A DNA stretch of 64,000 bases, taken from the NCBI RefSeq assembly GCF_000384395.1, contig NZ_ARWE01000001.1:992001-1056000 (forward strand). The letters are read 5' to 3'. The notes beneath the pieces are model-generated. The model had not been told where the DNA came from, did not search any database, and saw only the letters and a list, made by a program, of their open reading frames with translations. The DNA is from Geopsychrobacter electrodiphilus DSM 16401. GTDB lineage: Bacteria > Desulfobacterota > Desulfuromonadia > Desulfuromonadales > Geopsychrobacteraceae. This document shows positions 1 through 64,000 of the stretch, one piece after another; position 1 is the first letter of the stretch; each line of letters opens with the position of its first letter. A program made the translations under genes and the position numbers.

Positions 1-2
1 TA

Positions 3-221
3 ATCTTCATTGAAGTCAAGACGCGTCGAAGTAATGCCTACGGCACTCCGGCTGAAGCTGTTGGTCCGCGTAAGCAGCGACAAATTATCCGCACCGCCCA
101 GTGGTATCTCACCGCGGAGAAGAGCCGCCTGCAACCCCGTTTTGATGTTGTTGGCGTCATGCCTGACGGGGAAGGCGGGGCGCGGATCGAACATTTACCC
201 GCTGCGTTTGAAATGGAATAA
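3..221 (+). CDS. YraN/UPF0102 family nuclease-like protein, C-terminal part (5' truncated by window edge)
   Basis: The window opens inside this gene; the readable frame gives 72 codons and a TAA stop. It starts with a beta-strand reading IFIEVKTR, which is the core PD-(D/E)XK-type motif (Glu, x, Lys) of the UPF0102/YraN family, followed by the family's conserved region around AYGTPAEAV and a helix with KQRQIIRTAQWYL. The C-terminal strand RFDVVGVM also fits. YraN proteins are small (about 120 residues) predicted nucleases of unclear physiological role. It lies 96 bp upstream of the NAD synthase gene on the same strand and near rsmI; yraN and rsmI are neighbours in many bacteria. The start codon and first third lie outside the window. 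Confidence 0.85.
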   Translation: MFIEVKTRRSNAYGTPAEAVGPRKQRQIIRTAQWYLTAEKSRLQPRFDVVGVMPDGEGGARIEHLPAAFEME

Positions 222-317
222 GTCAGCGCAAACCGGAGTGGGCGTCTTCGGGTGGCGTCATAAAATAAAAATTTCTGAAACTGTGCAATAATCCTGAGAA
301 AAGATCGGGAGAGACTG

Positions 318-2261
318 ATGTCAATTGATTTGAAGCAACTGGGGATGTTCAGGGTCGCGGTGGTTACGCCGGAGTTGCGCGTGGCGGATGTCACATTTAA
401 CCTCGCCGCTATCAAAAAGACCGCCCTTGACGCTGGTCAGCTGGGGGCCTCGCTTTGTCTTTATCCCGAACTTGGGCTTAGTGGCTATACCTGTGCCGAT
501 CTCTTTTTTCAGCCGCTCCTGCAACAACAGGTTGTCCTGGCCTTATGTGAATTGGCGCGGTTCAGCGCTGCAGATTGTCCTGTGTTGGTGGTCGGCGCTC
601 CTTTGGCGCAGGGTGGACGTCTGTTTAATTGTGCGGTGTTGATTGCGCATGGCGTCATCTGTGGTGCGGTTCCCAAAACATTTTTGCCGAATCGGGGCGA
701 GTTCTACGAGCAGCGCTGGTTCGCCTCGGCGCGGGAACGCAATACCGATCACCTTCTGCTGGCCGGTGACCTGATCCCCTTTGGTGAGGACCTGCTTTTT
801 CAGGCGGATCAGTACCCTGAACTGCGGGTCGGAATTGAGCTTTGCGAGGATCTCTGGGCGGTCGAGCCTCCCAGTGGTTCACAGGCCCTGGCCGGTGCAA
901 CCTTATTACTGAATCTGTCGGCCAGCCCTGAAGTTCTCGGAAAACGTGACTACCGTCAGCAACTGGTGGCATCGCAATCGGCGCGTTGTCTGGCCGCCTA
1001 CGCCTACGCTTCAGCCGGGCCGAACGAGTCGAGCACCGACCTGGTTTTTTCCGGGCATAGCCTCATCGCCGAATATGGTCAGCTTCTCGCTGAAACCGAG
1101 CGTTTCCGTTTCGACAATCAGCTGGTCCTGGCCGATGTTGATCTGCAGCGACTGGTGGGAGAACGCCAGCGCAACAGCAGCTATGCCAACGCCAGTCCGC
1201 AACGTCAATACCGGGTCCTGAGTTTTTCTCCCCCGGCACCTATTGTCGCAAAACTGTTACGGCCGGTGAATCGGACCCCTTTTGTTCCCGATTCGGGGTC
1301 GGAACGTTCCGAGCGTTGTCAGGAAATTTTTGCCCTGCAGACTAGCGGGCTCGCCAAACGGTTGAAACATACCCAAAGCAAAAATCTTGTTATCGGCCTG
1401 TCGGGTGGGCTTGACTCGACTCTGGCACTTCTGGTCTGCATTCGTGCTTTTGATCTCCTGGGCTTAGAGAGGCAGGGGATTCATGCCCTGACCATGCCCG
1501 GCTTCGGTACGACCAAGCGCACCCGCTCTAACGCAGAAAAACTAGCTGAACTGCTCGGTTGCACCTTACGCATTGTTTCGATCGATGCCGCGGTGCGCCA
1601 GCATTTTGCTGATATCGGTCATGCTGAAACCCAGCGGGATCTGACCTATGAGAATTCACAGGCCCGCGAACGGACCCAGATTCTGATGGATGTCGCGAAC
1701 CAGGTTGAAGGTCTGGTGATCGGTACCGGAGATCTCTCGGAACTGGCCCTCGGTTGGTGTACCTACAACGGTGATCATATGTCGATGTATGCGGTGAATA
1801 CCGGAGTGCCGAAGACCCTGGTCCGCTATCTGGTCGACTGGTGTGCCGGGCATGAGTTTGAAGGGGAGATTTCGCAGGTGCTGGCCGATGTCTGTGCGAC
1901 CCCGGTGAGCCCGGAGCTCTTGCCACCCGATGCGAATGGGGAGATTGATCAGATTACCGAAGACCTGGTCGGTCCCTATCTGCTGCATGATTTTTTCCTC
2001 TATCATCTGGTGCGCCTGCATTATCCGCCGCAAAAAATTCTACAGCTCGCACAACATTCCTTTGCCGACGAGTTTACGCCTGAAGAATTGAAAAAGTGGT
2101 TGCAGGTTTTTTACCGCCGCTTTTTCAGCCAGCAGTTTAAGCGCTCCTGTCTGCCCGACGGACCCAAGGTCGGCACAATCGCGCTCTCCCCACGCGGTGA
2201 CTGGAGGATGCCGAGCGATGCCTGTGTCGAACTCTGGCTCCAGCAGTTGGAGACCCTGTAA
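318..2261 (+). CDS. nadE: Glutamine-dependent NAD+ synthetase
   Basis: Two-domain enzyme of 647 residues that amidates nicotinic acid adenine dinucleotide to NAD+ in the cytosol, using ammonia released from glutamine. The N-terminal nitrilase-like glutaminase domain (about 10-290) carries the expected triad Glu51 (YPELGLSGY), Lys120 (VPKTFLPN) and Cys176 (IELCEDLW). The C-terminal synthetase domain (about 335-647) has the ATP pyrophosphatase P-loop SGGLDS at 362-367. The length and architecture match the long glutamine-dependent class, not the short ammonia-dependent one. The ATG at 318 follows a GGGAGAG ribosome binding site. Its stop codon directly abuts the GTG start of rsmI, so the two are probably cotranscribed and translationally coupled. 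Confidence 0.95.
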
Positions 2262-3089
2262 GTGAGCGGTCTCCTGTATGTCGTTGCTACACCGATTGGC
2301 AACCTTGAAGATATGACCTATCGTGCGGTGCGGATTCTGGCTGAAGTCGATCTGATTGCCGCCGAAGATACCCGCCACAGTCGGCGTCTGCTTGACCATT
2401 ACGGTATTAAAACCCGCCTGATCTCCTGCCATGAGCACAATGAAAAGGAACGGAGTATTGAACTCATCCAGCGGTTACAGACGGGCGAGAATGTTGCGCT
2501 GATCAGTGATGCTGGAACCCCGGCAATCGCCGACCCGGGTTACCGTCTGGTGCGTGCCTGCCGGCTGGCGGGTGTCGAGGTTGCTTGTGTACCGGGGTGC
2601 AATGCGCTGATCGCGGGGCTGTCGATCAGCGGGCTGCCGACCGACAATTTTCGCTTTGCCGGGTTTTTGCCCTCCAAAAAAACTGCACGGCAGAAGCTGA
2701 TTTCAGATCTCTGCAGTGTCGACCACACCCTGGTTTTTTATGAGACCCCGCATCGCCTTCTGGCCGCACTCGAAGATCTGTGCCATATTTGCGGGGCTGG
2801 CCGCGAAGTCGCCATCGGTCGCGAATTGACCAAGAAACATGAAGAATTGTTCTTCGGCACCTTGCTTGAGGCGAGTGAATATTTTGCGCAAAAAACCGTC
2901 AAGGGAGAGCTGGTGTTGATGCTCGCCGCCGCCGCGAATGAAGCTCCAATTGAAACGATTGAAGCTGCTCTGCAGCGGCTGCATGCCGAGGGGGAATTAA
3001 CCTGGAAAGAGATCGTTAAGCGGGTCGCGAAAGAGCATGGCTTGCCCGGGAGCGAGGTTTATGCCCGCTCGCTCCCGTTTCGTTCTTAA
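2262..3089 (+). CDS. rsmI: 16S rRNA (cytidine(1402)-2'-O)-methyltransferase RsmI
   Basis: Tetrapyrrole-methylase-fold enzyme of 275 residues that 2'-O-methylates C1402 in the ribosomal decoding centre. The N-terminus LYVVATPIGNLEDMTYRA is the family hallmark, followed by AAEDTRHS, LISDAGTPAIADPG (SAM-binding loop) and FYETPHRL. The C-terminal segment ending in SRSLPFRS is slightly unusual because its codons also form an intrinsic terminator hairpin (see separate entry). It starts with GTG at 2262 immediately after the nadE TAA with no gap, so translation probably depends on coupling with nadE. RsmH, which modifies the same nucleotide base (N4), is encoded at 13.1 kb in the same window. Confidence 0.95.
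   Translation: MSGLLYVVATPIGNLEDMTYRAVRILAEVDLIAAEDTRHSRRLLDHYGIKTRLISCHEHNEKERSIELIQRLQTGENVALISDAGTPAIADPGYRLVRACRLAGVEVACVPGCNALIAGLSISGLPTDNFRFAGFLPSKKTARQKLISDLCSVDHTLVFYETPHRLLAALEDLCHICGAGREVAIGRELTKKHEELFFGTLLEASEYFAQKTVKGELVLMLAAAANEAPIETIEAALQRLHAEGELTWKEIVKRVAKEHGLPGSEVYARSLPFRS
3047..3087 (+). terminator. Intrinsic terminator embedded in the 3' end of rsmI
   Basis: A perfect 10-bp stem (3047-3056 with 3068-3077, CGGGAGCGAG against CTCGCTCCCG) with an 11-nt loop, followed by TTTCGTTCTT. It lies inside the last codons of rsmI, because only 13 bp separate rsmI from the convergent gene. The U-tract is imperfect. It probably ends the yraN-nadE-rsmI transcript. Confidence 0.65.
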
Positions 3090-3102
3090 GCCTGCTTTGG
3101 AG

Positions 3103-3603
3103 TTAGAAGCGCCAGTTGACCAGAACCATAACCGGTGCAATCTCGTTGGGGAAGTTTCGGAACCAGTCCTTTGTGTTGTTCATGATATTAATCAAGCCCA
3201 CCTGAACCCCCTTGTCAGAGGATTCAGCGAAATTTATGAAGCCGAGTTGCAGGCCGTGTAATTTAGCCGCGTAGTTGAACGCCGCCCACTGAAACCCGGT
3301 GAGCTTCACCGAAGAGTAGTTGGCGAACCATGCCAGCTGCGCCCCTTCGTAGGTCTCCGCATAGTTTGCCAATAATCCGACGGATACTCCTGAACTATCA
3401 CCCGTGGAGCCGTTGACTAGCCCGAGCGCGATGGCGTTTTGCGGATTTTCTCCCCAGATATTTAAGGAGACCCCCTTGATACGGGTGGTTCTGGCTTGAA
3501 TGGCGATATCCGGGATTAAGCTCAACTGAAACCCTTGGGTTTCGGCAGCCACCGCTCCGGTAGCAAGGAAGCAGCCGATTAAAACTAGGATCAACTTTTT
3601 CAT
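3103..3603 (-). CDS. Secreted surface-repeat protein (LA_2272-like repeats)
   Basis: Protein of 166 residues with a clear Sec signal peptide (MKKLILVLIGCFLATGAVAA, cleavage near residue 20). The mature part consists of degenerate repeats of roughly 20 residues of the type G-x-Q-x-G-x-x-N: GVSLNIWG, GVSVGLLANYA, GAQLAWFANYS, GFQWAAFNYA, GLQLGFINFA, GVQVGLINI. This alternating aromatic/hydrophobic pattern and a C-terminal aromatic residue (VNWRF) suggest an outer-membrane or surface beta-rich protein. It resembles the LA_2272 surface-repeat family first named in Leptospira; that assignment is from recollection of the repeat pattern. The function is unknown. It is convergent with rsmI and monocistronic. 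Confidence 0.7.
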   Translation of the reverse strand: MKKLILVLIGCFLATGAVAAETQGFQLSLIPDIAIQARTTRIKGVSLNIWGENPQNAIALGLVNGSTGDSSGVSVGLLANYAETYEGAQLAWFANYSSVKLTGFQWAAFNYAAKLHGLQLGFINFAESSDKGVQVGLINIMNNTKDWFRNFPNEIAPVMVLVNWRF

Positions 3604-3841
3604 CGTTTATGTCCTCCGTTGATTGTGTTGAGTCCTGACTGTGGATGAATGCCAAGTCTAGAGCGTGAGTGTATCACTAATCAGTCCGAGGGGAAAAATA
3701 AAAGCGCGCCCGGTTTTTCAATGTTTATGCGATGAAGAAATGTGGTCCAGGTGCTATCCTGATGCTGCAAATAACCTGTTCCCAGTTCTATCGTAGTGTT
3801 GTGTCTTTGGCTGAACCGGGTAACAATTCAAGGAGGATGAA

Positions 3842-4180
3842 ATGCACCATGTAAAATCCAGTATGTTACTGATTCTTGTCCTGTTGTTGTTTTCCGGAAG
3901 TTGTTTCGCTGTGGACAACAAAATCTACCCCAATCCCCCCACGCAAAGTGTTGAGCTGTATGTCACCAGCTGGTGCCCTTATTGTAAAATGGCCGAAGCC
4001 TATCTGGATAAACAAGGGGTGAAATACCAGAAGTACGATGTCGAAAAAGATAGAGAAGCCGCCAAACGCATGAACCAGTTAGCCGGGGGTGGTGGCATCC
4101 CCTTCGCCGTGATTAATGGCGTCTTCATCAAGGGCTGGTCCGAAGGTGCCTACGCTGAGGCCTTGAAGAGGCATAACTGA
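3842..4180 (+). CDS. Exported glutaredoxin-like thiol-disulfide protein
   Basis: Protein of 112 residues: a signal peptide (hydrophobic core about 8-20, likely SPase I site after CFA at 21-23) followed by one glutaredoxin domain. The active site is CPYC (Cys45, Cys48) in VTSWCPYCKMA, with the usual downstream GGIPFAVINGVFIKGW segment holding the cis-proline. Glutaredoxins are normally cytoplasmic, so an exported copy implies a role in periplasmic disulfide chemistry or electron transfer; partner unknown. The ATG follows a strong AAGGAGGATGA site. Its TGA overlaps the ATG of the downstream GFA-family gene (TGATG), so the two form a coupled pair. Confidence 0.8.
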   Translation: MHHVKSSMLLILVLLLFSGSCFAVDNKIYPNPPTQSVELYVTSWCPYCKMAEAYLDKQGVKYQKYDVEKDREAAKRMNQLAGGGGIPFAVINGVFIKGWSEGAYAEALKRHN

Positions 4181-4623
4181 TGACAGCTTTTCATGAAATA
4201 GCCGGCGGTTGCCATTGCGGTAATATCACATACAAATTTTTCTCGCCGCTGCCGAAGTCCGAGCTGCCGCTTCGCAGTTGTGATTGCTCATTCTGCACCA
4301 AACAGGGCGCCTGTTACACCTCGCATCCCAAGGGGCGGCTGCTAATTCAGATAAAAGACCAGGCCCAAATCAAGCACTACCGCTTCGGTACTGAAACTGC
4401 TGAGGCGATACTCTGCGCCAGCTGCGGGTGCTTCCCATTCATCACCGCTGAACTTGATGGACAAACCTTCGCCGTGCTCAACGCTAACAGCATCGACGAT
4501 CTGCAGATTGACCACGCCGTCATTCCACCGGCCCTGCATCTGGTGGATTTTTCTGTTGCTGAGCGGATTAGACGCTGGAAAAATTTCTGGATCGGGCAGG
4601 TTGAGATCGAGACCTTTCTCTGA
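4180..4623 (+). CDS. GFA/CENP-V family zinc-binding protein
   Basis: Protein of 147 residues with the fold of glutathione-dependent formaldehyde-activating enzyme (GFA). Zinc ligands are visible in the family order: GGCHCG (Cys11, Cys13), CDCSFC (Cys34, Cys36, Cys39) and CASCGC (Cys79, Cys82, Cys84). Members bind two zinc ions; only some act on S-hydroxymethylglutathione, and most are uncharacterised, so enzymatic function should not be assumed. It is coupled to the exported glutaredoxin through a one-base stop/start overlap, which suggests a shared thiol-related theme. The cytoplasmic location is inferred from the lack of a signal peptide. Confidence 0.8.
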   Translation: MTAFHEIAGGCHCGNITYKFFSPLPKSELPLRSCDCSFCTKQGACYTSHPKGRLLIQIKDQAQIKHYRFGTETAEAILCASCGCFPFITAELDGQTFAVLNANSIDDLQIDHAVIPPALHLVDFSVAERIRRWKNFWIGQVEIETFL

Positions 4624-4656
4624 ACCTCAATCTCAACTGAAGGGGAATTAACATCC

Positions 4657-5475
4657 TCAGGGTTCATTTGTTGCGTGTTGAGCTCGGGCGTTGGCGAACA
4701 GAAGATCGTCCTTCTCCACGCAGGAGCAATACGGCCGTCGCGGCAGCTTGCGATCTTCTTCTTGCACTTCGACATCAAAGTCGACCAACACCGGCAGGTG
4801 GTCAGAAAAAAGTACCTGGGGTATCTGAAAGTTTCGCACTTTAATTCCCTTGCTGTGCAGGACAAAATCAAGGTGGCGGTGCGGGTTTTTGCTCGGATAG
4901 GTCGGCAGGCCTGCGACATTGGCATTCTGCAGTCCTGTCGCGGCAAGAAACATGTCGATTTCAGTTTCGCCCCAGAGCATGTTGAAGTCCCCTGCGACCA
5001 GACACGGGCGATCGGTTTGTTTGATCATCTCGTACAGTGCGCTTAACTGCTGATGTCGCGTTCGTGCTCCCAGGGCCAGATGGACCAGATAAACCACGAC
5101 ATGTTGCAGTTCCAGTTCGATCACCAGGCGTTTCATGCCGCTCTTAAAGAAATGAAAAGTTTCGCCACGAATGCGATATCGCGTTAAAAACGCGTTGCCC
5201 TGATTCCTTATCACAGGAACATGCCTCCAGAGCGAATCTTCTTCATATTTGATTGAATGTGAGTGATAGTGCCCCAGTGACTTTGCCAGCAATTCAGCCT
5301 GATTCTCGCCGCTACTGCGATACGAACCATGATCCACTTCGATGAGACCGACTAGATCCGGTTCAAGGTCGCGCAGGAAAACCGTAATTCGCTCCAGGTT
5401 CTTTTTGGAAGAACTGGCCGACTTGTGGAGTCGTGGACCGGTTGCGTAACGAATGTTATAGAGTAAGAACCTCAT
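4657..5475 (-). CDS. Endonuclease/exonuclease/phosphatase family hydrolase
   Basis: Metal-dependent phosphodiesterase-fold protein of 272 residues. EEP signatures in order: MRFLLYNIRYATG (Asn7), LVGLIEVDHG (Glu46, metal ligand), a LVAGDFN motif (Asp, Asn) and the C-terminal FSDHLPVLVDF (catalytic Asp-His). No signal peptide or membrane segment is seen. The family covers nucleases, sphingomyelinase-like lipases and inositol phosphatases, so the substrate cannot be set from sequence. The frame is open for 23 more codons upstream, but ATG 5475 has a GGAGG site seven bases before it and begins exactly at the family's first strand, so this start is preferred. It faces the GFA gene convergently. 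Confidence 0.85.
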   Translation of the reverse strand: MRFLLYNIRYATGPRLHKSASSSKKNLERITVFLRDLEPDLVGLIEVDHGSYRSSGENQAELLAKSLGHYHSHSIKYEEDSLWRHVPVIRNQGNAFLTRYRIRGETFHFFKSGMKRLVIELELQHVVVYLVHLALGARTRHQQLSALYEMIKQTDRPCLVAGDFNMLWGETEIDMFLAATGLQNANVAGLPTYPSKNPHRHLDFVLHSKGIKVRNFQIPQVLFSDHLPVLVDFDVEVQEEDRKLPRRPYCSCVEKDDLLFANARAQHATNEP

Positions 5476-5666
5476 CAGGACCTCCGGAGTTATTAAAGCA
5501 CGGCCAGGTGATAACGCAAGAGAGCAAGCCGCCGCAGAGTTCATCGGGCATCCTTGTTAATCTACCACCGGCAAGAGACATGGGGACAGCTACTAGTGGA
5601 AATCTCTTTCAATCACTTCTTTCCTGACATGAATGGTCCGCGACTAAACACGAGGAAACGCTCCAT

Positions 5667-6548
5667 ATGCGCCGCACCTTGATTAACTCAATTCCCATAA
5701 TCTTTGTTGTTTTATGGAGTACCGGCTTTATCTCAGCGAAGTATGCTCTGCCATTTATCGAACCTTTTTATTTTCTCTTCATCCGTATGACTCTGACCAT
5801 TGGTGTGTTTTTGCTTCTGTGTCTGTTATTTCGGGTTAAACGGTTGTCTGCTAAACAGGCAGGCCATCAGATGGTCACGGGTTTTTTGGTGCATGGTGTC
5901 TATCTCGGTGGGGTTTTTGCTGCCATTAAGTGGGGCATGCCCGCGGGTATCACCGCTATTGTTGTGGGTGTACAGCCCGTTTTGACAGCTTGTCTGGGTT
6001 GGCGTTTCCTGGGCGAACGCTTGCGGCCCAGGCAATGGCTGGGACTTGGGCTGGGATTGGCCGGGGTGGTGGTTGTATTGTTAAGCACCAGCCAACAAGG
6101 GGGGGCTGACTTGGCCTGGCCGGCGCTTTTCGCGGCCATTGCGGCCTTGATCGCGATTTCGCTTGGGACCTTATATCAAAAGCGTTTTGGCACCGGCACG
6201 AATTTACTGGCAGGATCTGTCTGGCAGTACCTCAGTGTGGCGCTGTTGATGGCGCTCTTAACCTGGGGGTTCGAAACTCAAAAGGTTATATGGGATATTC
6301 ACCTGATCTTCGCGCTCGGGTGGCTGGTCCTGGGCTTATCGGTCACGGCAATTCTCTTGCTGATGTATATGATCCGTGAGGGTGCAACGGCCAAAGTGGC
6401 AAGTTACTTTTATCTGGTCCCGCCTGTGGCCAGTATCGAGGCCTGGTTCATATTTGACGAAGCATTAAGTACCGTCGCGATCGCTGCTATAGCGACAACA
6501 GTCCTTGGTGTCTATCTCGTGGTCAAAAGTGCACCAGCAAGAGCCTAG
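5667..6548 (+). CDS. EamA/DMT-superfamily transporter
   Basis: Polytopic inner-membrane protein of 293 residues with about ten hydrophobic helices arranged as two EamA repeats (about 8-140 and 150-288). N-terminal IIFVVLWSTGFISAKYALPF and the GERLRPRQWLGLGLGLAGVVVV segment at the end of repeat 1 are typical. Members of this family export amino acids, purines or other metabolites; the substrate is not predictable. The start ATG at 5667 follows GAGGAAACG. It is convergent with the uridine phosphorylase gene, 34 bp away. A second member of the same superfamily is encoded at 32.5-33.5 kb. Confidence 0.88.
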   Translation: MRRTLINSIPIIFVVLWSTGFISAKYALPFIEPFYFLFIRMTLTIGVFLLLCLLFRVKRLSAKQAGHQMVTGFLVHGVYLGGVFAAIKWGMPAGITAIVVGVQPVLTACLGWRFLGERLRPRQWLGLGLGLAGVVVVLLSTSQQGGADLAWPALFAAIAALIAISLGTLYQKRFGTGTNLLAGSVWQYLSVALLMALLTWGFETQKVIWDIHLIFALGWLVLGLSVTAILLLMYMIREGATAKVASYFYLVPPVASIEAWFIFDEALSTVAIAAIATTVLGVYLVVKSAPARA

Positions 6549-6582
6549 GAACCTGCCGGACTATGCGGGTTGAGTTTGAAAT

Positions 6583-7368
6583 TCAGGCCCCTTTCAACTT
6601 CTCCAGCGCCATCAGTCCTACTTGCACCGCATTCTGCTCTGCCCGCAACTTGACGCTCAGGTCGACAGATTCGGCCACCAGGCGTTCGGCCAGCACGGCG
6701 CAGATGCATCCAGCTGCAAAGCCGTAGATCAGTCCCATCTTGAACAGGGTTCCGGCCTCCATTTCATAATTGAGGATTCTCAACGCCCGGTATTCTTCGG
6801 TTATCCCGCGCATGGAGCGTAGCAGTTGCGGGTTGACTGAACTGCTCCTTTCTTGCCCTTCGTAGAAGGTGTCAACGCTTGCGGTGACACCGAGGTGGGC
6901 GCTGATGCCGAGGTGATTGGCTGCTTCCATCAGCGCTACGCTGACATAGGGATCGGCCGCTGCCGGGTACTCGAGTGGCGCGATGTCCTGCGCGGCGCCC
7001 TGACGGCAGAGCGCGCTACTTGATATTACCAGTTCCCCTACCTTGATCTGCGCTGCGATGCCACCGCTGGTACCAACTCGGATGATGGTGCGTATACCGA
7101 CCGATGCCAGTTCGTTAACCACGATCGAGAGGGAAGGGGCACCCATGCCGCTGGTGGCGGCGATAAATTTGTTGCCGGTCGGGCTTTGGCACAGATAACT
7201 GTGCAGCCCGCGGTTTTCCGAGAGGGTCGCAAGGCAACTCACCTCCCCGGTCTCTCTGGCAATGCGACGGGTCCGCTCCGGGTCACCGCACAAGAGGGCC
7301 GCCGTCGGCGGACTGGTGCCAAGATCTTTTTGACTGAAACCAATATGGTAGAGTTTTTCGTGATTCAT
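6583..7368 (-). CDS. udp: Uridine phosphorylase-type nucleoside phosphorylase
   Basis: Cytosolic enzyme of 261 residues of the PNP/UDP (NP-I) family that phosphorolyses uridine (and perhaps other nucleosides) to the free base and ribose-1-phosphate for salvage. Visible signatures: LLCGDPERTRRIA near residues 25-37 (phosphate-binding Gly-Asp-Pro-x-Arg), ATSGMGAPSLSIV (about 92-104), RVGTSGGI (phosphate and base pocket), and NYEMEAGTLFKM (ribose-binding Glu-Met-Glu). The length matches hexameric uridine phosphorylases (about 253). It is monocistronic and divergent from the DUF2058 gene. The udp symbol is used by similarity; substrate preference is inferred. Confidence 0.82.
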   Translation of the reverse strand: MNHEKLYHIGFSQKDLGTSPPTAALLCGDPERTRRIARETGEVSCLATLSENRGLHSYLCQSPTGNKFIAATSGMGAPSLSIVVNELASVGIRTIIRVGTSGGIAAQIKVGELVISSSALCRQGAAQDIAPLEYPAAADPYVSVALMEAANHLGISAHLGVTASVDTFYEGQERSSSVNPQLLRSMRGITEEYRALRILNYEMEAGTLFKMGLIYGFAAGCICAVLAERLVAESVDLSVKLRAEQNAVQVGLMALEKLKGA

Positions 7369-7594
7369 GGGGCTACCCTCCGCAGGTATTCAGGGACGTC
7401 TCAATTCTAGTCGGTTGCACGCCGAACGCAATCAGTTCTCAAACCGGCAAGCGTGGAGAGGTTTGTTATCGAGGTTGGGCAGCTTCCCTTTTTCTGGATC
7501 TTGTTATAGGTTTTGCTACACAGAGGCCAGCTCTGTCGGCGTGAAGAGGCAGTGTCAGTTTCAAACATCAAGAAAATATATCCTGGAGTTAACA

Positions 7595-8104
7595 ATGGGT
7601 CTTTCCTTACAAGAACAGCTGCTTAAGGCTGGGTTGGTTGACAAGAAACAGATCAAACAGGCCGACCACGCCAAGAGGGTGCAAGCCAAAATGAAAAGAA
7701 AGGCCGGCGATTCTTTTGAAGACCGGGACGCGCTCAGGCTGCAGCAGCAACAGATCGAACGGGCCAAACAGGATCAACAGTTAAATGCCGAACGGAACCA
7801 ACGCGCCCAACAAAAAGCCGCGCAGGCGGCCGCGCAGCAGTTGATTGAGGCCAATTGCATGCGCCTGGAAGAGGGTGAGGTTGTTTATCACTACGTTTCT
7901 GGCGGTAAGATCAAGCGCGTTGCTGTTGGGCCGGAGGTTGCGGACCAGCTTGCTGAAGGGCGGCTGGGATTGGCGATGTCCAAGAGCGGGCTTGTTCTGC
8001 TTTCTGCTGAAACGGTTAAAAAGGTGCTGAACCGCGACCCGGATGCAATTCTTGCCTACAATGATCCGACAAAAAGCAAGGATGACTATCCGACCGATTG
8101 GTAG
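7595..8104 (+). CDS. DUF2058 (YaiL-like) protein
   Basis: Highly charged cytosolic protein of 169 residues. The N-terminus GLSLQEQLLKAGLVDKKQIKQ opens the DUF2058 family; a long Gln/Arg/Lys/Ala-rich segment (about 30-85, many Q and RAQQKAAQAAAQQ) probably forms an extended helix or coiled coil. The C-terminal part (EEGEVVYHYVSGGKIKRVAVG) is a small beta domain. E. coli YaiL belongs to the same family, described only as a putative nucleoprotein or polynucleotide-associated protein. The frame is open about 75 codons further upstream, but ATG 7595 has a GGAG site and matches the family start. Confidence 0.8.
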   Translation: MGLSLQEQLLKAGLVDKKQIKQADHAKRVQAKMKRKAGDSFEDRDALRLQQQQIERAKQDQQLNAERNQRAQQKAAQAAAQQLIEANCMRLEEGEVVYHYVSGGKIKRVAVGPEVADQLAEGRLGLAMSKSGLVLLSAETVKKVLNRDPDAILAYNDPTKSKDDYPTDW

Positions 8105-8152
8105 GAAATGGCTCGAGGTCGTTATAAGCGTGTATCTTTTTAGAGAATTGAC

Positions 8153-8575
8153 ATGATGAGGTTTGAAATAAGCAGTTCTCTGAATTTACCGCTCTGCCTG
8201 GAATGTGGCGGGCGGTGCTGTCAGGGGAGCCCCGGAATTTGGGTAGACCCTGAGCGTTTTTTTGCGCTCTTTTTCCACGGGCAGCATTTGTCGCTTGAGC
8301 AGCTGCGCGGACGCTTGTCGGCATTGAACATGGTGCTCTGGGAGAAGACCGGGGTGCCGGTTCCGGCGCCGCGGTCGTTGCAAACCGGCTGCTCATTTCT
8401 TGGGGTTGAAGGTTGTCGGTTTCCGGTGACTGCGCGCCCCTGCCAGTGTCTGGCGATGACCCCCAACCGCGAGACACTGATTCAGGCACAGGGCTGTCTT
8501 TGCCTGGTTCCCGCGGCGTTTAATCGGCGCGCTGCTCAACTTCACTGGCAGGAATATTGGCAGTCGGTCATTTAA
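8153..8575 (+). CDS. YkgJ-like cysteine-cluster protein
   Basis: Small protein of 140 residues with an N-terminal cysteine motif CLECGGRCC (Cys15, Cys18, Cys22, Cys23) and further cysteines in GCSFL, GCRFP, RPCQC and GCLC. This layout resembles the YkgJ/CxxCxxCC family of predicted zinc- or iron-binding proteins, which have no established activity. ATG 8153 and ATG 8156 are both possible starts. It is convergent with acyP. No membrane segment is seen. Confidence 0.65.
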   Translation: MMRFEISSSLNLPLCLECGGRCCQGSPGIWVDPERFFALFFHGQHLSLEQLRGRLSALNMVLWEKTGVPVPAPRSLQTGCSFLGVEGCRFPVTARPCQCLAMTPNRETLIQAQGCLCLVPAAFNRRAAQLHWQEYWQSVI

Positions 8576-8721
8576 TCGCGCCGCAACCTCAAAATCCCCA
8601 ATCTTATTCCGCCGGACATGATCGAGCGATTCTGTTCAGCGGTCGCCGAGTTTCAGTTGGCCGTAATGCCCTGAAGTATCCGTCCAATCCTTCATGACAG
8701 AGGGCTCCCGTGAGGTTCGTG

Positions 8722-8997
8722 TCAGCGGATCGTAAAACTTTCAAAAACTCCGCTATAGGTGAGCTCTTCGATTTCAAGCCCATCAACCTGTGACAGCTCC
8801 GGCCCCTGCTGGCACCAGACGAGCGTCGCTTCGACCGCCTGTTGCTCGCCTTCGATCAGCGCTTCAACCCGGCCATCTGGCAGGTTGCGGACCCAACCGG
8901 TGACTCCGTTTTTTCGGGCGGCCTGTCGGGTATAGTAACGGAACGAGACCCCCTGGACCCGGCCTGAGATGAGTAATCGCCGACAGATTTGCATCAT
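8722..8997 (-). CDS. acyP: Acylphosphatase
   Basis: Protein of 91 residues with the acylphosphatase fold, which hydrolyses acyl phosphates such as acetyl phosphate or carbamoyl phosphate. The phosphate-binding loop and catalytic arginine lie in SGRVQGVSFRYYTR (Arg20) and the catalytic asparagine in GWVRNLPDGRVE (Asn38). The length is the normal one for the family. Its ATG begins two bases downstream of the ligA stop on the same strand, so it is the second gene of a ligA-acyP operon and probably depends on ligA expression. Confidence 0.93.
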   Translation of the reverse strand: MMQICRRLLISGRVQGVSFRYYTRQAARKNGVTGWVRNLPDGRVEALIEGEQQAVEATLVWCQQGPELSQVDGLEIEELTYSGVFESFTIR

Positions 8998-8999
8998 CG

Positions 9000-11060
<2,061 letters not shown>

Positions 11061-11212
11061 TCAAATCGCTGGCCGTTTATATCATGATCAGGACGGACAC
11101 GGCAATTATCAGTCGCGATGACGGGTGGGTGATGCTGTCGACAGCGCAGTGCAACTGATATACTATGCGCGGACGTTTCAGGTCGTGTGAAATTTACCTG
11201 TTGGGAGTGGAA

Positions 11213-12457
11213 ATGGCTGAAGAAAATCTCTGGCGCTTGGGAGTACTGTTTGTGCTGTTGCTGTTGTCCGGTTTCTTTTCCGGGTCAGAGACCGCTTTGC
11301 TGGCGCTGGATCGGTTGAGGGTAAAGTATCTGCAGCAGAAAGAACGGCCAGGCGCTGCGCAGTTGGCGAAGCTGCTTGAAAGGCCGGACCGTTTGCTGGG
11401 CGGGATCTTGGTCGGCAATAATCTGGTCAATATTGCCGCCTCCGTGGTTGCTACCGGATTCTTTGTGAGTCAATTCGGCGATAATGGAGAGCTGCTGACG
11501 ATTCTGATTTTAACCCCGGTATTGTTGATTCTTTCCGAAGTTTGTCCCAAGACTTATGCAGCACAGTACCCGGAAAAAATATCATTCCTGGTTTTGCGTC
11601 CTATTCTGGTGGTTCTCTGGATCTTATCTCCGATTATTTATGTTGTTACCCGGATTTCTGGGTTGTTGACCAGTTTTTTCCATAAGGGAGAGAAAGAGAA
11701 TGATTCACTCTCCGAAGATGAGATCCGCGCGATTATTGAGGCCGGTGAATTGAGTGGCGTGGTTGCCGCTGAACAGCGGCGTATGCTGCATGGTGTTTTC
11801 GATCTGTCAGAGACCCGCGTCCGTGACGTCATGTTGCCACGCACCGAAATCGTCGGGGTCGAAGCGGGGAGCAGCTTTGCTACCGTGCTGGAGGTCTTGC
11901 GCGAGGCCCGGCATTCCCGGTTTCCGGTATATAGCGAGAGTCTCGACAACATTGTGGGGGTGCTTCATTCCAAAGATATTCTTGCTTATGTCGGGCACGA
12001 AGACTCATTTTCGCTGAAAAAAATCTGTAGTAAACCGAATTTTGTGCCAGAGTCAAAACGAATTGCGGTGTTGCTGCAGAGTTTTCGTAAACGTAAGGAA
12101 CACCTGGCGATCGTGGTTGACGAATATGGTGGGGTTGAAGGGTTAGTGACCCTGGAGGATGTGGTCGAAGAGATTGTCGGTGAGATTCATGATGAGCATG
12201 ATATTGAAGAGGCTGATTTTCAAAAACTTGGGCCGAAGCGCTATCTGGTCGACGGTGCGGTGTCGTTGCGGATCTTGAATCGTCGTTTTCACCTCGAACT
12301 ACCCGAAGAGCATGTGACGACCCTGGCGGGGTTGTTGATGCAACAGATGGGGAAAATTCCGGTTGAAGGCGACTCCTGTGAAATACTGGGAATTCGCTTC
12401 GGCGTGCGGCAGATGGATGATCGGCGGATAGAGACTGTAGATATGCGCCTGGCCTGA
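11213..12457 (+). CDS. CNNM/CorC (HlyC)-type membrane protein with CBS domains
   Basis: Protein of 414 residues: an N-terminal DUF21/CNNM membrane domain with about four helices (residues 8-165), a CBS pair (about 205-320, VRDVMLPRTEIVGV ... LEDVVEEIVGEI) and a C-terminal CorC/HlyC transporter-associated domain. Family members are linked to Mg2+/Co2+ handling and were once called hemolysins; transport substrate is inferred. The frame allows a start 16 codons earlier (11165), but ATG 11213 has GGGAGTGG in front and begins the hydrophilic leader before helix 1. It ends 60 bp before a strong terminator that separates it from the dcw cluster. Confidence 0.88.
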   Translation: MAEENLWRLGVLFVLLLLSGFFSGSETALLALDRLRVKYLQQKERPGAAQLAKLLERPDRLLGGILVGNNLVNIAASVVATGFFVSQFGDNGELLTILILTPVLLILSEVCPKTYAAQYPEKISFLVLRPILVVLWILSPIIYVVTRISGLLTSFFHKGEKENDSLSEDEIRAIIEAGELSGVVAAEQRRMLHGVFDLSETRVRDVMLPRTEIVGVEAGSSFATVLEVLREARHSRFPVYSESLDNIVGVLHSKDILAYVGHEDSFSLKKICSKPNFVPESKRIAVLLQSFRKRKEHLAIVVDEYGGVEGLVTLEDVVEEIVGEIHDEHDIEEADFQKLGPKRYLVDGAVSLRILNRRFHLELPEEHVTTLAGLLMQQMGKIPVEGDSCEILGIRFGVRQMDDRRIETVDMRLA

Positions 12458-12516
12458 CAAAAAGGTCCGGCACGGTGGGCCGAAACTGATAACCTTGAGA
12501 AACCTTTGGACTTGTG

Positions 12517-12554
12517 GCCTTCTTCGTTCCGCGAAGGGGGCTTTTTTATTTTTT
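12517..12554 (+). terminator. Rho-independent terminator upstream of the dcw cluster
   Basis: A 10-bp stem (12517-12526 with 12532-12541, including two G-U pairs) with a five-base loop, followed by TTTTTTATTTTTT. It ends the CorC-like transcript and isolates the mraZ promoter. Confidence 0.85.
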
Positions 12555-12602
12555 GACACCGCTCCCCATCGCAACAAACCCCCCGAAAAACCACAAAATT
12601 TC

Positions 12603-12631
12603 TTGACAGTGGGCCAGACCACAGGTATATT
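12603..12631 (+). promoter_or_regulatory. Probable sigma-70 promoter of the dcw operon
   Basis: A consensus -35 TTGACA at 12603-12608, a 17-bp spacer, and TATATT at 12626-12631 as -10. Transcription would start near 12638, just before the phased repeats and 40 bp before the mraZ ATG. It lies immediately after the upstream terminator. Confidence 0.75.
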
Positions 12632-12641
12632 TTCCCCAAAT

Positions 12642-12666
12642 AGTGTCTAACAGTGCCATTCAGTGT
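12642..12666 (+). promoter_or_regulatory. Three 10-bp-phased repeats: candidate MraZ-binding boxes
   Basis: AGTGT at 12642, AGTGC at 12652 and AGTGT at 12662 recur with an exact 10-bp period right after the promoter and before mraZ. MraZ proteins are known to bind short GTG-containing direct repeats phased by about one helical turn at their own promoter (TGGGN repeats in E. coli, AAAGTG-type in Mycoplasma). Autoregulation here is inferred from position and spacing. Confidence 0.65.
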
Positions 12667-12677
12667 CAGGTGGGCCA

Positions 12678-13118
12678 ATGTTTTACGGGGAATTCAATAA
12701 TACTGTCGATTTGAAGGGGCGTGCGAGTATACCGTCGACCTTTCGTGAAACTCTTTTGAGTTTGACAGGCGATGTTTCCCTGGTTGTTACCAAAACTGAC
12801 AAAGGACTTACCGCCTATCCCGCCTCGAGCTGGAAAAAAATCTCCCAAAAAGTCATGGCCTTGCCCGAGGGTCCGATCAAGCAGGCTAACCTGAGGACGC
12901 GTCTCGGGCCGGCCAAGGAGTGCCCTTTTGATAAGCAGGGCCGCATCCAGATTCCACAGGCCCTGCGCGAATACGCCGGCCTTGAGAAGGATATCGTAGT
13001 CGTCGGTATGGGGGGCAAAATAGAAATCTGGAATCAGCAGCGTCATGCTGAGGCCACTAGCGCATCTGAAAGTATGCTCAAGGATCACGCTCAAGCTCAA
13101 GCCGATCTCGGTTTTTAA
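12678..13118 (+). CDS. mraZ: Division/cell-wall cluster transcriptional regulator MraZ
   Basis: Protein of 146 residues made of two AbrB/SpoVT-like swapped-hairpin halves. The paired DxxGRxxxP motifs are visible: DLKGRASIPSTFRE near residues 12-25 and DKQGRIQIPQALREYAGL near 83-100. MraZ forms ring oligomers that bind direct repeats upstream of its own gene and tune dcw expression. ATG 12678 is chosen over an in-frame GTG at 12663 because it starts the family-typical MFYGEF and has AGGTGG just upstream; the GTG start would also overlap the third repeat. It is the first gene of the 16-gene operon. Confidence 0.95.
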   Translation: MFYGEFNNTVDLKGRASIPSTFRETLLSLTGDVSLVVTKTDKGLTAYPASSWKKISQKVMALPEGPIKQANLRTRLGPAKECPFDKQGRIQIPQALREYAGLEKDIVVVGMGGKIEIWNQQRHAEATSASESMLKDHAQAQADLGF

Positions 13119-13122
13119 CCGG

Positions 13123-14064
13123 GTGGCGCTGCTCTTTGAACATCAGTCGGTTATGCCGCGCGAGGTCATCGACCTCCTGCAACCAGTTAACGGCGGGATC
13201 TATCTCGACGGAACCCTTGGCGGTGCCGGACATTCCAGGCTAATTCTGGACACGGCCCCGCAGGCGCGTTTGATCGGAATCGACCGTGACAGGTCTGCAC
13301 TGGCCAAGGCGCAAGAGGTTCTGGCCGGGCATGAAGGGCGGTTCAGCCTGCATCATCAAACCTTCGATCGTGCCGGTGAGGTGCTGCAGGAGTTCGGGAT
13401 TGATGGCTTGGATGGCATGCTGCTGGATCTGGGGGTCTCATCCCATCAGCTGGATACGGCCGAGCGGGGGTTCTCCTTCCGCTTTGATGCGCCGCTCGAT
13501 ATGCGGATGGATTGCAGTGCCGGGCCAACGGCCGCCGATCTGGTCAATGAATTGCCCGAAGATGAGCTGGTGCGGATCTTCTTTCAGTATGGTGAAGAAC
13601 GCTTTTCGCGGCGGGTCGCGCGTGCCATTTTGAAGCGCCGTGAAACCCAACCCTTTACCCGGACCGGTGAATTGGCCGAGCTGTTGCGGGCCGTTATTCC
13701 AGGGGGGCGTAAGCCGTCACGGATCGATCCGGCGACTCGGGTGTTTCAGGCCATACGGATCGCAGTCAATCAGGAGCTAGATCAGGTTGAACAGGGGGTT
13801 AAGCGCGGGATTGAGCTGCTGAAGCCGGGTGGACGACTGGTGGTGATCAGCTTCCACTCGCTGGAAGACCGGATCGTGAAACATATTTTTCGTGAACAAG
13901 CCAGGGGCTGTATCTGCCCGCCGCGCATTCTTATTTGTCAGTGCAACAATCAGCCTGCTGTAGAGATTCTGACTCGTAAGGGTTTGAAGCCGCAGGCCGA
14001 CGAAATTGAAGTAAACCCCCGGTCCCGCAGCGCTGTGCTGAGGGCCATCAGTCGCATCGGTTGA
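13123..14064 (+). CDS. rsmH: 16S rRNA (cytosine(1402)-N4)-methyltransferase RsmH
   Basis: SAM-dependent enzyme (mraW) of 313 residues from the chosen start. Motifs: FEHQSVMPREVIDLL at the N-terminus, YLDGTLGGAGHS (SAM-binding motif I), GMLLDLGVSSHQLD, and the C-terminal VISFHSLEDRIVK and NPRSRSAVLRAI. It methylates N4 of C1402 and thus complements RsmI encoded at 2.3 kb. The start is uncertain: GTG 13123 lies four bases after the mraZ stop and gives the family length, but has no clear ribosome binding site, so coupling to mraZ is likely. An ATG at 13045 inside mraZ would add 26 atypical residues. Confidence 0.92.
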   Translation: MALLFEHQSVMPREVIDLLQPVNGGIYLDGTLGGAGHSRLILDTAPQARLIGIDRDRSALAKAQEVLAGHEGRFSLHHQTFDRAGEVLQEFGIDGLDGMLLDLGVSSHQLDTAERGFSFRFDAPLDMRMDCSAGPTAADLVNELPEDELVRIFFQYGEERFSRRVARAILKRRETQPFTRTGELAELLRAVIPGGRKPSRIDPATRVFQAIRIAVNQELDQVEQGVKRGIELLKPGGRLVVISFHSLEDRIVKHIFREQARGCICPPRILICQCNNQPAVEILTRKGLKPQADEIEVNPRSRSAVLRAISRIG

Positions 14065-14096
14065 TGCAGGGGTCTTGATATGTTCAGGAGGTGGCG

Positions 14097-14414
14097 ATGT
14101 CTGAAGCCGTACAGCGTACAGTAGTCAAAATCAACGGCTTCGTTCTGCACCGTCCCCGGCTGACCCCGGTCTTTGTCGCGATTATTCTGGTCGCGGCCCT
14201 CTCCCTGCTGTTTGTCTGGTCGCGCCTGCAGGCGATCAACCTTGAATATGACATTTCACGAATTGAGACCCAGATCCGGGTCGGGACTGAAGATGTCAAA
14301 AGGCTCACCCTTGAAGTGGCACACCTTGGGAGTCATCAGCGGATTGAGGGTCTGGCACGTCAGGAGCTGAACATGCGCCTGCCGTCTCCGGGTCAGATCA
14401 TCCGGGTCGATTGA
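14097..14414 (+). CDS. ftsL: Cell division protein FtsL
   Basis: Small bitopic protein of 105 residues: short cytoplasmic N-terminus, one transmembrane helix (about 25-46, TPVFVAIILVAALSLLFVW) and a periplasmic coiled coil (about 48-95) that pairs with FtsB and recruits the divisome. Sequence conservation of FtsL is low, so the call rests on topology and on its fixed place between rsmH and ftsI. ATG 14097 is preceded by AGGAGG at 14086-14091. Confidence 0.88.
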   Translation: MSEAVQRTVVKINGFVLHRPRLTPVFVAIILVAALSLLFVWSRLQAINLEYDISRIETQIRVGTEDVKRLTLEVAHLGSHQRIEGLARQELNMRLPSPGQIIRVD

Positions 14415-14415
14415 T

Positions 14416-16371
14416 ATGGCGCCGACCGAACGGAGCATTCAGCTACGGATCCGGGTGATCGGCATCCTGTTTGTTGGCGTGTTTCTGGCTGTTTCGGGTC
14501 GTGCCGGCTATTTGCAGCTGGTCATGGCGGAGGATCTTACCGCACGGGGTGATCAACAACATCAACGGGTGATCAAACTCACCCCGCAAAGAGGCGTGAT
14601 CTATGATCGCAACGGCGATCCGCTGGCTCTCAGCCTAGAAGTTCAGTCGCTGTATGCCAACCCCTCTGATCTGCAAGATGTTCCGCAGGTCGCTCATCAG
14701 CTGGCGCCCCTGCTTGACTCCCCTGAGAGGCAGATCCGGAAAAAGTTAAGTGAAAAGAAAAGCTTCGTCTGGGTGGAACGCCTGCTTACCCCGGAGGTGG
14801 CGAAAAAAATTACCGAACTAAAAATTCCTGGATTGCACTTTGTTCCTGAGCACAAACGTTACTATCCGCACGGACAGATTGCAGCACAGGTCGTCGGGTT
14901 TACCGGTCTCGACCCAAGGGGGCTGGAGGGGATCGAGCTGAAATATGACGCCGATCTGCAAGGGGAGGCGGGGCTGCTGATTTCCGAACGTGATGCGCGT
15001 GGCCGCGGGATGGCGACGGCGGGGCAGGATATTCGCGGTGGGGTACCGGGGGAGAGCCTGTTTTTAACTATTGATCGCACCCTGCAGTACATCGCGGAAA
15101 AAGAGTTAGCCCGAGAGGTTAAGCAGAGTGGTGCCGTAGGCGGCACGGTGGTGATGATCGAGCCGGCCAGCGGGCGGGTGCTGGCGATGGCGAGTCAGCC
15201 CTCATACAACCCGAATGCGATTAATCGCTACCATCCGGCTGACTGGAGAAACCGTGTTGTCAGCGATTCTTTCGAGCCGGGCTCGATTTTTAAACCGTTT
15301 ATCCTGTCGGCAATCATCCAAGAGCAGGTTCTCAGCCCCGGTAGTCAGGTCGATTGCGAGCATGGTCGGTATGAAGTCGGCGGCAAAATCATTCGTGACC
15401 ACAAGGGATACGGCCGACTACGGCTGTCTGAAATGCTGAAGTACAGCTCGAATATCGGTTTCGCCAAGCTGGGGAAGATGCTTGAACGTGAACGTGTCTA
15501 TCGGTATGTGAGTGATTTCGGGTTCGGTGCCAAAACCGGGATTGATCTCCCGGGGGAACAAGAGGGCTTGTTACACCCCTCGAAGGGCTGGTTTGAAATT
15601 GACCTTGCGACCATCTCTTTTGGGCAGGGAATCAGTGTAACCCCGATGCAGATGGTCACGGCAATGGGTGCTATTGCAAATGGTGGTTTACTGATGAAAC
15701 CGTATCTGGTCGAAAAAATTGTTGATGGCCAGGGGGCGACGGTCTTTAGCCGGCAGCCGCACGTTGTGCGTCGGGTCATCTCAGCGGCTACCGCCAAGCG
15801 CGTTCGTCAGATGATGGTTGGGGTAACTGAGGAAGGTGGCACCGGGACCAAAGGGGTGGTCGAAGGGTTTGATGTCGCCGGGAAAACCGGGACCGCTCAA
15901 AAAATCGATCCAGTCACCGGTACCTATTCCGATGAAAAGATGGTCGCTTCTTTTATTGGTATGGTACCAGCGGAAAATCCGGTGATTCTCCTGCTGGTGA
16001 CGATTGATGAACCCCAGGATAAAATCTACGGTGGCCTGGTGGCAGCCCCTGTATTCAGTCGAATCGCTGATGAAGCTTTACGTTATCTCGATGTTCCGCC
16101 GACAACGGTTGTGGCAAAACAGACTCTTCCGGAACAGCCTCCGAAGATTGCCGGTGATAAGAGCGTAATATCGGAGCCTCAGGTCACAGCGGGCAAGGGG
16201 AGCTCCATGCCGAACTTCATAGGGATGAGTTACCGTCAGGTGCTGGAGGCGATGCAGCGTTCCGGCCTGAATATTAAATTGTCCGGCAGTGGCAAGGTGG
16301 TCGAGCAATCACCTTCCGCCGGCGCAGTCGTTCGCTATGGAGCAAAGATTTGGGTTCGTTTTGGTGCTTGA
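14416..16371 (+). CDS. ftsI: Division-specific peptidoglycan transpeptidase (FtsI/PBP3) with PASTA domain
   Basis: Class B penicillin-binding protein of 651 residues that crosslinks septal peptidoglycan in the periplasm. N-terminal membrane anchor (about 10-33), dimerisation domain, then the transpeptidase with SxxK (Ser290-Ile-Phe-Lys293), SSN (344-346) and KTG (490-492, in AGKTGTAQK). A C-terminal PASTA domain (about 594-651, MPNFIGMSYRQVLEAM to the end) is present; enterobacterial FtsI lacks it, whereas SpoVD-type and several deltaproteobacterial homologues have it. ATG lies one base after the ftsL stop. It works with FtsW, encoded at 21.7 kb. Confidence 0.95.
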   Translation: MAPTERSIQLRIRVIGILFVGVFLAVSGRAGYLQLVMAEDLTARGDQQHQRVIKLTPQRGVIYDRNGDPLALSLEVQSLYANPSDLQDVPQVAHQLAPLLDSPERQIRKKLSEKKSFVWVERLLTPEVAKKITELKIPGLHFVPEHKRYYPHGQIAAQVVGFTGLDPRGLEGIELKYDADLQGEAGLLISERDARGRGMATAGQDIRGGVPGESLFLTIDRTLQYIAEKELAREVKQSGAVGGTVVMIEPASGRVLAMASQPSYNPNAINRYHPADWRNRVVSDSFEPGSIFKPFILSAIIQEQVLSPGSQVDCEHGRYEVGGKIIRDHKGYGRLRLSEMLKYSSNIGFAKLGKMLERERVYRYVSDFGFGAKTGIDLPGEQEGLLHPSKGWFEIDLATISFGQGISVTPMQMVTAMGAIANGGLLMKPYLVEKIVDGQGATVFSRQPHVVRRVISAATAKRVRQMMVGVTEEGGTGTKGVVEGFDVAGKTGTAQKIDPVTGTYSDEKMVASFIGMVPAENPVILLLVTIDEPQDKIYGGLVAAPVFSRIADEALRYLDVPPTTVVAKQTLPEQPPKIAGDKSVISEPQVTAGKGSSMPNFIGMSYRQVLEAMQRSGLNIKLSGSGKVVEQSPSAGAVVRYGAKIWVRFGA

Positions 16372-16384
16372 TCAGGGGGTTCAA

Positions 16385-17902
16385 TTGAAACAGAGGGCTC
16401 AACTCAGGGCGTTAATTGCAGAAATTCCAGGCTTGCTGGTTACTGGAGGCACCACTGAAGTTGCCGGTCTTGCCTGTGATTCTCGCCGGGTCGTGCCTGG
16501 AGATCTGTTTTTCGCCCTGCCAGGAGTCAAATGCGACGGATGGGATTATATCGCCGAGGCCCTGGCCGCTGGCGCCTGTGCCCTGGTTCTTAACCGCGCT
16601 CCGCAAACGGAGTATGGCGTACCTGTTGTGGTCGCCGAGAATATCAGACTGGCAATGGCTCAGATTGCGCAGCGCTTTTATGCCGACCCCAGTTCGGATC
16701 TGTTGGTTATCGGAGTGACGGGGACCAATGGTAAGACGACGACGAGCTATCTCCTCGAGTCGATTCTGAAGGCCGCCGGTTATCGACCGGCTGTGTTCGG
16801 TACTGTTGACTACCGTTTTGGTTCCGAAAAAATTCCGGCCAGTCATACCACCCCGGAATCTATCGAACTGCTCAAACTGGTCGCTGAGTTTCGTGGCAAA
16901 GGGGCGAACGCCTTGATACTTGAAGTCTCGTCTCACGCGCTGGAACAACATCGGGTCGACGGCCTCAAGTTTAATGTCGCGATCTTTACCAACCTGACCC
17001 CTGAACACCTGGATTTTCACGGGACGATGGACGCCTACTTTTCGAGTAAGGCTCGCCTCTTCGATCTGGTGCCGGCTCACTCTGGTGTAATCAATCTGGA
17101 TGACAGTTACGGGGTCTGGCTGAAAGATCAGCATCCCGATGCCCTCGGTTTTTCGCGGCTGCTGCCAACAGATATCGGCCTGAAACAGTTGTCTTCAGAC
17201 GCTAATGGGCAGCGAGGTGAGATGTTGATCGCCGGTAATGCGGTTGCTCTGAACTCGGCCCTGGTGGGTGATTTTAACGTGAGCAATATTCTGGCCGCTG
17301 TCGCTGGTGCCCATTGCGCAGGGGTCACGGATGAGGCGATCGCTCTGGGAATAGCCCAGGCGCCGCAGGTTCCCGGACGCCTGGAACGGGTTGAAAACCG
17401 GCGCGGGGTGCTGGCACTGGTTGATTTCGCCCACACCAGCGATGCCCTGACACAGGTACTGGCGGCTTTGGTTGGTATTCCCGCCCGCAGACGTATTACG
17501 GTGGTTGGCTGCGGCGGCGACCGTGACCCCAAAAAGCGGCCGTTGATGGCGGCAGCGGCGGTGCGGTCATCTGATTTGGCCGTATTGACTTCTGACAATC
17601 CTCGAACCGAGGACCCTCTAGCGATACTGGAGCAGATGAAACTGGGTGCGGTTGAGGCTGGTTGTGAACTGACCTTTGCCGAAGCGGTGGCAGGTGAGTC
17701 GGGCTTTGTGGTGATCCCGGACCGGAGGGCGGCGTTGGATTTTGCCGCCAGTCTGGCGGCAGAAGGTGACCTGTTGCTGGTTGCAGGAAAGGGCCATGAA
17801 GATTATCAGGTTCTGGGAACAACCAAGATTCACTTTGATGACCGTGAAGAACTGACCCGTGCGTTGAACTGCGCTACCCACACTAAAGGGGGGCATCAAT
17901 GA
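16385..17902 (+). CDS. murE: UDP-MurNAc-tripeptide ligase MurE (meso-DAP-adding)
   Basis: Cytosolic Mur ligase of 505 residues from the chosen start. The P-loop is GVTGTNGKTTTSYLLE; TPESIELL and the DNPR motif (TSDNPRTEDP) follow. DNPR is the established signature for meso-diaminopimelate addition, which fits a Gram-negative wall. The open frame extends 32 codons into ftsI; TTG 16385, 14 bases after the ftsI stop and preceded by a run of five G (AGGGGGT), gives the normal family length and is preferred. TTG initiation could lower its yield. The stop overlaps the murF ATG by four bases. Confidence 0.94.
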   Translation: MKQRAQLRALIAEIPGLLVTGGTTEVAGLACDSRRVVPGDLFFALPGVKCDGWDYIAEALAAGACALVLNRAPQTEYGVPVVVAENIRLAMAQIAQRFYADPSSDLLVIGVTGTNGKTTTSYLLESILKAAGYRPAVFGTVDYRFGSEKIPASHTTPESIELLKLVAEFRGKGANALILEVSSHALEQHRVDGLKFNVAIFTNLTPEHLDFHGTMDAYFSSKARLFDLVPAHSGVINLDDSYGVWLKDQHPDALGFSRLLPTDIGLKQLSSDANGQRGEMLIAGNAVALNSALVGDFNVSNILAAVAGAHCAGVTDEAIALGIAQAPQVPGRLERVENRRGVLALVDFAHTSDALTQVLAALVGIPARRRITVVGCGGDRDPKKRPLMAAAAVRSSDLAVLTSDNPRTEDPLAILEQMKLGAVEAGCELTFAEAVAGESGFVVIPDRRAALDFAASLAAEGDLLLVAGKGHEDYQVLGTTKIHFDDREELTRALNCATHTKGGHQ

Positions 17903-19296
17903 TACTCGATCTTGAGATGATCGCGCGTATCACGGCAGCCAGAATGACCGGTGATGGGAAGTCAATCCAGATCTCGGGGGTCTCGACCGATAGTCGCAAT
18001 ATCAACCCGGGAGAGTTGTTTATCCCGCTGCGCGGTGAGCGTTTTGATGGCCATGACTACATAATCCAGGCTGTCCGCAACGGTGCCGCCGCCTGCTTGA
18101 GCGAGGAGGTCATCGCCGGGCTGACCGTTCCGGTTTTATTGGTCAAGGACAGCTTGCGTGCTCTGGGGGATATCGCCAGTGCAGTGCGTCAGCAGTGGCA
18201 TGGTCCTTTAATCGGGATTACTGGTTCAGCGGGTAAAACCACGACCAAGGAGATGCTGGCAGCGATTCTGTCGCGAACCGGAAGTGGCTTGAAAACAGCA
18301 GGAAACTTTAACAATCTGATCGGTTTGCCCCTGACCATTTTAAATCTCAGGGAGGACCATCAGTGGGCAGTGATCGAGATGGGGACCAGTGCGCTGGGTG
18401 AGATTGAGCGCCTGACCGAAATCGCGGCGCCTAACATCGGAGTCATTACCAATGTTGGACCGGTACATCTTGAAACCCTAAAAGGACTGGACGGAGTGGC
18501 ACGGGCCAAAGGGGAACTCTTCGCCGGGTTGAAGGGTGGGACCGCGATCGTTAATCTGGATGATGAGCGGGTCGCCAGCCTGCCCATAGCCAATGGTGTG
18601 CGTCGGGTGATCTACGGGCTCGGAAGTTCAGCTGATGTGCGTGCTGAAGAAATTCGAGAAACCGGCAGTCAGGTGTTTTTCCAGTTGGTACTGCCAACGG
18701 AAAGGCACATGGTCAAACTGCAGACCCCGGGCCGACATAACGCTCTTAACGCCCTGGCTGCTGCGGCGGCCGCCTGGACCCTGGGGGTAGGTGGCGTAGA
18801 AATATCACGCGGTCTGGCCGATTTTATCCCGATCCACGGACGTATGAACATTTTTCCACTCCCCAGCGGGGGGGAACTGCTGGACGACAGCTATAACGCC
18901 AATCCCCTTTCCGTCCGCGCGGCACTGGAGACCCTGACCATCAAAACCGGGAAGGGGCGCCGCATCGCCATATTGGGTGACATGCTTGAACTTGGGGATG
19001 AGGCAGAGCGTTTTCACTATGATATCGGATGTACCGCAGCGGAAACGAGCGATCTGCTGGTCATCATCGGCCCCTTATCGCGACAAACTGCCAGAGGTGC
19101 GCGTGAAAAAGGGTTGAAACCTGATCAGATTCTCGAGTTTGATGACTGTGATGCTGCGATTGCCGGGCTTGCCGGTTTGCAGCGATCAGGGGACCGGATT
19201 CTGGTCAAGGGTTCACACGGTATGCGCCTGGATCGTCTGGCAGCGGTGCTCCGTCGTGCGGAAGAGTCCCCGTTATCCATCAGGAATGGAGGCTGA
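17899..19296 (+). CDS. murF: UDP-MurNAc-tripeptide--D-Ala-D-Ala ligase MurF
   Basis: Cytosolic Mur ligase of 465 residues that adds D-alanyl-D-alanine to complete the pentapeptide precursor. The family's N-terminal domain begins with GVSTDSRNINPGELFIPLRGERFDGHD; the ATP-binding loop is GITGSAGKTTTKEM; NFNNLIGLPL and DDSYNANPLSVRAAL are the characteristic MurF blocks. ATGA overlap with murE indicates translational coupling. D-Ala-D-Ala is supplied by Ddl, encoded at 26.2 kb in the same operon. Confidence 0.96.
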   Translation: MILDLEMIARITAARMTGDGKSIQISGVSTDSRNINPGELFIPLRGERFDGHDYIIQAVRNGAAACLSEEVIAGLTVPVLLVKDSLRALGDIASAVRQQWHGPLIGITGSAGKTTTKEMLAAILSRTGSGLKTAGNFNNLIGLPLTILNLREDHQWAVIEMGTSALGEIERLTEIAAPNIGVITNVGPVHLETLKGLDGVARAKGELFAGLKGGTAIVNLDDERVASLPIANGVRRVIYGLGSSADVRAEEIRETGSQVFFQLVLPTERHMVKLQTPGRHNALNALAAAAAAWTLGVGGVEISRGLADFIPIHGRMNIFPLPSGGELLDDSYNANPLSVRAALETLTIKTGKGRRIAILGDMLELGDEAERFHYDIGCTAAETSDLLVIIGPLSRQTARGAREKGLKPDQILEFDDCDAAIAGLAGLQRSGDRILVKGSHGMRLDRLAAVLRRAEESPLSIRNGG

Positions 19297-19299
19297 CCT

Positions 19300-20376
19300 A
19301 TGCTTTATCATCTCCTCTATCCTCTTCACACCGAGTATTCGGTGCTTTATGTTTTTCGCTACATCACCTTTCGTACGATTTACGCCACCATAACGGCGCT
19401 ACTGATTTCGTTCATTCTCGGTCCCTGGCTGATTACTACTCTCAAGCGACTACAACTCGGGCAATCGATCCGCAAGGTCGGGCCTGAATCGCATTTTGTC
19501 AAAGAAGGAACCCCGACCATGGGTGGGGCGCTGATCATTCTTGCGATCGCGTTGCCGACACTGATGTGGGCGGATCTCACCAATCTGTATATCTGGGTAG
19601 CACTCCTCGTGACGGTTGGTTATGGCGCGGTCGGATTCTGCGATGACTGGCTGAAAATCGCCAGAAAGAACAGCGCCGGTATCTCGGCCAGGACCAAACT
19701 TTTCTGGCAGCTGCTGATCGCCTTTATCGCAGCGATGTTGCTGTATCAGCATGCCGGTTTTGAGACGACGCTATCACTCCCCTTTTTCAAAGGTTTACAT
19801 CCCGACCTTGGCTGGGGCTACATCCCCTTTGCGATGCTGGTTATGGTCGGAGCGAGCAATGCTGTCAACCTGACCGATGGGCTTGATGGTTTGGCCATAG
19901 GACCGGTTATCATCGGGGCCGCAACCTTTCTGCTGCTCGCCTACCTGGCCGGCAATGCACGCTATGCCGAATACTTGCAGATTACCAGCGTGCAGGGTGC
20001 GGGTGAGTTGGCCATACTATGTGGCTCGATGGTCGGGGCCGGGCTTGGCTTTTTATGGTTCAACAGTTATCCAGCTCAGGTCTTTATGGGAGATGTGGGG
20101 AGCCTCTCCTTAGGTGGAGCGCTCGGGATCACGGCAGTGATCGCCAAACAAGAGTTTTTACTCGTGATCGTCGGCGGCATTTTTGTTGCCGAAGCGCTGT
20201 CGGTCATTTTTCAGGTCATCTCATTCCGCCTCTGGGGGAAACGGATATTCCGCATGGCTCCGGTGCACCATCACTTCGAATTGAAGGGCTGGGCTGAACC
20301 GAAGATTATTGTGCGCTTCTGGATTATCAGCATTATTCTCGCCCTGATCGGGCTTTCGACGTTGAAACTCAGGTAA
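19300..20376 (+). CDS. mraY: Phospho-MurNAc-pentapeptide-transferase MraY
   Basis: Polytopic inner-membrane enzyme of 358 residues with about ten helices that transfers phospho-MurNAc-pentapeptide to undecaprenyl phosphate, giving lipid I. Signatures: [20 protein letters not shown] (catalytic Asp pair), the [15 protein letters not shown] loop, [12 protein letters not shown] and [13 protein letters not shown] near the C-terminus. ATG 19300 follows GGAGG. Its product is the substrate for MurG, encoded downstream. Confidence 0.97.
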
Positions 20377-20378
20377 AT

Positions 20379-21725
20379 ATGGATTATCTGCAGCAAAAAA
20401 TTGTGGTAATCGGCGCCGGCCTCTCAGGTCAGGCGCTGGTACGTTTTTTCTGCGGCAAAGGTGCAGAAGTCACCTTGTCCGACCGTCGTGGGCAGGCCGA
20501 TCTGCCCGATTTTGAGAATTTAGCTGATTGCAAGCTGTCCTTCGATCTGGGAGGGCACAGTATCGAGCTCTTCAGGCAGGCCGATCTGATTGCGGTCAGC
20601 CCCGGAGTGCCACTGAATATTGAACCGCTGATCGAGGCTGCAAAGGCGGGGGTCAAAATTCTCGGAGAAGTTGAAATCGCGGTCCGTGAACTAAAAGCGC
20701 CGATGATCGCGATTACCGGAACCAATGGAAAATCGACAACCACCAGCTTGATCGGCGAAATGCTTAAGGGCTGGGGCAAGAACTGTTTTGTCGGCGGAAA
20801 CCTGGGGACACCTCTGGTGTCCGCCTGCGGGAAGGGCTACGACAGCCTGGTGGTTGAGCTCTCCTCGTTTCAGCTCGAAGCGCTTGAAACCTTCTCCCCA
20901 AACTTTGCCTTGATGCTCAATTTGAGCGAAGACCATCTGGATCGTTACTCCGACTTCAACAGCTATCTGGCGGCGAAAGAGGCGATCTTCAGCAATATGG
21001 GCGCGGGTCAGTACGCGATCCTCAACGAGAATGATGCACGGGTGCGAGAACTCATTGTTCCTGTTGCAATCAAAAAAATATGGTTTTCAGCCATCCGTCT
21101 CCTCGATGAGGGGATGGGCCGGCGTGAAAATCAACTGGTCTGGCGTTGGCAGGGGAATGAAGTCCGCTTTGATCTTGAGCAGTTGAAGATTAAGGGGGAA
21201 CACAATATTGAAAATGCCATGGCAGCGATGATTGCGCCGCTTGTCATGGGGATGCCAGCCGAACTGGCGTGGCAGAGAGTCTGTGCATTTACCGGTTTGC
21301 CTCACCGGATGCAGCAGGTGTCACGCTTTAAGGGGCTGACCTGGATCAATGATTCAAAGGGAACCAATGTCGGCAGTGTCGTGAAGAGCCTGGCGGGCCT
21401 GACGGCTCCGGTGACCCTGATCGCCGGGGGAAAGGATAAGGGGGGCGACTATGCCCCGCTGCGCGAACCGCTCAGCCAGAAGGTCGCCTGCCTGGTGTTG
21501 CTAGGTGAAGCAACTGGTCGAATGGATGCGGCATTGGCAGACTGTTGTCCGACCCGTCATGCTGCCGATATGGCCGAGGCGGTAAGGGTGGCGGCTGAAG
21601 AGACGACCAGCGGCGGGACTGTCTTGTTATCGCCTGCCTGTTCAAGTTTTGATATGTACACCAGCTATGCCGCGCGCGGTGATGATTTTGTCTGCCGGAT
21701 CAAAGATTTGGAGGAGCGCGAATGA
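20379..21725 (+). CDS. murD: UDP-MurNAc-L-alanine--D-glutamate ligase MurD
   Basis: Cytosolic Mur ligase of 448 residues adding D-glutamate to UDP-MurNAc-L-Ala. N-terminal Rossmann-like domain (VVIGAGLSGQALVRFF), ATP-binding loop ITGTNGKSTTTSL, then VELSSFQLE, LNLSEDHLDRY and the C-terminal WINDSKGTNVGSV and LSPACSSFDMY motifs. Two bases separate it from mraY, and its stop overlaps the ftsW ATG by four bases. Confidence 0.96.
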   Translation: MDYLQQKIVVIGAGLSGQALVRFFCGKGAEVTLSDRRGQADLPDFENLADCKLSFDLGGHSIELFRQADLIAVSPGVPLNIEPLIEAAKAGVKILGEVEIAVRELKAPMIAITGTNGKSTTTSLIGEMLKGWGKNCFVGGNLGTPLVSACGKGYDSLVVELSSFQLEALETFSPNFALMLNLSEDHLDRYSDFNSYLAAKEAIFSNMGAGQYAILNENDARVRELIVPVAIKKIWFSAIRLLDEGMGRRENQLVWRWQGNEVRFDLEQLKIKGEHNIENAMAAMIAPLVMGMPAELAWQRVCAFTGLPHRMQQVSRFKGLTWINDSKGTNVGSVVKSLAGLTAPVTLIAGGKDKGGDYAPLREPLSQKVACLVLLGEATGRMDAALADCCPTRHAADMAEAVRVAAEETTSGGTVLLSPACSSFDMYTSYAARGDDFVCRIKDLEERE

Positions 21726-22825
21726 GGTTGCATCGTGACTTCGATACGACACTGCTTTTGCTGGCGGTGGCCCTGACCTGCCTTGGGGTGGTGATGGTGT
21801 TCTCCTCATCCTGTGTTGTGGCCGGTGAAAAATATGGCGACGCGTTCTTTTTCTTAAAGAAACAGCTTAAATTTGCCCTGGTCGGTGGTCTGTTGATGGC
21901 TCTGACGATGTATGTCGATTACGAATTCTGGCGCAAAATAGCGATCCCGCTGCTGCTGCTGGGAATCTGCCTGCTGGCACTGCTGTTTGTGCCGGGGATG
22001 GGGGTTACGGCCGGGGGCGCTGCACGTTGGTTACGGCTTCCCGGCATCACTGTCCAACCGGCAGAGTTCGTCAAACTGGGACTGGTGCTTTATCTCGCCA
22101 GTTCGATGACGCGCAAGAAGGAGAAAATCCGTTCATTCAAGCTGGGACTCCTCCCTTATATCCTGGTTTTGGGGGCGATCCTCGGGCTCTTGTTGCTGCA
22201 GCCGGACCTTGGCAGCGCCATGATCATATCGGGTGTCGCCCTGACGATGCTGTTGATGGCGGGGGCGCGCTGGAGTTTCGTTGTCCCGCTGGTGTTGTCC
22301 GTCTTGCCGGCGGTTTATTTTATGATCATGCACGTTGATTACCGGCGGCGGCGGATTCTGGCGTTTTTAAATCCCTGGAAAGATCCTTATGACACAGGAT
22401 TCCAGATCATCCAGAGCATGATTGCCTTCGGTAGCGGCGGCGTTTTTGGCAAAGGCTTGGGCGGCAGTGAGCAGAAACTCTTTTTCCTGCCCGAGGCACA
22501 CACCGACTTCATCTTTTCGGTGATTGGCGAAGAATTGGGTTTGATCGGAGTGCTGGCGGTCAGTGGAATTTTTCTGCTGCTGGTGCTGAGGGGCTTGCGT
22601 ATCGCCTGGTACGCGACCGACCCTTTTGCGCGCTATCTGGCCTTTGGCCTGACTCTGCTGCTCGGAATGGAGGCCTTTGTCAATATGGCGGTTTGTCTCG
22701 GGTTACTTCCGACCAAGGGACTGGCCTTGCCGTTCATAAGTTATGGCGGTACCAGCCTGATTGCCAGCCTTGTCGCGGTCGGGATATTGCTGAATATCTC
22801 AAGCAGGATTGAGGTGCCGCAATGA
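21722..22825 (+). CDS. ftsW: Septal peptidoglycan polymerase FtsW
   Basis: SEDS-family membrane glycosyltransferase of 367 residues with about ten helices, partner of FtsI. Typical blocks: VVMVFSSS near residue 20, FVKLGLVLYLA, LLLLQPDLGSAM (the QPD motif, with the catalytic Asp expected in the loop near FLPEAHTDFIF), and LPFISYGGTSL near the C-terminus. Older literature calls FtsW a lipid II flippase; polymerase activity is the current view. It overlaps both murD and murG by ATGA. Confidence 0.95.
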   Translation: MRLHRDFDTTLLLLAVALTCLGVVMVFSSSCVVAGEKYGDAFFFLKKQLKFALVGGLLMALTMYVDYEFWRKIAIPLLLLGICLLALLFVPGMGVTAGGAARWLRLPGITVQPAEFVKLGLVLYLASSMTRKKEKIRSFKLGLLPYILVLGAILGLLLLQPDLGSAMIISGVALTMLLMAGARWSFVVPLVLSVLPAVYFMIMHVDYRRRRILAFLNPWKDPYDTGFQIIQSMIAFGSGGVFGKGLGGSEQKLFFLPEAHTDFIFSVIGEELGLIGVLAVSGIFLLLVLRGLRIAWYATDPFARYLAFGLTLLLGMEAFVNMAVCLGLLPTKGLALPFISYGGTSLIASLVAVGILLNISSRIEVPQ

Positions 22826-23898
22826 AAATGCTGCTGGCCGGTGGTGGTACCGGCGGACATCTCTTCCCGGCCCTTGCAATTGCCGAGCAATTGCTGCGCG
22901 ATGACAGTCAGTCAGAGGTCTGTTTTGTCGGGACGAAGAAGGGGCTTGAGGCCAGACTTCTGCCTAAGTTGGGCTTTCAGCTTGAGTTTATAGACATGGT
23001 CGGGGTGGTGGGTCGCGGGGTGCGCGGTATTGTGCAGCTGCTCCCGAAAATGCTGAAAAGTTTGCGCCAGTCCTGGCTGATTCTGCAACGTTTTCAACCC
23101 GATATTGTGGTCGGTGTCGGCGGCTATGCCTCCTTTCCGGTCTTGATCACCTCAAAACTAAAAGGTATTCCCTTCATCCTGCACGAGCAGAACGCAGTGC
23201 CAGGCTTGAGTAATCGCGTTCTGGCCGGGTTTGCCCGCCGGATCTGCCTGTCGATTCCAGACAGCGGCAAGCGTTTACCCAGGCACAAGCTGGTGATGAC
23301 TGGTAATCCCTTACGTCAGGCCGTTGCTGAGCTGAGTTCCGCACTCCCGGGCAGTGGGGAAATCTTGGCTTTTGGTGGGAGTCGCGGCGCCCACGCGATT
23401 AACGAACTGCTGGCTGAGTCTCTCCCCTTGTTGCGCCGGCACGGGGTCACAGTAAAGGTGGTACACCAGACCGGTGACGCCGACCTGGACCAGATTCGGG
23501 CAGTTTATCAGTCACAGGGTGAAACAAACATTGAAGTTATCCCTTTTATCGAAGATATGGCAAGTGCTTATAAAAACTCGCGTCTGGTCATCTGCCGGGC
23601 CGGCGCGACAACGATTGCTGAGTTGTGCGCCTGTGGCCGACCCGCGCTGATGATTCCCTTGCCGTCTTCTGCGGCGGATCACCAGACTGCAAATGCGCGC
23701 GCTATGGAAGCTGCGGGTGCCGCAATTATGCTGACGCAGCATGAAACAAGTGCTGAAAAGTTGGCGAATACCATTGCGGAACTCTGGCTGAACAGAGATC
23801 GCTTGCAGGTCATGGCCGAGGCAGCGGCTTCACTGGGCCAAAAGGATGCAGCTCGCAGGGTCGTTGCGGTTTGTATCCAAGTTTTAACCGAGGGTTAA
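22822..23898 (+). CDS. murG: UDP-GlcNAc:lipid I GlcNAc transferase MurG
   Basis: Peripheral inner-membrane glycosyltransferase of 358 residues (GT28) that converts lipid I to lipid II. The N-terminal [16 protein letters not shown] loop, the GVGGYASFP block, [23 protein letters not shown] and the C-terminal [21 protein letters not shown] / AADHQTANA donor-binding region are all present. ATGA overlap with ftsW; murC begins five bases downstream. Confidence 0.97.
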
Positions 23899-23902
23899 AG
23901 AT

Positions 23903-25279
23903 ATGTACGGACGGATTCGTAAAATTCATTTTATCGGCATCGGTGGCATCGGCATGAGCGGTATCGCTGAACTTCTGCTGAACCTTGAGTACCACGTGTC
24001 GGGATCCGATCTGCGTGAAACGGATACCACCCGCCGGCTGCGGCAACTGGGTGGTGAGATCAGTATCGGGCACGCCGAAGAGAATATCGCCGGCGCAGAT
24101 GTGGTCGTGACCTCCACCGCGGTCAAGGTGGACAACCCTGAGGTCGTGGCTGCCCACCGCGAACATATTGCGGTGATTCCGCGCGCCGAGATGTTGGCCG
24201 AACTGATGCGCATGAAGTATGGCATCGCCGTCGCCGGAACTCACGGCAAGACCACGACAACCAGCATGATGGCGGTTGTTTTGACCCACGCGGGGGTTGA
24301 TCCGACCTCGGTGATCGGTGGGAAGGTCGATGCGATCGGCAGCAATGCCAAGCTCGGGCGCGGCAAGTTTCTGGTCGCCGAAGCGGATGAGTCGGACGGC
24401 AGTTTCATGCATCTCTCCCCGACCATCGCCGTGGTCACCAATATTGATGAAGACCACCTAGATTTCTATAGCGGGATCGAAGAGATTCGGGCAATTTTCG
24501 TTGCATTTATAAACAAGGTCCCTTTTTACGGCCGTGCCATCCTCTGCCTCGACGATCCACAGATTCAGGAGATTCTACCTCAGGTCAAAAAGCGTTACCT
24601 GACCTATGGACTGAGCAGTCAGGCTGACTTCCAGGCCACAGAGATTCGTATGCGCCAGGGGCGGACCAGTTTTATGGCGCATTTCAAGGGAGAAGAATTG
24701 GGGCGGATCTCTTTCCACATGCCGGGTCGACATAATGTCCTGAACGCGTTAGCGGTGCTGGCCGTGGCGATGGAGCTCGGCGTTCCGTTTCGTACGATCG
24801 TGGGTGGATTTCGCAACTTTGGCGGTGTACAGCGTCGGTTCCAGATCCGAGATGAAGTTGGCGGCGTGATGATTGTTGATGACTACGGGCATCATCCGGC
24901 AGAGATCCGCGCGACCCTGGCGGCCGCTAAATCGGGGTGGAACAAACGCGTGGTGGCGGTCTTTCAGCCGCATCGTTACAGTCGCACCAAGGCGCTGTTT
25001 ACTGATTTTTTGACCGCCTTTTATCAGGCTGACTGTTTGATTGTGACTGATATCTACGCGGCCGGGGAAGCACCACTCGAAGGGGCCGACGCCGAAGCGC
25101 TGGTCGCAGGAATCCGTGAACATGGCCACCGTGATGTGACCTTTTGCCGCAGCCTGGATGACGCCGTGCTTGTTCTGGAGCAACATGTCGAGCCGGGAGA
25201 TATGGTGATCACCCTGGGAGCAGGGAATGTCAATCAGCTATGCGATCGGCTGGCTGAAAAACTTCGTTTGCGGGGATGA
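23903..25279 (+). CDS. murC: UDP-N-acetylmuramate--L-alanine ligase MurC
   Basis: Cytosolic Mur ligase of 458 residues attaching L-alanine to UDP-MurNAc. N-terminal dinucleotide-like fold [19 protein letters not shown]-loop [38 protein letters not shown] and [14 protein letters not shown] are diagnostic. The product feeds MurD. Together with MurB, encoded two bases downstream, it forms the entry to the peptide branch, although both genes lie late in the operon. Confidence 0.97.
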
Positions 25280-25280
25280 T

Positions 25281-26189
25281 ATGAAGCAGCTCCTCGAGAA
25301 TCTGATTCAAGGTTTTCAGGGCGAATTTCTTCGTCAGGAACCGATGTCGGCGCATACCAGCTGGCAGCTGGGTGGACCGGCCGAGATCTTTCTGATCCCG
25401 CAGAATCGTGAAGATCTGCAGCTGGCGCTGAGGGGAATCCATCAACTTCGGTTACCCTGGCTGGTCCTTGGCAATGGTAGCAACCTGCTGGTGTCGGATC
25501 AGGGCTTTCACGGAGTGGTGCTCCAGCTCAAAAATTTGAGCCGGATCGATCTTCTCCCAGGTGGGAAGCTTGAAGTTGAAGCCGGGGTTCAGTTAGGGGA
25601 TTTGATCCGTCGTTGTTGCCAGCAGGGTTTAGGGGGACTGGAAGAACTGAGCGGAATTCCGGGGTCGATTGGCGGGGCGCTGCTAATGAACGCCGGAGCG
25701 CTGAATACCGAAATTGGAAATTTGGTGAATCAGATTTCCTTGACTGACGGGCTGGGTGAGTGGGTTCTGCGCCGCGAGCAGATCGATTTTTCTTATCGTT
25801 TCTCGGGATTTGATCAGAAAGACGTCATCCAGTCCGCCATCTTGAAACTTGAAGAAGTTGATCCTGTAGAGCTGGAAACGCGTCGCCAGTTGGTCTTGAC
25901 GCGGCGGCGGCAGGTGCAGAAGGTCACAGGAGCCCATGCCGGGTCAGTGTTCAAAAATCCCTCGGGAGAATCGGCCTGGAAGTTGATTGAACAAGCAGGA
26001 ATGCGTGGGCAGCAGCGAGGCAGGGCGCTGGTTTCGCCCGAACATTGTAATCACATTGTTAATCTGGGCGGCGCCAGCGCAGAGGATGTCATGACCCTGA
26101 TAAAGGCGGTGCAGCAGGCGGTGTTTCTGAACGCGGGACAGCAGCTCGAACTGGAAGTTCGTATGGTCGGTTGGGAGGACGAGGGATGA
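25281..26189 (+). CDS. murB: UDP-N-acetylenolpyruvoylglucosamine reductase MurB
   Basis: FAD-dependent reductase of 302 residues that makes UDP-MurNAc. FAD-binding region LVLGNGSNLLVSDQGFHG, LEELSGIPGSIGGALLMNAGA and the catalytic serine block HAGSVFKNPSG are visible; the short length places it with the type II MurB enzymes. The open frame extends 18 codons into murC, but ATG 25281, one base after the murC stop and preceded by GGGGA, matches family N-termini. Its stop overlaps the ddl ATG. Confidence 0.96.
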   Translation: MKQLLENLIQGFQGEFLRQEPMSAHTSWQLGGPAEIFLIPQNREDLQLALRGIHQLRLPWLVLGNGSNLLVSDQGFHGVVLQLKNLSRIDLLPGGKLEVEAGVQLGDLIRRCCQQGLGGLEELSGIPGSIGGALLMNAGALNTEIGNLVNQISLTDGLGEWVLRREQIDFSYRFSGFDQKDVIQSAILKLEEVDPVELETRRQLVLTRRRQVQKVTGAHAGSVFKNPSGESAWKLIEQAGMRGQQRGRALVSPEHCNHIVNLGGASAEDVMTLIKAVQQAVFLNAGQQLELEVRMVGWEDEG

Positions 26190-27121
26190 CATTGATCGAA
26201 AAAGCCGAGATGAAAACCAGAACGATCGGTGTCCTGTACGGCGGTATCTCAGCTGAACGTGAAATTTCGCTCAAAACCGGAACGGCGGTCTTGAATGCAT
26301 TGGTGGCCGAGGGTTACAAGGCGGTGGGGATCGATGTCGGATTGAATCTGCCGATCCAGCTGCGGGATGCCGGTATCGAAGTCGCATTTATCGCGCTGCA
26401 CGGTCGTTTCGGTGAAGATGGCCGTGTTCAGGGGCTGTTGGAGATGCTGCAGATCCCCTATACCGGTAGCGGCGTTTTGGCTTCGAGTCTGTCGATCGAC
26501 AAGGTCGCCACCAAGCAGATGCTGCTCTATCACGAACTCCCGACCCCTGGTTTTCAGGTGTTGAAAGGGGAAAACGCTGCGGAAAAGGTAATCAATACCT
26601 GTCGCCATCTGCCGTTAGTCGTGAAGCCTTCGCGCGAGGGATCGACCATCGGAATCAGCATTGTGCACAGCCTTGAAGCCTTGCGTCACGGGATTGATAC
26701 GGCTGCCGCGCTGGATGGCACGGTATTGATTGAGGAATATATCGATGGCCAGGAACTGACGGTGTCGGTATTAAACGGTGAGGCGCTGCCGGTGATCCAG
26801 ATTGTCCCGAAGACCGGATTTTACGACTTTCATGCCAAATATACCGTCGGGCAGACTGAATATCTTTTGCCGGCGCCGATTGATGCAGGGGTCTACAGTC
26901 GCGTCCAGGAAGCGGCGGTCGAGGCCTGCAGAGTGCTCGGATGTCGCGGCGCCGCTCGGGTAGATTTTATGCTGCGTGAAAAAGAATTTTACTGCCTCGA
27001 GGTGAACACAATTCCCGGGATGACCGAAACCAGTTTGTTGCCAAAAGCGGCCAAAGCCGCTGGGCTCGAGTTTGCGGAGCTGGTTGAATCGATTCTGCTC
27101 GATGCCGATCTTGATAAGTAG
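26186..27121 (+). CDS. ddl: D-alanine--D-alanine ligase
   Basis: ATP-grasp ligase of 311 residues producing D-Ala-D-Ala for MurF. Signatures: GVLYGGISAEREISLKTG, ALHGRFGEDGRVQGLLE, VVKPSREGSTIGIS (ATP-grasp loop), VEECRV-type region AAVEACRVLGCRGAARVDFML and the C-terminal LEVNTIPGMTETSLLP. ATG 26186 overlaps the murB stop by four bases and has GGGAGGACGAGGG upstream; a start five codons earlier is possible but less likely. Confidence 0.96.
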   Translation: MTLIEKAEMKTRTIGVLYGGISAEREISLKTGTAVLNALVAEGYKAVGIDVGLNLPIQLRDAGIEVAFIALHGRFGEDGRVQGLLEMLQIPYTGSGVLASSLSIDKVATKQMLLYHELPTPGFQVLKGENAAEKVINTCRHLPLVVKPSREGSTIGISIVHSLEALRHGIDTAAALDGTVLIEEYIDGQELTVSVLNGEALPVIQIVPKTGFYDFHAKYTVGQTEYLLPAPIDAGVYSRVQEAAVEACRVLGCRGAARVDFMLREKEFYCLEVNTIPGMTETSLLPKAAKAAGLEFAELVESILLDADLDK

Positions 27122-27126
27122 GATTT

Positions 27127-27990
27127 ATGCATGATCTGAAAGCCAACAGTAGCGGAAGCTTCCGAACCGGCAAACAAAGGGTTAAGGAGAACCGCAAAAA
27201 CAAGCAGAAAAAACCGCTGAACCTGCGCAAGATTCTGCATCGGACCCTGCGGGTGCTTGTGGTTGGACTCTCAGGAGCTTTGATCGTCTTCGGACTGGTT
27301 CTGGTGATTCAGCTGTTGGTGGCTTCGGATCTGTTTCGTATCGATCAGGTGAGTATCACCGGGGAGAAGCAATTGAGTCGGGAGAAGATTCTGGCGCTGT
27401 CCGATATCCAGAATGGGGTAAGCACCTTCGCCCTTGATCTTGCGCTGATTGGCCGAAAAATCGAGGAGAACCCCTGGGTGAAGAGCGCCCGGGTTGAGCG
27501 GATTTTCCCGCGTCAGGTCAATATCCAGGTTGAGGAGAGGGTGCCGCTGGCGATCATCAATCTGGGCTATCTCTATTATCTGGACCAGTCGGGAGAGGTA
27601 TTTAAGGTACTGGGGCAGGATGACAGTCTGGACTTTCCGGTGGTGACCGGCTTCGATCGTGCCGATCTGCTGGCCAGGCCCGAGGCAGGTCGGCAGCAAC
27701 TGGGCCAGGTGGTGGCGTTGATCGAAAATCTAAGTCAGCGCAAAAGTTTCAACCTGACTGAGGTTTCGGAAATTCATCAGGAGCAGAATGGTGGACTGAC
27801 CCTTTTTACCCAAAATGGCGGGGTCAAAGTCAAGTTGGGGATTGGCCGTCTGCCCGAAAAACTGACGCGACTCGAACGTATTTATGCGCGGCTGAAGCCA
27901 CGCCTGGAAATGCTTGAATATATCGACCTGAATGTTGATAAACGGATTATTGTCGGAATTGAGCGGCGACATGCTGCTGCCGCAAGCTGA
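27127..27990 (+). CDS. ftsQ: Cell division protein FtsQ
   Basis: Bitopic divisome protein of 287 residues. A long basic cytoplasmic tail (1-40, rich in Lys/Arg/Asn) precedes a transmembrane helix (about 45-67, VLVVGLSGALIVFGLVLVI), then a POTRA domain (about 70-140, FRIDQVSITGEKQLSREKIL) and the beta domain (ERVPLAIINLGYLYYLDQSGEVF). In the periplasm it connects FtsA/FtsK to FtsL-FtsB. Five bases separate it from ddl. The basic tail is longer than in E. coli. Confidence 0.92.
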   Translation: MHDLKANSSGSFRTGKQRVKENRKNKQKKPLNLRKILHRTLRVLVVGLSGALIVFGLVLVIQLLVASDLFRIDQVSITGEKQLSREKILALSDIQNGVSTFALDLALIGRKIEENPWVKSARVERIFPRQVNIQVEERVPLAIINLGYLYYLDQSGEVFKVLGQDDSLDFPVVTGFDRADLLARPEAGRQQLGQVVALIENLSQRKSFNLTEVSEIHQEQNGGLTLFTQNGGVKVKLGIGRLPEKLTRLERIYARLKPRLEMLEYIDLNVDKRIIVGIERRHAAAAS

Positions 27991-28007
27991 GGGCCTAAGG
28001 GGGTTCC

Positions 28008-29237
28008 ATGAGTAGTAAACGTGAAAATTTAATTGTTGGTCTCGATATCGGTACCACGAAAATCTGTTGCATCGTGGGCAACATGACCGAAGAGGGTCTG
28101 GATATTGTGGGGATCGGATCCAGTCCGTCCAAAGGGCTACGCAAGGGCGTGGTCATAAATATCGAAAGTACGGTCGAGTCGATTAAGAAGGCGGTGCGCG
28201 AAGCCGAACTGATGGCGGGTTGTGAAATTAAAACCGTCTATGCCGGGATCGCAGGAGGGCATATCAAAGGGTTGAATTCGCAAGGGGTGATCGCGATCAA
28301 AAATCGCGAGGTCTCGCCCGAAGACCTGACCCGGGTGATTGACGCAGCCAAAGCGATTGCGATTCCGATGGATCGGGAAGTCCTGCATATCCTGCCACAG
28401 GAATTTATCATCGACGATCAGGATGGCATCCGCGAGCCCCTCGGAATGAGTGGGGTGCGACTTGAAGCCAAGGTGCACATTGTGACCGGTGCGGTCGCAA
28501 GTGCTCAGAACATTGTTAAAAGTTGCAATCGTGCCGGAGTCGATGTGGCTGACATCGTGCTCGAACAGTTAGCCTCGAGCGAAGCAGTTCTCTCCGCCGA
28601 TGAAAAAGAGCTCGGGGTGGCGTTGATCGATCTGGGCGGCGGGACTTCGGATATTGCGATCTTCTCGGAAGGGGCCATCAAGCATACAGCGGTGCTCTCT
28701 ATTGGTGGCGATCATCTGACGAATGATATCGCCGTCGGGTTGCGCACCCCAATGGCAGAGGCGGAGAAGATCAAAAAACATTACGGCTGCTGTTTGACTT
28801 CGATGGTCGGGCGCGAAGAGACGATCGAAGTCCCCTCGGTGGGAGGACGTGAGGCGCGGGTGCTCTCCCGTCAACTGTTAGCCGAAATTCTGGAACCACG
28901 GGTTGAGGAAATTTTTACCCTGGTCAATCGTGAAATTATCAAGAGTGGTTATGCCGATTTGATTGCGTCGGGAATCGTGATTACCGGTGGTTCCTCTATC
29001 CTCCCGGGGATGCCCGAATTGGCAGAGCAGATCTTTAACCTGCCGGTTCGACGTGGTTTACCACAAGGGATTGGAGGTCTGACCGATGTCGTGAATTCGC
29101 CGGTTTATGCGACGGGCGTGGGACTGGTCAAGTATGGAAGCAAAAACGCCCATCGACCTCCGTTCAAGATCGGCCAGGATAAGGTTTTTGAAAAGGTAAT
29201 TCAGCGCATGAAAGAATGGTTTGGCGAATTTTTTTAA
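28008..29237 (+). CDS. ftsA: Cell division protein FtsA
   Basis: Actin-like ATPase of 409 residues that tethers FtsZ filaments to the membrane. N-terminal phosphate loop VGLDIGTTKICCIVG, the 1C subdomain, LIDLGGGTSDIAIF (second phosphate loop), VITGGSSILPGM (adenosine motif) and a C-terminal amphipathic helix (residues about 395-409, VIQRMKEWFGEFF) that serves as membrane anchor. ATG follows GGGGGTTCC. The standard place between ftsQ and ftsZ. Confidence 0.97.
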   Translation: MSSKRENLIVGLDIGTTKICCIVGNMTEEGLDIVGIGSSPSKGLRKGVVINIESTVESIKKAVREAELMAGCEIKTVYAGIAGGHIKGLNSQGVIAIKNREVSPEDLTRVIDAAKAIAIPMDREVLHILPQEFIIDDQDGIREPLGMSGVRLEAKVHIVTGAVASAQNIVKSCNRAGVDVADIVLEQLASSEAVLSADEKELGVALIDLGGGTSDIAIFSEGAIKHTAVLSIGGDHLTNDIAVGLRTPMAEAEKIKKHYGCCLTSMVGREETIEVPSVGGREARVLSRQLLAEILEPRVEEIFTLVNREIIKSGYADLIASGIVITGGSSILPGMPELAEQIFNLPVRRGLPQGIGGLTDVVNSPVYATGVGLVKYGSKNAHRPPFKIGQDKVFEKVIQRMKEWFGEFF

Positions 29238-29321
29238 ATCTGAACAACGACCAATTTGGGGTCATTAACAGCTGGTGCGAACGCGGAGTGGACACCGGCC
29301 ATTCACAAGAGGGAGTCTATT

Positions 29322-30503
29322 ATGCCGAACAATGAGGGAGTCATGTTCCATTTTGAAGAGTCTTTGGCCCAGGGCGCAAAGATCAAGGTTGTGGGTGTTG
29401 GTGGCGGTGGCGGGAATGCCGTTAACATGATGATCCGCAGTGAGGTTCTGGGGGTCGAATTTATCACCGCCAATACCGATGCACAGGCGCTGCGAAAAAG
29501 TACCGCCCCAATGAAAATCCAACTGGGGGGTCAGTTGACCAAAGGGCTGGGTGCCGGAGCGGATCCCGAAATCGGGCGTCAGGCTGCAGAAGAAGATGTC
29601 GCACGACTTGAAGAGCTTTTTGCCGGCGCTGATATGGTCTTTGTCGCCGCAGGTCTCGGCGGTGGGACAGGGACGGGAGCTGCCCCGGTGATCGCGCGTG
29701 CAGCCAAGGCTTCGGGTGCGCTGACGGTCGGGGTTGTAACCAAACCGTTTTCGCGTGAGGGGAAACAGCGCATGCTGCGGGCTGAACAGGGGATCAAAGA
29801 GCTTCAGGAGGTCGTCGACTCACTGGTGGTGATTCCGAACGATCGGCTGCTCGGCCTGGCGGGAAAACATATGAGCATTCTGGATGCCTTTAAGCCGGCT
29901 GACGACGTGTTGCGTCAGGCTGTGCAAGGCATTTCGGATTTGATAATCACCGAGGGGTTGATCAACGTTGACTTCGCCGATGTGCGGACCGTTATGAGTA
30001 ACCGGGGTATGGCGATGATGGGGATCGGCATCGCCGAGGGTGAACGGCGTGCCTATGAAGCGGCTCATGCTGCGATCAGCAGCCCGCTGCTCGAAGAAAT
30101 CGATATCTCCGGCGCCATGGGTGTGCTGGTTAATATCTCCGGTTCGTCAAACATGACCATGGAGGAATTTGAGGAAGCCTCGACCATCATCCACGAGAAG
30201 GTTCACGAAGATGCGAATATCATCGTTGGTCTGGTGATTGACGAGGATCTTGGCGACAAAATCAAGATTACCGCGATCGCTACTGGTTTCGGTGATGACT
30301 TTAAAGGAAAACGCAAGGTAACCGACGAAATCACGCGCAACGCGCACGCGATGATGCGCGGTGGCAAGATCGATCTGGATGTCCCGACGATCATCCGCAA
30401 TCAGCAAAAAGTTCAACCCCGTATGGCCATTTCAAGCCGTGATCTGTTCAGCGATGACGAGCAGTTTGATATTCCGACATTTTTGCGCAAGCGGGTCGAT
30501 TGA
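29322..30503 (+). CDS. ftsZ: Cell division GTPase FtsZ
   Basis: Tubulin-like GTPase of 393 residues forming the Z-ring. KVVGVGGGGGNAVNMM, the tubulin signature GGGTGTGAAPV, the T7 loop region NVDFADVRTVM and the C-terminal conserved tail DIPTFLRKRVD (binding site for FtsA and others) are all present. The open frame extends 22 codons upstream, but ATG 29322 has GAGGGAG before it and matches family starts. An 84-bp gap after ftsA leaves room for an extra internal promoter. It is the last gene of the dcw operon. Confidence 0.98.
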   Translation: MPNNEGVMFHFEESLAQGAKIKVVGVGGGGGNAVNMMIRSEVLGVEFITANTDAQALRKSTAPMKIQLGGQLTKGLGAGADPEIGRQAAEEDVARLEELFAGADMVFVAAGLGGGTGTGAAPVIARAAKASGALTVGVVTKPFSREGKQRMLRAEQGIKELQEVVDSLVVIPNDRLLGLAGKHMSILDAFKPADDVLRQAVQGISDLIITEGLINVDFADVRTVMSNRGMAMMGIGIAEGERRAYEAAHAAISSPLLEEIDISGAMGVLVNISGSSNMTMEEFEEASTIIHEKVHEDANIIVGLVIDEDLGDKIKITAIATGFGDDFKGKRKVTDEITRNAHAMMRGGKIDLDVPTIIRNQQKVQPRMAISSRDLFSDDEQFDIPTFLRKRVD

Positions 30504-30722
30504 TTAAATGATTCAATTATCAAGCTGAGCTCACATTAATGGCGCAGCACTTGGTACCAGGGGAGGGAGTATCAGCTTCTGGTTCAGTGTGCTGTGTCTG
30601 ACAGGCGATCTACGCTTATTTTGCAGGAGTTTCATTGTGATGCTGTGCCGGAACTCCGCCCGGCCGATGTACAGCGGTTCTGTACGCTATAATGCCAAGC
30701 CCTGACGACTCCCTCGTCTCAA
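30504..30722 (+). other. Untranslated stretch after ftsZ
   Basis: About 220 bases between the ftsZ stop and the terminator hold no convincing gene; the longest reading frames are about 20 codons. A perfect 6-bp inverted repeat GTACAG-CGGTT-CTGTAC lies at 30669-30685, followed at 30688-30693 by TATAAT. This could be a -10 box with an overlapping operator, but no -35 is evident and the terminator starts only about 30 bp later, so its meaning is unclear. Confidence 0.5.
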
Positions 30723-30753
30723 GGGGCCACCTAGTGTGGCCCCTATTTTTTTA
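30721..30753 (+). terminator. Terminator of the dcw operon
   Basis: Perfect 8-bp GC-rich stem (GGGGCCAC at 30723-30730 with GTGGCCCC at 30736-30743), five-base loop, then TATTTTTTTATTT. Strong intrinsic terminator ending the ftsZ-side transcript. Confidence 0.85.
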
Positions 30754-30838
30754 TTTAAAATATTGCAACCCGCCATGGGGGGTTGTCGAGGTGTCACGAC
30801 CCGACCTATGATGGGTCATCTTTTCCAGAGGATCACTT

Positions 30839-32542
30839 TTGTCACGAAAAATTCTTGAAAAACATCGCCGTCGTTATGCCGCCGAATCTGGCGAAAATAC
30901 TCCCGGGCCTGGTCCTGTCCGGATCGCACTCATCTACCCCAATGGTTACAGTCAGGCGATGGCCAATCTCGGCTACCAGACGGTCTATCATCTCTTTAAT
31001 GCCTCGTCGGACTGCTGTTGCGAGCGTTTCTTCCTGCCTGACAAGGAGGATTTAGTTGAGTACGAGAAGAATCGTTTCCCTCTTGTCTCGCTGGAGACTG
31101 GAACCCCATTGGCCGAATTTGATCTGATTGCGCTTTCGATCTCGTTTGAAAATGACTATCTCAATCTCCCCAAAATCTTTGAACTTGGTCATATCCCGCT
31201 CTTTTCTGCACAACGGGGCGCGCATGACCCGTTGGTTTTGTTTGGTGGGGTCTGTGCCTTTCTGAACCCGGAACCGCTGGCCGAGATTGCTGATCTGGTC
31301 GCGGTAGGTGAAGCCGAGGTTATCCTGCCTGTGTTGATTCCTGCTTTGCTGACCTACCTGGGTCACGAATCCACAGCTCTTGGCGTCTTTGAACAACTGC
31401 CAGGAATCTATCTTCCAGCGCAGGTGGCGGTTGGATATCTTGGCGATGGCACACTGGCGAAGATTTCGGCGCCAGGGGTGTTACGCCAATATCTGGCCGA
31501 TCTGGACACCTCGGCCAGTCGTTCATTTATTCTGAACGAAGAGGCCGAATTCGGTAGCATGGCCTTGACTGAAGTGATGCGTGGATGCTCACGGGGCTGT
31601 CGTTTCTGTGCTGCGGGGTATGTTTATCTGCCCCCTCGCGAACGAAGTCTCGAAAATCTCATTCCCCAAGTGGAGGCGGGGCTCTGCCATCGGTCGCGTA
31701 TTGGCCTGGTCGGCGCAGCCGTTGCTGACCACGCAGATATCTCGGCGCTGCAGCAGGAGATTATGCTCCATGGCGGGGAGGTCTCGGTCTCCAGTCTGCG
31801 CCTTGATGCATTGACTTCGGCGGAGGCGAGGCAGTTACAGGCGGCCGGGTTAAAGACCGTAGCTATCGCTCCTGAAGCCGGCAGTCAGCAGATGCGGGAC
31901 CTGATCAATAAAAATCTGGATGAAGCCCAGATTCTGCATGCGGTGCACCTGTTGGCCGATGCTGGAATGCTGAATCTTAAGCTTTATTTTCTGATCGGCC
32001 TGCCGGGAGAGGAAGATTCAGATATTGACGCCATTCTCGCTCTTGCCGACCAGGTTCGTCTGATCTGGCGTGAAGCAGGTCGTAAGCGTGGGAGTCTGGG
32101 GAATTTAACCCTGAGCGTGAACCCCTTTATCCCTAAGCCCTTTACCCCCTTTCAATGGGCGGGAATGGAGACGGAAAAAGGGTTAAAGCAGAAGCTGCGC
32201 AAATTACATGTGGGGGTTTCCAAATTACCCAATACCGAACTGATCAGTGAATCGATCCGTTCCTCCCAGTTGCAGGCACTGTTCGCACGCGGGGACCGGC
32301 GGATTGGGCGGCTGTTGCCCGAGATTGCAGCTGGCGGGAATTTAGGCCAGATTCTACGCCGCAACGGACTGCAACTTGACTTTTATGTGACGCGCGAGCG
32401 GGGAGAATTTGAAATTTTCCCCTGGGAAGTAATTGATCAGGGGAATCAGCGCAGTTATCTGTGGCAGGAATATCAGAAAGGGTTGTCGGGTAAGGCGACC
32501 CCGCGTTGCTTTGACGGCTGTCGCCGTTGCGGCATCTGCTGA
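30839..32542 (+). CDS. B12-binding-like/radical SAM protein of unknown substrate
   Basis: Protein of 567 residues. The N-terminal 200 residues resemble a cobalamin-binding-type domain (IALIYPNGYSQAM, GGVCAFLNPEPLAEIADLVAVGEAE). The radical SAM core follows, with the 4Fe-4S ligands Cys250, Cys254 and Cys257 in MRGCSRGCRFCAAGY, and PEAGSQQMRDLINK and FLIGLPGEEDSDI further on. A second cysteine group, CFDGCRRCGIC, ends the protein and could bind another cluster. It resembles the uncharacterised rSAM families related to TIGR03960; no reaction is known. The start is TTG 30839, after AGAGGA. It follows the ftsZ terminator, and its stop directly abuts that of the convergent DMT gene. Confidence 0.85.
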   Translation: MSRKILEKHRRRYAAESGENTPGPGPVRIALIYPNGYSQAMANLGYQTVYHLFNASSDCCCERFFLPDKEDLVEYEKNRFPLVSLETGTPLAEFDLIALSISFENDYLNLPKIFELGHIPLFSAQRGAHDPLVLFGGVCAFLNPEPLAEIADLVAVGEAEVILPVLIPALLTYLGHESTALGVFEQLPGIYLPAQVAVGYLGDGTLAKISAPGVLRQYLADLDTSASRSFILNEEAEFGSMALTEVMRGCSRGCRFCAAGYVYLPPRERSLENLIPQVEAGLCHRSRIGLVGAAVADHADISALQQEIMLHGGEVSVSSLRLDALTSAEARQLQAAGLKTVAIAPEAGSQQMRDLINKNLDEAQILHAVHLLADAGMLNLKLYFLIGLPGEEDSDIDAILALADQVRLIWREAGRKRGSLGNLTLSVNPFIPKPFTPFQWAGMETEKGLKQKLRKLHVGVSKLPNTELISESIRSSQLQALFARGDRRIGRLLPEIAAGGNLGQILRRNGLQLDFYVTRERGEFEIFPWEVIDQGNQRSYLWQEYQKGLSGKATPRCFDGCRRCGIC

Positions 32543-33457
32543 TCAGTCAGTTTTTTTAGCCAATTGAAACAGCACCATCCCGCCGAGCACCATCAGTATT
32601 CCGATCAGATGAAAACGTTTGAACTCTTCCCCTAAAAACAGGATAGCCATCCCTGCGGCAAAAACCGGAATCAGGTTGATGAAAAGCCCGGCGCGATTCG
32701 CTCCGATGATTTCGACACCGCGGTTCCAACAGATATAGGCCGCGATCGAGGGGAAGAGCGCTATATATAACAGGCCGCCAAATACGCTGGGGGTGGCGGC
32801 TGGCGGTCCCTTGACGATTAACTCCAGCACAAACGGTGGAATCAACATGAGGGTGCCGAGGGCGATGGTCAAAAGCAGAAAGCTGAAAGGGTGGACGCGC
32901 GGTCGCCGCGGGAGCAAGGTGGAATACAGTGCGTAGCAGAAGACTGCGACCAACATCCATAGATCACCGGAAACTAACCTGAGCGTGCCGATGCTGAGAA
33001 GTTTTCCTTGCAGGACAATCCAGACGGCCCCCAGTGAACAGAGCAGGACCCCGGCCCCCTGTTGTAGACTGACTTTCTCCCGGTTAAGCAGGAATCCGCA
33101 GAAGATGATGGCCGCTGGCATCAGGGTTTGCATCAGCGCACAGTTGAGTGCGGTTGTCGTCTGGGTGGCGGTATAGAGCAAGCTGTTGAAGCTGGCGATG
33201 CCGAACAGCGCACAGAGCCAGATGACGGTCCAGTGACCTTTTAAAAGATGCCGATCGCGCTGTAACTGGCGCCAGGTGAAAGGCGCAAGAAAGAGCAGAG
33301 CGCCTGCCCAGCGCAGAAAAGACATGGACATTGGCGGAATCTGCTGGGAAAGGCCGCGTGCCAGGACCACGTTCCCGGCCCAGAATATTGGTGGCAGGAT
33401 CAAGAGGAGGTAGGGGCCAAAACTCTTGGTAGTCGTTTCGTCTGTCGCGTTTGACAT
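32543..33457 (-). CDS. EamA/DMT-superfamily transporter
   Basis: Inner-membrane protein of 304 residues with ten predicted helices in two EamA repeats. N-terminal LILPPIFWAGNVVLARGLSQQIPPMSMSFLRW is characteristic; the C-terminal repeat ends in FLGEEFKRFHLIGILMVLGGMVLF. Likely a metabolite exporter of unknown substrate. ATG 33457 is used; a TTG seven codons upstream is in frame, and neither has a strong ribosome binding site. It shares no operon partner and is convergent with the radical SAM gene with zero spacing. Confidence 0.88.
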   Translation of the reverse strand: MSNATDETTTKSFGPYLLLILPPIFWAGNVVLARGLSQQIPPMSMSFLRWAGALLFLAPFTWRQLQRDRHLLKGHWTVIWLCALFGIASFNSLLYTATQTTTALNCALMQTLMPAAIIFCGFLLNREKVSLQQGAGVLLCSLGAVWIVLQGKLLSIGTLRLVSGDLWMLVAVFCYALYSTLLPRRPRVHPFSFLLLTIALGTLMLIPPFVLELIVKGPPAATPSVFGGLLYIALFPSIAAYICWNRGVEIIGANRAGLFINLIPVFAAGMAILFLGEEFKRFHLIGILMVLGGMVLFQLAKKTD

Positions 33458-33543
33458 GTTGTTCTCGCTTAATTCCAAGCTAAATAATTGGCGTTATTCT
33501 AACAGCCATACACTGTAATTGATAAGGAATTCGGGTTGAATGA

Positions 33544-33575
33544 TTGACAAGTAACAAACGGAGTTCTATCGTTTG
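33544..33575 (+). promoter_or_regulatory. Putative promoter with operator upstream of the TRAP binding-protein gene
   Basis: TTGACA at 33544-33549 and TATCGT at 33567-33572 with 17-bp spacing. An inverted repeat CAAACG (33555-33560) N9 CGTTTG (33570-33575) covers the spacer and -10, the position of a repressor operator. The regulator is unknown. Confidence 0.45.
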
Positions 33576-33628
33576 GGTTAGAATAGTTTTTCCCCTCAAT
33601 CCAACATTCAAAGCAAGGGAGGTTCAGC

Positions 33629-34723
33629 ATGGGCGATAACAATCGTCGGGAGTTCCTAAAAAAGGCAACCCTGGCCACGGCTGCAGTGGCAGCCGCAGGC
33701 ACCGTTGTTGCTCCGGCAGTGCAGGCTGCCGAGAAGAAGTATCAGTGGAAGATGGTCACAACCTGGCCTCCACACTTTCCGGTACTCGGTGAGGGTGCGG
33801 ACAAACTGGCTGAAATGATCAATAAAATGTCAGGCGGTCGCCTGACCGTTCAGGTCTATGGTGGTGGCGAACTGGTTCCAGCTCTGCAGGCATTTGATGC
33901 TGTCAGTCAGGGGATGGTCGAAATGGGGCATGGTGCTGCTTATTACTGGGCCGGCAAAATTCCCGCAGCCCAGTTCTTCGCCGCCGTTCCATTCGGCATG
34001 AATGCCCAGGGAATGAACGCCTGGATCTATACCGGCGGCGGTCAGGAACTTTGGGATGAACTCTATGCCCCCTTTAACCTCAAACCGATGCCCGCCGGCA
34101 ACACCGGTGTGCAAATGGGTGGCTGGTTCAACCGCGAAATAAAAAGTATTGCCGATTTTAAGGGTTTGAAGATGCGGATTCCTGGCCTGGGCGGGAAGGT
34201 GCTGGCCAAGGCTGGCGGCACTGCCATCCTTTCCCCTGGCGGTGAAATCTACACCAACCTTGAGCGTGGCGTTATCGATGCCACCGAATGGGTTGGCCCG
34301 TACAATGATTACAAAATGGGTTTCTATAAGGTAGCTAAGTACTACTACTATCCAGGTTGGCATGAGCCCGGCACCGTGCTGGAGACCTTTATTAACAAAA
34401 AAGCCTATGAGGCATTGCCCGTTGATTTACAGGAAATTGTCAAGCGGGCAGCAGAGGCTTCCAATCTGTGGATGTTGTGTGAATCGGAGACCAAGAACCC
34501 TCTATACCTCGACAAGTTGGTTAATGAAGAAGGTGTCAAGTTGAGAAAGTTTCCCGATGACGTCATCCACGCGCTACGTGGTTACTCAAAAGAGGTGCTT
34601 GATGAAGTTGTCGCGAAAGATCCGATGAGCAAAAAGGTTTACGCGAGTTTCAGCAAGTTCCAGAAACAGCATGATGCTTGGGGTGAGATTTCGGAAGTGG
34701 CCTTGGCTGAAATGGCCAAATAG
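33629..34723 (+). CDS. TRAP transporter substrate-binding protein (TakP-like, Tat-exported)
   Basis: Periplasmic DctP-family protein of 364 residues. The N-terminus NNRREFLKKATLATAAVAAA is a twin-arginine signal (cleavage near AVQA, residue 33). The mature protein has FGMNAQGMNAWIYTGGGQELWDEL, AGNTGVQMGGWFNREI and RGVIDATEWVGPYNDYKMGF; these match my recollection of the alpha-keto-acid-binding protein TakP of Rhodobacter, including the conserved Arg and Trp ligand region. A 2-oxo acid such as pyruvate is a plausible ligand, but this is inference. The permease genes lie downstream on the opposite strand rather than in the same operon. ATG follows AAGGGAGG. Confidence 0.88.
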   Translation: MGDNNRREFLKKATLATAAVAAAGTVVAPAVQAAEKKYQWKMVTTWPPHFPVLGEGADKLAEMINKMSGGRLTVQVYGGGELVPALQAFDAVSQGMVEMGHGAAYYWAGKIPAAQFFAAVPFGMNAQGMNAWIYTGGGQELWDELYAPFNLKPMPAGNTGVQMGGWFNREIKSIADFKGLKMRIPGLGGKVLAKAGGTAILSPGGEIYTNLERGVIDATEWVGPYNDYKMGFYKVAKYYYYPGWHEPGTVLETFINKKAYEALPVDLQEIVKRAAEASNLWMLCESETKNPLYLDKLVNEEGVKLRKFPDDVIHALRGYSKEVLDEVVAKDPMSKKVYASFSKFQKQHDAWGEISEVALAEMAK

Positions 34724-34738
34724 AATTATAAGATTTTG

Positions 34739-34797
34739 TCAGCATCAAACAACAAAGGGTTCGCCATTATGGCGAACCCTTTGTTGTTTGATGCTGA
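34739..34797. terminator. Very long bidirectional terminator (27-bp perfect inverted repeat)
   Basis: Positions 34739-34765 pair perfectly with 34771-34797 across a five-base loop (ATTAT). It lies between the convergent TRAP binding-protein gene and dctM, 15 bp from either stop. A-rich and T-rich outer arms allow it to end transcription both ways. A stem this long and perfect is far beyond the usual 6-12 bp. Confidence 0.85.
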
Positions 34798-34811
34798 AAT
34801 TAAGACTTAGA

Positions 34812-36137
34812 TCAGGGATGTTTTGACATGATCTTCGGCAACCAGGTGACCGTGTCGGGGAAGAAGACCACCATTGCTAGACAGACCAGCTGGATCGCGA
34901 TAAACGGGATGATCCCACGGTAAATATGGGCGGTTGTGACCTCGGGGGGGGCGACGCCCTTAAGGTAGAACAGGGAAAAACCGAAGGGTGGGGTGAGAAA
35001 TGAGGTCTGCAGGTTCAGCGCGATGAGGATGCCGAGCCACAGCATGTCGACTCCCATCTGGTGAAAGATCGGCGCCACTACCGGGACGATGATGAAGGTG
35101 ATTTCGATGAAGTCGATGAAAAAGCCGGCGATAAAAATGACCAGCATGACAATGAGCAGAAAATGGTGGGGTTCGAGGCCGGCATCCATAATCAGTTTGG
35201 TGATATAGCGGTCGCCGCCCAGCCCGCGGAACACCAGGCCAAAGGCCGCAGCCCCGATCAGGAGGACAAAGACCATACATGTCAGGGTGGTGGTGCCACG
35301 CATTACGTCGCGCAGGGTCTGCATGTTGAGTTTCCTCTGCCAGACGGTCAGCAGGGTCGCGCCCAGCGCGCCGACGGCAGCAGCCTCGGTCGGGGAGGCG
35401 ATGCCGGCGAAGATCGAGCCGAGAACTGCGAGGATCAGGAAGAACGGGAGCAGAAACGCACGGAAGATACGGCGATACATACCACTCGCGCGAAATGCAG
35501 CCAGCTCATCTGCGGGCATTGACGGCGCCGATTCGGGGCGTACAAAAGCGACGATGATGATCCAGAGGATGTAGAGCACTACCAGCAGCAGCCCGGGGAT
35601 GACCGCCCCCAAGAACATGTCGCCGATGGAGATGTTCATGACACTCCCCAACAGGACCAGAACGATGGAGGGCGGGATAATCTGCCCCAGGGTGCCTGAT
35701 GCACAGATGACGCCGGTCGACAGTTCCGGGGAGTAGCCACGTTTCAGCATCGTCGGTAGCGAGAGCAGCCCCATGGTCACCACCGTGGCACCGACGATCC
35801 CGGTCGAGGCTGCTAATATTGCACCGACGACGATGACTGAGATGGCCAGACCTCCGCGGAGTTTGCCGAAGAGCATGGCCATGGTCTCGAGCAGCTCTTC
35901 GGCCAGTCCTGACTTTTCCAGCATCAGCCCCATGAAGACAAAAAGAGGCACGGCGAGCAGGACGTAGTTCGTCATCGTCCCCCAGATTCGCAAGGGGAGG
36001 AGGTGGAAGAAGTTGAGGCCGAAGGTGAAGTAGCCGAAAATCAGCGACACCCCACCAAGGGTAAATGCAACCGGATAGCCAAGCATCAAGAGCGCGAAGA
36101 CGACGGCAAAAAGAACCAGGGAGATGTACTCAGGCAT
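34812..36137 (-). CDS. dctM: TRAP transporter large permease (DctM)
   Basis: Polytopic inner-membrane protein of 441 residues with about 12 helices, the ion-coupled transport subunit. N-terminal FALLMLGYPVAFTLGGVSLIFGY, the scaffold motif GVIGCASG-like segment STGVICASGTLGQIIPPSIVLVLL, and the C-terminal TPPFGFSLFYLKGVAPPEVTT are family hallmarks. ATG 36137 (GGGAGA upstream) starts eight bases inside the end of dctQ; the frame allows 13 more upstream codons, judged unlikely. Sodium-coupled uptake is known for the family. Works with DctQ and presumably the convergent binding protein. Confidence 0.92.
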   Translation of the reverse strand: MPEYISLVLFAVVFALLMLGYPVAFTLGGVSLIFGYFTFGLNFFHLLPLRIWGTMTNYVLLAVPLFVFMGLMLEKSGLAEELLETMAMLFGKLRGGLAISVIVVGAILAASTGIVGATVVTMGLLSLPTMLKRGYSPELSTGVICASGTLGQIIPPSIVLVLLGSVMNISIGDMFLGAVIPGLLLVVLYILWIIIVAFVRPESAPSMPADELAAFRASGMYRRIFRAFLLPFFLILAVLGSIFAGIASPTEAAAVGALGATLLTVWQRKLNMQTLRDVMRGTTTLTCMVFVLLIGAAAFGLVFRGLGGDRYITKLIMDAGLEPHHFLLIVMLVIFIAGFFIDFIEITFIIVPVVAPIFHQMGVDMLWLGILIALNLQTSFLTPPFGFSLFYLKGVAPPEVTTAHIYRGIIPFIAIQLVCLAMVVFFPDTVTWLPKIMSKHP

Positions 36138-36684
36138 GAATTTCTCCCACAGGTTTTGACTGATTGTCAGGATCAAGAGGTCGATTAATCAGAGTAAAAA
36201 AGGCCCGCAGGGTCATGGCAATCCCCTGTAGCAGCACCAGCACTGAGCTGGTTGGAATCATCGCCTTGAGCAAGAAGCGATAGGGGAGGCCGCCAGGGTC
36301 CGGACTGGATTCCATGACTGACCAGCTCATGCTGATAAAACTCTGACTGGACCAGATGATCAGCAGTGAAAAGGGGATCAGAAAAAGTAACCCACCAATC
36401 AGGTCTACGAAGGCTTTGCCGCGGGGGGAGAGCAGGGTATAAAAGACATCGACGCGTACATGTCCTTCGTGCTTGAGGGTATAGGCCGCGCCAATTAAAA
36501 AGATTACCGCGAAAATATGCCATTCGAGCTCCTGCGCTGCGACGCTACTGTAATTGAAAACATAGCGGGTAACGACGTCATAGCAGACGACCAGTACCAG
36601 TCCGGCGGTGAGCCAGGAAACGGCATTGCCAATGCCTTCATTAAGCAGGTCGATCCAGCGAATCAGGCATTTTAATGTGTGCAT
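36130..36684 (-). CDS. dctQ: TRAP transporter small permease (DctQ)
   Basis: Membrane protein of 184 residues with four helices (about 20-40, 52-72, 95-115, 137-160). The motif RYVFNYSSVAAQELEWHIFAVIFLIGAAYTL is characteristic of the larger DctQ variants paired with keto-acid or mannitol/chloroaromatic-type systems. ATG 36684 follows GAGGA. It overlaps dctM by eight bases (ATGCCTGA), so the pair is translationally coupled. Confidence 0.9.
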   Translation of the reverse strand: MHTLKCLIRWIDLLNEGIGNAVSWLTAGLVLVVCYDVVTRYVFNYSSVAAQELEWHIFAVIFLIGAAYTLKHEGHVRVDVFYTLLSPRGKAFVDLIGGLLFLIPFSLLIIWSSQSFISMSWSVMESSPDPGGLPYRFLLKAMIPTSSVLVLLQGIAMTLRAFFTLINRPLDPDNQSKPVGEIHA

Positions 36685-36904
36685 AAAATCCTCATGACAT
36701 TTTAATACAAAGGTGAGAAAGATTTCACAAGGAACAAGGTTCTAAACTTAATTGACCGGTTTGGTTCTGTCAACTGGAGTGGTAGTAATACTGCATCGAA
36801 AGAGATCCTGTAAACTCTAATTCAAAGGTGCTAAAGATCTGCGGGATACTGCCGGGTCGAAGCGTCCAATATCATCTCATTCGGCTTTTGGCTATCTTTA
36901 GGGC

Positions 36905-36933
36905 TTGAACTGAAAGCCAGCTTGTGCTAGAAG
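36905..36933 (+). promoter_or_regulatory. Probable promoter of the rpsF-rpsR-rplI operon
   Basis: TTGAAC at 36905-36910, 17-bp spacer ending in TGC (extended -10) and TAGAAG at 36928-36933. Transcription would start near 36940, about 85 bases before the rpsF ATG. Confidence 0.6.
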
Positions 36934-36977
36934 TCCACGTTTGCCACCAAATTGGTTTGGGGGTAAATCTTTCTTCC

Positions 36978-37005
36978 TTGCTCCGGGCGGGACCGGGGCT
37001 GCAAC
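36978..37005 (+). promoter_or_regulatory. Possible S6/S18-binding leader hairpin
   Basis: In the rpsF 5' leader a GC-rich hairpin forms: CTCCGG pairs with CCGGGG around loop GCGGGA, flanked by TTG/CAA pairing and a short asymmetric bulge. Many bacteria place an S6:S18-binding autoregulatory RNA with conserved CCG elements at this position. The match is by position and general look only. Confidence 0.35.
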
Positions 37006-37023
37006 CCAAGAGGAGACGCAACA

Positions 37024-37407
37024 ATGCGTAAGTACGAAAGTTTGTACATTGTTCAACCTGACGTTGTCGGTGAAGAGCTGACCGCCATGGTAGAGAAGTT
37101 TCAGTCTGTGCTCACAGAGCAAAATGCTGAAATTCTTAAACTTGATAACTGGGGGACCCGTAAGCTGGCGTATCCGATCAAAAAGCATGTGAAGGGCTGC
37201 TATGTGCAGACCATTTTTGAAGCGAGTGCTGAAGTGATTGCTGAATACGAACGGCGTCTGCGTCTTGATGAGAAAATTCTGCGGTTTTTGACTCTGCGTT
37301 TTGACGGTGATCTGGTTGAAGCACCTGAAGAAGTCGCTCCGGTCACATCCAGTCATGTTGATGATGAAGATGAAGACGATTCGGAAGGCTCTGATTCCGT
37401 AGAATAA
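37024..37407 (+). CDS. rpsF: 30S ribosomal protein S6
   Basis: Ribosomal protein of 127 residues that pairs with S18 in the platform of the small subunit. [23 protein letters not shown] and [21 protein letters not shown] are the family core. The C-terminal extension (about 103-127) is strongly acidic ([13 protein letters not shown]), comparable to the variable tail that is polyglutamylated by RimK in E. coli; the tail here ends in VE rather than a glutamate run. ATG follows AGAGGAGA. First gene of the operon rpsF-rpsR-DUF2232-rplI. Confidence 0.97.
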
Positions 37408-37436
37408 ACCGTTATCGATTTAAAGGAGTTCCTGTT

Positions 37437-37709
37437 ATGGCTACATCATCTGCAAGTCGTCCGTCAGCACCAGCCCCGCGTCGTCGTTTTGGCCGTCGCA
37501 AAATCTGCCGTTTTTGTGCTGAGAAAAATGTAATTATTGACTATAAAGATATTGAAAGTTTGAAGGCCTATCTTTCTGAGCGCGGCAAAATTGTTCCGCG
37601 TCGGATCTCTGGCTCTTGTGCTGCACATCAGCGTCAGTTGGCTGAGTCGATCAAGAACGCCCGTCAGGTTGCTCTGATCCCCTATACCGGCTCGCACGCG
37701 GTCCGCTAA
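37437..37709 (+). CDS. rpsR: 30S ribosomal protein S18
   Basis: Ribosomal protein of 90 residues. Basic N-terminal extension ([17 protein letters not shown]), then [36 protein letters not shown] and the basic helix [22 protein letters not shown] CxxC pair plus a later Cys in SGSCAAH suggests a zinc-capable form. ATG 37437 follows AAAGGAG, 29 bp after rpsF. The protein binds S6. Confidence 0.97.
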
Positions 37710-37737
37710 GCTGTCAAACGCAAAAGGGGAAGCCCCA

Positions 37738-38661
37738 ATGAAAGGGGAAGCTGTCGTTTACAGCATTGCCGGAGTTGGTGTGACCTTGCTGCTCTTGCTA
37801 AGTTCACATTGGCTCGGGCCGGTCGGCGCATTTACAAGCATATTGGCGGCATTACCCGCCTGCTATCTGACCATGAGATATGGTCTTTCTGCTGGCATCT
37901 TTGTTGTGATGCTGTCTGCTGTGGCGCTTTTACAGCTGGCAGATTTTGCCGGTATCGTCAGTTATCTTGGGATGTATGCTGTTCCGTCACTGTTGCTCCC
38001 GAGTCTGCTGAGGCGCTCATGGTCCTGGGACAGGGCGCTACTGGTGAGTGGTGCCGTAACGTTGTTGGTAGCAGGTACTTTGCTTGTCTCTTATGTCCAG
38101 TTAAATGGGCAAGAGCTTGGTCCGTTGATAGATCAATACCTGAAGGCCGAGGTAGATTTGGCCATGAAGGCGTATAAAGAAGCCGGGTTCAGTGGTTCGC
38201 AACTGACCGACCTCAAGGATGTTGCTATCCAGGTGGCTGATATTATTCGCAATACCTTCGTTGGCCTTTATGCCGCCGGGGTGCTGGTAGTTCATTTTGT
38301 GACTCTGGCACTGCTTCAGCGGTTCAGAAGAAATCGCTACCAAATTGATGGTGCCGTATTTACTCAATGGCGGCTCCCCGCACTGCTGATCTGGTTCTTG
38401 ATTATTGCCGGTTTTGCTCTGCTGGTGCCTCAGGTCGCGGTGGTTGGGCGTAATTTGCTTGCCGTTTTATTGCCACTCTATTTCGTTCAGGGGTTGGCGG
38501 TTGTCTGCTGCTTTGTGCAGCGTAAGAGTTGGCCACCGGCGATAAAAGGCCTGATTTATGTGCTGGTCTTTTTGTTGAATCCGCTACCGCTGGTGGTGAC
38601 CGGGGTCGGGGTTTTCGATTTATGGATCGATTTCCGGCGACCACGTATAAAAGATTTATAA
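37738..38661 (+). CDS. DUF2232 (YybS-like) multi-spanning membrane protein
   Basis: Integral membrane protein of 307 residues with about eight helices and a hydrophilic segment (about 122-165, LIDQYLKAEVDLAMKAYKEAG). It fits DUF2232, whose Bacillus member YybS is encoded beside rplI and dnaC, the same neighbourhood as here, so the position is conserved over a wide distance. The function is unknown; the fold has been compared to ECF-type membrane components. ATG 37738 follows AGGGGAAG. The cotranscription with ribosomal protein genes is clear from the 28-bp spacings on both sides. Confidence 0.8.
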   Translation: MKGEAVVYSIAGVGVTLLLLLSSHWLGPVGAFTSILAALPACYLTMRYGLSAGIFVVMLSAVALLQLADFAGIVSYLGMYAVPSLLLPSLLRRSWSWDRALLVSGAVTLLVAGTLLVSYVQLNGQELGPLIDQYLKAEVDLAMKAYKEAGFSGSQLTDLKDVAIQVADIIRNTFVGLYAAGVLVVHFVTLALLQRFRRNRYQIDGAVFTQWRLPALLIWFLIIAGFALLVPQVAVVGRNLLAVLLPLYFVQGLAVVCCFVQRKSWPPAIKGLIYVLVFLLNPLPLVVTGVGVFDLWIDFRRPRIKDL

Positions 38662-38688
38662 ACCGATTTATCATATGGAGGAATCGTC

Positions 38689-39144
38689 ATGGAAATTATT
38701 CTGAAAGAGAATGTCGATGGTCTCGGCATCATCGGCGAGCAGTTGTCGGTTAAGCCCGGATATGCTCGTAACTTCCTGGTCCCCAAAGGCCTGGCAATTG
38801 TTGCGGATAAAGCTTCGGTCAAGGAGCTTGAGCATCAGAAACGTCAGTTGGGACGTAAATTGGAAAAGGCCACCAAGGATGCTGAGGCGATCAAGGCCCG
38901 CATTGAAAAGGTAGCTTGTGAATTTATTCAGCGCGCCGGTGAAGAGGGAAAACTCTTTGGTTCGGTGACTTCGATGGATATTGAAGCCAAATTGACCGCC
39001 GCCGGAATTGAGATTGATCGTAAAAAGATCCATTTTGACGATGCGATTAAAACCCTGGGTGAGCATCAGGTCTCGATTAAACTGGATGCTGGAGTTGTCG
39101 CCCTGATCAAGGTCATCGTCAAGCCGCTCGAAGAGCAAGCCTGA
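38689..39144 (+). CDS. rplI: 50S ribosomal protein L9
   Basis: Ribosomal protein of 151 residues. The N-terminal 23S-binding domain has MEIILKENVDGLGIIGEQLSVKPGYARNFLVPKGLA, followed by the long connecting helix (about 40-75) and the C-terminal domain (EEGKLFGSVTSMDIEAKLTA). Full length. ATG 38689 follows TGGAGG. Ends just before an intrinsic terminator. Confidence 0.98.
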   Translation: MEIILKENVDGLGIIGEQLSVKPGYARNFLVPKGLAIVADKASVKELEHQKRQLGRKLEKATKDAEAIKARIEKVACEFIQRAGEEGKLFGSVTSMDIEAKLTAAGIEIDRKKIHFDDAIKTLGEHQVSIKLDAGVVALIKVIVKPLEEQA

Positions 39145-39172
39145 GTTAATAATTAGTTACCAATTTCGGTTA

Positions 39173-39212
39173 AAAAGGGTGGTAGATCTCTGCAGATCTG
39201 CCGCCCTTTTCC
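39173..39212 (+). terminator. Terminator between rplI and dnaB
   Basis: Long stem: AAAAGGG (39173 on) pairs with CCCTTTT (to 39210), continuing through wobble pairs into a perfect AGATCT/AGATCT inner stem with a CTGC loop. T-rich tail follows. It separates the ribosomal protein operon from dnaB. Confidence 0.75.
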
Positions 39213-39251
39213 CTTTTGTGCGCGCACCTTTTTTGATATGCTCCAAGGCCT

Positions 39252-40646
39252 ATGAAAACTGCAACTCAATATACTGAAGAAACTACCGGCCATCGTATGC
39301 CGCCGCAAAACCTTGAAGCCGAGATGTCGGTTCTCGGCGGGGTTCTGCTTGAAAATGAAGCACTCAACCGGGCGCTCGAACATCTGGTGGCTGATGACTT
39401 TTATCGCCGTGGGCATCAACTGATATTTGGTGCCATGATTGCGCTTTCAAACCGCAATGAGCCTGCCGACCTCGTGACGCTGTCGGCCCAGCTCCGGACC
39501 CAGAAAATGCTGGAAGAGGCCGGTGGTAGTGGTTACCTGGCGACCCTGGTCGATTATGTGCCGACCGCCGCAAATATCCAGTATTACTGCAAATTGGTCA
39601 AAGAAAAATCGATTGCACGCAAGTTAATCAGTGTTTCGACCGACATTGCGACCAGTGGCTATGAGGGTGGCGACATGGAAGTAGTCCTTGATCGCGCTGA
39701 AAAAGCGATCTTTGAGATCGCCGAAAATCGGATCCGACCCTCTTATTTTCCGGTGCGCGATATCCTCAAGGATACCTTTCGCAATATCGAGCAACTCTAC
39801 GAGCGTAAAGAATTGGTCACCGGTGTGCCGACCGGTTATACCGATCTGGATAAGATGACTGCCGGCCTGCAGCCTGGTGATCTGTTAATCGTCGCTGGTC
39901 GACCATCTATGGGGAAGACTGCTTTTGCCTTGAACCTGGTTGAATATGCCACGACCCATCCAGAAAAGAAGATTCCGGCGGTCGTGTTCTCGCTCGAAAT
40001 GAGTAAGGAGCAGCTGGTACAGCGTCTGCTCTGTTCTGTGGCTAAAGTCGATGCCGGCAGGTTGCGAACCGGCAACCTGGGGGAGTCGGATTGGCCAAAG
40101 CTGACGATGGCGGCCGGTCAGCTCAGTGAAACCCAACTCTTTATCGATGATACCCCCGCGATTTCAGTGCTGGAACTGCGCTCAAAGGCTCGTCGACTCA
40201 AGGCCGAACATGGGCTTGGTTTGATCGTCGTCGATTACCTGCAATTAATGCGCGGCAGCAGTACCGAAAACCGCCAACAGGAGATTTCGGAAATTTCCCG
40301 TTCGCTCAAGGCTCTGGCCAAAGAGTTGAGTCTGCCGGTTGTTGCGCTGTCGCAGTTGAACCGTTCCCTCGAGAGCCGCACAGACAAGCGCCCGATGATG
40401 TCTGACCTGCGTGAATCCGGCGCGATTGAGCAAGATGCCGACGTGATCATGTTCGTCTACCGCGAAGCCGTTTATTGTGAGGACTGCAAAAGCCGCGAAA
40501 AGACTTGTGAACAGGGGCATGAAAAAGACGCTGAGGTCATCATTGGTAAACAAAGGAATGGTGCCATAGGTACAGTGCACCTGACTTTCCGAGGTGAATT
40601 TACCCGCTTTGAAAACCAGGCCAAACGTACAGATGGCGGTTATTGA
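39252..40646 (+). CDS. dnaB: Replicative DNA helicase DnaB
   Basis: Hexameric replication-fork helicase of 464 residues. The N-terminal domain opens with RMPPQNLEAEMSVLGGVLLEN; the RecA-like domain has Walker A AGRPSMGKTAFALN, Walker B LIVVDYLQLM, LSQLNRSLESR and SGAIEQDADVIMFVYRE. No intein is present. Near the C-terminus a cysteine-containing insert, YCEDCKSREKTCEQGH, sits where other DnaB proteins have a short loop; its role is unknown. ATG follows AAGG after an AT-rich stretch. Confidence 0.97.
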   Translation: MKTATQYTEETTGHRMPPQNLEAEMSVLGGVLLENEALNRALEHLVADDFYRRGHQLIFGAMIALSNRNEPADLVTLSAQLRTQKMLEEAGGSGYLATLVDYVPTAANIQYYCKLVKEKSIARKLISVSTDIATSGYEGGDMEVVLDRAEKAIFEIAENRIRPSYFPVRDILKDTFRNIEQLYERKELVTGVPTGYTDLDKMTAGLQPGDLLIVAGRPSMGKTAFALNLVEYATTHPEKKIPAVVFSLEMSKEQLVQRLLCSVAKVDAGRLRTGNLGESDWPKLTMAAGQLSETQLFIDDTPAISVLELRSKARRLKAEHGLGLIVVDYLQLMRGSSTENRQQEISEISRSLKALAKELSLPVVALSQLNRSLESRTDKRPMMSDLRESGAIEQDADVIMFVYREAVYCEDCKSREKTCEQGHEKDAEVIIGKQRNGAIGTVHLTFRGEFTRFENQAKRTDGGY

Positions 40647-40700
40647 TGCCTTTAACAGCCCTGATCCTGTCTCCTTTGCGCCGGCCGTCATGCGAGCAAC

Positions 40701-41615
40701 ATGAGCCGCAATAAAACCACCTTTGTCGATTATCCCGTTTATCTCCTCCTGATCGGTTTCCATTTTTTATCACGTCTCTTCCCGTTGGCGATCTGGTGCC
40801 GGCTGGGGCAGCTGTTCGGTGGTCTGCTCTATCTGCTGGGCGCCCCCTTTAAGCGGATTGCGCTGATTAACCTGAAGTTCGCCTATGCCGATGAGTTGAA
40901 TGATGCACAGCGCCGGTTTATTTTACGCAAAAACTTTGCTCATTATGGTGTCGGAGGTTTCGAGTGGATTCGGATGCTGCGACTGAATGAACGACGTCGC
41001 CAGCAAATCTGCCGGTTGATCAGGATAGAGGGGCGGGAACATCTGGACACGGCCCGTCAGAACAAGCAAAAAATTATTCTGCTCAGCGGTCATTTCGGCC
41101 ATTGGGAATATGCCACGGTAAAATATGCCAGTGAGATAAATCCCCTTTCCTTTATCGTGCGTCGCATCGACAATCCTCTGGTTGAACAAGAGCGGTGCCG
41201 CTATCATGAGGACTTTGGTGCGCGAATCCTTTATAAAGAGAATGGCCTGCGCGAGGCGATTCGTGGCCTGGCAAAAGGGGTTGATCTGTTGTTGCTTGCC
41301 GATCGCAAGGCACAACTGCATGAAGGGATTCCTGCCCGTTTTTTTAAACGTAAGACTTCGACTCTAGCGATTGCCGTGACTCTGGCCCAAAAATATAACG
41401 CGGCCCTGGTCCCGATGTTTATTTTGCGTGGTGAGCAGCCCGGCGAACATCGTCTGATCTTTGAACCAGCCTTAGATATCGACAACTTAACGCTAGAAGA
41501 GGCTGTGCAGTTACAGAATGATTGCCTCGAACGGAACATTCGACGTGCTCCTCACCTCTGGCTCTGGCTGCACCGTAAGTGGAAGTGCTACCACGCGCAA
41601 ATTTATCGTCGTTAG
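40701..41615 (+). CDS. LpxL/HtrB-family lysophospholipid (lipid A-type) acyltransferase
   Basis: Inner-membrane acyltransferase of 304 residues with an N-terminal hydrophobic anchor (about 10-35) and cytoplasmic catalytic domain. The HX4(D/E) motif is His131-Glu136 in LSGHFGHWE; FIVRRIDNPLVEQ and LADRKAQLHEGIPARFF are further family blocks. It probably adds a secondary acyl chain to lipid A, but homologues acting on other lipids exist. Start ATG 40701 lies 54 bp after dnaB with a weak ribosome binding site. Confidence 0.88.
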   Translation: MSRNKTTFVDYPVYLLLIGFHFLSRLFPLAIWCRLGQLFGGLLYLLGAPFKRIALINLKFAYADELNDAQRRFILRKNFAHYGVGGFEWIRMLRLNERRRQQICRLIRIEGREHLDTARQNKQKIILLSGHFGHWEYATVKYASEINPLSFIVRRIDNPLVEQERCRYHEDFGARILYKENGLREAIRGLAKGVDLLLLADRKAQLHEGIPARFFKRKTSTLAIAVTLAQKYNAALVPMFILRGEQPGEHRLIFEPALDIDNLTLEEAVQLQNDCLERNIRRAPHLWLWLHRKWKCYHAQIYRR

Positions 41616-41737
41616 ACTCAGGGTTTCTTTGTTGTCTAAGCCCTGACCCCTCTATATTCTAGAATTAAAATTCCCTATTCTTTTTGCCTCCTGCTATATT
41701 CACGGAATATCTCTCTGCGTATAGATAGGATCGAACT

Positions 41738-42811
41738 ATGGCAAAAATTGATAAATTATTTCAAATTCTCCAGCAACTGGGCGGCTCTGATTTACATCTC
41801 TCTCCGGCAAACCCGCCGATGATTCGCGTGTCGGGGCAACTCAAACCGGCAATGGCTCAGGTCCTGAGCAGCGAGCAGTATCGACAGCTCGTCTATGAAA
41901 TCATGACCGATGCACAGCGCTCAGTATTTGAAGAGCGGCATGATCTAGATTTTGCCTATGAGGTTACCGCGTTGAATGCGCGTTTCAGGGCAAATATTTT
42001 TATGGGTCGTCTGGGGATCAGCGCAGTTTTCAGGATTATTCCTGCAGAAATTCTGACCGTTGAACAATTGGGATTGCCCCAGACAGTGCTCGATCTGACG
42101 GAGTACAAAAAGGGTTTGATTCTGGTGACAGGGCCGACCGGTAGTGGGAAGTCGACGACGCTGGCCGCTATGATCGATCATATCAACCGCACGCGTAGTG
42201 AGCATATTCTCACGGTTGAGGATCCGATCGAATTTGTCCATCAAACTCGTAAAAGTCTGATCAACCAGCGCGAAGTTGGTGTCCATACTCAGAGCTTTGC
42301 TTCGGCACTCAAGGCTGCGCTTCGTGAGGATCCCGACATTATTCTGGTCGGAGAAATGCGTGATCTTGAAACGATTGAGCTGGCTATTACTGCTGCGGAA
42401 ACCGGGCACCTGGTCTTTGGTACCCTGCACACCAGCAGTGCCTCAAAGACTGTCGACCGTCTTGTGAATGTGTTCCCCACCACCCAGCAGGAGCAGATCC
42501 GCACTATGCTCGCAGAGTCATTGCGCGGGGTGGTCGCTCAACAACTGTTGCGGACTCTCGATGGTAAACGCTGTGCTGCTCTCGAAATTTTAAAGGTCAA
42601 TGCAGCATCTGCCAATCTGATCCGCGAAGGGAAGACTTTTCAGCTTCCGTCAGTGATCCAGACCGGGCGTAAGGATGGGATGCAATTGATGGATCAAGCG
42701 CTGCAAGAGCTGGTTAATGCGAAAAAGGTTAGTCTCGAAGAGGCAAGGCGTTTCGCTATGAACAAGAATCAGTTTGCTGAACCCAACTCCGGAGGAGGGA
42801 ACCATTCATGA
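41738..42811 (+). CDS. pilT: Type IV pilus retraction ATPase PilT
   Basis: Hexameric secretion ATPase of 357 residues driving pilus retraction. The N-terminal PAS-like domain contains GGSDLHLSPANPPMIR. The RecA core has Walker A GPTGSGKST (132-140), the Asp box TVEDPIEF, Walker B region DPDIILVGEMRD, the His box GTLHTSSASKTVDR, and the PilT-specific motif ASANLIREGK, which separates it from the extension ATPase PilB. Start follows AGGATCG. Its stop overlaps the start of the next gene by ATGA. Confidence 0.94.
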   Translation: MAKIDKLFQILQQLGGSDLHLSPANPPMIRVSGQLKPAMAQVLSSEQYRQLVYEIMTDAQRSVFEERHDLDFAYEVTALNARFRANIFMGRLGISAVFRIIPAEILTVEQLGLPQTVLDLTEYKKGLILVTGPTGSGKSTTLAAMIDHINRTRSEHILTVEDPIEFVHQTRKSLINQREVGVHTQSFASALKAALREDPDIILVGEMRDLETIELAITAAETGHLVFGTLHTSSASKTVDRLVNVFPTTQQEQIRTMLAESLRGVVAQQLLRTLDGKRCAALEILKVNAASANLIREGKTFQLPSVIQTGRKDGMQLMDQALQELVNAKKVSLEEARRFAMNKNQFAEPNSGGGNHS

Positions 42812-43257
42812 ACGAACAGCGAATCAGTGTCGATGTGCGGCAGATTGAGGTTGTTCTGTCCAACGGGGAAAGATTGATGGGGGAGACCTTTCTGCAACTA
42901 CATGGGATGTTGCAAAGCGGGCCGCAACGATTGAGTGAGGCGTTAAATGGTGACGATAACTTTTTGCCGTTGCGCGTTGCAGAAAAGATTAAACTGATCA
43001 ATCTTGATCAGGTAATGGCCGTCTATACGGCCGCTGCAGAGGAATACGATCCACTCCTTGAATTGGGCGAAGAGCATCGGGTCAGGGTGACTCCAGCGGT
43101 CGGAGGACCGCTTGACGCGAAGATCTTTGTCAATCTCCCTAACGGAAACAACAGGGCCAAGGATTTCCTTAACCAACCGCGGCGTTTTTTATTGTTTCTA
43201 TGGGGCGAGCAGGTGGCCTATCTGGCGCGAAAGAGGATTTTACTGGTCGAAGACTGA
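42808..43257 (+). CDS. PilT-coupled protein with two tandem copies of a small domain
   Basis: Cytosolic protein of 149 residues with no signal or membrane segment. Two similar halves are visible: residues about 8-72 (IEVVLSNGERLMGETF ... RLSEALNGDDNFLPL ... INLDQVMAVYT) and about 88-149 (VRVTPAVGGPLDAKIFV ... RAKDFLNQPRRFLLFL ... LARKRILLVED). Each contains a beta-rich start, an R-x-x-(D/E)-x-L-N block and a hydrophobic end strand. This suggests an internal duplication of a small, beta-rich domain of the kind grouped under DUF6812 (name recalled, not checked). The ATGA overlap with pilT implies a matched level and perhaps a role in pilus retraction. The function is unknown. Confidence 0.7.
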   Translation: MNEQRISVDVRQIEVVLSNGERLMGETFLQLHGMLQSGPQRLSEALNGDDNFLPLRVAEKIKLINLDQVMAVYTAAAEEYDPLLELGEEHRVRVTPAVGGPLDAKIFVNLPNGNNRAKDFLNQPRRFLLFLWGEQVAYLARKRILLVED

Positions 43258-43273
43258 ACTAATTCCTCGCCTG

Positions 43274-44710
43274 TTAGTCTGTACGTTTTACCGTAATTCC
43301 CAGAGTGGTGATCTTTTTACGCAGGGTGTTGCGGTTGATGCCAAGTATTTCGGCGGTGCGCACCTGATTACAGCGGGTCTGCTGCAGGATAATATTGATT
43401 AATGGGCGCTCGACCTGATGTAAAACCATTTCGTAGAGATTGTCGAGTTCCTGAAGATTCATCTGTGCCAGGCTGTTTTGCAGCTTATGTGTGACCAGAG
43501 CTTCCAGGGAGTCTTCCTGTTTCCCACACTCCTCTGTACAACCTAAACTGGGGAAATCCGAGGGCATGAGGACCTGATTGGGTGTCAGCAGGCTGGCACG
43601 TTTAATCAGGTTTTCAAGCTCGCGGATATTTCCTGGCCAACTGTGTTGTTTAAGTCGGAGGATCGCTTCCTTGCTCAATTCGCTCACATTGACTCCCATT
43701 TCCTGTTTTGCGCGATGCAGAAAGAATTCGGCCAGATCCTGAATATCTTCAATGCGCTCGCGCAAAGGGGGGAGAACGATCGGGACCACGTTGAGGCGAT
43801 AAAAAAGATCTTCACGAAAGGTCTTGTCTCGAACCATGCTGGTTAAATTCTGGTTGCTCGCGGCAACAATTCGGACATCCACGGCCATGGTACTGTTGCC
43901 ACCGGTGCGGGTTACCTCTTTTTCTTGCAGGACACGCAACAGTTTTGCCTGTAGCTCCAATGGCATATCGCCGATTTCATCCAGGAACAGGGTGCCGCCG
44001 TTGGCCTGTTCAAACTTACCCGCCTTACGTTCAATGGCACCGGTGAACGCGCCTTTCTCATGCCCAAAGAGTTCACTTTCGAGCAGTTCACGGGGGATCG
44101 CCGCACAGTTCAGAGCAATAAAAGGTTTGCCGAGACGTGGGCTGTTGTAGTGGACAGCGCGGGCGATCAACTCTTTGCCGGTGCCGCTCTCGCCGGTGAT
44201 CAATACCGTTACATCTGAAGCTGCGACGCGACCCAGAATTTTATAAACATCCTGCATCGCCTGGCTGTTGCCTATAATGGTACGCCCGAAACGGTATTGA
44301 TCCTGAATTTCATTGCGCAACTGGCCTATCTGATCGGTGACTGCGGCCGCCTTTTCTGCTTTAAGGATAATCGCGTCGAGTGCTGAGAGATCAAAAGGCT
44401 TGGTTAAATAATCGTAGGCGCCGTTCTTCATCGCCGCAACGGCATTTTCCATTGTTGATTCGGCGGTCATTACCACAACCAGGGTTTTCGGGCTTTCAGT
44501 TTGCAAGGTTTGCAGCAGTTCAATCCCCTGGATCCCTGGCATCTTGATGTCGAGGACTGCAAGGTCGTAATGGTTTTTGCGCGAAAGCTGGCGGGCCTGC
44601 AGACCGTCCTCGGCGAGATCAACAATGAACCCCTGTTTTTTTAGGGCTTTAGCGAGAACCCAGCGGATACTCTCTTCATCATCGGCAACAAGGATACGGC
44701 GGATCGACAT
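43274..44710 (-). CDS. ntrC: Sigma-54-dependent response regulator NtrC
   Basis: Protein of 478 residues: receiver domain (phospho-acceptor Asp54 in LAVLDIKMPG), AAA+ domain with Walker A ITGESGTGKELIARA and the sigma-54-contacting GAFTGA loop (GHEKGAFTGAI), and a C-terminal Fis-type helix-turn-helix (VRTAEILGINRNTLRKKI). It activates nitrogen-regulated sigma-54 promoters when phosphorylated by NtrB, encoded directly upstream. The start MSIRRILVADDE at 44710 has TGAGGT in front; an upstream ATG at 44725 overlaps that site and is less likely. Convergent with the pilT pair. Confidence 0.93.
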   Translation of the reverse strand: MSIRRILVADDEESIRWVLAKALKKQGFIVDLAEDGLQARQLSRKNHYDLAVLDIKMPGIQGIELLQTLQTESPKTLVVVMTAESTMENAVAAMKNGAYDYLTKPFDLSALDAIILKAEKAAAVTDQIGQLRNEIQDQYRFGRTIIGNSQAMQDVYKILGRVAASDVTVLITGESGTGKELIARAVHYNSPRLGKPFIALNCAAIPRELLESELFGHEKGAFTGAIERKAGKFEQANGGTLFLDEIGDMPLELQAKLLRVLQEKEVTRTGGNSTMAVDVRIVAASNQNLTSMVRDKTFREDLFYRLNVVPIVLPPLRERIEDIQDLAEFFLHRAKQEMGVNVSELSKEAILRLKQHSWPGNIRELENLIKRASLLTPNQVLMPSDFPSLGCTEECGKQEDSLEALVTHKLQNSLAQMNLQELDNLYEMVLHQVERPLINIILQQTRCNQVRTAEILGINRNTLRKKITTLGITVKRTD

Positions 44711-44763
44711 GGCAAAATACCTCATTTTTTAGCAGTAGATTGTGTATTGAATCTCGGGTGTGG

Positions 44764-45873
44764 TCAGTGTCTGTGCAGCGGAAGAGATATGACAAAAGAA
44801 CTGCCGCAGCCTTTGAGATTTTTAACGCCCAGTAGGCCGTTATGATCGCTGACTATCTTTTGACAGGTCGCAAGTCCCAGTCCGGTCCCACCGGTTTTCG
44901 TCGTATAGAACGGGGTAAAAATTCTCTCGAACTGATCAGCCGGAATTCCCGGGCCGTTGTCTTCGATGGCGATCTTGACCAGGGGTACAGCCCTCTCTCC
45001 TGGTGAACTGAGATGGTAGTCGGAGTCGATTCTGGTGATGATCCGGACCTCGCCGCCAACGTCAACGGCTTCACCTGCATTCTTGATCAGATTGAGAAAA
45101 AGTTGCGTTAGAAGACTCTGGTCCCCCCGAATCGGGGGGATGCTGGGATCGAGATGAATACTGAATCTAATCTGCTTTTCAATAAATGCTTGCCTCTGCA
45201 GCAGCACGATCTCGTTCAAGATTCTGCCTAGATTGACCTCATTGTTGGTCGCTATGCGGGGGCGCGAGAGGTCAAGTAATTCTTCAATGATGTTGTTGAC
45301 CCGTTCCGTCTCGCGGATCATCACTTCCGGGTACTCGCTCAAGGGGCTCCCCGCTTCAAGCTCCATCTGCAGAAGTTGCGCGGCACCCTTAATCCCACCC
45401 AGGGGATTTTTAATTTCATGAGCGAGCCCTGCCGCCATGGTGCCGACCATCGAAAGCCGATCCGCGCGTCGGATCGCATCCTCCAAGGTTCGAATCTGGG
45501 TCAGGTCGCGCATGATAAGAACTGCGCCCTGTTGCTCTCCGTCCGGCTTGAAGAGAGGCGAAACAGTGGCGCTGACCGGCAGCGATTTCTTCGGCCGTTG
45601 AAGTTCGACCGTCTCATGATCTGAGATGGAACGACCAGCCGAGAGCGCTTTATCAACCAGCGAGCAGAGGATCTTCTGGTGACCGAAGCATTCGCTGAAG
45701 ACCCGCCCCAGACATTGCTTTTCACTCAGTCCGGTCATGTTCTGAGCTGCGGGATTAAAAAGACTGATTTTCTCTTGCGGGTCCAGGGCAATGACGGCCT
45801 CACCGACATTTTCAACGATCAGCGCATAGAGTTGCTGTTTGGATTCAGGCAAGTTCTGCGCCTTCTTGTTCAT
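44764..45873 (-). CDS. ntrB: Nitrogen regulation sensor kinase NtrB
   Basis: Soluble histidine kinase of 369 residues. PAS domain (about 12-120), H-box with His152 (GLAHEIKNPLGGIKGAAQLL), then HATPase with N-box NLIKNAGEAV, G1 IEDNGPGIP and G2 GGTGLGLATCQKI. No transmembrane helix, as expected for NtrB, which senses nitrogen state via PII. The start is uncertain: ATG 45873 gives the family N-terminus and overlaps the end of dusB by 29 bp; an in-frame TTG at 45918 is the alternative. No strong ribosome binding site is seen, which fits coupling to dusB. Confidence 0.9.
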   Translation of the reverse strand: MNKKAQNLPESKQQLYALIVENVGEAVIALDPQEKISLFNPAAQNMTGLSEKQCLGRVFSECFGHQKILCSLVDKALSAGRSISDHETVELQRPKKSLPVSATVSPLFKPDGEQQGAVLIMRDLTQIRTLEDAIRRADRLSMVGTMAAGLAHEIKNPLGGIKGAAQLLQMELEAGSPLSEYPEVMIRETERVNNIIEELLDLSRPRIATNNEVNLGRILNEIVLLQRQAFIEKQIRFSIHLDPSIPPIRGDQSLLTQLFLNLIKNAGEAVDVGGEVRIITRIDSDYHLSSPGERAVPLVKIAIEDNGPGIPADQFERIFTPFYTTKTGGTGLGLATCQKIVSDHNGLLGVKNLKGCGSSFVISLPLHRH

Positions 45874-46825
45874 TGAAAAAAGTTTCGCAAAATAACAGAA
45901 GTTCGGGCCATGATTCAATCTTCTGCAACTGACCGCGGAAATAATGAGCGCCCGTCAGCCCGCGAACGTACCAACTCAGATGTTTGCGCATCTCCAGTAG
46001 AGCTTTGTGCTCTCCGAAATGTTCGGCATGAAAATTCAGGTGTTGCAGTGCGGTCTGCCCGCGATCGGCGGCTCCAGGCAGCAGAGCGGGGGCGCCCCGA
46101 AGCAAGGCCGCGGCTTGCTGAAAAATCCAGGGATTTCCATAGCAGCCACGAGCGACCATCACCGCATCACAGAGGGTTTGCCTGAACATCGACTCGATGT
46201 CAGCGGCATTAAAAAGATCTCCGCTGCCAATGACTGGAATATCAAGGCTCGATTTCAGCTCCGCGATCATTTTCCAATCGGCTTTACCACCAAAATTCTG
46301 ACTGCGGGTACGAGGGTGCAGGCATATGGCGTCCGCTCCGGCCTCTTTGGCGATACGTCCGACTTCCAGAAAATTAATGCTTGTTTGATCCCAACCAGAG
46401 CGAATTTTAAGGGTGAGCGGGCCAGGAAAGGCCGCACGCACGGCTTCGATGATCCGACCGACGCGGTTTGGATCTCGCAAAAGGGCACTGCCGGCACCGC
46501 TGCGTACAACTTTTTTAACTGGGCAGCCCATGTTGATGTCAAGCAGATCAGCGTGAGGGCCGACCATGGTCGCACCCTGCGCCAGAACTTGCGGGTCATC
46601 CCCAAACAGTTGGACCGCCAGAGGTTTCTCCTCTGGACAACTCTCCAGCAACGCCAGGGTCCTGCGCCCATCCCTTATGAGGCCATTGGCGCTGATCATT
46701 TCAGTGAAGACCAGCGCCGCACCGAAAGACTTCATGATCCGGCGGAAGGGGAGGCTGGTGATGCCCGCCATGGGTGCCAGGATTAGAGAATTGTCAAGTT
46801 GCAGGGAACCAATTTTTAAGGGCAT
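45845..46825 (-). CDS. dusB: tRNA-dihydrouridine synthase DusB
   Basis: FMN-dependent TIM-barrel enzyme of 326 residues that reduces uridines in tRNA. LKIGSLQLDNSLILAPMAGIT opens the barrel; the catalytic cysteine is Cys101 in DINMGCPVKKVVRSGAGSAL; CLHPRTRSQNFGGKADW and GSGDLFNAADIESM follow. It heads the dusB-ntrB-ntrC operon, the same arrangement as nifR3-ntrB-ntrC in alphaproteobacteria. ATG 46825 is chosen; ATG 46834 three codons upstream is equally open. Neither has a Shine-Dalgarno sequence. Confidence 0.92.
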   Translation of the reverse strand: MPLKIGSLQLDNSLILAPMAGITSLPFRRIMKSFGAALVFTEMISANGLIRDGRRTLALLESCPEEKPLAVQLFGDDPQVLAQGATMVGPHADLLDINMGCPVKKVVRSGAGSALLRDPNRVGRIIEAVRAAFPGPLTLKIRSGWDQTSINFLEVGRIAKEAGADAICLHPRTRSQNFGGKADWKMIAELKSSLDIPVIGSGDLFNAADIESMFRQTLCDAVMVARGCYGNPWIFQQAAALLRGAPALLPGAADRGQTALQHLNFHAEHFGEHKALLEMRKHLSWYVRGLTGAHYFRGQLQKIESWPELLLFCETFFNEQEGAELA

Positions 46826-46845
46826 GAATTGCATATTATTTAGGC

Positions 46846-46873
46846 ATTGTAGCCGGATAAGCCAGGAAATCAA
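46846..46873 (-). promoter_or_regulatory. Putative promoter of dusB-ntrB-ntrC with near-zero leader
   Basis: On the minus strand TTGATT (46868-46873) and TACAAT (46846-46851) are spaced by 16 bp. Transcription would begin near 46839, only about 5 or 14 bases before the two candidate dusB start codons, which would explain the missing ribosome binding site. Confidence 0.45.
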
Positions 46874-46952
46874 GCGAAAAGCGCAACAAGGTATGATAGA
46901 TATGGGCCGTGTTGTAGAGGGTTGAGCCTGGATACTGTATACTAATTTCAAC

Positions 46953-46981
46953 TTGACAAACCAAAGGGTGGTTGTTAGAAC
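46953..46981 (+). promoter_or_regulatory. Probable promoter of the citrate synthase gene
   Basis: TTGACA at 46953-46958 and TAGAAC at 46976-46981 with a 17-bp spacer. It implies an untranslated leader of about 210 bases before the citrate synthase ATG. Confidence 0.5.
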
Positions 46982-47198
46982 AATATCTGGAAATTTAAGC
47001 GAAGGAAGGTTTATCAAACCAACCAATCTTCGGCCTACTTACGTGGGTATTTCTTCTACCCTTTTGATCGCAGGTGAATCCGTTCGGGCGGACGTATTTA
47101 AAGCGATCACTGTTTTTTCCGCCTTGCGGAATGGATTCCCCGTTGGTCCCTCTGGGACATTAAAAACCTCGTTACGTTTACATCAAAGGAGAGAGAGT
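46982..47198 (+). other. Long leader upstream of citrate synthase
   Basis: No gene is supported here, although the frame of citrate synthase stays open. Small hairpins are visible: GGGTA/TACCC near 47045-47061, TCCGC-CTT-GCGGA near 47118-47130, and GTCCC-TCT-GGGAC near 47147-47159 followed by ATTAAAA. They may be regulatory; none is a clear terminator or known riboswitch. Confidence 0.4.
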
Positions 47199-48512
47199 AT
47201 GTCGACACTGAAGAAGGTCCTTGCTCAAAAAATTGATGAGCATCGCCCCCGTACGACCCGTTTGCTGAAGGAGTTTGGTGAAGTTAGTCTGGGAGAGGTA
47301 ACTGTCTCCCAATGTATCGGTGGAGCCCGTGGCATCAAATCACTGGTCACCGATATCTCTTATCTTGATCCGATGGAAGGTATTCGCTTCCGCGGCAAGA
47401 CTATCGATGAGACCTTTGCCGCTCTACCCAAAGTTCCGGGTAGCGAATATCCTTATGTTGAGGGTTTCTGGTACATGTTGCTGACCGGCGATGTGCCGAC
47501 CATGGAGCAGACGCTTGAGGTTGTCGCAGACTGGAAGCGCCGTTCTCAGGTTCCTGAGTACGTTTACGATGTGTTGCGTGCCATGCCGCGTGACTCGCAT
47601 CCGATGACCATGTTCTCGACTGCAGTCCTCACCATGCAGCGCGATTCGGTCTTTTCTAAAAATTATGCTGCCGGCAAGTTCAACAAGATGACCTGCTGGG
47701 AAGATATGTATGAAGACGCCAGCAACATGATGGCGAAACTTGGCCCCATTGGCGCCTATATTTATCGTATGAAGTATCGGGGCGACACGCCGATTGCGGC
47801 TGACCCGAATCTCGATTTTGGCGGAAACTTCGCCCACATGATGGGTGTCGACGCCCCTTATGACGACGTTGCGCGGATGTACTTCATCATCCACTCGGAC
47901 CATGAGTCTGGCAACGTTTCGGCGCACACGACCCACCTGGTCGCATCGGCGCTTTCTGATGCCTACTACAGCTACAGTGCCGGCCTCAACGGCCTGGCAG
48001 GTCCGCTGCATGGTTTGGCCAACGAAGAGGTGCTGCGCTGGACTCAGAATTTCATGCAGCAACTCGGCGGACAGGTTCCGACTGAAGAGAAGCTGAAGGA
48101 AGCCCTCTGGGCGACTCTCAACAGCGGGCAGGTTATCCCCGGTTATGGTCATGCTGTTCTGCGTAAGACCGACCCGCGCTATACCTCACAGCGTGAGTTT
48201 TGTCTCAAGACTCCGGGCCTCAAAGATTATCCGTTGTTCCAACTGATCAAGATGATTTACGAAGTGGCTCCGGGCGTACTGACCGAGCATGGCAAGGCCA
48301 AGAACCCCTGGCCGAACGTTGATGCCCAGTCGGGTGTCATCCAGTGGTACTATGGTGTCACCGAGTATGAGTTCTATACCGTCCTGTTTGGTATTGGCCG
48401 CGCCCTTGGTTGTCTGGCTAATATTACCTGGGACCGTGCTCTCGGTTATGGAATTGAGCGACCCAAGTCGGTCACGACTCCTATGCTCGAAGCTGTTGCC
48501 GGTATCAAGTAA
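47199..48512 (+). CDS. gltA: Citrate synthase, eukaryote (mitochondrial)-like type
   Basis: TCA-cycle enzyme of 437 residues that condenses oxaloacetate with acetyl-CoA. MSTLKKVLAQKIDEHRPR, IRFRGKTIDETFAALP, NGLAGPLHGLANEEVLRW (catalytic His) and PGYGHAVLRKTDPRYTSQREF are of the mitochondrial dimeric class and unlike the E. coli hexameric enzyme. Such eukaryote-like citrate synthases are established for Geobacteraceae, where they feed acetate oxidation. ATG 47199 follows GGAGAGAGA; 82 upstream codons in frame are rejected as leader. It is monocistronic, with its own terminator. Confidence 0.93.
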   Translation: MSTLKKVLAQKIDEHRPRTTRLLKEFGEVSLGEVTVSQCIGGARGIKSLVTDISYLDPMEGIRFRGKTIDETFAALPKVPGSEYPYVEGFWYMLLTGDVPTMEQTLEVVADWKRRSQVPEYVYDVLRAMPRDSHPMTMFSTAVLTMQRDSVFSKNYAAGKFNKMTCWEDMYEDASNMMAKLGPIGAYIYRMKYRGDTPIAADPNLDFGGNFAHMMGVDAPYDDVARMYFIIHSDHESGNVSAHTTHLVASALSDAYYSYSAGLNGLAGPLHGLANEEVLRWTQNFMQQLGGQVPTEEKLKEALWATLNSGQVIPGYGHAVLRKTDPRYTSQREFCLKTPGLKDYPLFQLIKMIYEVAPGVLTEHGKAKNPWPNVDAQSGVIQWYYGVTEYEFYTVLFGIGRALGCLANITWDRALGYGIERPKSVTTPMLEAVAGIK

Positions 48513-48538
48513 GTCACAGTCTCAGCACTGACCAGCAG

Positions 48539-48570
48539 AAAAGGGAGGCCCGAACGGGTCTCCCTTTTTT
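48539..48570 (+). terminator. Terminator of the citrate synthase gene
   Basis: A 14-bp stem (48539-48552 with 48555-48568, one G-U pair) closed by AA, followed by further T residues. The A-rich 5' arm makes it usable on the minus strand as well, where the methyltransferase gene ends. Confidence 0.85.
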
Positions 48571-48629
48571 AATTGAATCAGGTTTTAAGTTGTTGCACCG
48601 CAACAGGTAAAGTCTGTCCCGTCGCGCGG

Positions 48630-49424
48630 TTATTTCTTCTCTTTTTCCTTGCGCGTGGCGTAGAGCAGAAGTTTTTGATCCGTAAAAGTCTCAACCTCGC
48701 CAGCGAACGATTCGATCTGGAAAAAGTCATGGATCTTGGTGGGGGCGTCCATGAAGAAGCGATTCAGTTCCTGAATTTTAGTTCTGTTCATCCCCGCACG
48801 TCGCGCCCAGTCGTGGAAGTCGTGCTGTTTCGGTAAGATGCGGGTTTCATGCAGAATAAGCTCTGCATCTTCGATCATTTGACGCCAATCTGCCTCGGTG
48901 AAGGCGCGGATATGAGTCGGATCACGCATCTGCTCCATGGTTTGGTAAAATTCGGCAATTTCAGAATCTGAGGGGAGCAAGGTGTCGATAATAACCATCC
49001 GCCCACCACGTCTTAAGACCCGATGGAATTCTTTGAGCGCTCGCGGGATGTCCGGGAAGTGGTGTGGGGCAATTCGACAACTGAGAAGCGTGAATGATCC
49101 TGCCGGGAAGGGGAGGTCTTCGGCATCCGCTTCTCGAAAGACCACATTGTCTATATTTCCTTCATCGGCAATATGTTCCTGGGCTTTCTTGAGCATTTGC
49201 ATCGTCAGATCAGAAGCGACGACTTGCCGAACCATAGGCGCAAAATAGAAAGCGGTATGGCCTCCCCCGCAGGCGACATCGAGCATATTATCTTCTTTTG
49301 TCGGTTGCAGAAGTTCGGCTGCGGCATCGAGGTCTTTACCTCCGGCAAAGGAGCGTGAATAGACATAGTCCATGGCTGCTCGGCCAAACTGTTCGCGAAC
49401 TTTATTTTTGAACTTCTGGTTCAT
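48630..49424 (-). CDS. Class I SAM-dependent methyltransferase (UbiE/Methyltransf_11-like)
   Basis: Cytosolic protein of 264 residues with a Rossmann methyltransferase core: SAM motif I MLDVACGGGHTAFYFAP (about 48-64), VVASDLTMQMLKKAQEH (acidic ribose-binding residue), FREADAEDLPFPAGSFTLLSCRIAPHHFPD and a HRVLRRGGRMVIID strand. The closest general relatives are UbiE/MenG-like and other small-molecule methyltransferases; the substrate cannot be assigned. ATG 49424 follows GGAGG. Monocistronic, facing citrate synthase. Confidence 0.85.
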   Translation of the reverse strand: MNQKFKNKVREQFGRAAMDYVYSRSFAGGKDLDAAAELLQPTKEDNMLDVACGGGHTAFYFAPMVRQVVASDLTMQMLKKAQEHIADEGNIDNVVFREADAEDLPFPAGSFTLLSCRIAPHHFPDIPRALKEFHRVLRRGGRMVIIDTLLPSDSEIAEFYQTMEQMRDPTHIRAFTEADWRQMIEDAELILHETRILPKQHDFHDWARRAGMNRTKIQELNRFFMDAPTKIHDFFQIESFAGEVETFTDQKLLLYATRKEKEKK

Positions 49425-49731
49425 CGTGGAACCTCCAGAGTATAAATCTGAGGCTTACAGGGGGGCTGAAAGCACAGATTGGCAGCAGTATAGCATTTCA
49501 AGCGAAAAAGTCTTGGAGAAGTTTGACCAATAAGGTATTTTTTCGCCGGAGCAGAGCATTTGGAGTCGGGCACGTCTTTTGCTCAGTTCGTGGGATCGGG
49601 ATCGGGTTTCTGCGGTTGATACTCTCCCTGGGTGAGAATGAGTGAAGAGCACAGGTAACTTGCGGCGAAAACTTGTCTCTCTTCTGGTTTTAGTCGACGA
49701 AAACTGCACAATACTGAAGGGTTAACCAACG
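49425..49731. other. Intergenic region between divergent methyltransferase and permease genes
   Basis: About 300 bases containing the two promoters by implication. I see no gene, no strong inverted repeat and no convincing -35/-10 pair; a short tandem GGGATC repeat near 49586-49598 is the only pattern. Confidence 0.4.
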
Positions 49732-50721
49732 ATGGGAAATGCAATGCAGATGGTGACCGAGTTGGCTATCGGTATCTGGAATGAATTTATTTATATCCTC
49801 CCTTATCTCGCTGTCGGGGTTCTGCTTGAGGCGATTATCCGGACCATGAAATGGCACGTAAAGATCCGGCATGCACTGACCCGTTTCGGCGGATTTTCAA
49901 TCCTTCTTGCCACCCTGCTTGGTGTCATCAGTCCATTGTGTGCCTGTGCGACTCTACCGTTGGTGATCTCCCTGTTGCTTGCGGGATTACCCCTGGCGCC
50001 GGCTATGGCTCTGCTGGTGACTTCGCCGCTGATGAGTCCTGCCGGTTACACCCTGCTGAACTGGGAACTCGGTCCTGCCTGGGCGAATGTCGTGGTTATC
50101 TGCGCGGTCCTGTTCGGACTCTTTGCTGGCTATGTCACCCTTTTTATGCGCCGCTTCGGTTTTACCGAGGATCTTCTTTTTAAGAAAATTCTCCCTGCGG
50201 GTGATTTTCATGATCCAGCTTATCCTGTCGAAGAGTTGCGTTGTGATTGTGGCAAGCAACTCTCACATAAGGTCAATCGCTGCACCCATAATAAGTTCCT
50301 GGTTTTTTTGGCCAGGTTTTGGGAGGGGATGTTTAAAATAGGTAAATTTGTTCTGCTTGGTGTGGTGATTGAGGTTCTCACTGTACAGTTTCTTCCGACC
50401 GCATGGGTTTCTGGAATTCTTGAAGGGAATGGCGTTTTGCCTATCATTGCGATTACTTTTGCCTCTATTCCTTTACATCTGCCCCAGGTCGCTGCGGCGG
50501 CTATGCTTTATGGTTTCGTCTCACCTGAGTTTGGCCAGGGTATTACTTTGTCCCGTGGCGCCGGGATTGCTCTGTTGGTGGGGGGGCCGGTGACAGCTCT
50601 CCCGGTTATGGCGCTCTTTATTGCGATGTTCAAAAAACGTGTTCTGGCGCTTTACCTCGCGATTTGTATCAGCGGAACCCTGATGCTGGCCTTCGGGTAC
50701 CGAGCTCTGCCATTTTTTTGA
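49732..50721 (+). CDS. DUF318/ArsP-like permease, putative metal or metalloid efflux
   Basis: Inner-membrane protein of 329 residues with about eight helices. The family signature ISPLCACATLPLVISLL (Cys70, Cys72) lies in helix 2-3, and TSPLMSPAGYTLL follows. A cytoplasmic or periplasmic loop near residues 163-187 is Cys/His-rich (ELRCDCGKQL ... NRCTHNK), a plausible metal-binding site. Homologues include ArsP (methylarsenite export) and Shewanella SO_0444-type Cu/Zn efflux proteins; the substrate here is unknown. ATG 49732 follows AAGGG; ATG 49744 is an alternative. Confidence 0.8.
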   Translation: MGNAMQMVTELAIGIWNEFIYILPYLAVGVLLEAIIRTMKWHVKIRHALTRFGGFSILLATLLGVISPLCACATLPLVISLLLAGLPLAPAMALLVTSPLMSPAGYTLLNWELGPAWANVVVICAVLFGLFAGYVTLFMRRFGFTEDLLFKKILPAGDFHDPAYPVEELRCDCGKQLSHKVNRCTHNKFLVFLARFWEGMFKIGKFVLLGVVIEVLTVQFLPTAWVSGILEGNGVLPIIAITFASIPLHLPQVAAAAMLYGFVSPEFGQGITLSRGAGIALLVGGPVTALPVMALFIAMFKKRVLALYLAICISGTLMLAFGYRALPFF

Positions 50722-50739
50722 GTATCCGATCTATTCAGC

Positions 50740-50777
50740 AAAAGAGAGATCGCCAAAATTCAGGTGGTCTTTTTTTT
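50740..50777. terminator. Terminator between permease and convergent gene
   Basis: GAGATCGCC pairs with GGTGGTCTT (with wobbles) around an eight-base loop, extended by an A-rich 5' arm and a run of eight T. Ends the permease transcript; possibly bidirectional. Confidence 0.65.
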
Positions 50778-50787
50778 GCGCATTTTG

Positions 50788-51456
50788 TCAGGGGTGGTTT
50801 GGATGATTCGACGACCCTTCTGTTTCGGGATCAAACTGCGCTGCCTGCTGCTGCAGATCATCGAGGATTTTACTGCAGGCAGCAAGAACATCGGCCGGGA
50901 GATTTGGTAATTGCTGGAGTAGGCTCTCAAGGCGGCGCGCAGTTCCTAACGATGCTTTAACTAACTGCGGTTCTGTCTGTTGAGAGTTCTGCCCGCTGAG
51001 TTCACGAAACTGCCTGGCGACCGTCGGGTGACTGCGCTCTTTGTCGATCACCGTTTCGCGGAGGAGTTGAAACTGTTCATCACTCAGGTTCTGCCCTTCA
51101 CTCGCCTGTCGCAACATATCGATAGACCGATAGTCGGGGATCGTCAGCATCTGACGGCTACGCGCCAGAATTTCAGGTTCTTTTGCTTCGAGGTAGTTGT
51201 AGGCACCGGTTAATTTGAACGCGGTGTCTTTCTTTATCCGCACTTCATCCCGGCAGTAGTCCTCAAAGGAAGCATAGCCCCAGGAACTGTACTCCCCGGC
51301 TTTTCGGACCAGGCTGAGTTGCTGCCCGAGTTCGACCCAACTTGATTTGAACTGACAGGCCACACTCAAAACCCGATAGCGCGGCGAGGCCGGATCGAGT
51401 TGTTGCATAATTTGTTCAATAACGAGTTCACCTTTTGTTTTCGGGGTGTTACGCAT
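50788..51456 (-). CDS. Conserved-looking soluble protein of unknown function
   Basis: Protein of 222 residues, mostly helical and charged, with no signal or membrane segment. Residues 50-105 (AGEYSSWGYASFEDYCRDEV, then IKKDTAFKLTGAYNYLEAKEP) look like a compact helical domain that might bind nucleic acid; SQMLTIPDYRSIDMLRQA and a Leu/Gln-rich C-terminal part (about 165-205) could form a coiled coil. I do not recognise the family. It stands alone between the permease and the RlmI-type gene. Start ATG 51456 follows AAAGGATAAA. Confidence 0.65.
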   Translation of the reverse strand: MRNTPKTKGELVIEQIMQQLDPASPRYRVLSVACQFKSSWVELGQQLSLVRKAGEYSSWGYASFEDYCRDEVRIKKDTAFKLTGAYNYLEAKEPEILARSRQMLTIPDYRSIDMLRQASEGQNLSDEQFQLLRETVIDKERSHPTVARQFRELSGQNSQQTEPQLVKASLGTARRLESLLQQLPNLPADVLAACSKILDDLQQQAAQFDPETEGSSNHPNHP

Positions 51457-51590
51457 GTAAATTTATCCTTTTATCGTTGGAAGAGGGATTAATTCTGGCT
51501 CACAGATTAGCACGGGGGTACTTTTAGTGGCCAGCGAAGAGCGGCTCGCGTAGAATACGCCAGAAAGTTTTTTGCAGAAAGTTGATCTCA

Positions 51591-52784
51591 ATGAAAAAGT
51601 ACGAAGTCGGTCCAGAGACCGTACGCATGCTTGGTTTAGGTCACCCCTGGGTCATAGCCGATCGTTTTACCAAAGGCTGGAAAGGCGCCGCCGTCGGAGA
51701 GTTGGCTCTGATCTGTGATGACAAGCAGAAGGCTTTAGCTACCGCACTGCTTGATCCGGCAGATCGGGTGGTGGCGCGTATTGTCGGGCCACCGGGGATT
51801 CATCTTGATGCGAGTTGGTTCCGGAAATGTCTGCAAAAGGCGCAGCAATTGCGCCAGCAGGCAGGCCTGGATGAAACCGATGCCTATCGCCTGGTGAATG
51901 CTGAAGGGGACGGCCTGCCGGGACTGACCATCGATTGTTATGCGTCATACTTGATGATTCAGCTTTATTCGGCGGCCTGGGACAATTTTCTGCCGGTGCT
52001 GCTTGAGGTGCTGAAAGAGTTGTTCTCGCCGGCGGGGATTTATCGCAAATTAAGACCGCAGGAGACGCGGCAACTTGAGGCAAAAACGAGTGGTAAGGAG
52101 TATAGCCGCCTGCTCTGGGGGCATGCCGCACCTGTCCCCTTACAGGTCAGGGAGAATGGACTGCTCTTTTTGACGGATCTGCGCGAGGGGTTGAATACCG
52201 GGCTTTTCCCCGATCAAAGGCGGCACCGTCTTGATCTGATGCAGCGGGTCAAGGGTAAGCGTTTTCTCAATCTGTTCGCATTCACCGGGGCGTTCTCGGT
52301 TGCGGCCGCGGCGGCTGGAGCGCGGCAGGTCACCAGTATCGATGTGTCCGGGCGTTATCTGGAGATTGCGCGTGATAACTTTTCACTAAATCGGCTGAAT
52401 CCCAAGCGCCATCACTTTATCGTTGGGGATGTCTTTGCCGAACTTGCTAAATTAGATCAGGCGGGTGAACGATATGATGTCATCTTGTTCGATCCACCCT
52501 CCTTTTCAACCACTAAAAAGAGCCAGTTTTCAACCCGCGGCGGGACGGCGCAACTGGTCAGCGCGACCCTGCGGTTGCTGGAGTCGGGAGGGCTGCTGAT
52601 CTCATCCTCCAATCATCAGAAGGTGGAGATGTCAGATTATTTAAAAGAACTACGCCGCGGGGGACTTGAGGCCGGTTGTGAGTTGAGAACGATCTATCGT
52701 GGAGGGCAGCCGGAAGATTTCCCGGTGCCGGCGAGTTTCCCCGAGGGGAGTTACCTCAAGTATGTTATCAGTGTTAAGGATTAG
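51591..52784 (+). CDS. RlmI-like class I rRNA (cytosine-5) methyltransferase
   Basis: Protein of 397 residues with an N-terminal PUA domain (about 1-75, HPWVIADRFTKGW), an EEHGD-type middle domain (YRLVNAEGDGLPGLTIDCY) and a SAM-binding domain (FLNLFAFTGAFSVAAAAAGA, VTSIDVS, FDPPSFSTTKKS). E. coli RlmI methylates C1962 of 23S rRNA; the same role is likely but the cysteine layout was not compared. ATG 51591 is used; the frame opens three codons earlier with TTG. A small membrane-protein gene starts 14 bases after its stop. Confidence 0.85.
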   Translation: MKKYEVGPETVRMLGLGHPWVIADRFTKGWKGAAVGELALICDDKQKALATALLDPADRVVARIVGPPGIHLDASWFRKCLQKAQQLRQQAGLDETDAYRLVNAEGDGLPGLTIDCYASYLMIQLYSAAWDNFLPVLLEVLKELFSPAGIYRKLRPQETRQLEAKTSGKEYSRLLWGHAAPVPLQVRENGLLFLTDLREGLNTGLFPDQRRHRLDLMQRVKGKRFLNLFAFTGAFSVAAAAAGARQVTSIDVSGRYLEIARDNFSLNRLNPKRHHFIVGDVFAELAKLDQAGERYDVILFDPPSFSTTKKSQFSTRGGTAQLVSATLRLLESGGLLISSSNHQKVEMSDYLKELRRGGLEAGCELRTIYRGGQPEDFPVPASFPEGSYLKYVISVKD

Positions 52785-52798
52785 GAGGCCAGTTCGCG

Positions 52799-52978
52799 AT
52801 GTTTTTTTTGATTTTTTTCGTGCCGATCGGCTTGATTTCCGCTTATCTCGCGTTTAGCTGCGTGCGTCAGAAGTACACCGGTGCTGCCCTGCTGATGGGG
52901 GGTGTCGCTGCAGCTTGTCTCATTATATCGTTACTGATTCTGATCGCCGGCTTGTTTGTGGTTAAAGCGACCGGATGA
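52799..52978 (+). CDS. Small two-helix membrane protein (59 residues)
   Basis: Reading frame of 59 codons that starts at ATG 52799, seven to eight bases after an excellent AGGAGG site (52784-52789 region), and ends with TGA at 52976-52978. The product has two hydrophobic helices, about 2-20 (FFLIFFVPIGLISAYLAF) and about 31-55 (MGGVAAACLIISLLILIAG), joined by a short polar turn CVRQKYTG. It is cotranscribed with the RlmI-like gene and precedes fabI. No family is recognised. Below the usual length cutoffs, so easily missed. Confidence 0.7.
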   Translation: MFFLIFFVPIGLISAYLAFSCVRQKYTGAALLMGGVAAACLIISLLILIAGLFVVKATG

Positions 52979-53059
52979 TCAGTCGAGCCCCTTGTCTTGG
53001 CCGAGGGATTCTGCTAAAAAGACCCATTCAAATCAGGATTTATTACAGGAGTGGAAAAA

Positions 53060-53827
53060 ATGGGATTGATGACCGGTAAGCGCGGGATTATTTTCGGCCT
53101 CGCAAATGACAAAAGTATCGCCTGGGGGATTGCGCAGCAGCTCAAGGAAGCCGGCGCTGAAATCGCATATACTTATCTGAATGAAGCACTCGAAAAGCGC
53201 GTGCGTCCTCTGGCCACAAGTCTGGGTGCCAACATCATCCTCCCGTGTGATGTCCAGGACGAGGCGCAATTGCAGGCTGTTTTTACTGAACTCGAAAAAC
53301 AGTGGGGCAAGATCGACTTTGTGGTGCATGCTGTGGCCTTTGCCAATCGCGAAGATCTGAAAAATCCCTTTTCACAAACCAGTCGTGCCGGGTTTCAACT
53401 TGCCCTCGACGTCAGTGCCTATTCCCTGGTTTCGATGACTCGCGCTGCACTGCCGATCATGAACGAAGGTGGCAGCATCATTACCATGTCCTACCTAGGG
53501 TCCATGCGTGCCATCCCCGGCTATAACATCATGGGTGTTGCTAAAGCCGCTCTTGAGGCCTCAGTGCGCTACCTGGCGGCCGAACTTGGTCAGCGGGGGA
53601 TTCGCGTTAATGCAATCTCGGCCGGTCCGATCAAGACCCTGGCGGCTTCGGGTGTTGCCAACTTCAACGATAAGTTGCGCGTCATGGAATCGCGGGCGCC
53701 TTTGAAGCGCACCATTACCCAGGAAGAGGTCGGCAAGGCGACGCTTTATCTGCTTTCTGATCTAGCCAGCGGGGTCACAGGTGAAATTCATTACGTTGAC
53801 GGTGGATTCAGCATTGCTGAAGGCTGA
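53060..53827 (+). CDS. fabI: Enoyl-ACP reductase (NADH) FabI
   Basis: SDR-family enzyme of 255 residues catalysing the last step of fatty acid elongation. N-terminal GLMTGKRGIIFGLANDKSIAWGIA, SAYSLVSMTRAALP, and the catalytic residues Tyr145, Tyr155 and Lys162 (SYLGSMRAIPGYNIMGVAKAAL) align with E. coli Tyr146, Tyr156 and Lys163. ATG 53060 follows CAGGAG; a GTG at 53051 overlaps that site. Ends before a GC-rich hairpin. Confidence 0.96.
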   Translation: MGLMTGKRGIIFGLANDKSIAWGIAQQLKEAGAEIAYTYLNEALEKRVRPLATSLGANIILPCDVQDEAQLQAVFTELEKQWGKIDFVVHAVAFANREDLKNPFSQTSRAGFQLALDVSAYSLVSMTRAALPIMNEGGSIITMSYLGSMRAIPGYNIMGVAKAALEASVRYLAAELGQRGIRVNAISAGPIKTLAASGVANFNDKLRVMESRAPLKRTITQEEVGKATLYLLSDLASGVTGEIHYVDGGFSIAEG

Positions 53828-53851
53828 GTTGATTCCCACATTCACATATTG

Positions 53852-53875
53852 TGCAGGGGCCCCGTTCGGGGCCTT
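53852..53875 (+). terminator. Weak terminator-like hairpin after fabI
   Basis: GGCCCCG pairs with CGGGGCC around TT, followed by a short, interrupted T-run (TTTGCCGTTT). Partial termination between fabI and hflX is plausible. Confidence 0.5.
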
Positions 53876-53902
53876 TGCCGTTTCTGCCATTAATTATCAG
53901 CG

Positions 53903-55540
53903 ATGATCTACGGCAATACCAGCGGTCTGAAACCGAGTGACCATAAAGCCCTGGAGCGGATCTATCGACGCCGGGTTCCGGGTGATTCTCTGATCAGTGA
54001 TGAGTTGGCGCGCTACTTGACCGAACAGTCAGCCCAGATCGGTCGGCAGCTCGGGTTGATCATTAATCGTGCGGGTGAAGTGCTGCACGTCATTGTCGGT
54101 AATGATCGCGAAATCATGATCCCTGATCTCTCAGGGTTCGCCCTGGGCCGCAGTGGCCTGCGCGGTCTGCGCTGTATTCACACCCATCTCAAGCAGGAAC
54201 CCCTCTCCCGCGATGATCTGACTGACCTTGAACTTTTGCGTCTTGATCTGATGGTCGCTCTGGGGGTGACGGCGCAGGGCCTGCCGGGGCGCGTCGAATA
54301 TGCCCATCTGCTGCCGACGGGTGAGACGTCTCAGGTTGAACGGGTACAGGTGCCCGACTTTCATCGACTTGACCTCGATTTTAATACATTTATTCAAGCG
54401 CTTGACGCCGAGATGGAGCGACATGCGGGAGCTACGGTTGATCTTGAGGATGGCCGTGAGCGCGCGTTGTTGATTTGTGTTGGTCAGAATTCACGACGCG
54501 AAATGGAAGATTCACTCGCTGAACTGACCGAACTCGCGCGTACTGCCGACCTGCAGGTTGTTGATCAGGTGATGCAGCGACCACGACAACTTCACCCGCG
54601 CTATCTGGTCGGTGAGGGGAAGTTGCGTGAAATTGTGATCAATGCCCTGCAGCGCCGGGTGACTTTGCTGGTTTTTGACCGCGATCTGACGCCCAATCAG
54701 GTGCGCGCAATCTCCGAGGTTACGGAGGTCAAGGTTATCGACCGCACCCAGTTGATTCTCGACATCTTTGCCCGACGTGCCCAGTCGCGTGACGGCAAGG
54801 TTCAAGTTGAACTGGCACAACTCAAATATATGCTACCGCGGCTGTCGGGAAAGGGGACCGCACTCTCCCGTTTAATGGGAGGGATTGGTGGACGTGGGCC
54901 CGGCGAGACCAAGCTCGAAATTGATCGTCGTCGTACGCGAGATCGGATTCGGCGACTCGAAATGGAGCTTGACTCCTTAAGTCGCGGGCGCTTGCAGCGC
55001 CGCCAGAAACGGGTGCGTGCCCGGGTGCCGATTATTTCAATTGTCGGGTATACCAACGCCGGTAAGTCGACCCTGCTGAATGCCTTAACGCAAAGTGAGG
55101 TGTTGACCGAAAATCTGCTCTTTGCCACGCTCGATACCGCAACTCGCAGGTTACGATTTCCCCTCGATCGTGAAGTGATTATTACTGACACCGTTGGCTT
55201 CATCCGTGACCTGCCGCCCAGTTTGATCGGCGCATTTCGCGCGACCCTCGAAGAACTGGAGGACGCAGATCTGTTGTTGCATCTGGTCGATCTTTCCAAC
55301 CCCCGATTCGAAGATCAGATCGCCGCGGTCGAAAAGATTCTGGCGAGCCTTGATCTTGGCCAGCAACAGCAATTGCTTGTTTTCAATAAAACAGATCAAC
55401 TCGACAAACAGGAAGTCATAGAACTCTGTCGACGCTATGAAGCACTGGCAGTAAGTGCCTTCAATCGGCGTTCATTCGGCCCGCTGCTTGCTGCACTGCA
55501 GGCGCGTTGTTGGCCTGCTGATGAGCCTTCGCTGACTTGA
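53903..55540 (+). CDS. hflX: Ribosome-associated GTPase HflX with N-terminal JAMM-like extension
   Basis: Protein of 545 residues, about 120 longer than E. coli HflX (426). Residues about 186-545 are the standard HflX: N-terminal domain (ERALLICVGQNSRREMEDSL, HPRYLVGEGKLREI), glycine-rich linker MGGIGGRGPGETKLE, then the GTPase with G1 GYTNAGKSTLLN, G3 DTVGFIRDLPP and G4 NKTD. HflX splits stalled or heat-damaged 70S ribosomes. The extra N-terminal region (about 45-140) has a JAB/JAMM-like layout: a hydrophobic strand LGLIINRAGEVLHVIVG, then HTH (His93, His95), six residues, Ser102-x-x-Asp105, and later strands. Long HflX forms occur in clostridia and deltaproteobacteria. ATG 53903 has a weak ribosome site. 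Confidence 0.93.
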   Translation: MIYGNTSGLKPSDHKALERIYRRRVPGDSLISDELARYLTEQSAQIGRQLGLIINRAGEVLHVIVGNDREIMIPDLSGFALGRSGLRGLRCIHTHLKQEPLSRDDLTDLELLRLDLMVALGVTAQGLPGRVEYAHLLPTGETSQVERVQVPDFHRLDLDFNTFIQALDAEMERHAGATVDLEDGRERALLICVGQNSRREMEDSLAELTELARTADLQVVDQVMQRPRQLHPRYLVGEGKLREIVINALQRRVTLLVFDRDLTPNQVRAISEVTEVKVIDRTQLILDIFARRAQSRDGKVQVELAQLKYMLPRLSGKGTALSRLMGGIGGRGPGETKLEIDRRRTRDRIRRLEMELDSLSRGRLQRRQKRVRARVPIISIVGYTNAGKSTLLNALTQSEVLTENLLFATLDTATRRLRFPLDREVIITDTVGFIRDLPPSLIGAFRATLEELEDADLLLHLVDLSNPRFEDQIAAVEKILASLDLGQQQQLLVFNKTDQLDKQEVIELCRRYEALAVSAFNRRSFGPLLAALQARCWPADEPSLT

Positions 55541-55621
55541 CATGAAAACACAAGATCCGTTAGTGTGCCTCGTTGATATTGTATACACCGGACTTAAATC
55601 TTTCGAATTTATAAGGACTTC

Positions 55622-57289
55622 ATGCGTTTTCCTCTCTTCGAATGCGGCTTTTGTAGCGCCACAATAAAGCGACTGGTCTGTGTCCTGCTGCTCTTCGGGG
55701 TCGTGGGATGTATGCCTGCCGCAGAGGTGCGACCAGGCACGCTGTCGGCGCTTCCGACACCGGCAGCAAGCGACACAGGACCAGCTTCTGTTTCCGCAGC
55801 TTCTGCCCTGGCCCCTCCGGCCTATGACGCAAAATTAACCGCGGCGGTCCTGGCAGGACTTATGGCTCCGGTCCCCCCTTCAGTTGAGGATTTTATCGCC
55901 CATCGTCCACCGTTGCAGTACACGGGTGACATCCCCTTAACTAGAAACCCGCGGATCGACGCCCTGATTAAATATTATACCGGCCCGGGTCGCACCATGT
56001 TTGGTCATTGGCTGGAACGCGCGGCCAAACATATTCCACGTATTCAAATGGTGTTTGCCAGCGAGGGTTTGCCCCTGGATTTGGCATATTTGGCCATGAT
56101 CGAGTCAGGATTTAACGAAAAGGCTTACAGCTGGGCGAATGCCGCCGGACCCTGGCAGTTTATCGAGAGCACCGGCCGGAACTATGGGCTTGAGAATAAC
56201 TGGTGGCTGGATGAACGGCGGGACATTGAAAAATCCACTCGCGCCGCAGCGGGATTTCTCAAGGATCTCGAGCAGCGTTTTGATGGGGAGTGGTATCTGG
56301 CGATTGCGGCCTATAATGCTGGTGGGGGTAAAATCAGTCAGGCGATCCGCAGCGCAGGTAGTCGAGATTTCTGGGCCCTGGCCCAGGGCGATGTGCTGCA
56401 GGCTGAAACCAAAAACTATGTACCAAAACTGCTTGCGGCCCTGACGATCGTAAGTAACCTCGAGGCCTATGGTTTTGCTGATCTGAATTTTGAACCCCAG
56501 CCGAAATATGAATTCGTTACACTACCAACGACCACAGATCTTGAGGTCGTCGCCGAATTAAGCGGCAGCGCATATGAAGAACTTAAAGATCTGAACCCGG
56601 AACTTAAACGCTGGTGCAGCCCTCCAGGGGTCCGTGACTACAAGTTACGTGTGCCCCGTGGACATGGCGAAATGTTTACAGCCTCTTTTGCCGATCTCCC
56701 GGTGGCCGATCGTGCGCGTTACCATCGTCACAAACTCGTGGCCGGAGATACCTTGCGCTCGCTGGCCCACAGATACCGGATTCAGGTTGAAGATATCGTC
56801 AGCCTCAACCGGATCACTAATCCCCGTGCCTTGCGTATTGGCACAGACCTTATCCTGCCACTGAGAGAAGGTTTTTCGCGTTTGCCGTTCGACGAAATGG
56901 TTGATGATTACCAACGTAGCCACCGGAAACGTTATACGGTGCGCGAGGGTGACAGCCTGTGGAAGATCGCTCAACGGTTCAATGTGCAGCCGCATGATTT
57001 GCGCGTCTGGAACCGCCTGGGATGGAGTAACCTGTTGCGGCCGGGACAAGTTCTTTCGGTCTCGGCGCAAGGGAAGAAAACGAAACGGCAGGCAAAGAAG
57101 ACCCGTTCCTCTGGTCCGCTGAAGAAGTTGGTCTATCAGGTTCAAAGCGGAGATACGCTCTGGGGGATCGGACGCCAGTTTGATGTTGCTACCAACCAGA
57201 TTCGTCTCTGGAATGATTTGAGCCAGAAACACGTCTTGAAGCCCGGCCAGAAATTGACCCTTCACGTTCCCCTTTCCCGTAGCAGCTGA
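55622..57289 (+). CDS. mltD: MltD-like membrane-bound lytic transglycosylase with three LysM domains
   Basis: Lipoprotein of 555 residues. The signal peptide ends at the lipobox FGVVGC (Cys30), so outer-membrane anchoring is expected. A proline/alanine-rich linker (31-90) precedes the SLT domain (about 105-260), with catalytic Glu161 in LAMIESGFN, then SWANAAGPWQFIESTGRNYGL and IAAYNAGGGKI. Three LysM repeats follow (about 373-420, 438-485, 502-550; HKLVAGDTLRSLAHRY, YTVREGDSLWKIAQRF, YQVQSGDTLWGIGRQF). It cleaves peptidoglycan strands to 1,6-anhydro products. Its stop overlaps the start of the UbiV-like gene by one base (TGATG). Confidence 0.92.
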   Translation: MRFPLFECGFCSATIKRLVCVLLLFGVVGCMPAAEVRPGTLSALPTPAASDTGPASVSAASALAPPAYDAKLTAAVLAGLMAPVPPSVEDFIAHRPPLQYTGDIPLTRNPRIDALIKYYTGPGRTMFGHWLERAAKHIPRIQMVFASEGLPLDLAYLAMIESGFNEKAYSWANAAGPWQFIESTGRNYGLENNWWLDERRDIEKSTRAAAGFLKDLEQRFDGEWYLAIAAYNAGGGKISQAIRSAGSRDFWALAQGDVLQAETKNYVPKLLAALTIVSNLEAYGFADLNFEPQPKYEFVTLPTTTDLEVVAELSGSAYEELKDLNPELKRWCSPPGVRDYKLRVPRGHGEMFTASFADLPVADRARYHRHKLVAGDTLRSLAHRYRIQVEDIVSLNRITNPRALRIGTDLILPLREGFSRLPFDEMVDDYQRSHRKRYTVREGDSLWKIAQRFNVQPHDLRVWNRLGWSNLLRPGQVLSVSAQGKKTKRQAKKTRSSGPLKKLVYQVQSGDTLWGIGRQFDVATNQIRLWNDLSQKHVLKPGQKLTLHVPLSRSS

Positions 57290-58062
57290 TGAATCCATCA
57301 CTCCTGGTTCGCGCACTGGCCCTCTCGCGGCTATCTGCCCAGTTAAGGCTAAGCGAATACCAGCGACTCTATTTCGGTGCAGAGTTCTGTAGTTGGGCCA
57401 TGCCTGTCTCCCATGAAGTACTGCGGGCGCGCCGTTTGGCCCGCGAGGCCGGGTTGGGGTTTACCCTCATGACGCCGGTGCTGCGCGAAGAAACTCTGGT
57501 GGAGTTAGCCGCCCTGTTCAAGTTACTGGCCGCTGACTGGCAGTTTGAGGACGAACTGCTGATATCCGATCTGGGGACGCTTGAGACGGCACGGCGGTAT
57601 TTACCCGAGGCACAGATTATCCTGGGCCGTGCCCTTTCAGGCCAGAAGCGCGGCCCAAGGATTGAGGCCCTGGCTCTTTCGGTTGAGGCGGCAGAATATT
57701 TTCGGCAGGGGAGCTGGTACTCACGCGAGGCTGTTCAACTGCTGGTGGAGATCGGTATTCACCGTGTTGAGCTGGATAATCTGTTGCAAGGGATCGCGCC
57801 GCTTCCTCGGGCGCTGGTTGGTTCGGTTCACATCCCCTGGTTGATGGTGACCAGCAGTCGTAACTGCCCCTATCATCCAGATAAGAGCGGTCGTCGCTGC
57901 ACGGTTAATTGCGGGGAGGCCTTCAGTTTGTGTACCCCTCAGACCCCTCAACTATTGATGCAGGCCGGGAATAGCCAATTTATCGAAAACCGCAACATCC
58001 CTTCCGATTTGGGTGCTTTACGCATCGACCGCTTGGTTGAACATCCGGCGTTGCCACGTTAA
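57289..58062 (+). CDS. U32/UbiV-like iron-sulfur protein of unknown function
   Basis: Protein of 257 residues with no signal peptide. The layout resembles the peptidase U32-related UbiV/YhbV group: RLYFGAEFCSWAM near the N-terminus, GFTLMTPVLREETLVELAALFKLL, a central ISDLGTLETARRYLP, and a C-terminal cysteine cluster. The pattern Cys34 ... Cys193-x10-Cys204-x3-Cys208 parallels the 4Fe-4S ligands known for E. coli UbiV (Cys39, Cys180, Cys193, Cys197; recalled). UbiV works with UbiU and UbiT in oxygen-independent ubiquinone hydroxylation, but no ubiU partner is nearby and this lineage uses menaquinone, so another substrate is likely. One-base overlap with mltD. Confidence 0.65.
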   Translation: MNPSLLVRALALSRLSAQLRLSEYQRLYFGAEFCSWAMPVSHEVLRARRLAREAGLGFTLMTPVLREETLVELAALFKLLAADWQFEDELLISDLGTLETARRYLPEAQIILGRALSGQKRGPRIEALALSVEAAEYFRQGSWYSREAVQLLVEIGIHRVELDNLLQGIAPLPRALVGSVHIPWLMVTSSRNCPYHPDKSGRRCTVNCGEAFSLCTPQTPQLLMQAGNSQFIENRNIPSDLGALRIDRLVEHPALPR

Positions 58063-58176
58063 GAGAATCCCACTGGATTCTTTTGACTTTTCGCGGCTGG
58101 ATTGTTAAAGTTTCGCACCTTGAAATGGCCCCTGCGGCCGATGTGTTTGTACCACCCTCTAAAGGACCGCGCACTT

Positions 58177-58902
58177 ATGTATAACCTGCTGATTTCTTTG
58201 TTTTGTTCCACTATTGTTACCTTCTCTGTGATGAAATTTGCCGGGCAGAGCCCTCTGATTGCGGGGCTTGCCGGGTTGGTGGTTTTTACCCTGGCCTATA
58301 TCCTGATCATGCGGACTGTCATGAAGAGATTCGGCGCCTTGATGGAAGTTGCACAACGGGATGTGCAGGCCAATCGCGCCGATCGCGCGATTCACGTCAT
58401 GAAGAGCGCTTTTAAATTTGCTCCATGGCAGCTCTATATCAAGCAACAGGTTAATGCCCAGATCGGCAGCATCCTCTATCTGAAACGGGACTTTCAAGAA
58501 GCCCTGCCTTACCTTGAGCAGGCCTTCGTTCGGCACTGGGTAGCCATGTGCATGCTCGGCATCAGCTATATGAAGAAAAACAAGCAGCAGAAAATGATTG
58601 AGGCCTTTGAAAAGGCGACCTCCGGCACCAAAAAGGAACCTCTTGGTTGGGCGATTTATGCCTATTGCCTGGAGAAAAGTGATGAACATGGCAAGGCGAT
58701 TGCCGTGATTGAAAAAGGGCTTAAAAAAAATCCAGGCGACGAGGCGCTCAGTGAAAATCTTGAGCTGCTGAAAGAGGGAAAGAAAATGAAAATGAGGGCC
58801 TTCGGCGATATGTGGTATCAGTTTCATCTTGAAAAGCCCGGCGCGATTATCAAGCAACAGACCAAGGCGATGACCGGTCGGCGTAAGATGGTGCGGCGCT
58901 GA
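58177..58902 (+). CDS. Membrane-anchored TPR-repeat protein
   Basis: Protein of 241 residues with two N-terminal hydrophobic helices (about 3-20 and 27-46) and a soluble part with at least three TPR-like helical hairpins (IGSILYLKRDFQEALPYLEQAF, LGISYMKKNKQQKMIEAFEKA, IYAYCLEKSDEHGKAIAVIEKGLKKNPGDE). The C-terminus is basic (KQQTKAMTGRRKMVRR). Probably a protein-interaction scaffold at the inner membrane; partner unknown. ATG 58177 with AAGGA upstream is preferred over an earlier start at 58102. It precedes the Smr gene by nine bases. Confidence 0.75.
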   Translation: MYNLLISLFCSTIVTFSVMKFAGQSPLIAGLAGLVVFTLAYILIMRTVMKRFGALMEVAQRDVQANRADRAIHVMKSAFKFAPWQLYIKQQVNAQIGSILYLKRDFQEALPYLEQAFVRHWVAMCMLGISYMKKNKQQKMIEAFEKATSGTKKEPLGWAIYAYCLEKSDEHGKAIAVIEKGLKKNPGDEALSENLELLKEGKKMKMRAFGDMWYQFHLEKPGAIIKQQTKAMTGRRKMVRR

Positions 58903-58911
58903 GAGTGACGG

Positions 58912-59616
58912 ATGACTAAAAAAAAATCTTCTTCCAATCGCAAGACTATCAGTTTTGACTCAAACCCCTTCAAACAGTTGAAGGGGTTTGCTGTTTCCGC
59001 TCCCGCGCCCGTTAAGCCTTCCGCGCCGGCGGAGCCTGAACCGTCTGTACCTCCAGATCCCGAAATTGAACGTTCTTTCTTTGAAGAGATGAAATTTCTG
59101 GGGGTCGACCCATTGGCAAAAGGGCACAAAATCGTCAGCGACCCGGCCAGCGTTGAGCAGATCCGAACCCAGGTTTCAGAACCGCCTCAGAGCGAAGAAG
59201 AGTACTTTCTTGCCGCGCTTGGGCCCCTCGATGTGTGTTTTGAAGATCAACCGCCCAGCGCGATTAAACCGGCGGTCCCGAGACGTCTAAAGCAGCTAAA
59301 GCAGGGGCGATTAACCCCGGATGCCAGTCTTGATCTGCACGGACTGCAGCGGCAGCAGGTTGCCGAAAAAATCGAATTTTTTTTGCAGAATGCCCTCTAC
59401 CAGCAGTGGCAGACGCTTATTGTTGTCACCGGGCGGGGACTCCATTCGGCAGAAGGTCAGACGGTATTGCGCGACGAGGCTGAACGGTATCTTTGTGATA
59501 CGGGCAAACGCTGGGTAGCTGAATGGTGCCGAGCACCTCGCCAGTATGGCGGTGAAGGAGCCCTGGTGCTCTTTTTGAAGAACAATGACTCTGGAGCTAA
59601 ATCCGATGGCAATTGA
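58912..59616 (+). CDS. Smr-domain protein
   Basis: Protein of 234 residues. A basic, proline-rich and acidic N-terminal half (1-130) of low complexity precedes a C-terminal Smr domain (about 138-225) with LDLHGLQRQQVAEKIEFF and IVVTGRGLHSAEG (Gly-rich loop) plus the end block GGEGALVLFL. Smr domains have nicking or RNase activity and occur in MutS2 and in stand-alone proteins (recently linked to cleavage of mRNA at collided ribosomes in E. coli SmrB). Which applies here is unknown. A 13-bp perfect inverted repeat lies near codons 17-26 (separate entry). The end overlaps the region of the RluA start. Confidence 0.85.
   Translation: MTKKKSSSNRKTISFDSNPFKQLKGFAVSAPAPVKPSAPAEPEPSVPPDPEIERSFFEEMKFLGVDPLAKGHKIVSDPASVEQIRTQVSEPPQSEEEYFLAALGPLDVCFEDQPPSAIKPAVPRRLKQLKQGRLTPDASLDLHGLQRQQVAEKIEFFLQNALYQQWQTLIVVTGRGLHSAEGQTVLRDEAERYLCDTGKRWVAEWCRAPRQYGGEGALVLFLKNNDSGAKSDGN
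58961..58990 (+). repeat. Perfect 13-bp inverted repeat inside the start of the Smr gene
   Basis: 58961-58973 (CAAACCCCTTCAA) pairs perfectly with 58978-58990 around loop ACAG, about 50 bases after the start codon. It could form a strong mRNA hairpin. No T-run follows, so it is not a standard terminator. Confidence 0.7.
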
Positions 59617-60481
59617 ATTGAAGGTTGGTATGAAATACGCTGGCCTGACCGCTGCCCAGTTTCTACAAGGTGAAATCTGTGCAGCACCCGCGGCCTATGT
59701 AAATCAGTTGTTTAAAAAGGGCAAGGTTCTGCGCTCGGGTAAGGCGTTGATGACCGACACGCTGCTTTGTATCGAGGACAGCATCTGTTTGCCCGATAGT
59801 GCACGACTCAGCGAATTGATCAATCTCTCTCGTCAGCGTCCGGCACCTGCTGTGATTCTTTATGAAAACAGTATGCTGCTGATTGCTGATAAACCGGCGG
59901 GACTGGCCGTTCACTCTTCGGTGGGACATGAGACATCCAACCTGACCGCTTTGCTGCAGCAACAGATTGATAAGGGGGATAAGAAGTATCGCATCTCCCC
60001 GGTTCAGCGACTCGACCTTGAAACCTCGGGGGCCTGCCTGTTCGGCAAGGGGCGCAAGGCGCTTGGAGAGCTGGGAAAGGTTCTGATGGCGCATGAATTG
60101 AAAAAGACTTATCTCGCGCTGGTCGCCGGTTGTTATCGCGGCCCGGAGGAGCTGGTCTCGGAAGTCCATGCCAAGGGAAAGCTCAAAGAGGCGGGGTGCC
60201 TGGTTAAAACCCTCACCTCAAATCCAACCGCCAGCCTGTTGCAGATTGAACTCCAGAGCGGCCGTCAGCACCAGATTCGCCAACAAATGGCCCAGCAGGG
60301 CTGCCCGCTGTACGGCGATCGCCGCTATCATGGCCCCTGTCCCGCTGAACTGCCGCGCGTATTTCTGCACAGCCATCAACTCTCATTTCATAGCCCTTTC
60401 GGCGGGGACCCGATCAGGGTAACTGCCCCCCTCCCCGCAGAGTTAGTCGATTTTCTCGCCAGGATCGGTCTCAGGTTTTGA
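59606..60481 (+). CDS. RluA-family pseudouridine synthase
   Basis: Protein of 291 residues with an S4-like N-terminal RNA-binding part (AAYVNQLFKKGKVLRSGK) and the RluA catalytic domain: IADKPAGLAVHSS, QRLDLETSGACLFGKG (catalytic Asp in RLDLETSG), AHELKKTYLALV and LQSGRQHQIRQQMAQQGCPLYGD. It isomerises uridines in rRNA or tRNA; the exact site is not predictable. ATG 59606 has TGGAG ten bases before it; a start at 59585 is in frame but would place that site inside the gene. It overlaps the end of the Smr gene by 11 bases. Confidence 0.9.
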   Translation: MAIELKVGMKYAGLTAAQFLQGEICAAPAAYVNQLFKKGKVLRSGKALMTDTLLCIEDSICLPDSARLSELINLSRQRPAPAVILYENSMLLIADKPAGLAVHSSVGHETSNLTALLQQQIDKGDKKYRISPVQRLDLETSGACLFGKGRKALGELGKVLMAHELKKTYLALVAGCYRGPEELVSEVHAKGKLKEAGCLVKTLTSNPTASLLQIELQSGRQHQIRQQMAQQGCPLYGDRRYHGPCPAELPRVFLHSHQLSFHSPFGGDPIRVTAPLPAELVDFLARIGLRF

Positions 60482-60493
60482 GCAGGTGATAAG

Positions 60494-60532
60494 AAAAAAA
60501 GGCGGCCATTGAAGAATGGTCGCCCTTTTTTT
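60494..60532. terminator. Bidirectional terminator between the RluA-type and RNase E/G genes
   Basis: A-rich arm plus GGCGGCCATT (from 60494) pairs with AATGGTCGCC and a run of seven T (to 60532), loop GAAG, one bulge. Suitable for both strands between convergent genes. Confidence 0.8.
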
Positions 60533-60557
60533 GTCTGGCTGCAAAAAAACGTAAATC

Positions 60558-62972
60558 TTATTCAATAACTTTTTTGACCACCGGTTTAGCGGTGCGGCGC
60601 CTTGGTTTCACTTCGACCAACGATGCCCCTTCTTGCGCTGCGCTACTGACGGTTTCTTCGGCTTTTTTGGGTGCTGTTTTGCGTCTGCGAGGCTTGGGCT
60701 TCTCTTCAGCTGGAAGCGGAGTTTTATCCGGAATCACTGTTGACACGCCGTCGGACTTTTTAGCCGCTGGTCTACGCCCAGTGCGTTTCGGTTTCTCTGG
60801 AGTCGGAGTTTCGGCATCGACAGAAACTACAGGCGCCGCAGCCGCCCTCTTTTTTGCTGCGGGCCTGCGTGTGCGACCTTTGGCCGGAGGTGCTACAGCT
60901 GCTGCCGCTGTTTCGGTCAGGGGGGTGGAAGTAACCGTTTCGGGGCTTACAGGCGCTTCTGCTGGAATGGCAGCCGGCTCGTTTTTGGCCCCGGATCTAC
61001 GTCGGCGCTTCGGTTTCTCTTCCAGCGGAGGGGTTACTATCACAGGGGCGACAGTCGCCTCCTGTTCGATTGGTGCGGCGGTTTCGGTAGCAACTACTTT
61101 AAGGTCATCTTCAACTTTTCGGGCTGCGGGTTTGCGGCCTCGGCGCTTCGGCCTGGATTCGTCTACAGGGACTGGAGCTGCCTCTGAGATGATGACTGGC
61201 GTCGTTGTTTCATCCTGGTCTGGCCGGGTTGTTGTCTCTTCGGTCTGCTGATCTGCCGGTGCAGGATCGGCTCCTCCGCTCCGCCGTTTCCGCCTTCTCC
61301 GCCGCCGGCGTTTGCCTGTGGGACTCTCTCCCGCAGTTTCAATTTCGGGAGTGGCTTCTGCTACAGTTACATCCGCTGCAATTTCAGGAGGGGCAGAGGG
61401 CTCTTCCTTTTCGGGGGTATTCGCTGCGGCAAGGGCTTTTTCAATCCCCTCGGAGTGAGAGACGGGCGCCTGCTCATCATCATCGAACTGTGCTTTTTCC
61501 CGCTTCAACAGTTCAAGTTCCACCTGCTCTGGTATTGCGTCGAGACTTGCCAAAATCTGAATCTTCAGGTCGAAGCGTTTTTCCAGATCCGTCAGGGCCT
61601 GGCGCCGTTCGTTGTGCAGGTAGTTGGCGACATCAAGGGGGATAGTGGCCTTGATTGTTCCGATCTGTCCTTTTGATACTGCAGCATGCAACTGGCGCAA
61701 CAGAGCAACCGCCTGAGCCTCGGGAGATTTGACTCGGCCCTTGCCGTGGCAATGGGGACAGTCCAGATAGGCGCCAACCGACAGGGTCGGGCGGATCCGC
61801 TGACGCGAGAGTTCGAGCAGGCCGAACTGACTGATTTTACCGAGGGTGATGCGGGCCTTGTCGTCTTTGACGCTCTCTTTTAAGGTTTGTTCAACCTCGC
61901 GCACTTTTTTGCGATCACGCATGTCGATAAAATCGATGACGATCAAACCACCCAGGTCGCGCAGTCGTAACTGACGGCCGATTTCGGCTGCGGCTTCGAT
62001 GTTGGAGCGTGCTGCTGTTGCTTCGATCCCTTTTTCTCCGCCCATGCGGCCGGAGTTGACGTCGATCGCGACCAGGGCTTCGGTCTGGTCGATTACGATC
62101 GACCCCCCTGAGGGGAGTGAAACCTGATTGCGGGCCAAGGATTCGATCTGTTCCTCAATCTGGTAACGTGAGAAGAGCGGACGTTTTTCGCGATGCTGCT
62201 TCACCAGGTTCAGTTGATCCGGCATCACAAGGGAGAAGAAATCCCGGGCCTGCTGGTAGACCTGAGAGTCATCGATCATCACCTCATCCATATCGGTCGA
62301 GAAATAATCCCGGATACTGCGGATAACGATATCCGATTCCTGATAGAGCTGGGCCGGGGCCTTGGCCTTCTCCTTGCGCGCGAGGATCCCTTTGTAGAGA
62401 CTTACCAGGTAGTTGAAGTCGCGTTTCAGCTCGACCTCTTCCTTGCCTATGCCTGCGGTACGTACGATGTAGCCCATTTCGTCAGGCAGGTTAAGTTGCG
62501 CCATGGTCTTTTTGAGGGTTTTGCGTTCCTTTTCATCCTCGATTTTGCGTGAGACCCCTTTGGTGCTGCTGTCGGGCATGAGCACCATGTAGCGTCCGGG
62601 GAGCGAGAGGAAGGTGGTGAGGGCCGCACCTTTGGTACCGCGCTCACCCTTGACCACCTGGACCAGAATTTCCTGGCCGCGATGGAGTATCTCGCTGATG
62701 CGCGGGTATTCTTTGGAGTCGGATTTGCGGGCGGGGTGAAGATCAGGGTGAATTTCACCTGTTTGCAGAAAACCGTGTTTTTCGGCGCCATAATCGACAA
62801 AGGCGGCCTGCAGGCCAGGCTCAACCCGGACGACAACCGCCTTGTAGATGTTTCCTTTAGTTTGCAGCTGGCCAGCGATCTCGATATCGAGCTCGCTGAG
62901 AATTCCGTCGACCACAATCGCAACCCGGTTTTCTTCCGGGTGCGATGCGTTGATCAGCATCTTCTTGCTCAT
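60558..62972 (-). CDS. rne: Ribonuclease E/G with long basic C-terminal tail
   Basis: Endoribonuclease of 804 residues that processes rRNA and tRNA and starts mRNA decay. The N-terminal catalytic half has the S1 domain (about 38-118, KGNIYKAVVVRVEPGLQAAFVDYG), the DNase I-like site with Asp in VAIDVNSGRMG and VIDFIDMRDRKK, and a Zn-link-type CPHCHGKG. After about residue 500 the protein becomes low-complexity: acidic/proline stretches alternating with basic blocks (KRRRRRRRKRRSGG, then about six KPKRRxxR-type or RPAAKK-type motifs) that look RNA-binding. ATG 62972 follows GAGAGG; 19 upstream codons are leader. Preceded by a structured leader. Confidence 0.92.
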   Translation of the reverse strand: MSKKMLINASHPEENRVAIVVDGILSELDIEIAGQLQTKGNIYKAVVVRVEPGLQAAFVDYGAEKHGFLQTGEIHPDLHPARKSDSKEYPRISEILHRGQEILVQVVKGERGTKGAALTTFLSLPGRYMVLMPDSSTKGVSRKIEDEKERKTLKKTMAQLNLPDEMGYIVRTAGIGKEEVELKRDFNYLVSLYKGILARKEKAKAPAQLYQESDIVIRSIRDYFSTDMDEVMIDDSQVYQQARDFFSLVMPDQLNLVKQHREKRPLFSRYQIEEQIESLARNQVSLPSGGSIVIDQTEALVAIDVNSGRMGGEKGIEATAARSNIEAAAEIGRQLRLRDLGGLIVIDFIDMRDRKKVREVEQTLKESVKDDKARITLGKISQFGLLELSRQRIRPTLSVGAYLDCPHCHGKGRVKSPEAQAVALLRQLHAAVSKGQIGTIKATIPLDVANYLHNERRQALTDLEKRFDLKIQILASLDAIPEQVELELLKREKAQFDDDEQAPVSHSEGIEKALAAANTPEKEEPSAPPEIAADVTVAEATPEIETAGESPTGKRRRRRRRKRRSGGADPAPADQQTEETTTRPDQDETTTPVIISEAAPVPVDESRPKRRGRKPAARKVEDDLKVVATETAAPIEQEATVAPVIVTPPLEEKPKRRRRSGAKNEPAAIPAEAPVSPETVTSTPLTETAAAAVAPPAKGRTRRPAAKKRAAAAPVVSVDAETPTPEKPKRTGRRPAAKKSDGVSTVIPDKTPLPAEEKPKPRRRKTAPKKAEETVSSAAQEGASLVEVKPRRRTAKPVVKKVIE

Positions 62973-63195
62973 GATATAAACCTCTCTTGGTACCCCCAGT
63001 ACCAGACCTGCAATCCACGCAAGGACCACACCGTAAGTTCATACGGGGTCCGCCGTGCATGTTGCGAGGTCTAAATGTGGTGTCTCCCTTGACCGGGAGA
63101 GGGCCCCGAAATGGGGCGGTAACCGGCAACCTCAACGCCTGGGGACAGCGGAGGTCGATCCGGTAAAACTCGTGTCGCGTAAGTGGCGACTATAA
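62973..63195 (-). promoter_or_regulatory. Structured 5' leader of the RNase E/G gene
   Basis: At least four hairpins lie in the roughly 210 bases upstream of rne: 63023-63051 (GGACC/GGTCC with inner CCGTA/TACGG), 63082-63099 (TCTCCC/GGGAGA), 63102-63116 (GCCCC/GGGGC) and 63173-63189 (GTCGC/GCGAC). A possible -10 (TATAGT, minus strand) is at 63188-63193. E. coli rne is autoregulated through its structured leader; a similar role is inferred here, without sequence similarity. Confidence 0.5.
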
Positions 63196-63480
63196 CAGAA
63201 AGTTATAAGAAAGCTACACAAAACATCAGGTGGCCCTTTGCCTTTGCGGGGGCGTTGCGTTGCGAACCGACCTCTAAAAAGGGATTGAAATGACTTAGGC
63301 TATTTCACAAGCGAGATAGTGTGGAATATTCGACATTTTGATGTATCATATTCTACATGAGACGATTAACATATCTTTATTTTTTATGCTAAGCGATTGG
63401 AATATAAGAACAAATATGCTTGGTATGAGTTTTGATACAAGTGACAGGATGCTATTAACCCGATTATGGAGTTTTGCGCC
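63196..63480. promoter_or_regulatory. AT-rich region upstream of the TolC-family gene
   Basis: No gene is visible. The stretch 63290-63470 is clearly richer in A and T than the rest of the window. An inverted repeat TGTGGAATAT (63320-63329) N18 ATATTCTACA (63348-63357) with one mismatch could be an operator. No convincing -35/-10 pair was fixed. Confidence 0.4.
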
Positions 63481-64000
63481 ATGAAGTTGTTGTTATCATT
63501 GATCGTTCTTTTGTGCAGCCTGTCTATTGCCCTGCCGGTGTTTGCTGGTATGCCGGTGGATTCTGAGCTGCTTTCTTCCCTTCTTGCAGAAGCTGAAATC
63601 CATAATCCGGCATTGCAGTCAGCACGTGAGGCTCTGGATGTGGCGGCCTCCCAGATTGATCAGGTTTCAGCTCTGCCAGATCCGATGCTGTCGATCAGCC
63701 TGATGAATTACCCAATAGATACGTTGCGTAACGATAAAACGGCGATGACCGGTAATGACTTCAAGTTGTCGCAGATGTTTCCCTTCCCCGGAAAACTTGC
63801 CACCAAGAAAGAGCTTGCCCATCAGCACGAACTCTGGGCAAAAGCAAAATATGAAGATCTGGTGTTGCAGGTTCGCCAGCAGATTCGAGACACCTGGTTC
63901 AAATTGAGCTTTCAACGTCAGGCAATTGGCCTGATACAAACCAATATGAAGCTGATGGATGACTTTATCCGGCTGACCGAAGCGCGTTATCAGGTCGGCA
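63481..64000 (+). CDS. TolC-family outer-membrane efflux protein, N-terminal part (3' truncated by window edge)
   Basis: The first 173 codons are present; the frame runs off the window. The signal peptide (MKLLLSLIVLLCSLSIALPVFA, cleavage near residue 22) is followed by LLAEAEIHNPALQSAREALDVAASQ, typical of the first TolC helix, SALPDPMLSISLMNYP and FPFPGKLATKKELAHQHE, which is characteristic of CusC/CzcC-like outer-membrane factors of heavy-metal RND systems. RND and adaptor genes would be expected just beyond the window. ATG 63481 follows TGGAG. Confidence 0.88.
   Translation, partial: MKLLLSLIVLLCSLSIALPVFAGMPVDSELLSSLLAEAEIHNPALQSAREALDVAASQIDQVSALPDPMLSISLMNYPIDTLRNDKTAMTGNDFKLSQMFPFPGKLATKKELAHQHELWAKAKYEDLVLQVRQQIRDTWFKLSFQRQAIGLIQTNMKLMDDFIRLTEARYQVG

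Follow-up and report, generated by a model that had tools for sequence, protein, structure and literature searches.

Long HflX proteins with an N-terminal domain of predicted JAB/MPN fold, probably a non-catalytic docking or regulatory module

Described relatives of the domain and of its host protein

HflX, which splits ribosomes, is a conserved factor linked to survival under stress and to tolerance of antibiotics. Among the proteins of the JAB/MPN fold, Prp8, eIF3, CSN6, and Rpn8 carry inactive MPN/Jab1 domains, a decayed site being placed within a large RNP or protein machine, and in eIF3 and Prp8 these domains work as parts of RNP machines. Clostridial long HflX proteins presumably carry an HTHP motif. 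For the JAMM metalloproteases, PMC300881 describes a glutamate that hydrogen-bonds the zinc-bound water, with a replacement by alanine abolishing the activity of Csn5. In AfJAMM, according to the same paper, alpha1 lies between strands 1 and 2, the glutamate on beta2, the histidines on beta4, and the aspartate on alpha2, which in turn is located between beta4 and beta5 (PMC300881).

On the side of HflX, the closest described system is the N-terminal extension of the mycobacterial protein (39-58 aa), which makes contact with uL16 and H38 and extends to the H69-H71 junction; lacking this extension, mycobacterial HflX splits less efficiently, and N-terminal extensions are mentioned for several Clostridium species, too (PMC12493154). 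The word "jab" is absent from the text of this HflX review. A literature search covering titles and the starts of abstracts, with preprints and most subscription papers outside its scope, revealed no description of such a domain and no link of HflX to JAB; an earlier description is possible.

The long HflX gene and its spread

The window, i.e., the whole 64,000-nucleotide stretch of DNA that was analyzed, encodes a long form of HflX, composed of the following parts:

53903..55540, + strand: hflX, long form, 545 aa (open reading frame; TIGR03156 match, E 1.8e-133, over residues 187-534)
53903..54457, + strand: N-terminal domain of predicted JAB/MPN fold together with its C-terminal helix, residues 1-185 (AlphaFold2, pLDDT 92.4)
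about residues 24-162, + strand: JAB-like part of the N-terminal domain, as predicted from the span of the VIA-align rows on the model
54461..55504, + strand: canonical HflX core (GTP-bdg_N, GTP-bdg_M, GTPase), residues 187-534 (Pfam and TIGR03156)

With 444.8 bits against a cut-off of 216.75, the NCBIfam profile TIGR03156 assigns the protein to HflX, and Pfam recognizes GTP-bdg_N, GTP-bdg_M, and MMR_HSR1 within its 545 residues. It is the only HflX above the family cut-off in its own genome, as determined by profile search. Since E. coli HflX (5ady) starts to align with its own residue 3 at residue 180 of the window protein and TIGR03156 starts at residue 187, the first ~180-185 residues represent an addition to HflX. 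The extra stretch of about 160 residues that an earlier note on this DNA had reported is therefore real and amounts to about 185 residues ahead of the core. The mycobacterial extension is likewise N-terminal, yet far shorter (39-58 aa) than this folded domain of ~185 residues (PMC12493154).

Between 49732 and 60481 of the window, the neighboring genes encode, by Pfam, an ArsP_1 permease, a Methyltrans_SAM methyltransferase with a PUA-like match, an enoyl-ACP reductase, a LysM/SLT transglycosylase, an Smr-domain protein, and a pseudouridine synthase. A similar reductase seems, by eye, to lie upstream of hflX at one further locus (L061). The gene of the transglycosylase is followed by a 257-aa open reading frame (57289-58062), for which the best Pfam match (E 0.046) stayed below the cut-off and nothing credible was found.

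When the analysis was extended to other genomes, 148 of 198 from the same phylum and 91 of 98 near relatives proved to have the N-terminal domain. Outside the phylum, it was detected in 6/9, 60/199, and 89/100 genomes of the phyla harboring loci L130 (titled Aquificota), L132 (titled Thermoanaerobaculia), and L091 (titled Nitrospirae), respectively. Among the 198 genomes from the phylum of the window, 176 gave a match to the HflX core; as judged from two lists compared by eye, 146 of these have the domain and 30 lack it. For these 30 core-only genomes, the matches listed provide 19 frame lengths, 17 of which range from 372 to 499 aa, with one of 540 and one of 1176 aa. The last one hosts its HflX core at G092:C3:494061-495104, in a genome lacking a match to the N-terminal domain, and is perhaps another large fusion. 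Titles assign the named relatives in the top 80 (out of at least 586 matches) to Desulfuromonadales, other deltaproteobacteria, Nitrospirae, Nitrospinae, Aquificota, Blastocatellia, and Thermoanaerobaculia. Two plasmid records of HflX, both from Fusobacterium, cover at least 80% of the query, and these two are the only plasmid records matched by, and carrying, the N-terminal domain; HflX on an Acetoanaerobium plasmid record is short. A search of viral contigs for relatives of the long HflX found none. The N-terminal domain of long HflX is thus a real and widespread addition for which Pfam and NCBIfam hold no family model.

In order to follow individual residues, 259 loci were condensed into 242 distinct domains, near-identical ones being counted once, and completed by the window domain to a set of 243 sequences. 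Loci for this set came from only part of the genomes with matches (148, 60, and 89). It is a non-random collection, with regions picked for diversity and divergent matches fetched deliberately; its share of broken sites is no rate for phyla.

Predicted fold and comparison with JAB families

The earlier note had proposed a JAB/JAMM-like fold for the extension. Structure prediction by AlphaFold2 on residues 1-185 with an alignment of 60 rows resulted in a confident model (pLDDT 92.4, pTM 0.88), and so did the prediction for a trimmed homologue from locus L130 (pLDDT 89.9, pTM 0.85). In its first half, the window model comprises a strand (2-4), two helices (11-22 and 33-46), a pair of strands (50-55 and 59-65), and a strand at 89-95 ending in the HxH motif. 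The second half continues with a helix (103-111) starting after Ser102, strands 116-122, 128-137, and 144-150, and a final helix (160-177). The succession of elements that the earlier note had read from the sequence recurs in the model as strand-strand-strand(HxH)-helix(SxxD)-strand. This order of elements equals that of AfJAMM as given in PMC300881.

Fold searches with both models point to the same superfamily. PfJAMM1 was the top match of VIA-align for the window model (Z 7.8, 112 residues, 3.6 A) as well as for the trimmed homologue (Z 8.9, 111 residues, 3.3 A), the former falling short of the Z of 8 below which, according to the tool, a match may reflect a common arrangement. By title or by the identity of the chain, we take 49 of the 50 rows shown per model to be JAB/MPN proteins, with 2kks unplaced. 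These rows include Rpn11, CSN5, AMSH, BRCC36, RadC, Cap3, BubCD, and Prp8; the RadC structure 2qlc (PF04002) matches the two models with Z 5.8 and 6.6, and inactive MPN/Jab1 domains appear as rows of the same fold in the Foldseek and VIA-align lists alike. Foldseek, as counted by the program itself, has no match reaching an E-value of 1e-3 or lower for either model, and its TM-scores did not exceed 0.52. A Foldseek probability of 0.99 was reached with the trimmed model only, by the first three rows, namely 2kcq (SRU_2040) and two PfJAMM1 entries; 2kcq presumably belongs to the JAB/MPN family, which is not stated in the title of the entry. The Foldseek lists also hold GAF, HPF, and DNA-deaminase rows, none of which occur among the 50 VIA-align rows shown. 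As far as its predicted models show, the HflX domain is like PfJAMM1 (5ld9) and AfJAMM (1oi0/1r5x) in fold, order of elements, the HxH ending beta4, and the aspartate starting alpha2. Membership of the domain in the JAB/MPN fold is therefore supported at the level of predicted structures.

Sequence comparison lends no support to this part of the claim. The window domain is without a match in Pfam, including RadC (PF04002) and Prok-JAB (PF14464), or in NCBIfam, searches of PDB sequences by phmmer and hmmsearch returned nothing credible, and Pfam on 21 homologues gave only four matches, each with one member, at E of at least 0.11. Using hhalign, the profile of the domain scored 11% against RadC (30 rows) and 1.6% against Prok-JAB (11 rows chosen by motif out of 16 loci tried, row L171 of which looks RadC-like); neither is significant, and HxH was placed on HxH in both comparisons alike. 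As a positive control, RadC against Prok-JAB reached 98%. Pairings with other regions of HflX ranged from 0.07 to 12.9%, RadC against the GTP-bdg_N region (12.9%) thereby exceeding the 11% of the domain itself, and column shuffles equaled the hhalign score in 2/150 and 8/150 runs. Neither Pfam nor hhalign thus yielded a significant sequence-profile match to the JAB/MPN superfamily. The closest approach came from the Fusobacterium animalis form with three sub-threshold Pfam matches, the first being RadC (E 0.035) and the third Prok-JAB (E 0.091), both sitting on the HxH..SxxD stretch. With nothing credible from Pfam, NCBIfam, and PDB and hhalign no better than an unrelated control, a sequence-only route to JAB was dropped.

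Separate JAB-type matches were observed as well. The genome of the window has a RadC-type match (E 1.3e-7) at G000:C1:267770-268000 within an 845-aa open frame and a Prok-JAB match (E 5.8e-8) at G000:C1:3941219-3941557 within a 701-aa open frame; RadC-type matches of similar strength are located in genomes G025 and G008, within open frames of 859 and 917 aa.

Conservation and loss of the metal-like site

The residues discussed in the following are located as listed, with counts referring to the set of 243 sequences:

54047..54049, + strand: Gln49, at the expected position of the JAMM catalytic glutamate, just ahead of strand beta2 (50-55), placed by topology and the Fusobacterium alignment, not by coordinates
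54068..54076, + strand: Arg56-x-Gly58 turn between strands beta2 and beta3 (R56 in 242/242 and G58 in 241/242 rows filled)
54179..54187, + strand: His93-Thr94-His95, metal-ligand-like HxH at the end of strand beta4 (89-95) (H93 in 227, T94 in 240, and H95 in 218 of 243)
54206..54217, + strand: Ser102...Asp105, SxxD-like, at the start of helix alpha2 (103-111) (D105 in 235/243; S, T, or N at 102 in 233/243)
54245..54247, + strand: Asp115, invariant (243/243), outside the metal-like site

The pattern HxH-x6-S-x2-D was confirmed at His93, His95, Ser102, and Asp105, with residues and spacing as claimed before. HxH and the aspartate occur together in 216 of the 243 distinct sequences, so the proposed conservation of both histidines and the aspartate among long HflX proteins holds; considering that His93, His95, and Asp105 are conserved across 243 distinct domains, the motif is not a product of chance. 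Position 102 is occupied by S (110), T (78), N (45), D (7), or A (3). A threonine between the histidines is in line with the HS/TH form of the JAMM motif. Compared with JAMM metalloproteases, however, the domain differs in three respects: it is fused to HflX, its spacer is x6 instead of x7, and glutamine takes the place of the glutamate. The interval from H95 to D105 spans 9 residues in 237/243, 10 (as in JAMM) in three, and 13-14 in another three. An upstream glutamate is not conserved, position 49 being Q in 222 sequences, P in 9, R in 6, E in only 5, and a gap in one. Measured against a JAMM peptidase, the window domain thereby shows the HxH and Asp ligands, while the x7 spacer (here x6) and the upstream Glu (here Gln49) are missing. 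Since Gln49 replaces the JAMM glutamate, the window domain would, judged by its residues, retain the metal ligands and be devoid of the general base. Further conserved residues are G66 (243/243) and R90 (239/243). The full JAMM motif is represented by Fusobacterium animalis HflX, in which HTHPGGNPHLSSVD has the exact x7 spacing and Glu stands at the position of Gln49; L278 and L283 likewise combine HxH with Glu at position 49.

For tracing the loss of the site, a quick tree was built on the core region of HflX with 90 of 237 full-length rows, i.e., the window, 26 rows with a broken site, three with Glu49 and an intact site, and 60 random ones. Only 33 of its 87 inner branches are starred as well supported, and the long branches L148 and L283 meet, which has to be taken as a warning. 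The best tree requires a minimum of 9 changes for the site, 10 for H95, and 3 for H93, counts that lean on weak branches; starred branches alone provide five independent contrasts for H95 and two for H93. His93 is absent from each of the 15 rows in which position 49 is R or P, and one further row without His93 has Gln49. The R49 group consists of six rows (L245-L250) with AxR, AxK, YxR, or SxR in place of HxH, and the P49 group of nine rows among L315-L334 (e.g., L318, L320, and L324) with RxQ, RxH, or RxS; both keep the remainder of the domain. Changes at position 49 correspond to two events on the best tree and to one on well-supported branches, which is below the resolution of a sign test. 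The joint loss of His93 and Gln49 fits one shared pocket, with two events at most. As R56, G58, G66, and D115 are retained where the metal-like site is lost, the domain appears to have a conserved role independent of this site in some lineages.

Role of the domain on HflX

Based on these data, the extension of HflX is probably a JAB/MPN-fold domain acting as a non-catalytic (pseudo-JAMM) docking or regulatory module rather than a peptidase. The degenerate JAMM fold considered by the earlier note is borne out by Gln at the Glu position, the short spacer, and decayed sites, whereas the peptidase activity it had suggested is unsupported for the window protein on the very same grounds. Metal binding, ribosome contact, and inactivity of the domain are predictions from sequence and models. 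In most lineages, the pocket may bind a metal for stability, this metal then being structural, and the working surface would be situated away from the metal-like pocket. The domain could dock on the 50S intersubunit face or on HflX itself; such docking is suggested by its position directly preceding ND1 of HflX and by the shorter mycobacterial extension reaching sites on the ribosome. Once docked, it may assist splitting or anti-association by strengthening the binding, by exerting steric force, or by gating. Inactive MPN/Jab1 domains offer an analogy, with the difference that most HflX domains seen keep HxH and the aspartate. This retention in 216/243 could also mean a metal-dependent function.

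Two alternatives to docking or regulation are weaker. The domain could sense a metal or a small ligand and thereby gate the GTPase or the ribosome binding of HflX, e.g., as a zinc-responsive switch. This would agree with the metal ligands being mostly kept and the catalytic glutamate mostly not; we regard it as improbable, given that several lineages have lost the ligands and kept the domain. Even less is expected of an active JAMM-type metallohydrolase, tolerating Gln49 or using another base, whose substrate on stalled ribosomes would be a nascent peptide, peptidyl-tRNA, or a ribosomal protein carrying a modification. The kept HxH..D and the glutamate-bearing forms of Fusobacterium, L278, and L283 speak for it; yet the prevalence of Gln49 (222/243), the spacer short of one residue (237/243), and several site losses in proteins that keep the domain make it unlikely. 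A version restricted to the full-motif long HflX of the Fusobacterium type (Glu and HxH-x7-S-x2-D) sees these proteins as ribosome-delivered metallohydrolases that act on stalled complexes, on the peptidyl transferase side of the 50S subunit, and the Gln-type of the window as their retired, docking-only relative; this, too, is an unlikely scenario.

All of these readings share the JAB fold, which might itself be a common alpha-beta arrangement, with HxH..D being structural in a domain of its own unrelated fold. The lack of a significant sequence link to JAB and of Foldseek matches at E 1e-3 or below would agree with that. The 49 out of 50 VIA-align rows coming from one superfamily with both models, the topological agreement with JAB in the placement of HxH and SxxD, and the weak pointers of the Fusobacterium form toward RadC and Prok-JAB argue against it, leaving it very improbable.

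If the docking or regulatory module of JAB type is true, the known structures of HflX would show only a part of the factor as it exists in these bacteria. The metal ligands on the one hand and the surface around R56 and D115 on the other would then offer a clear mutational contrast for the role of the N-terminal domain on the ribosome.
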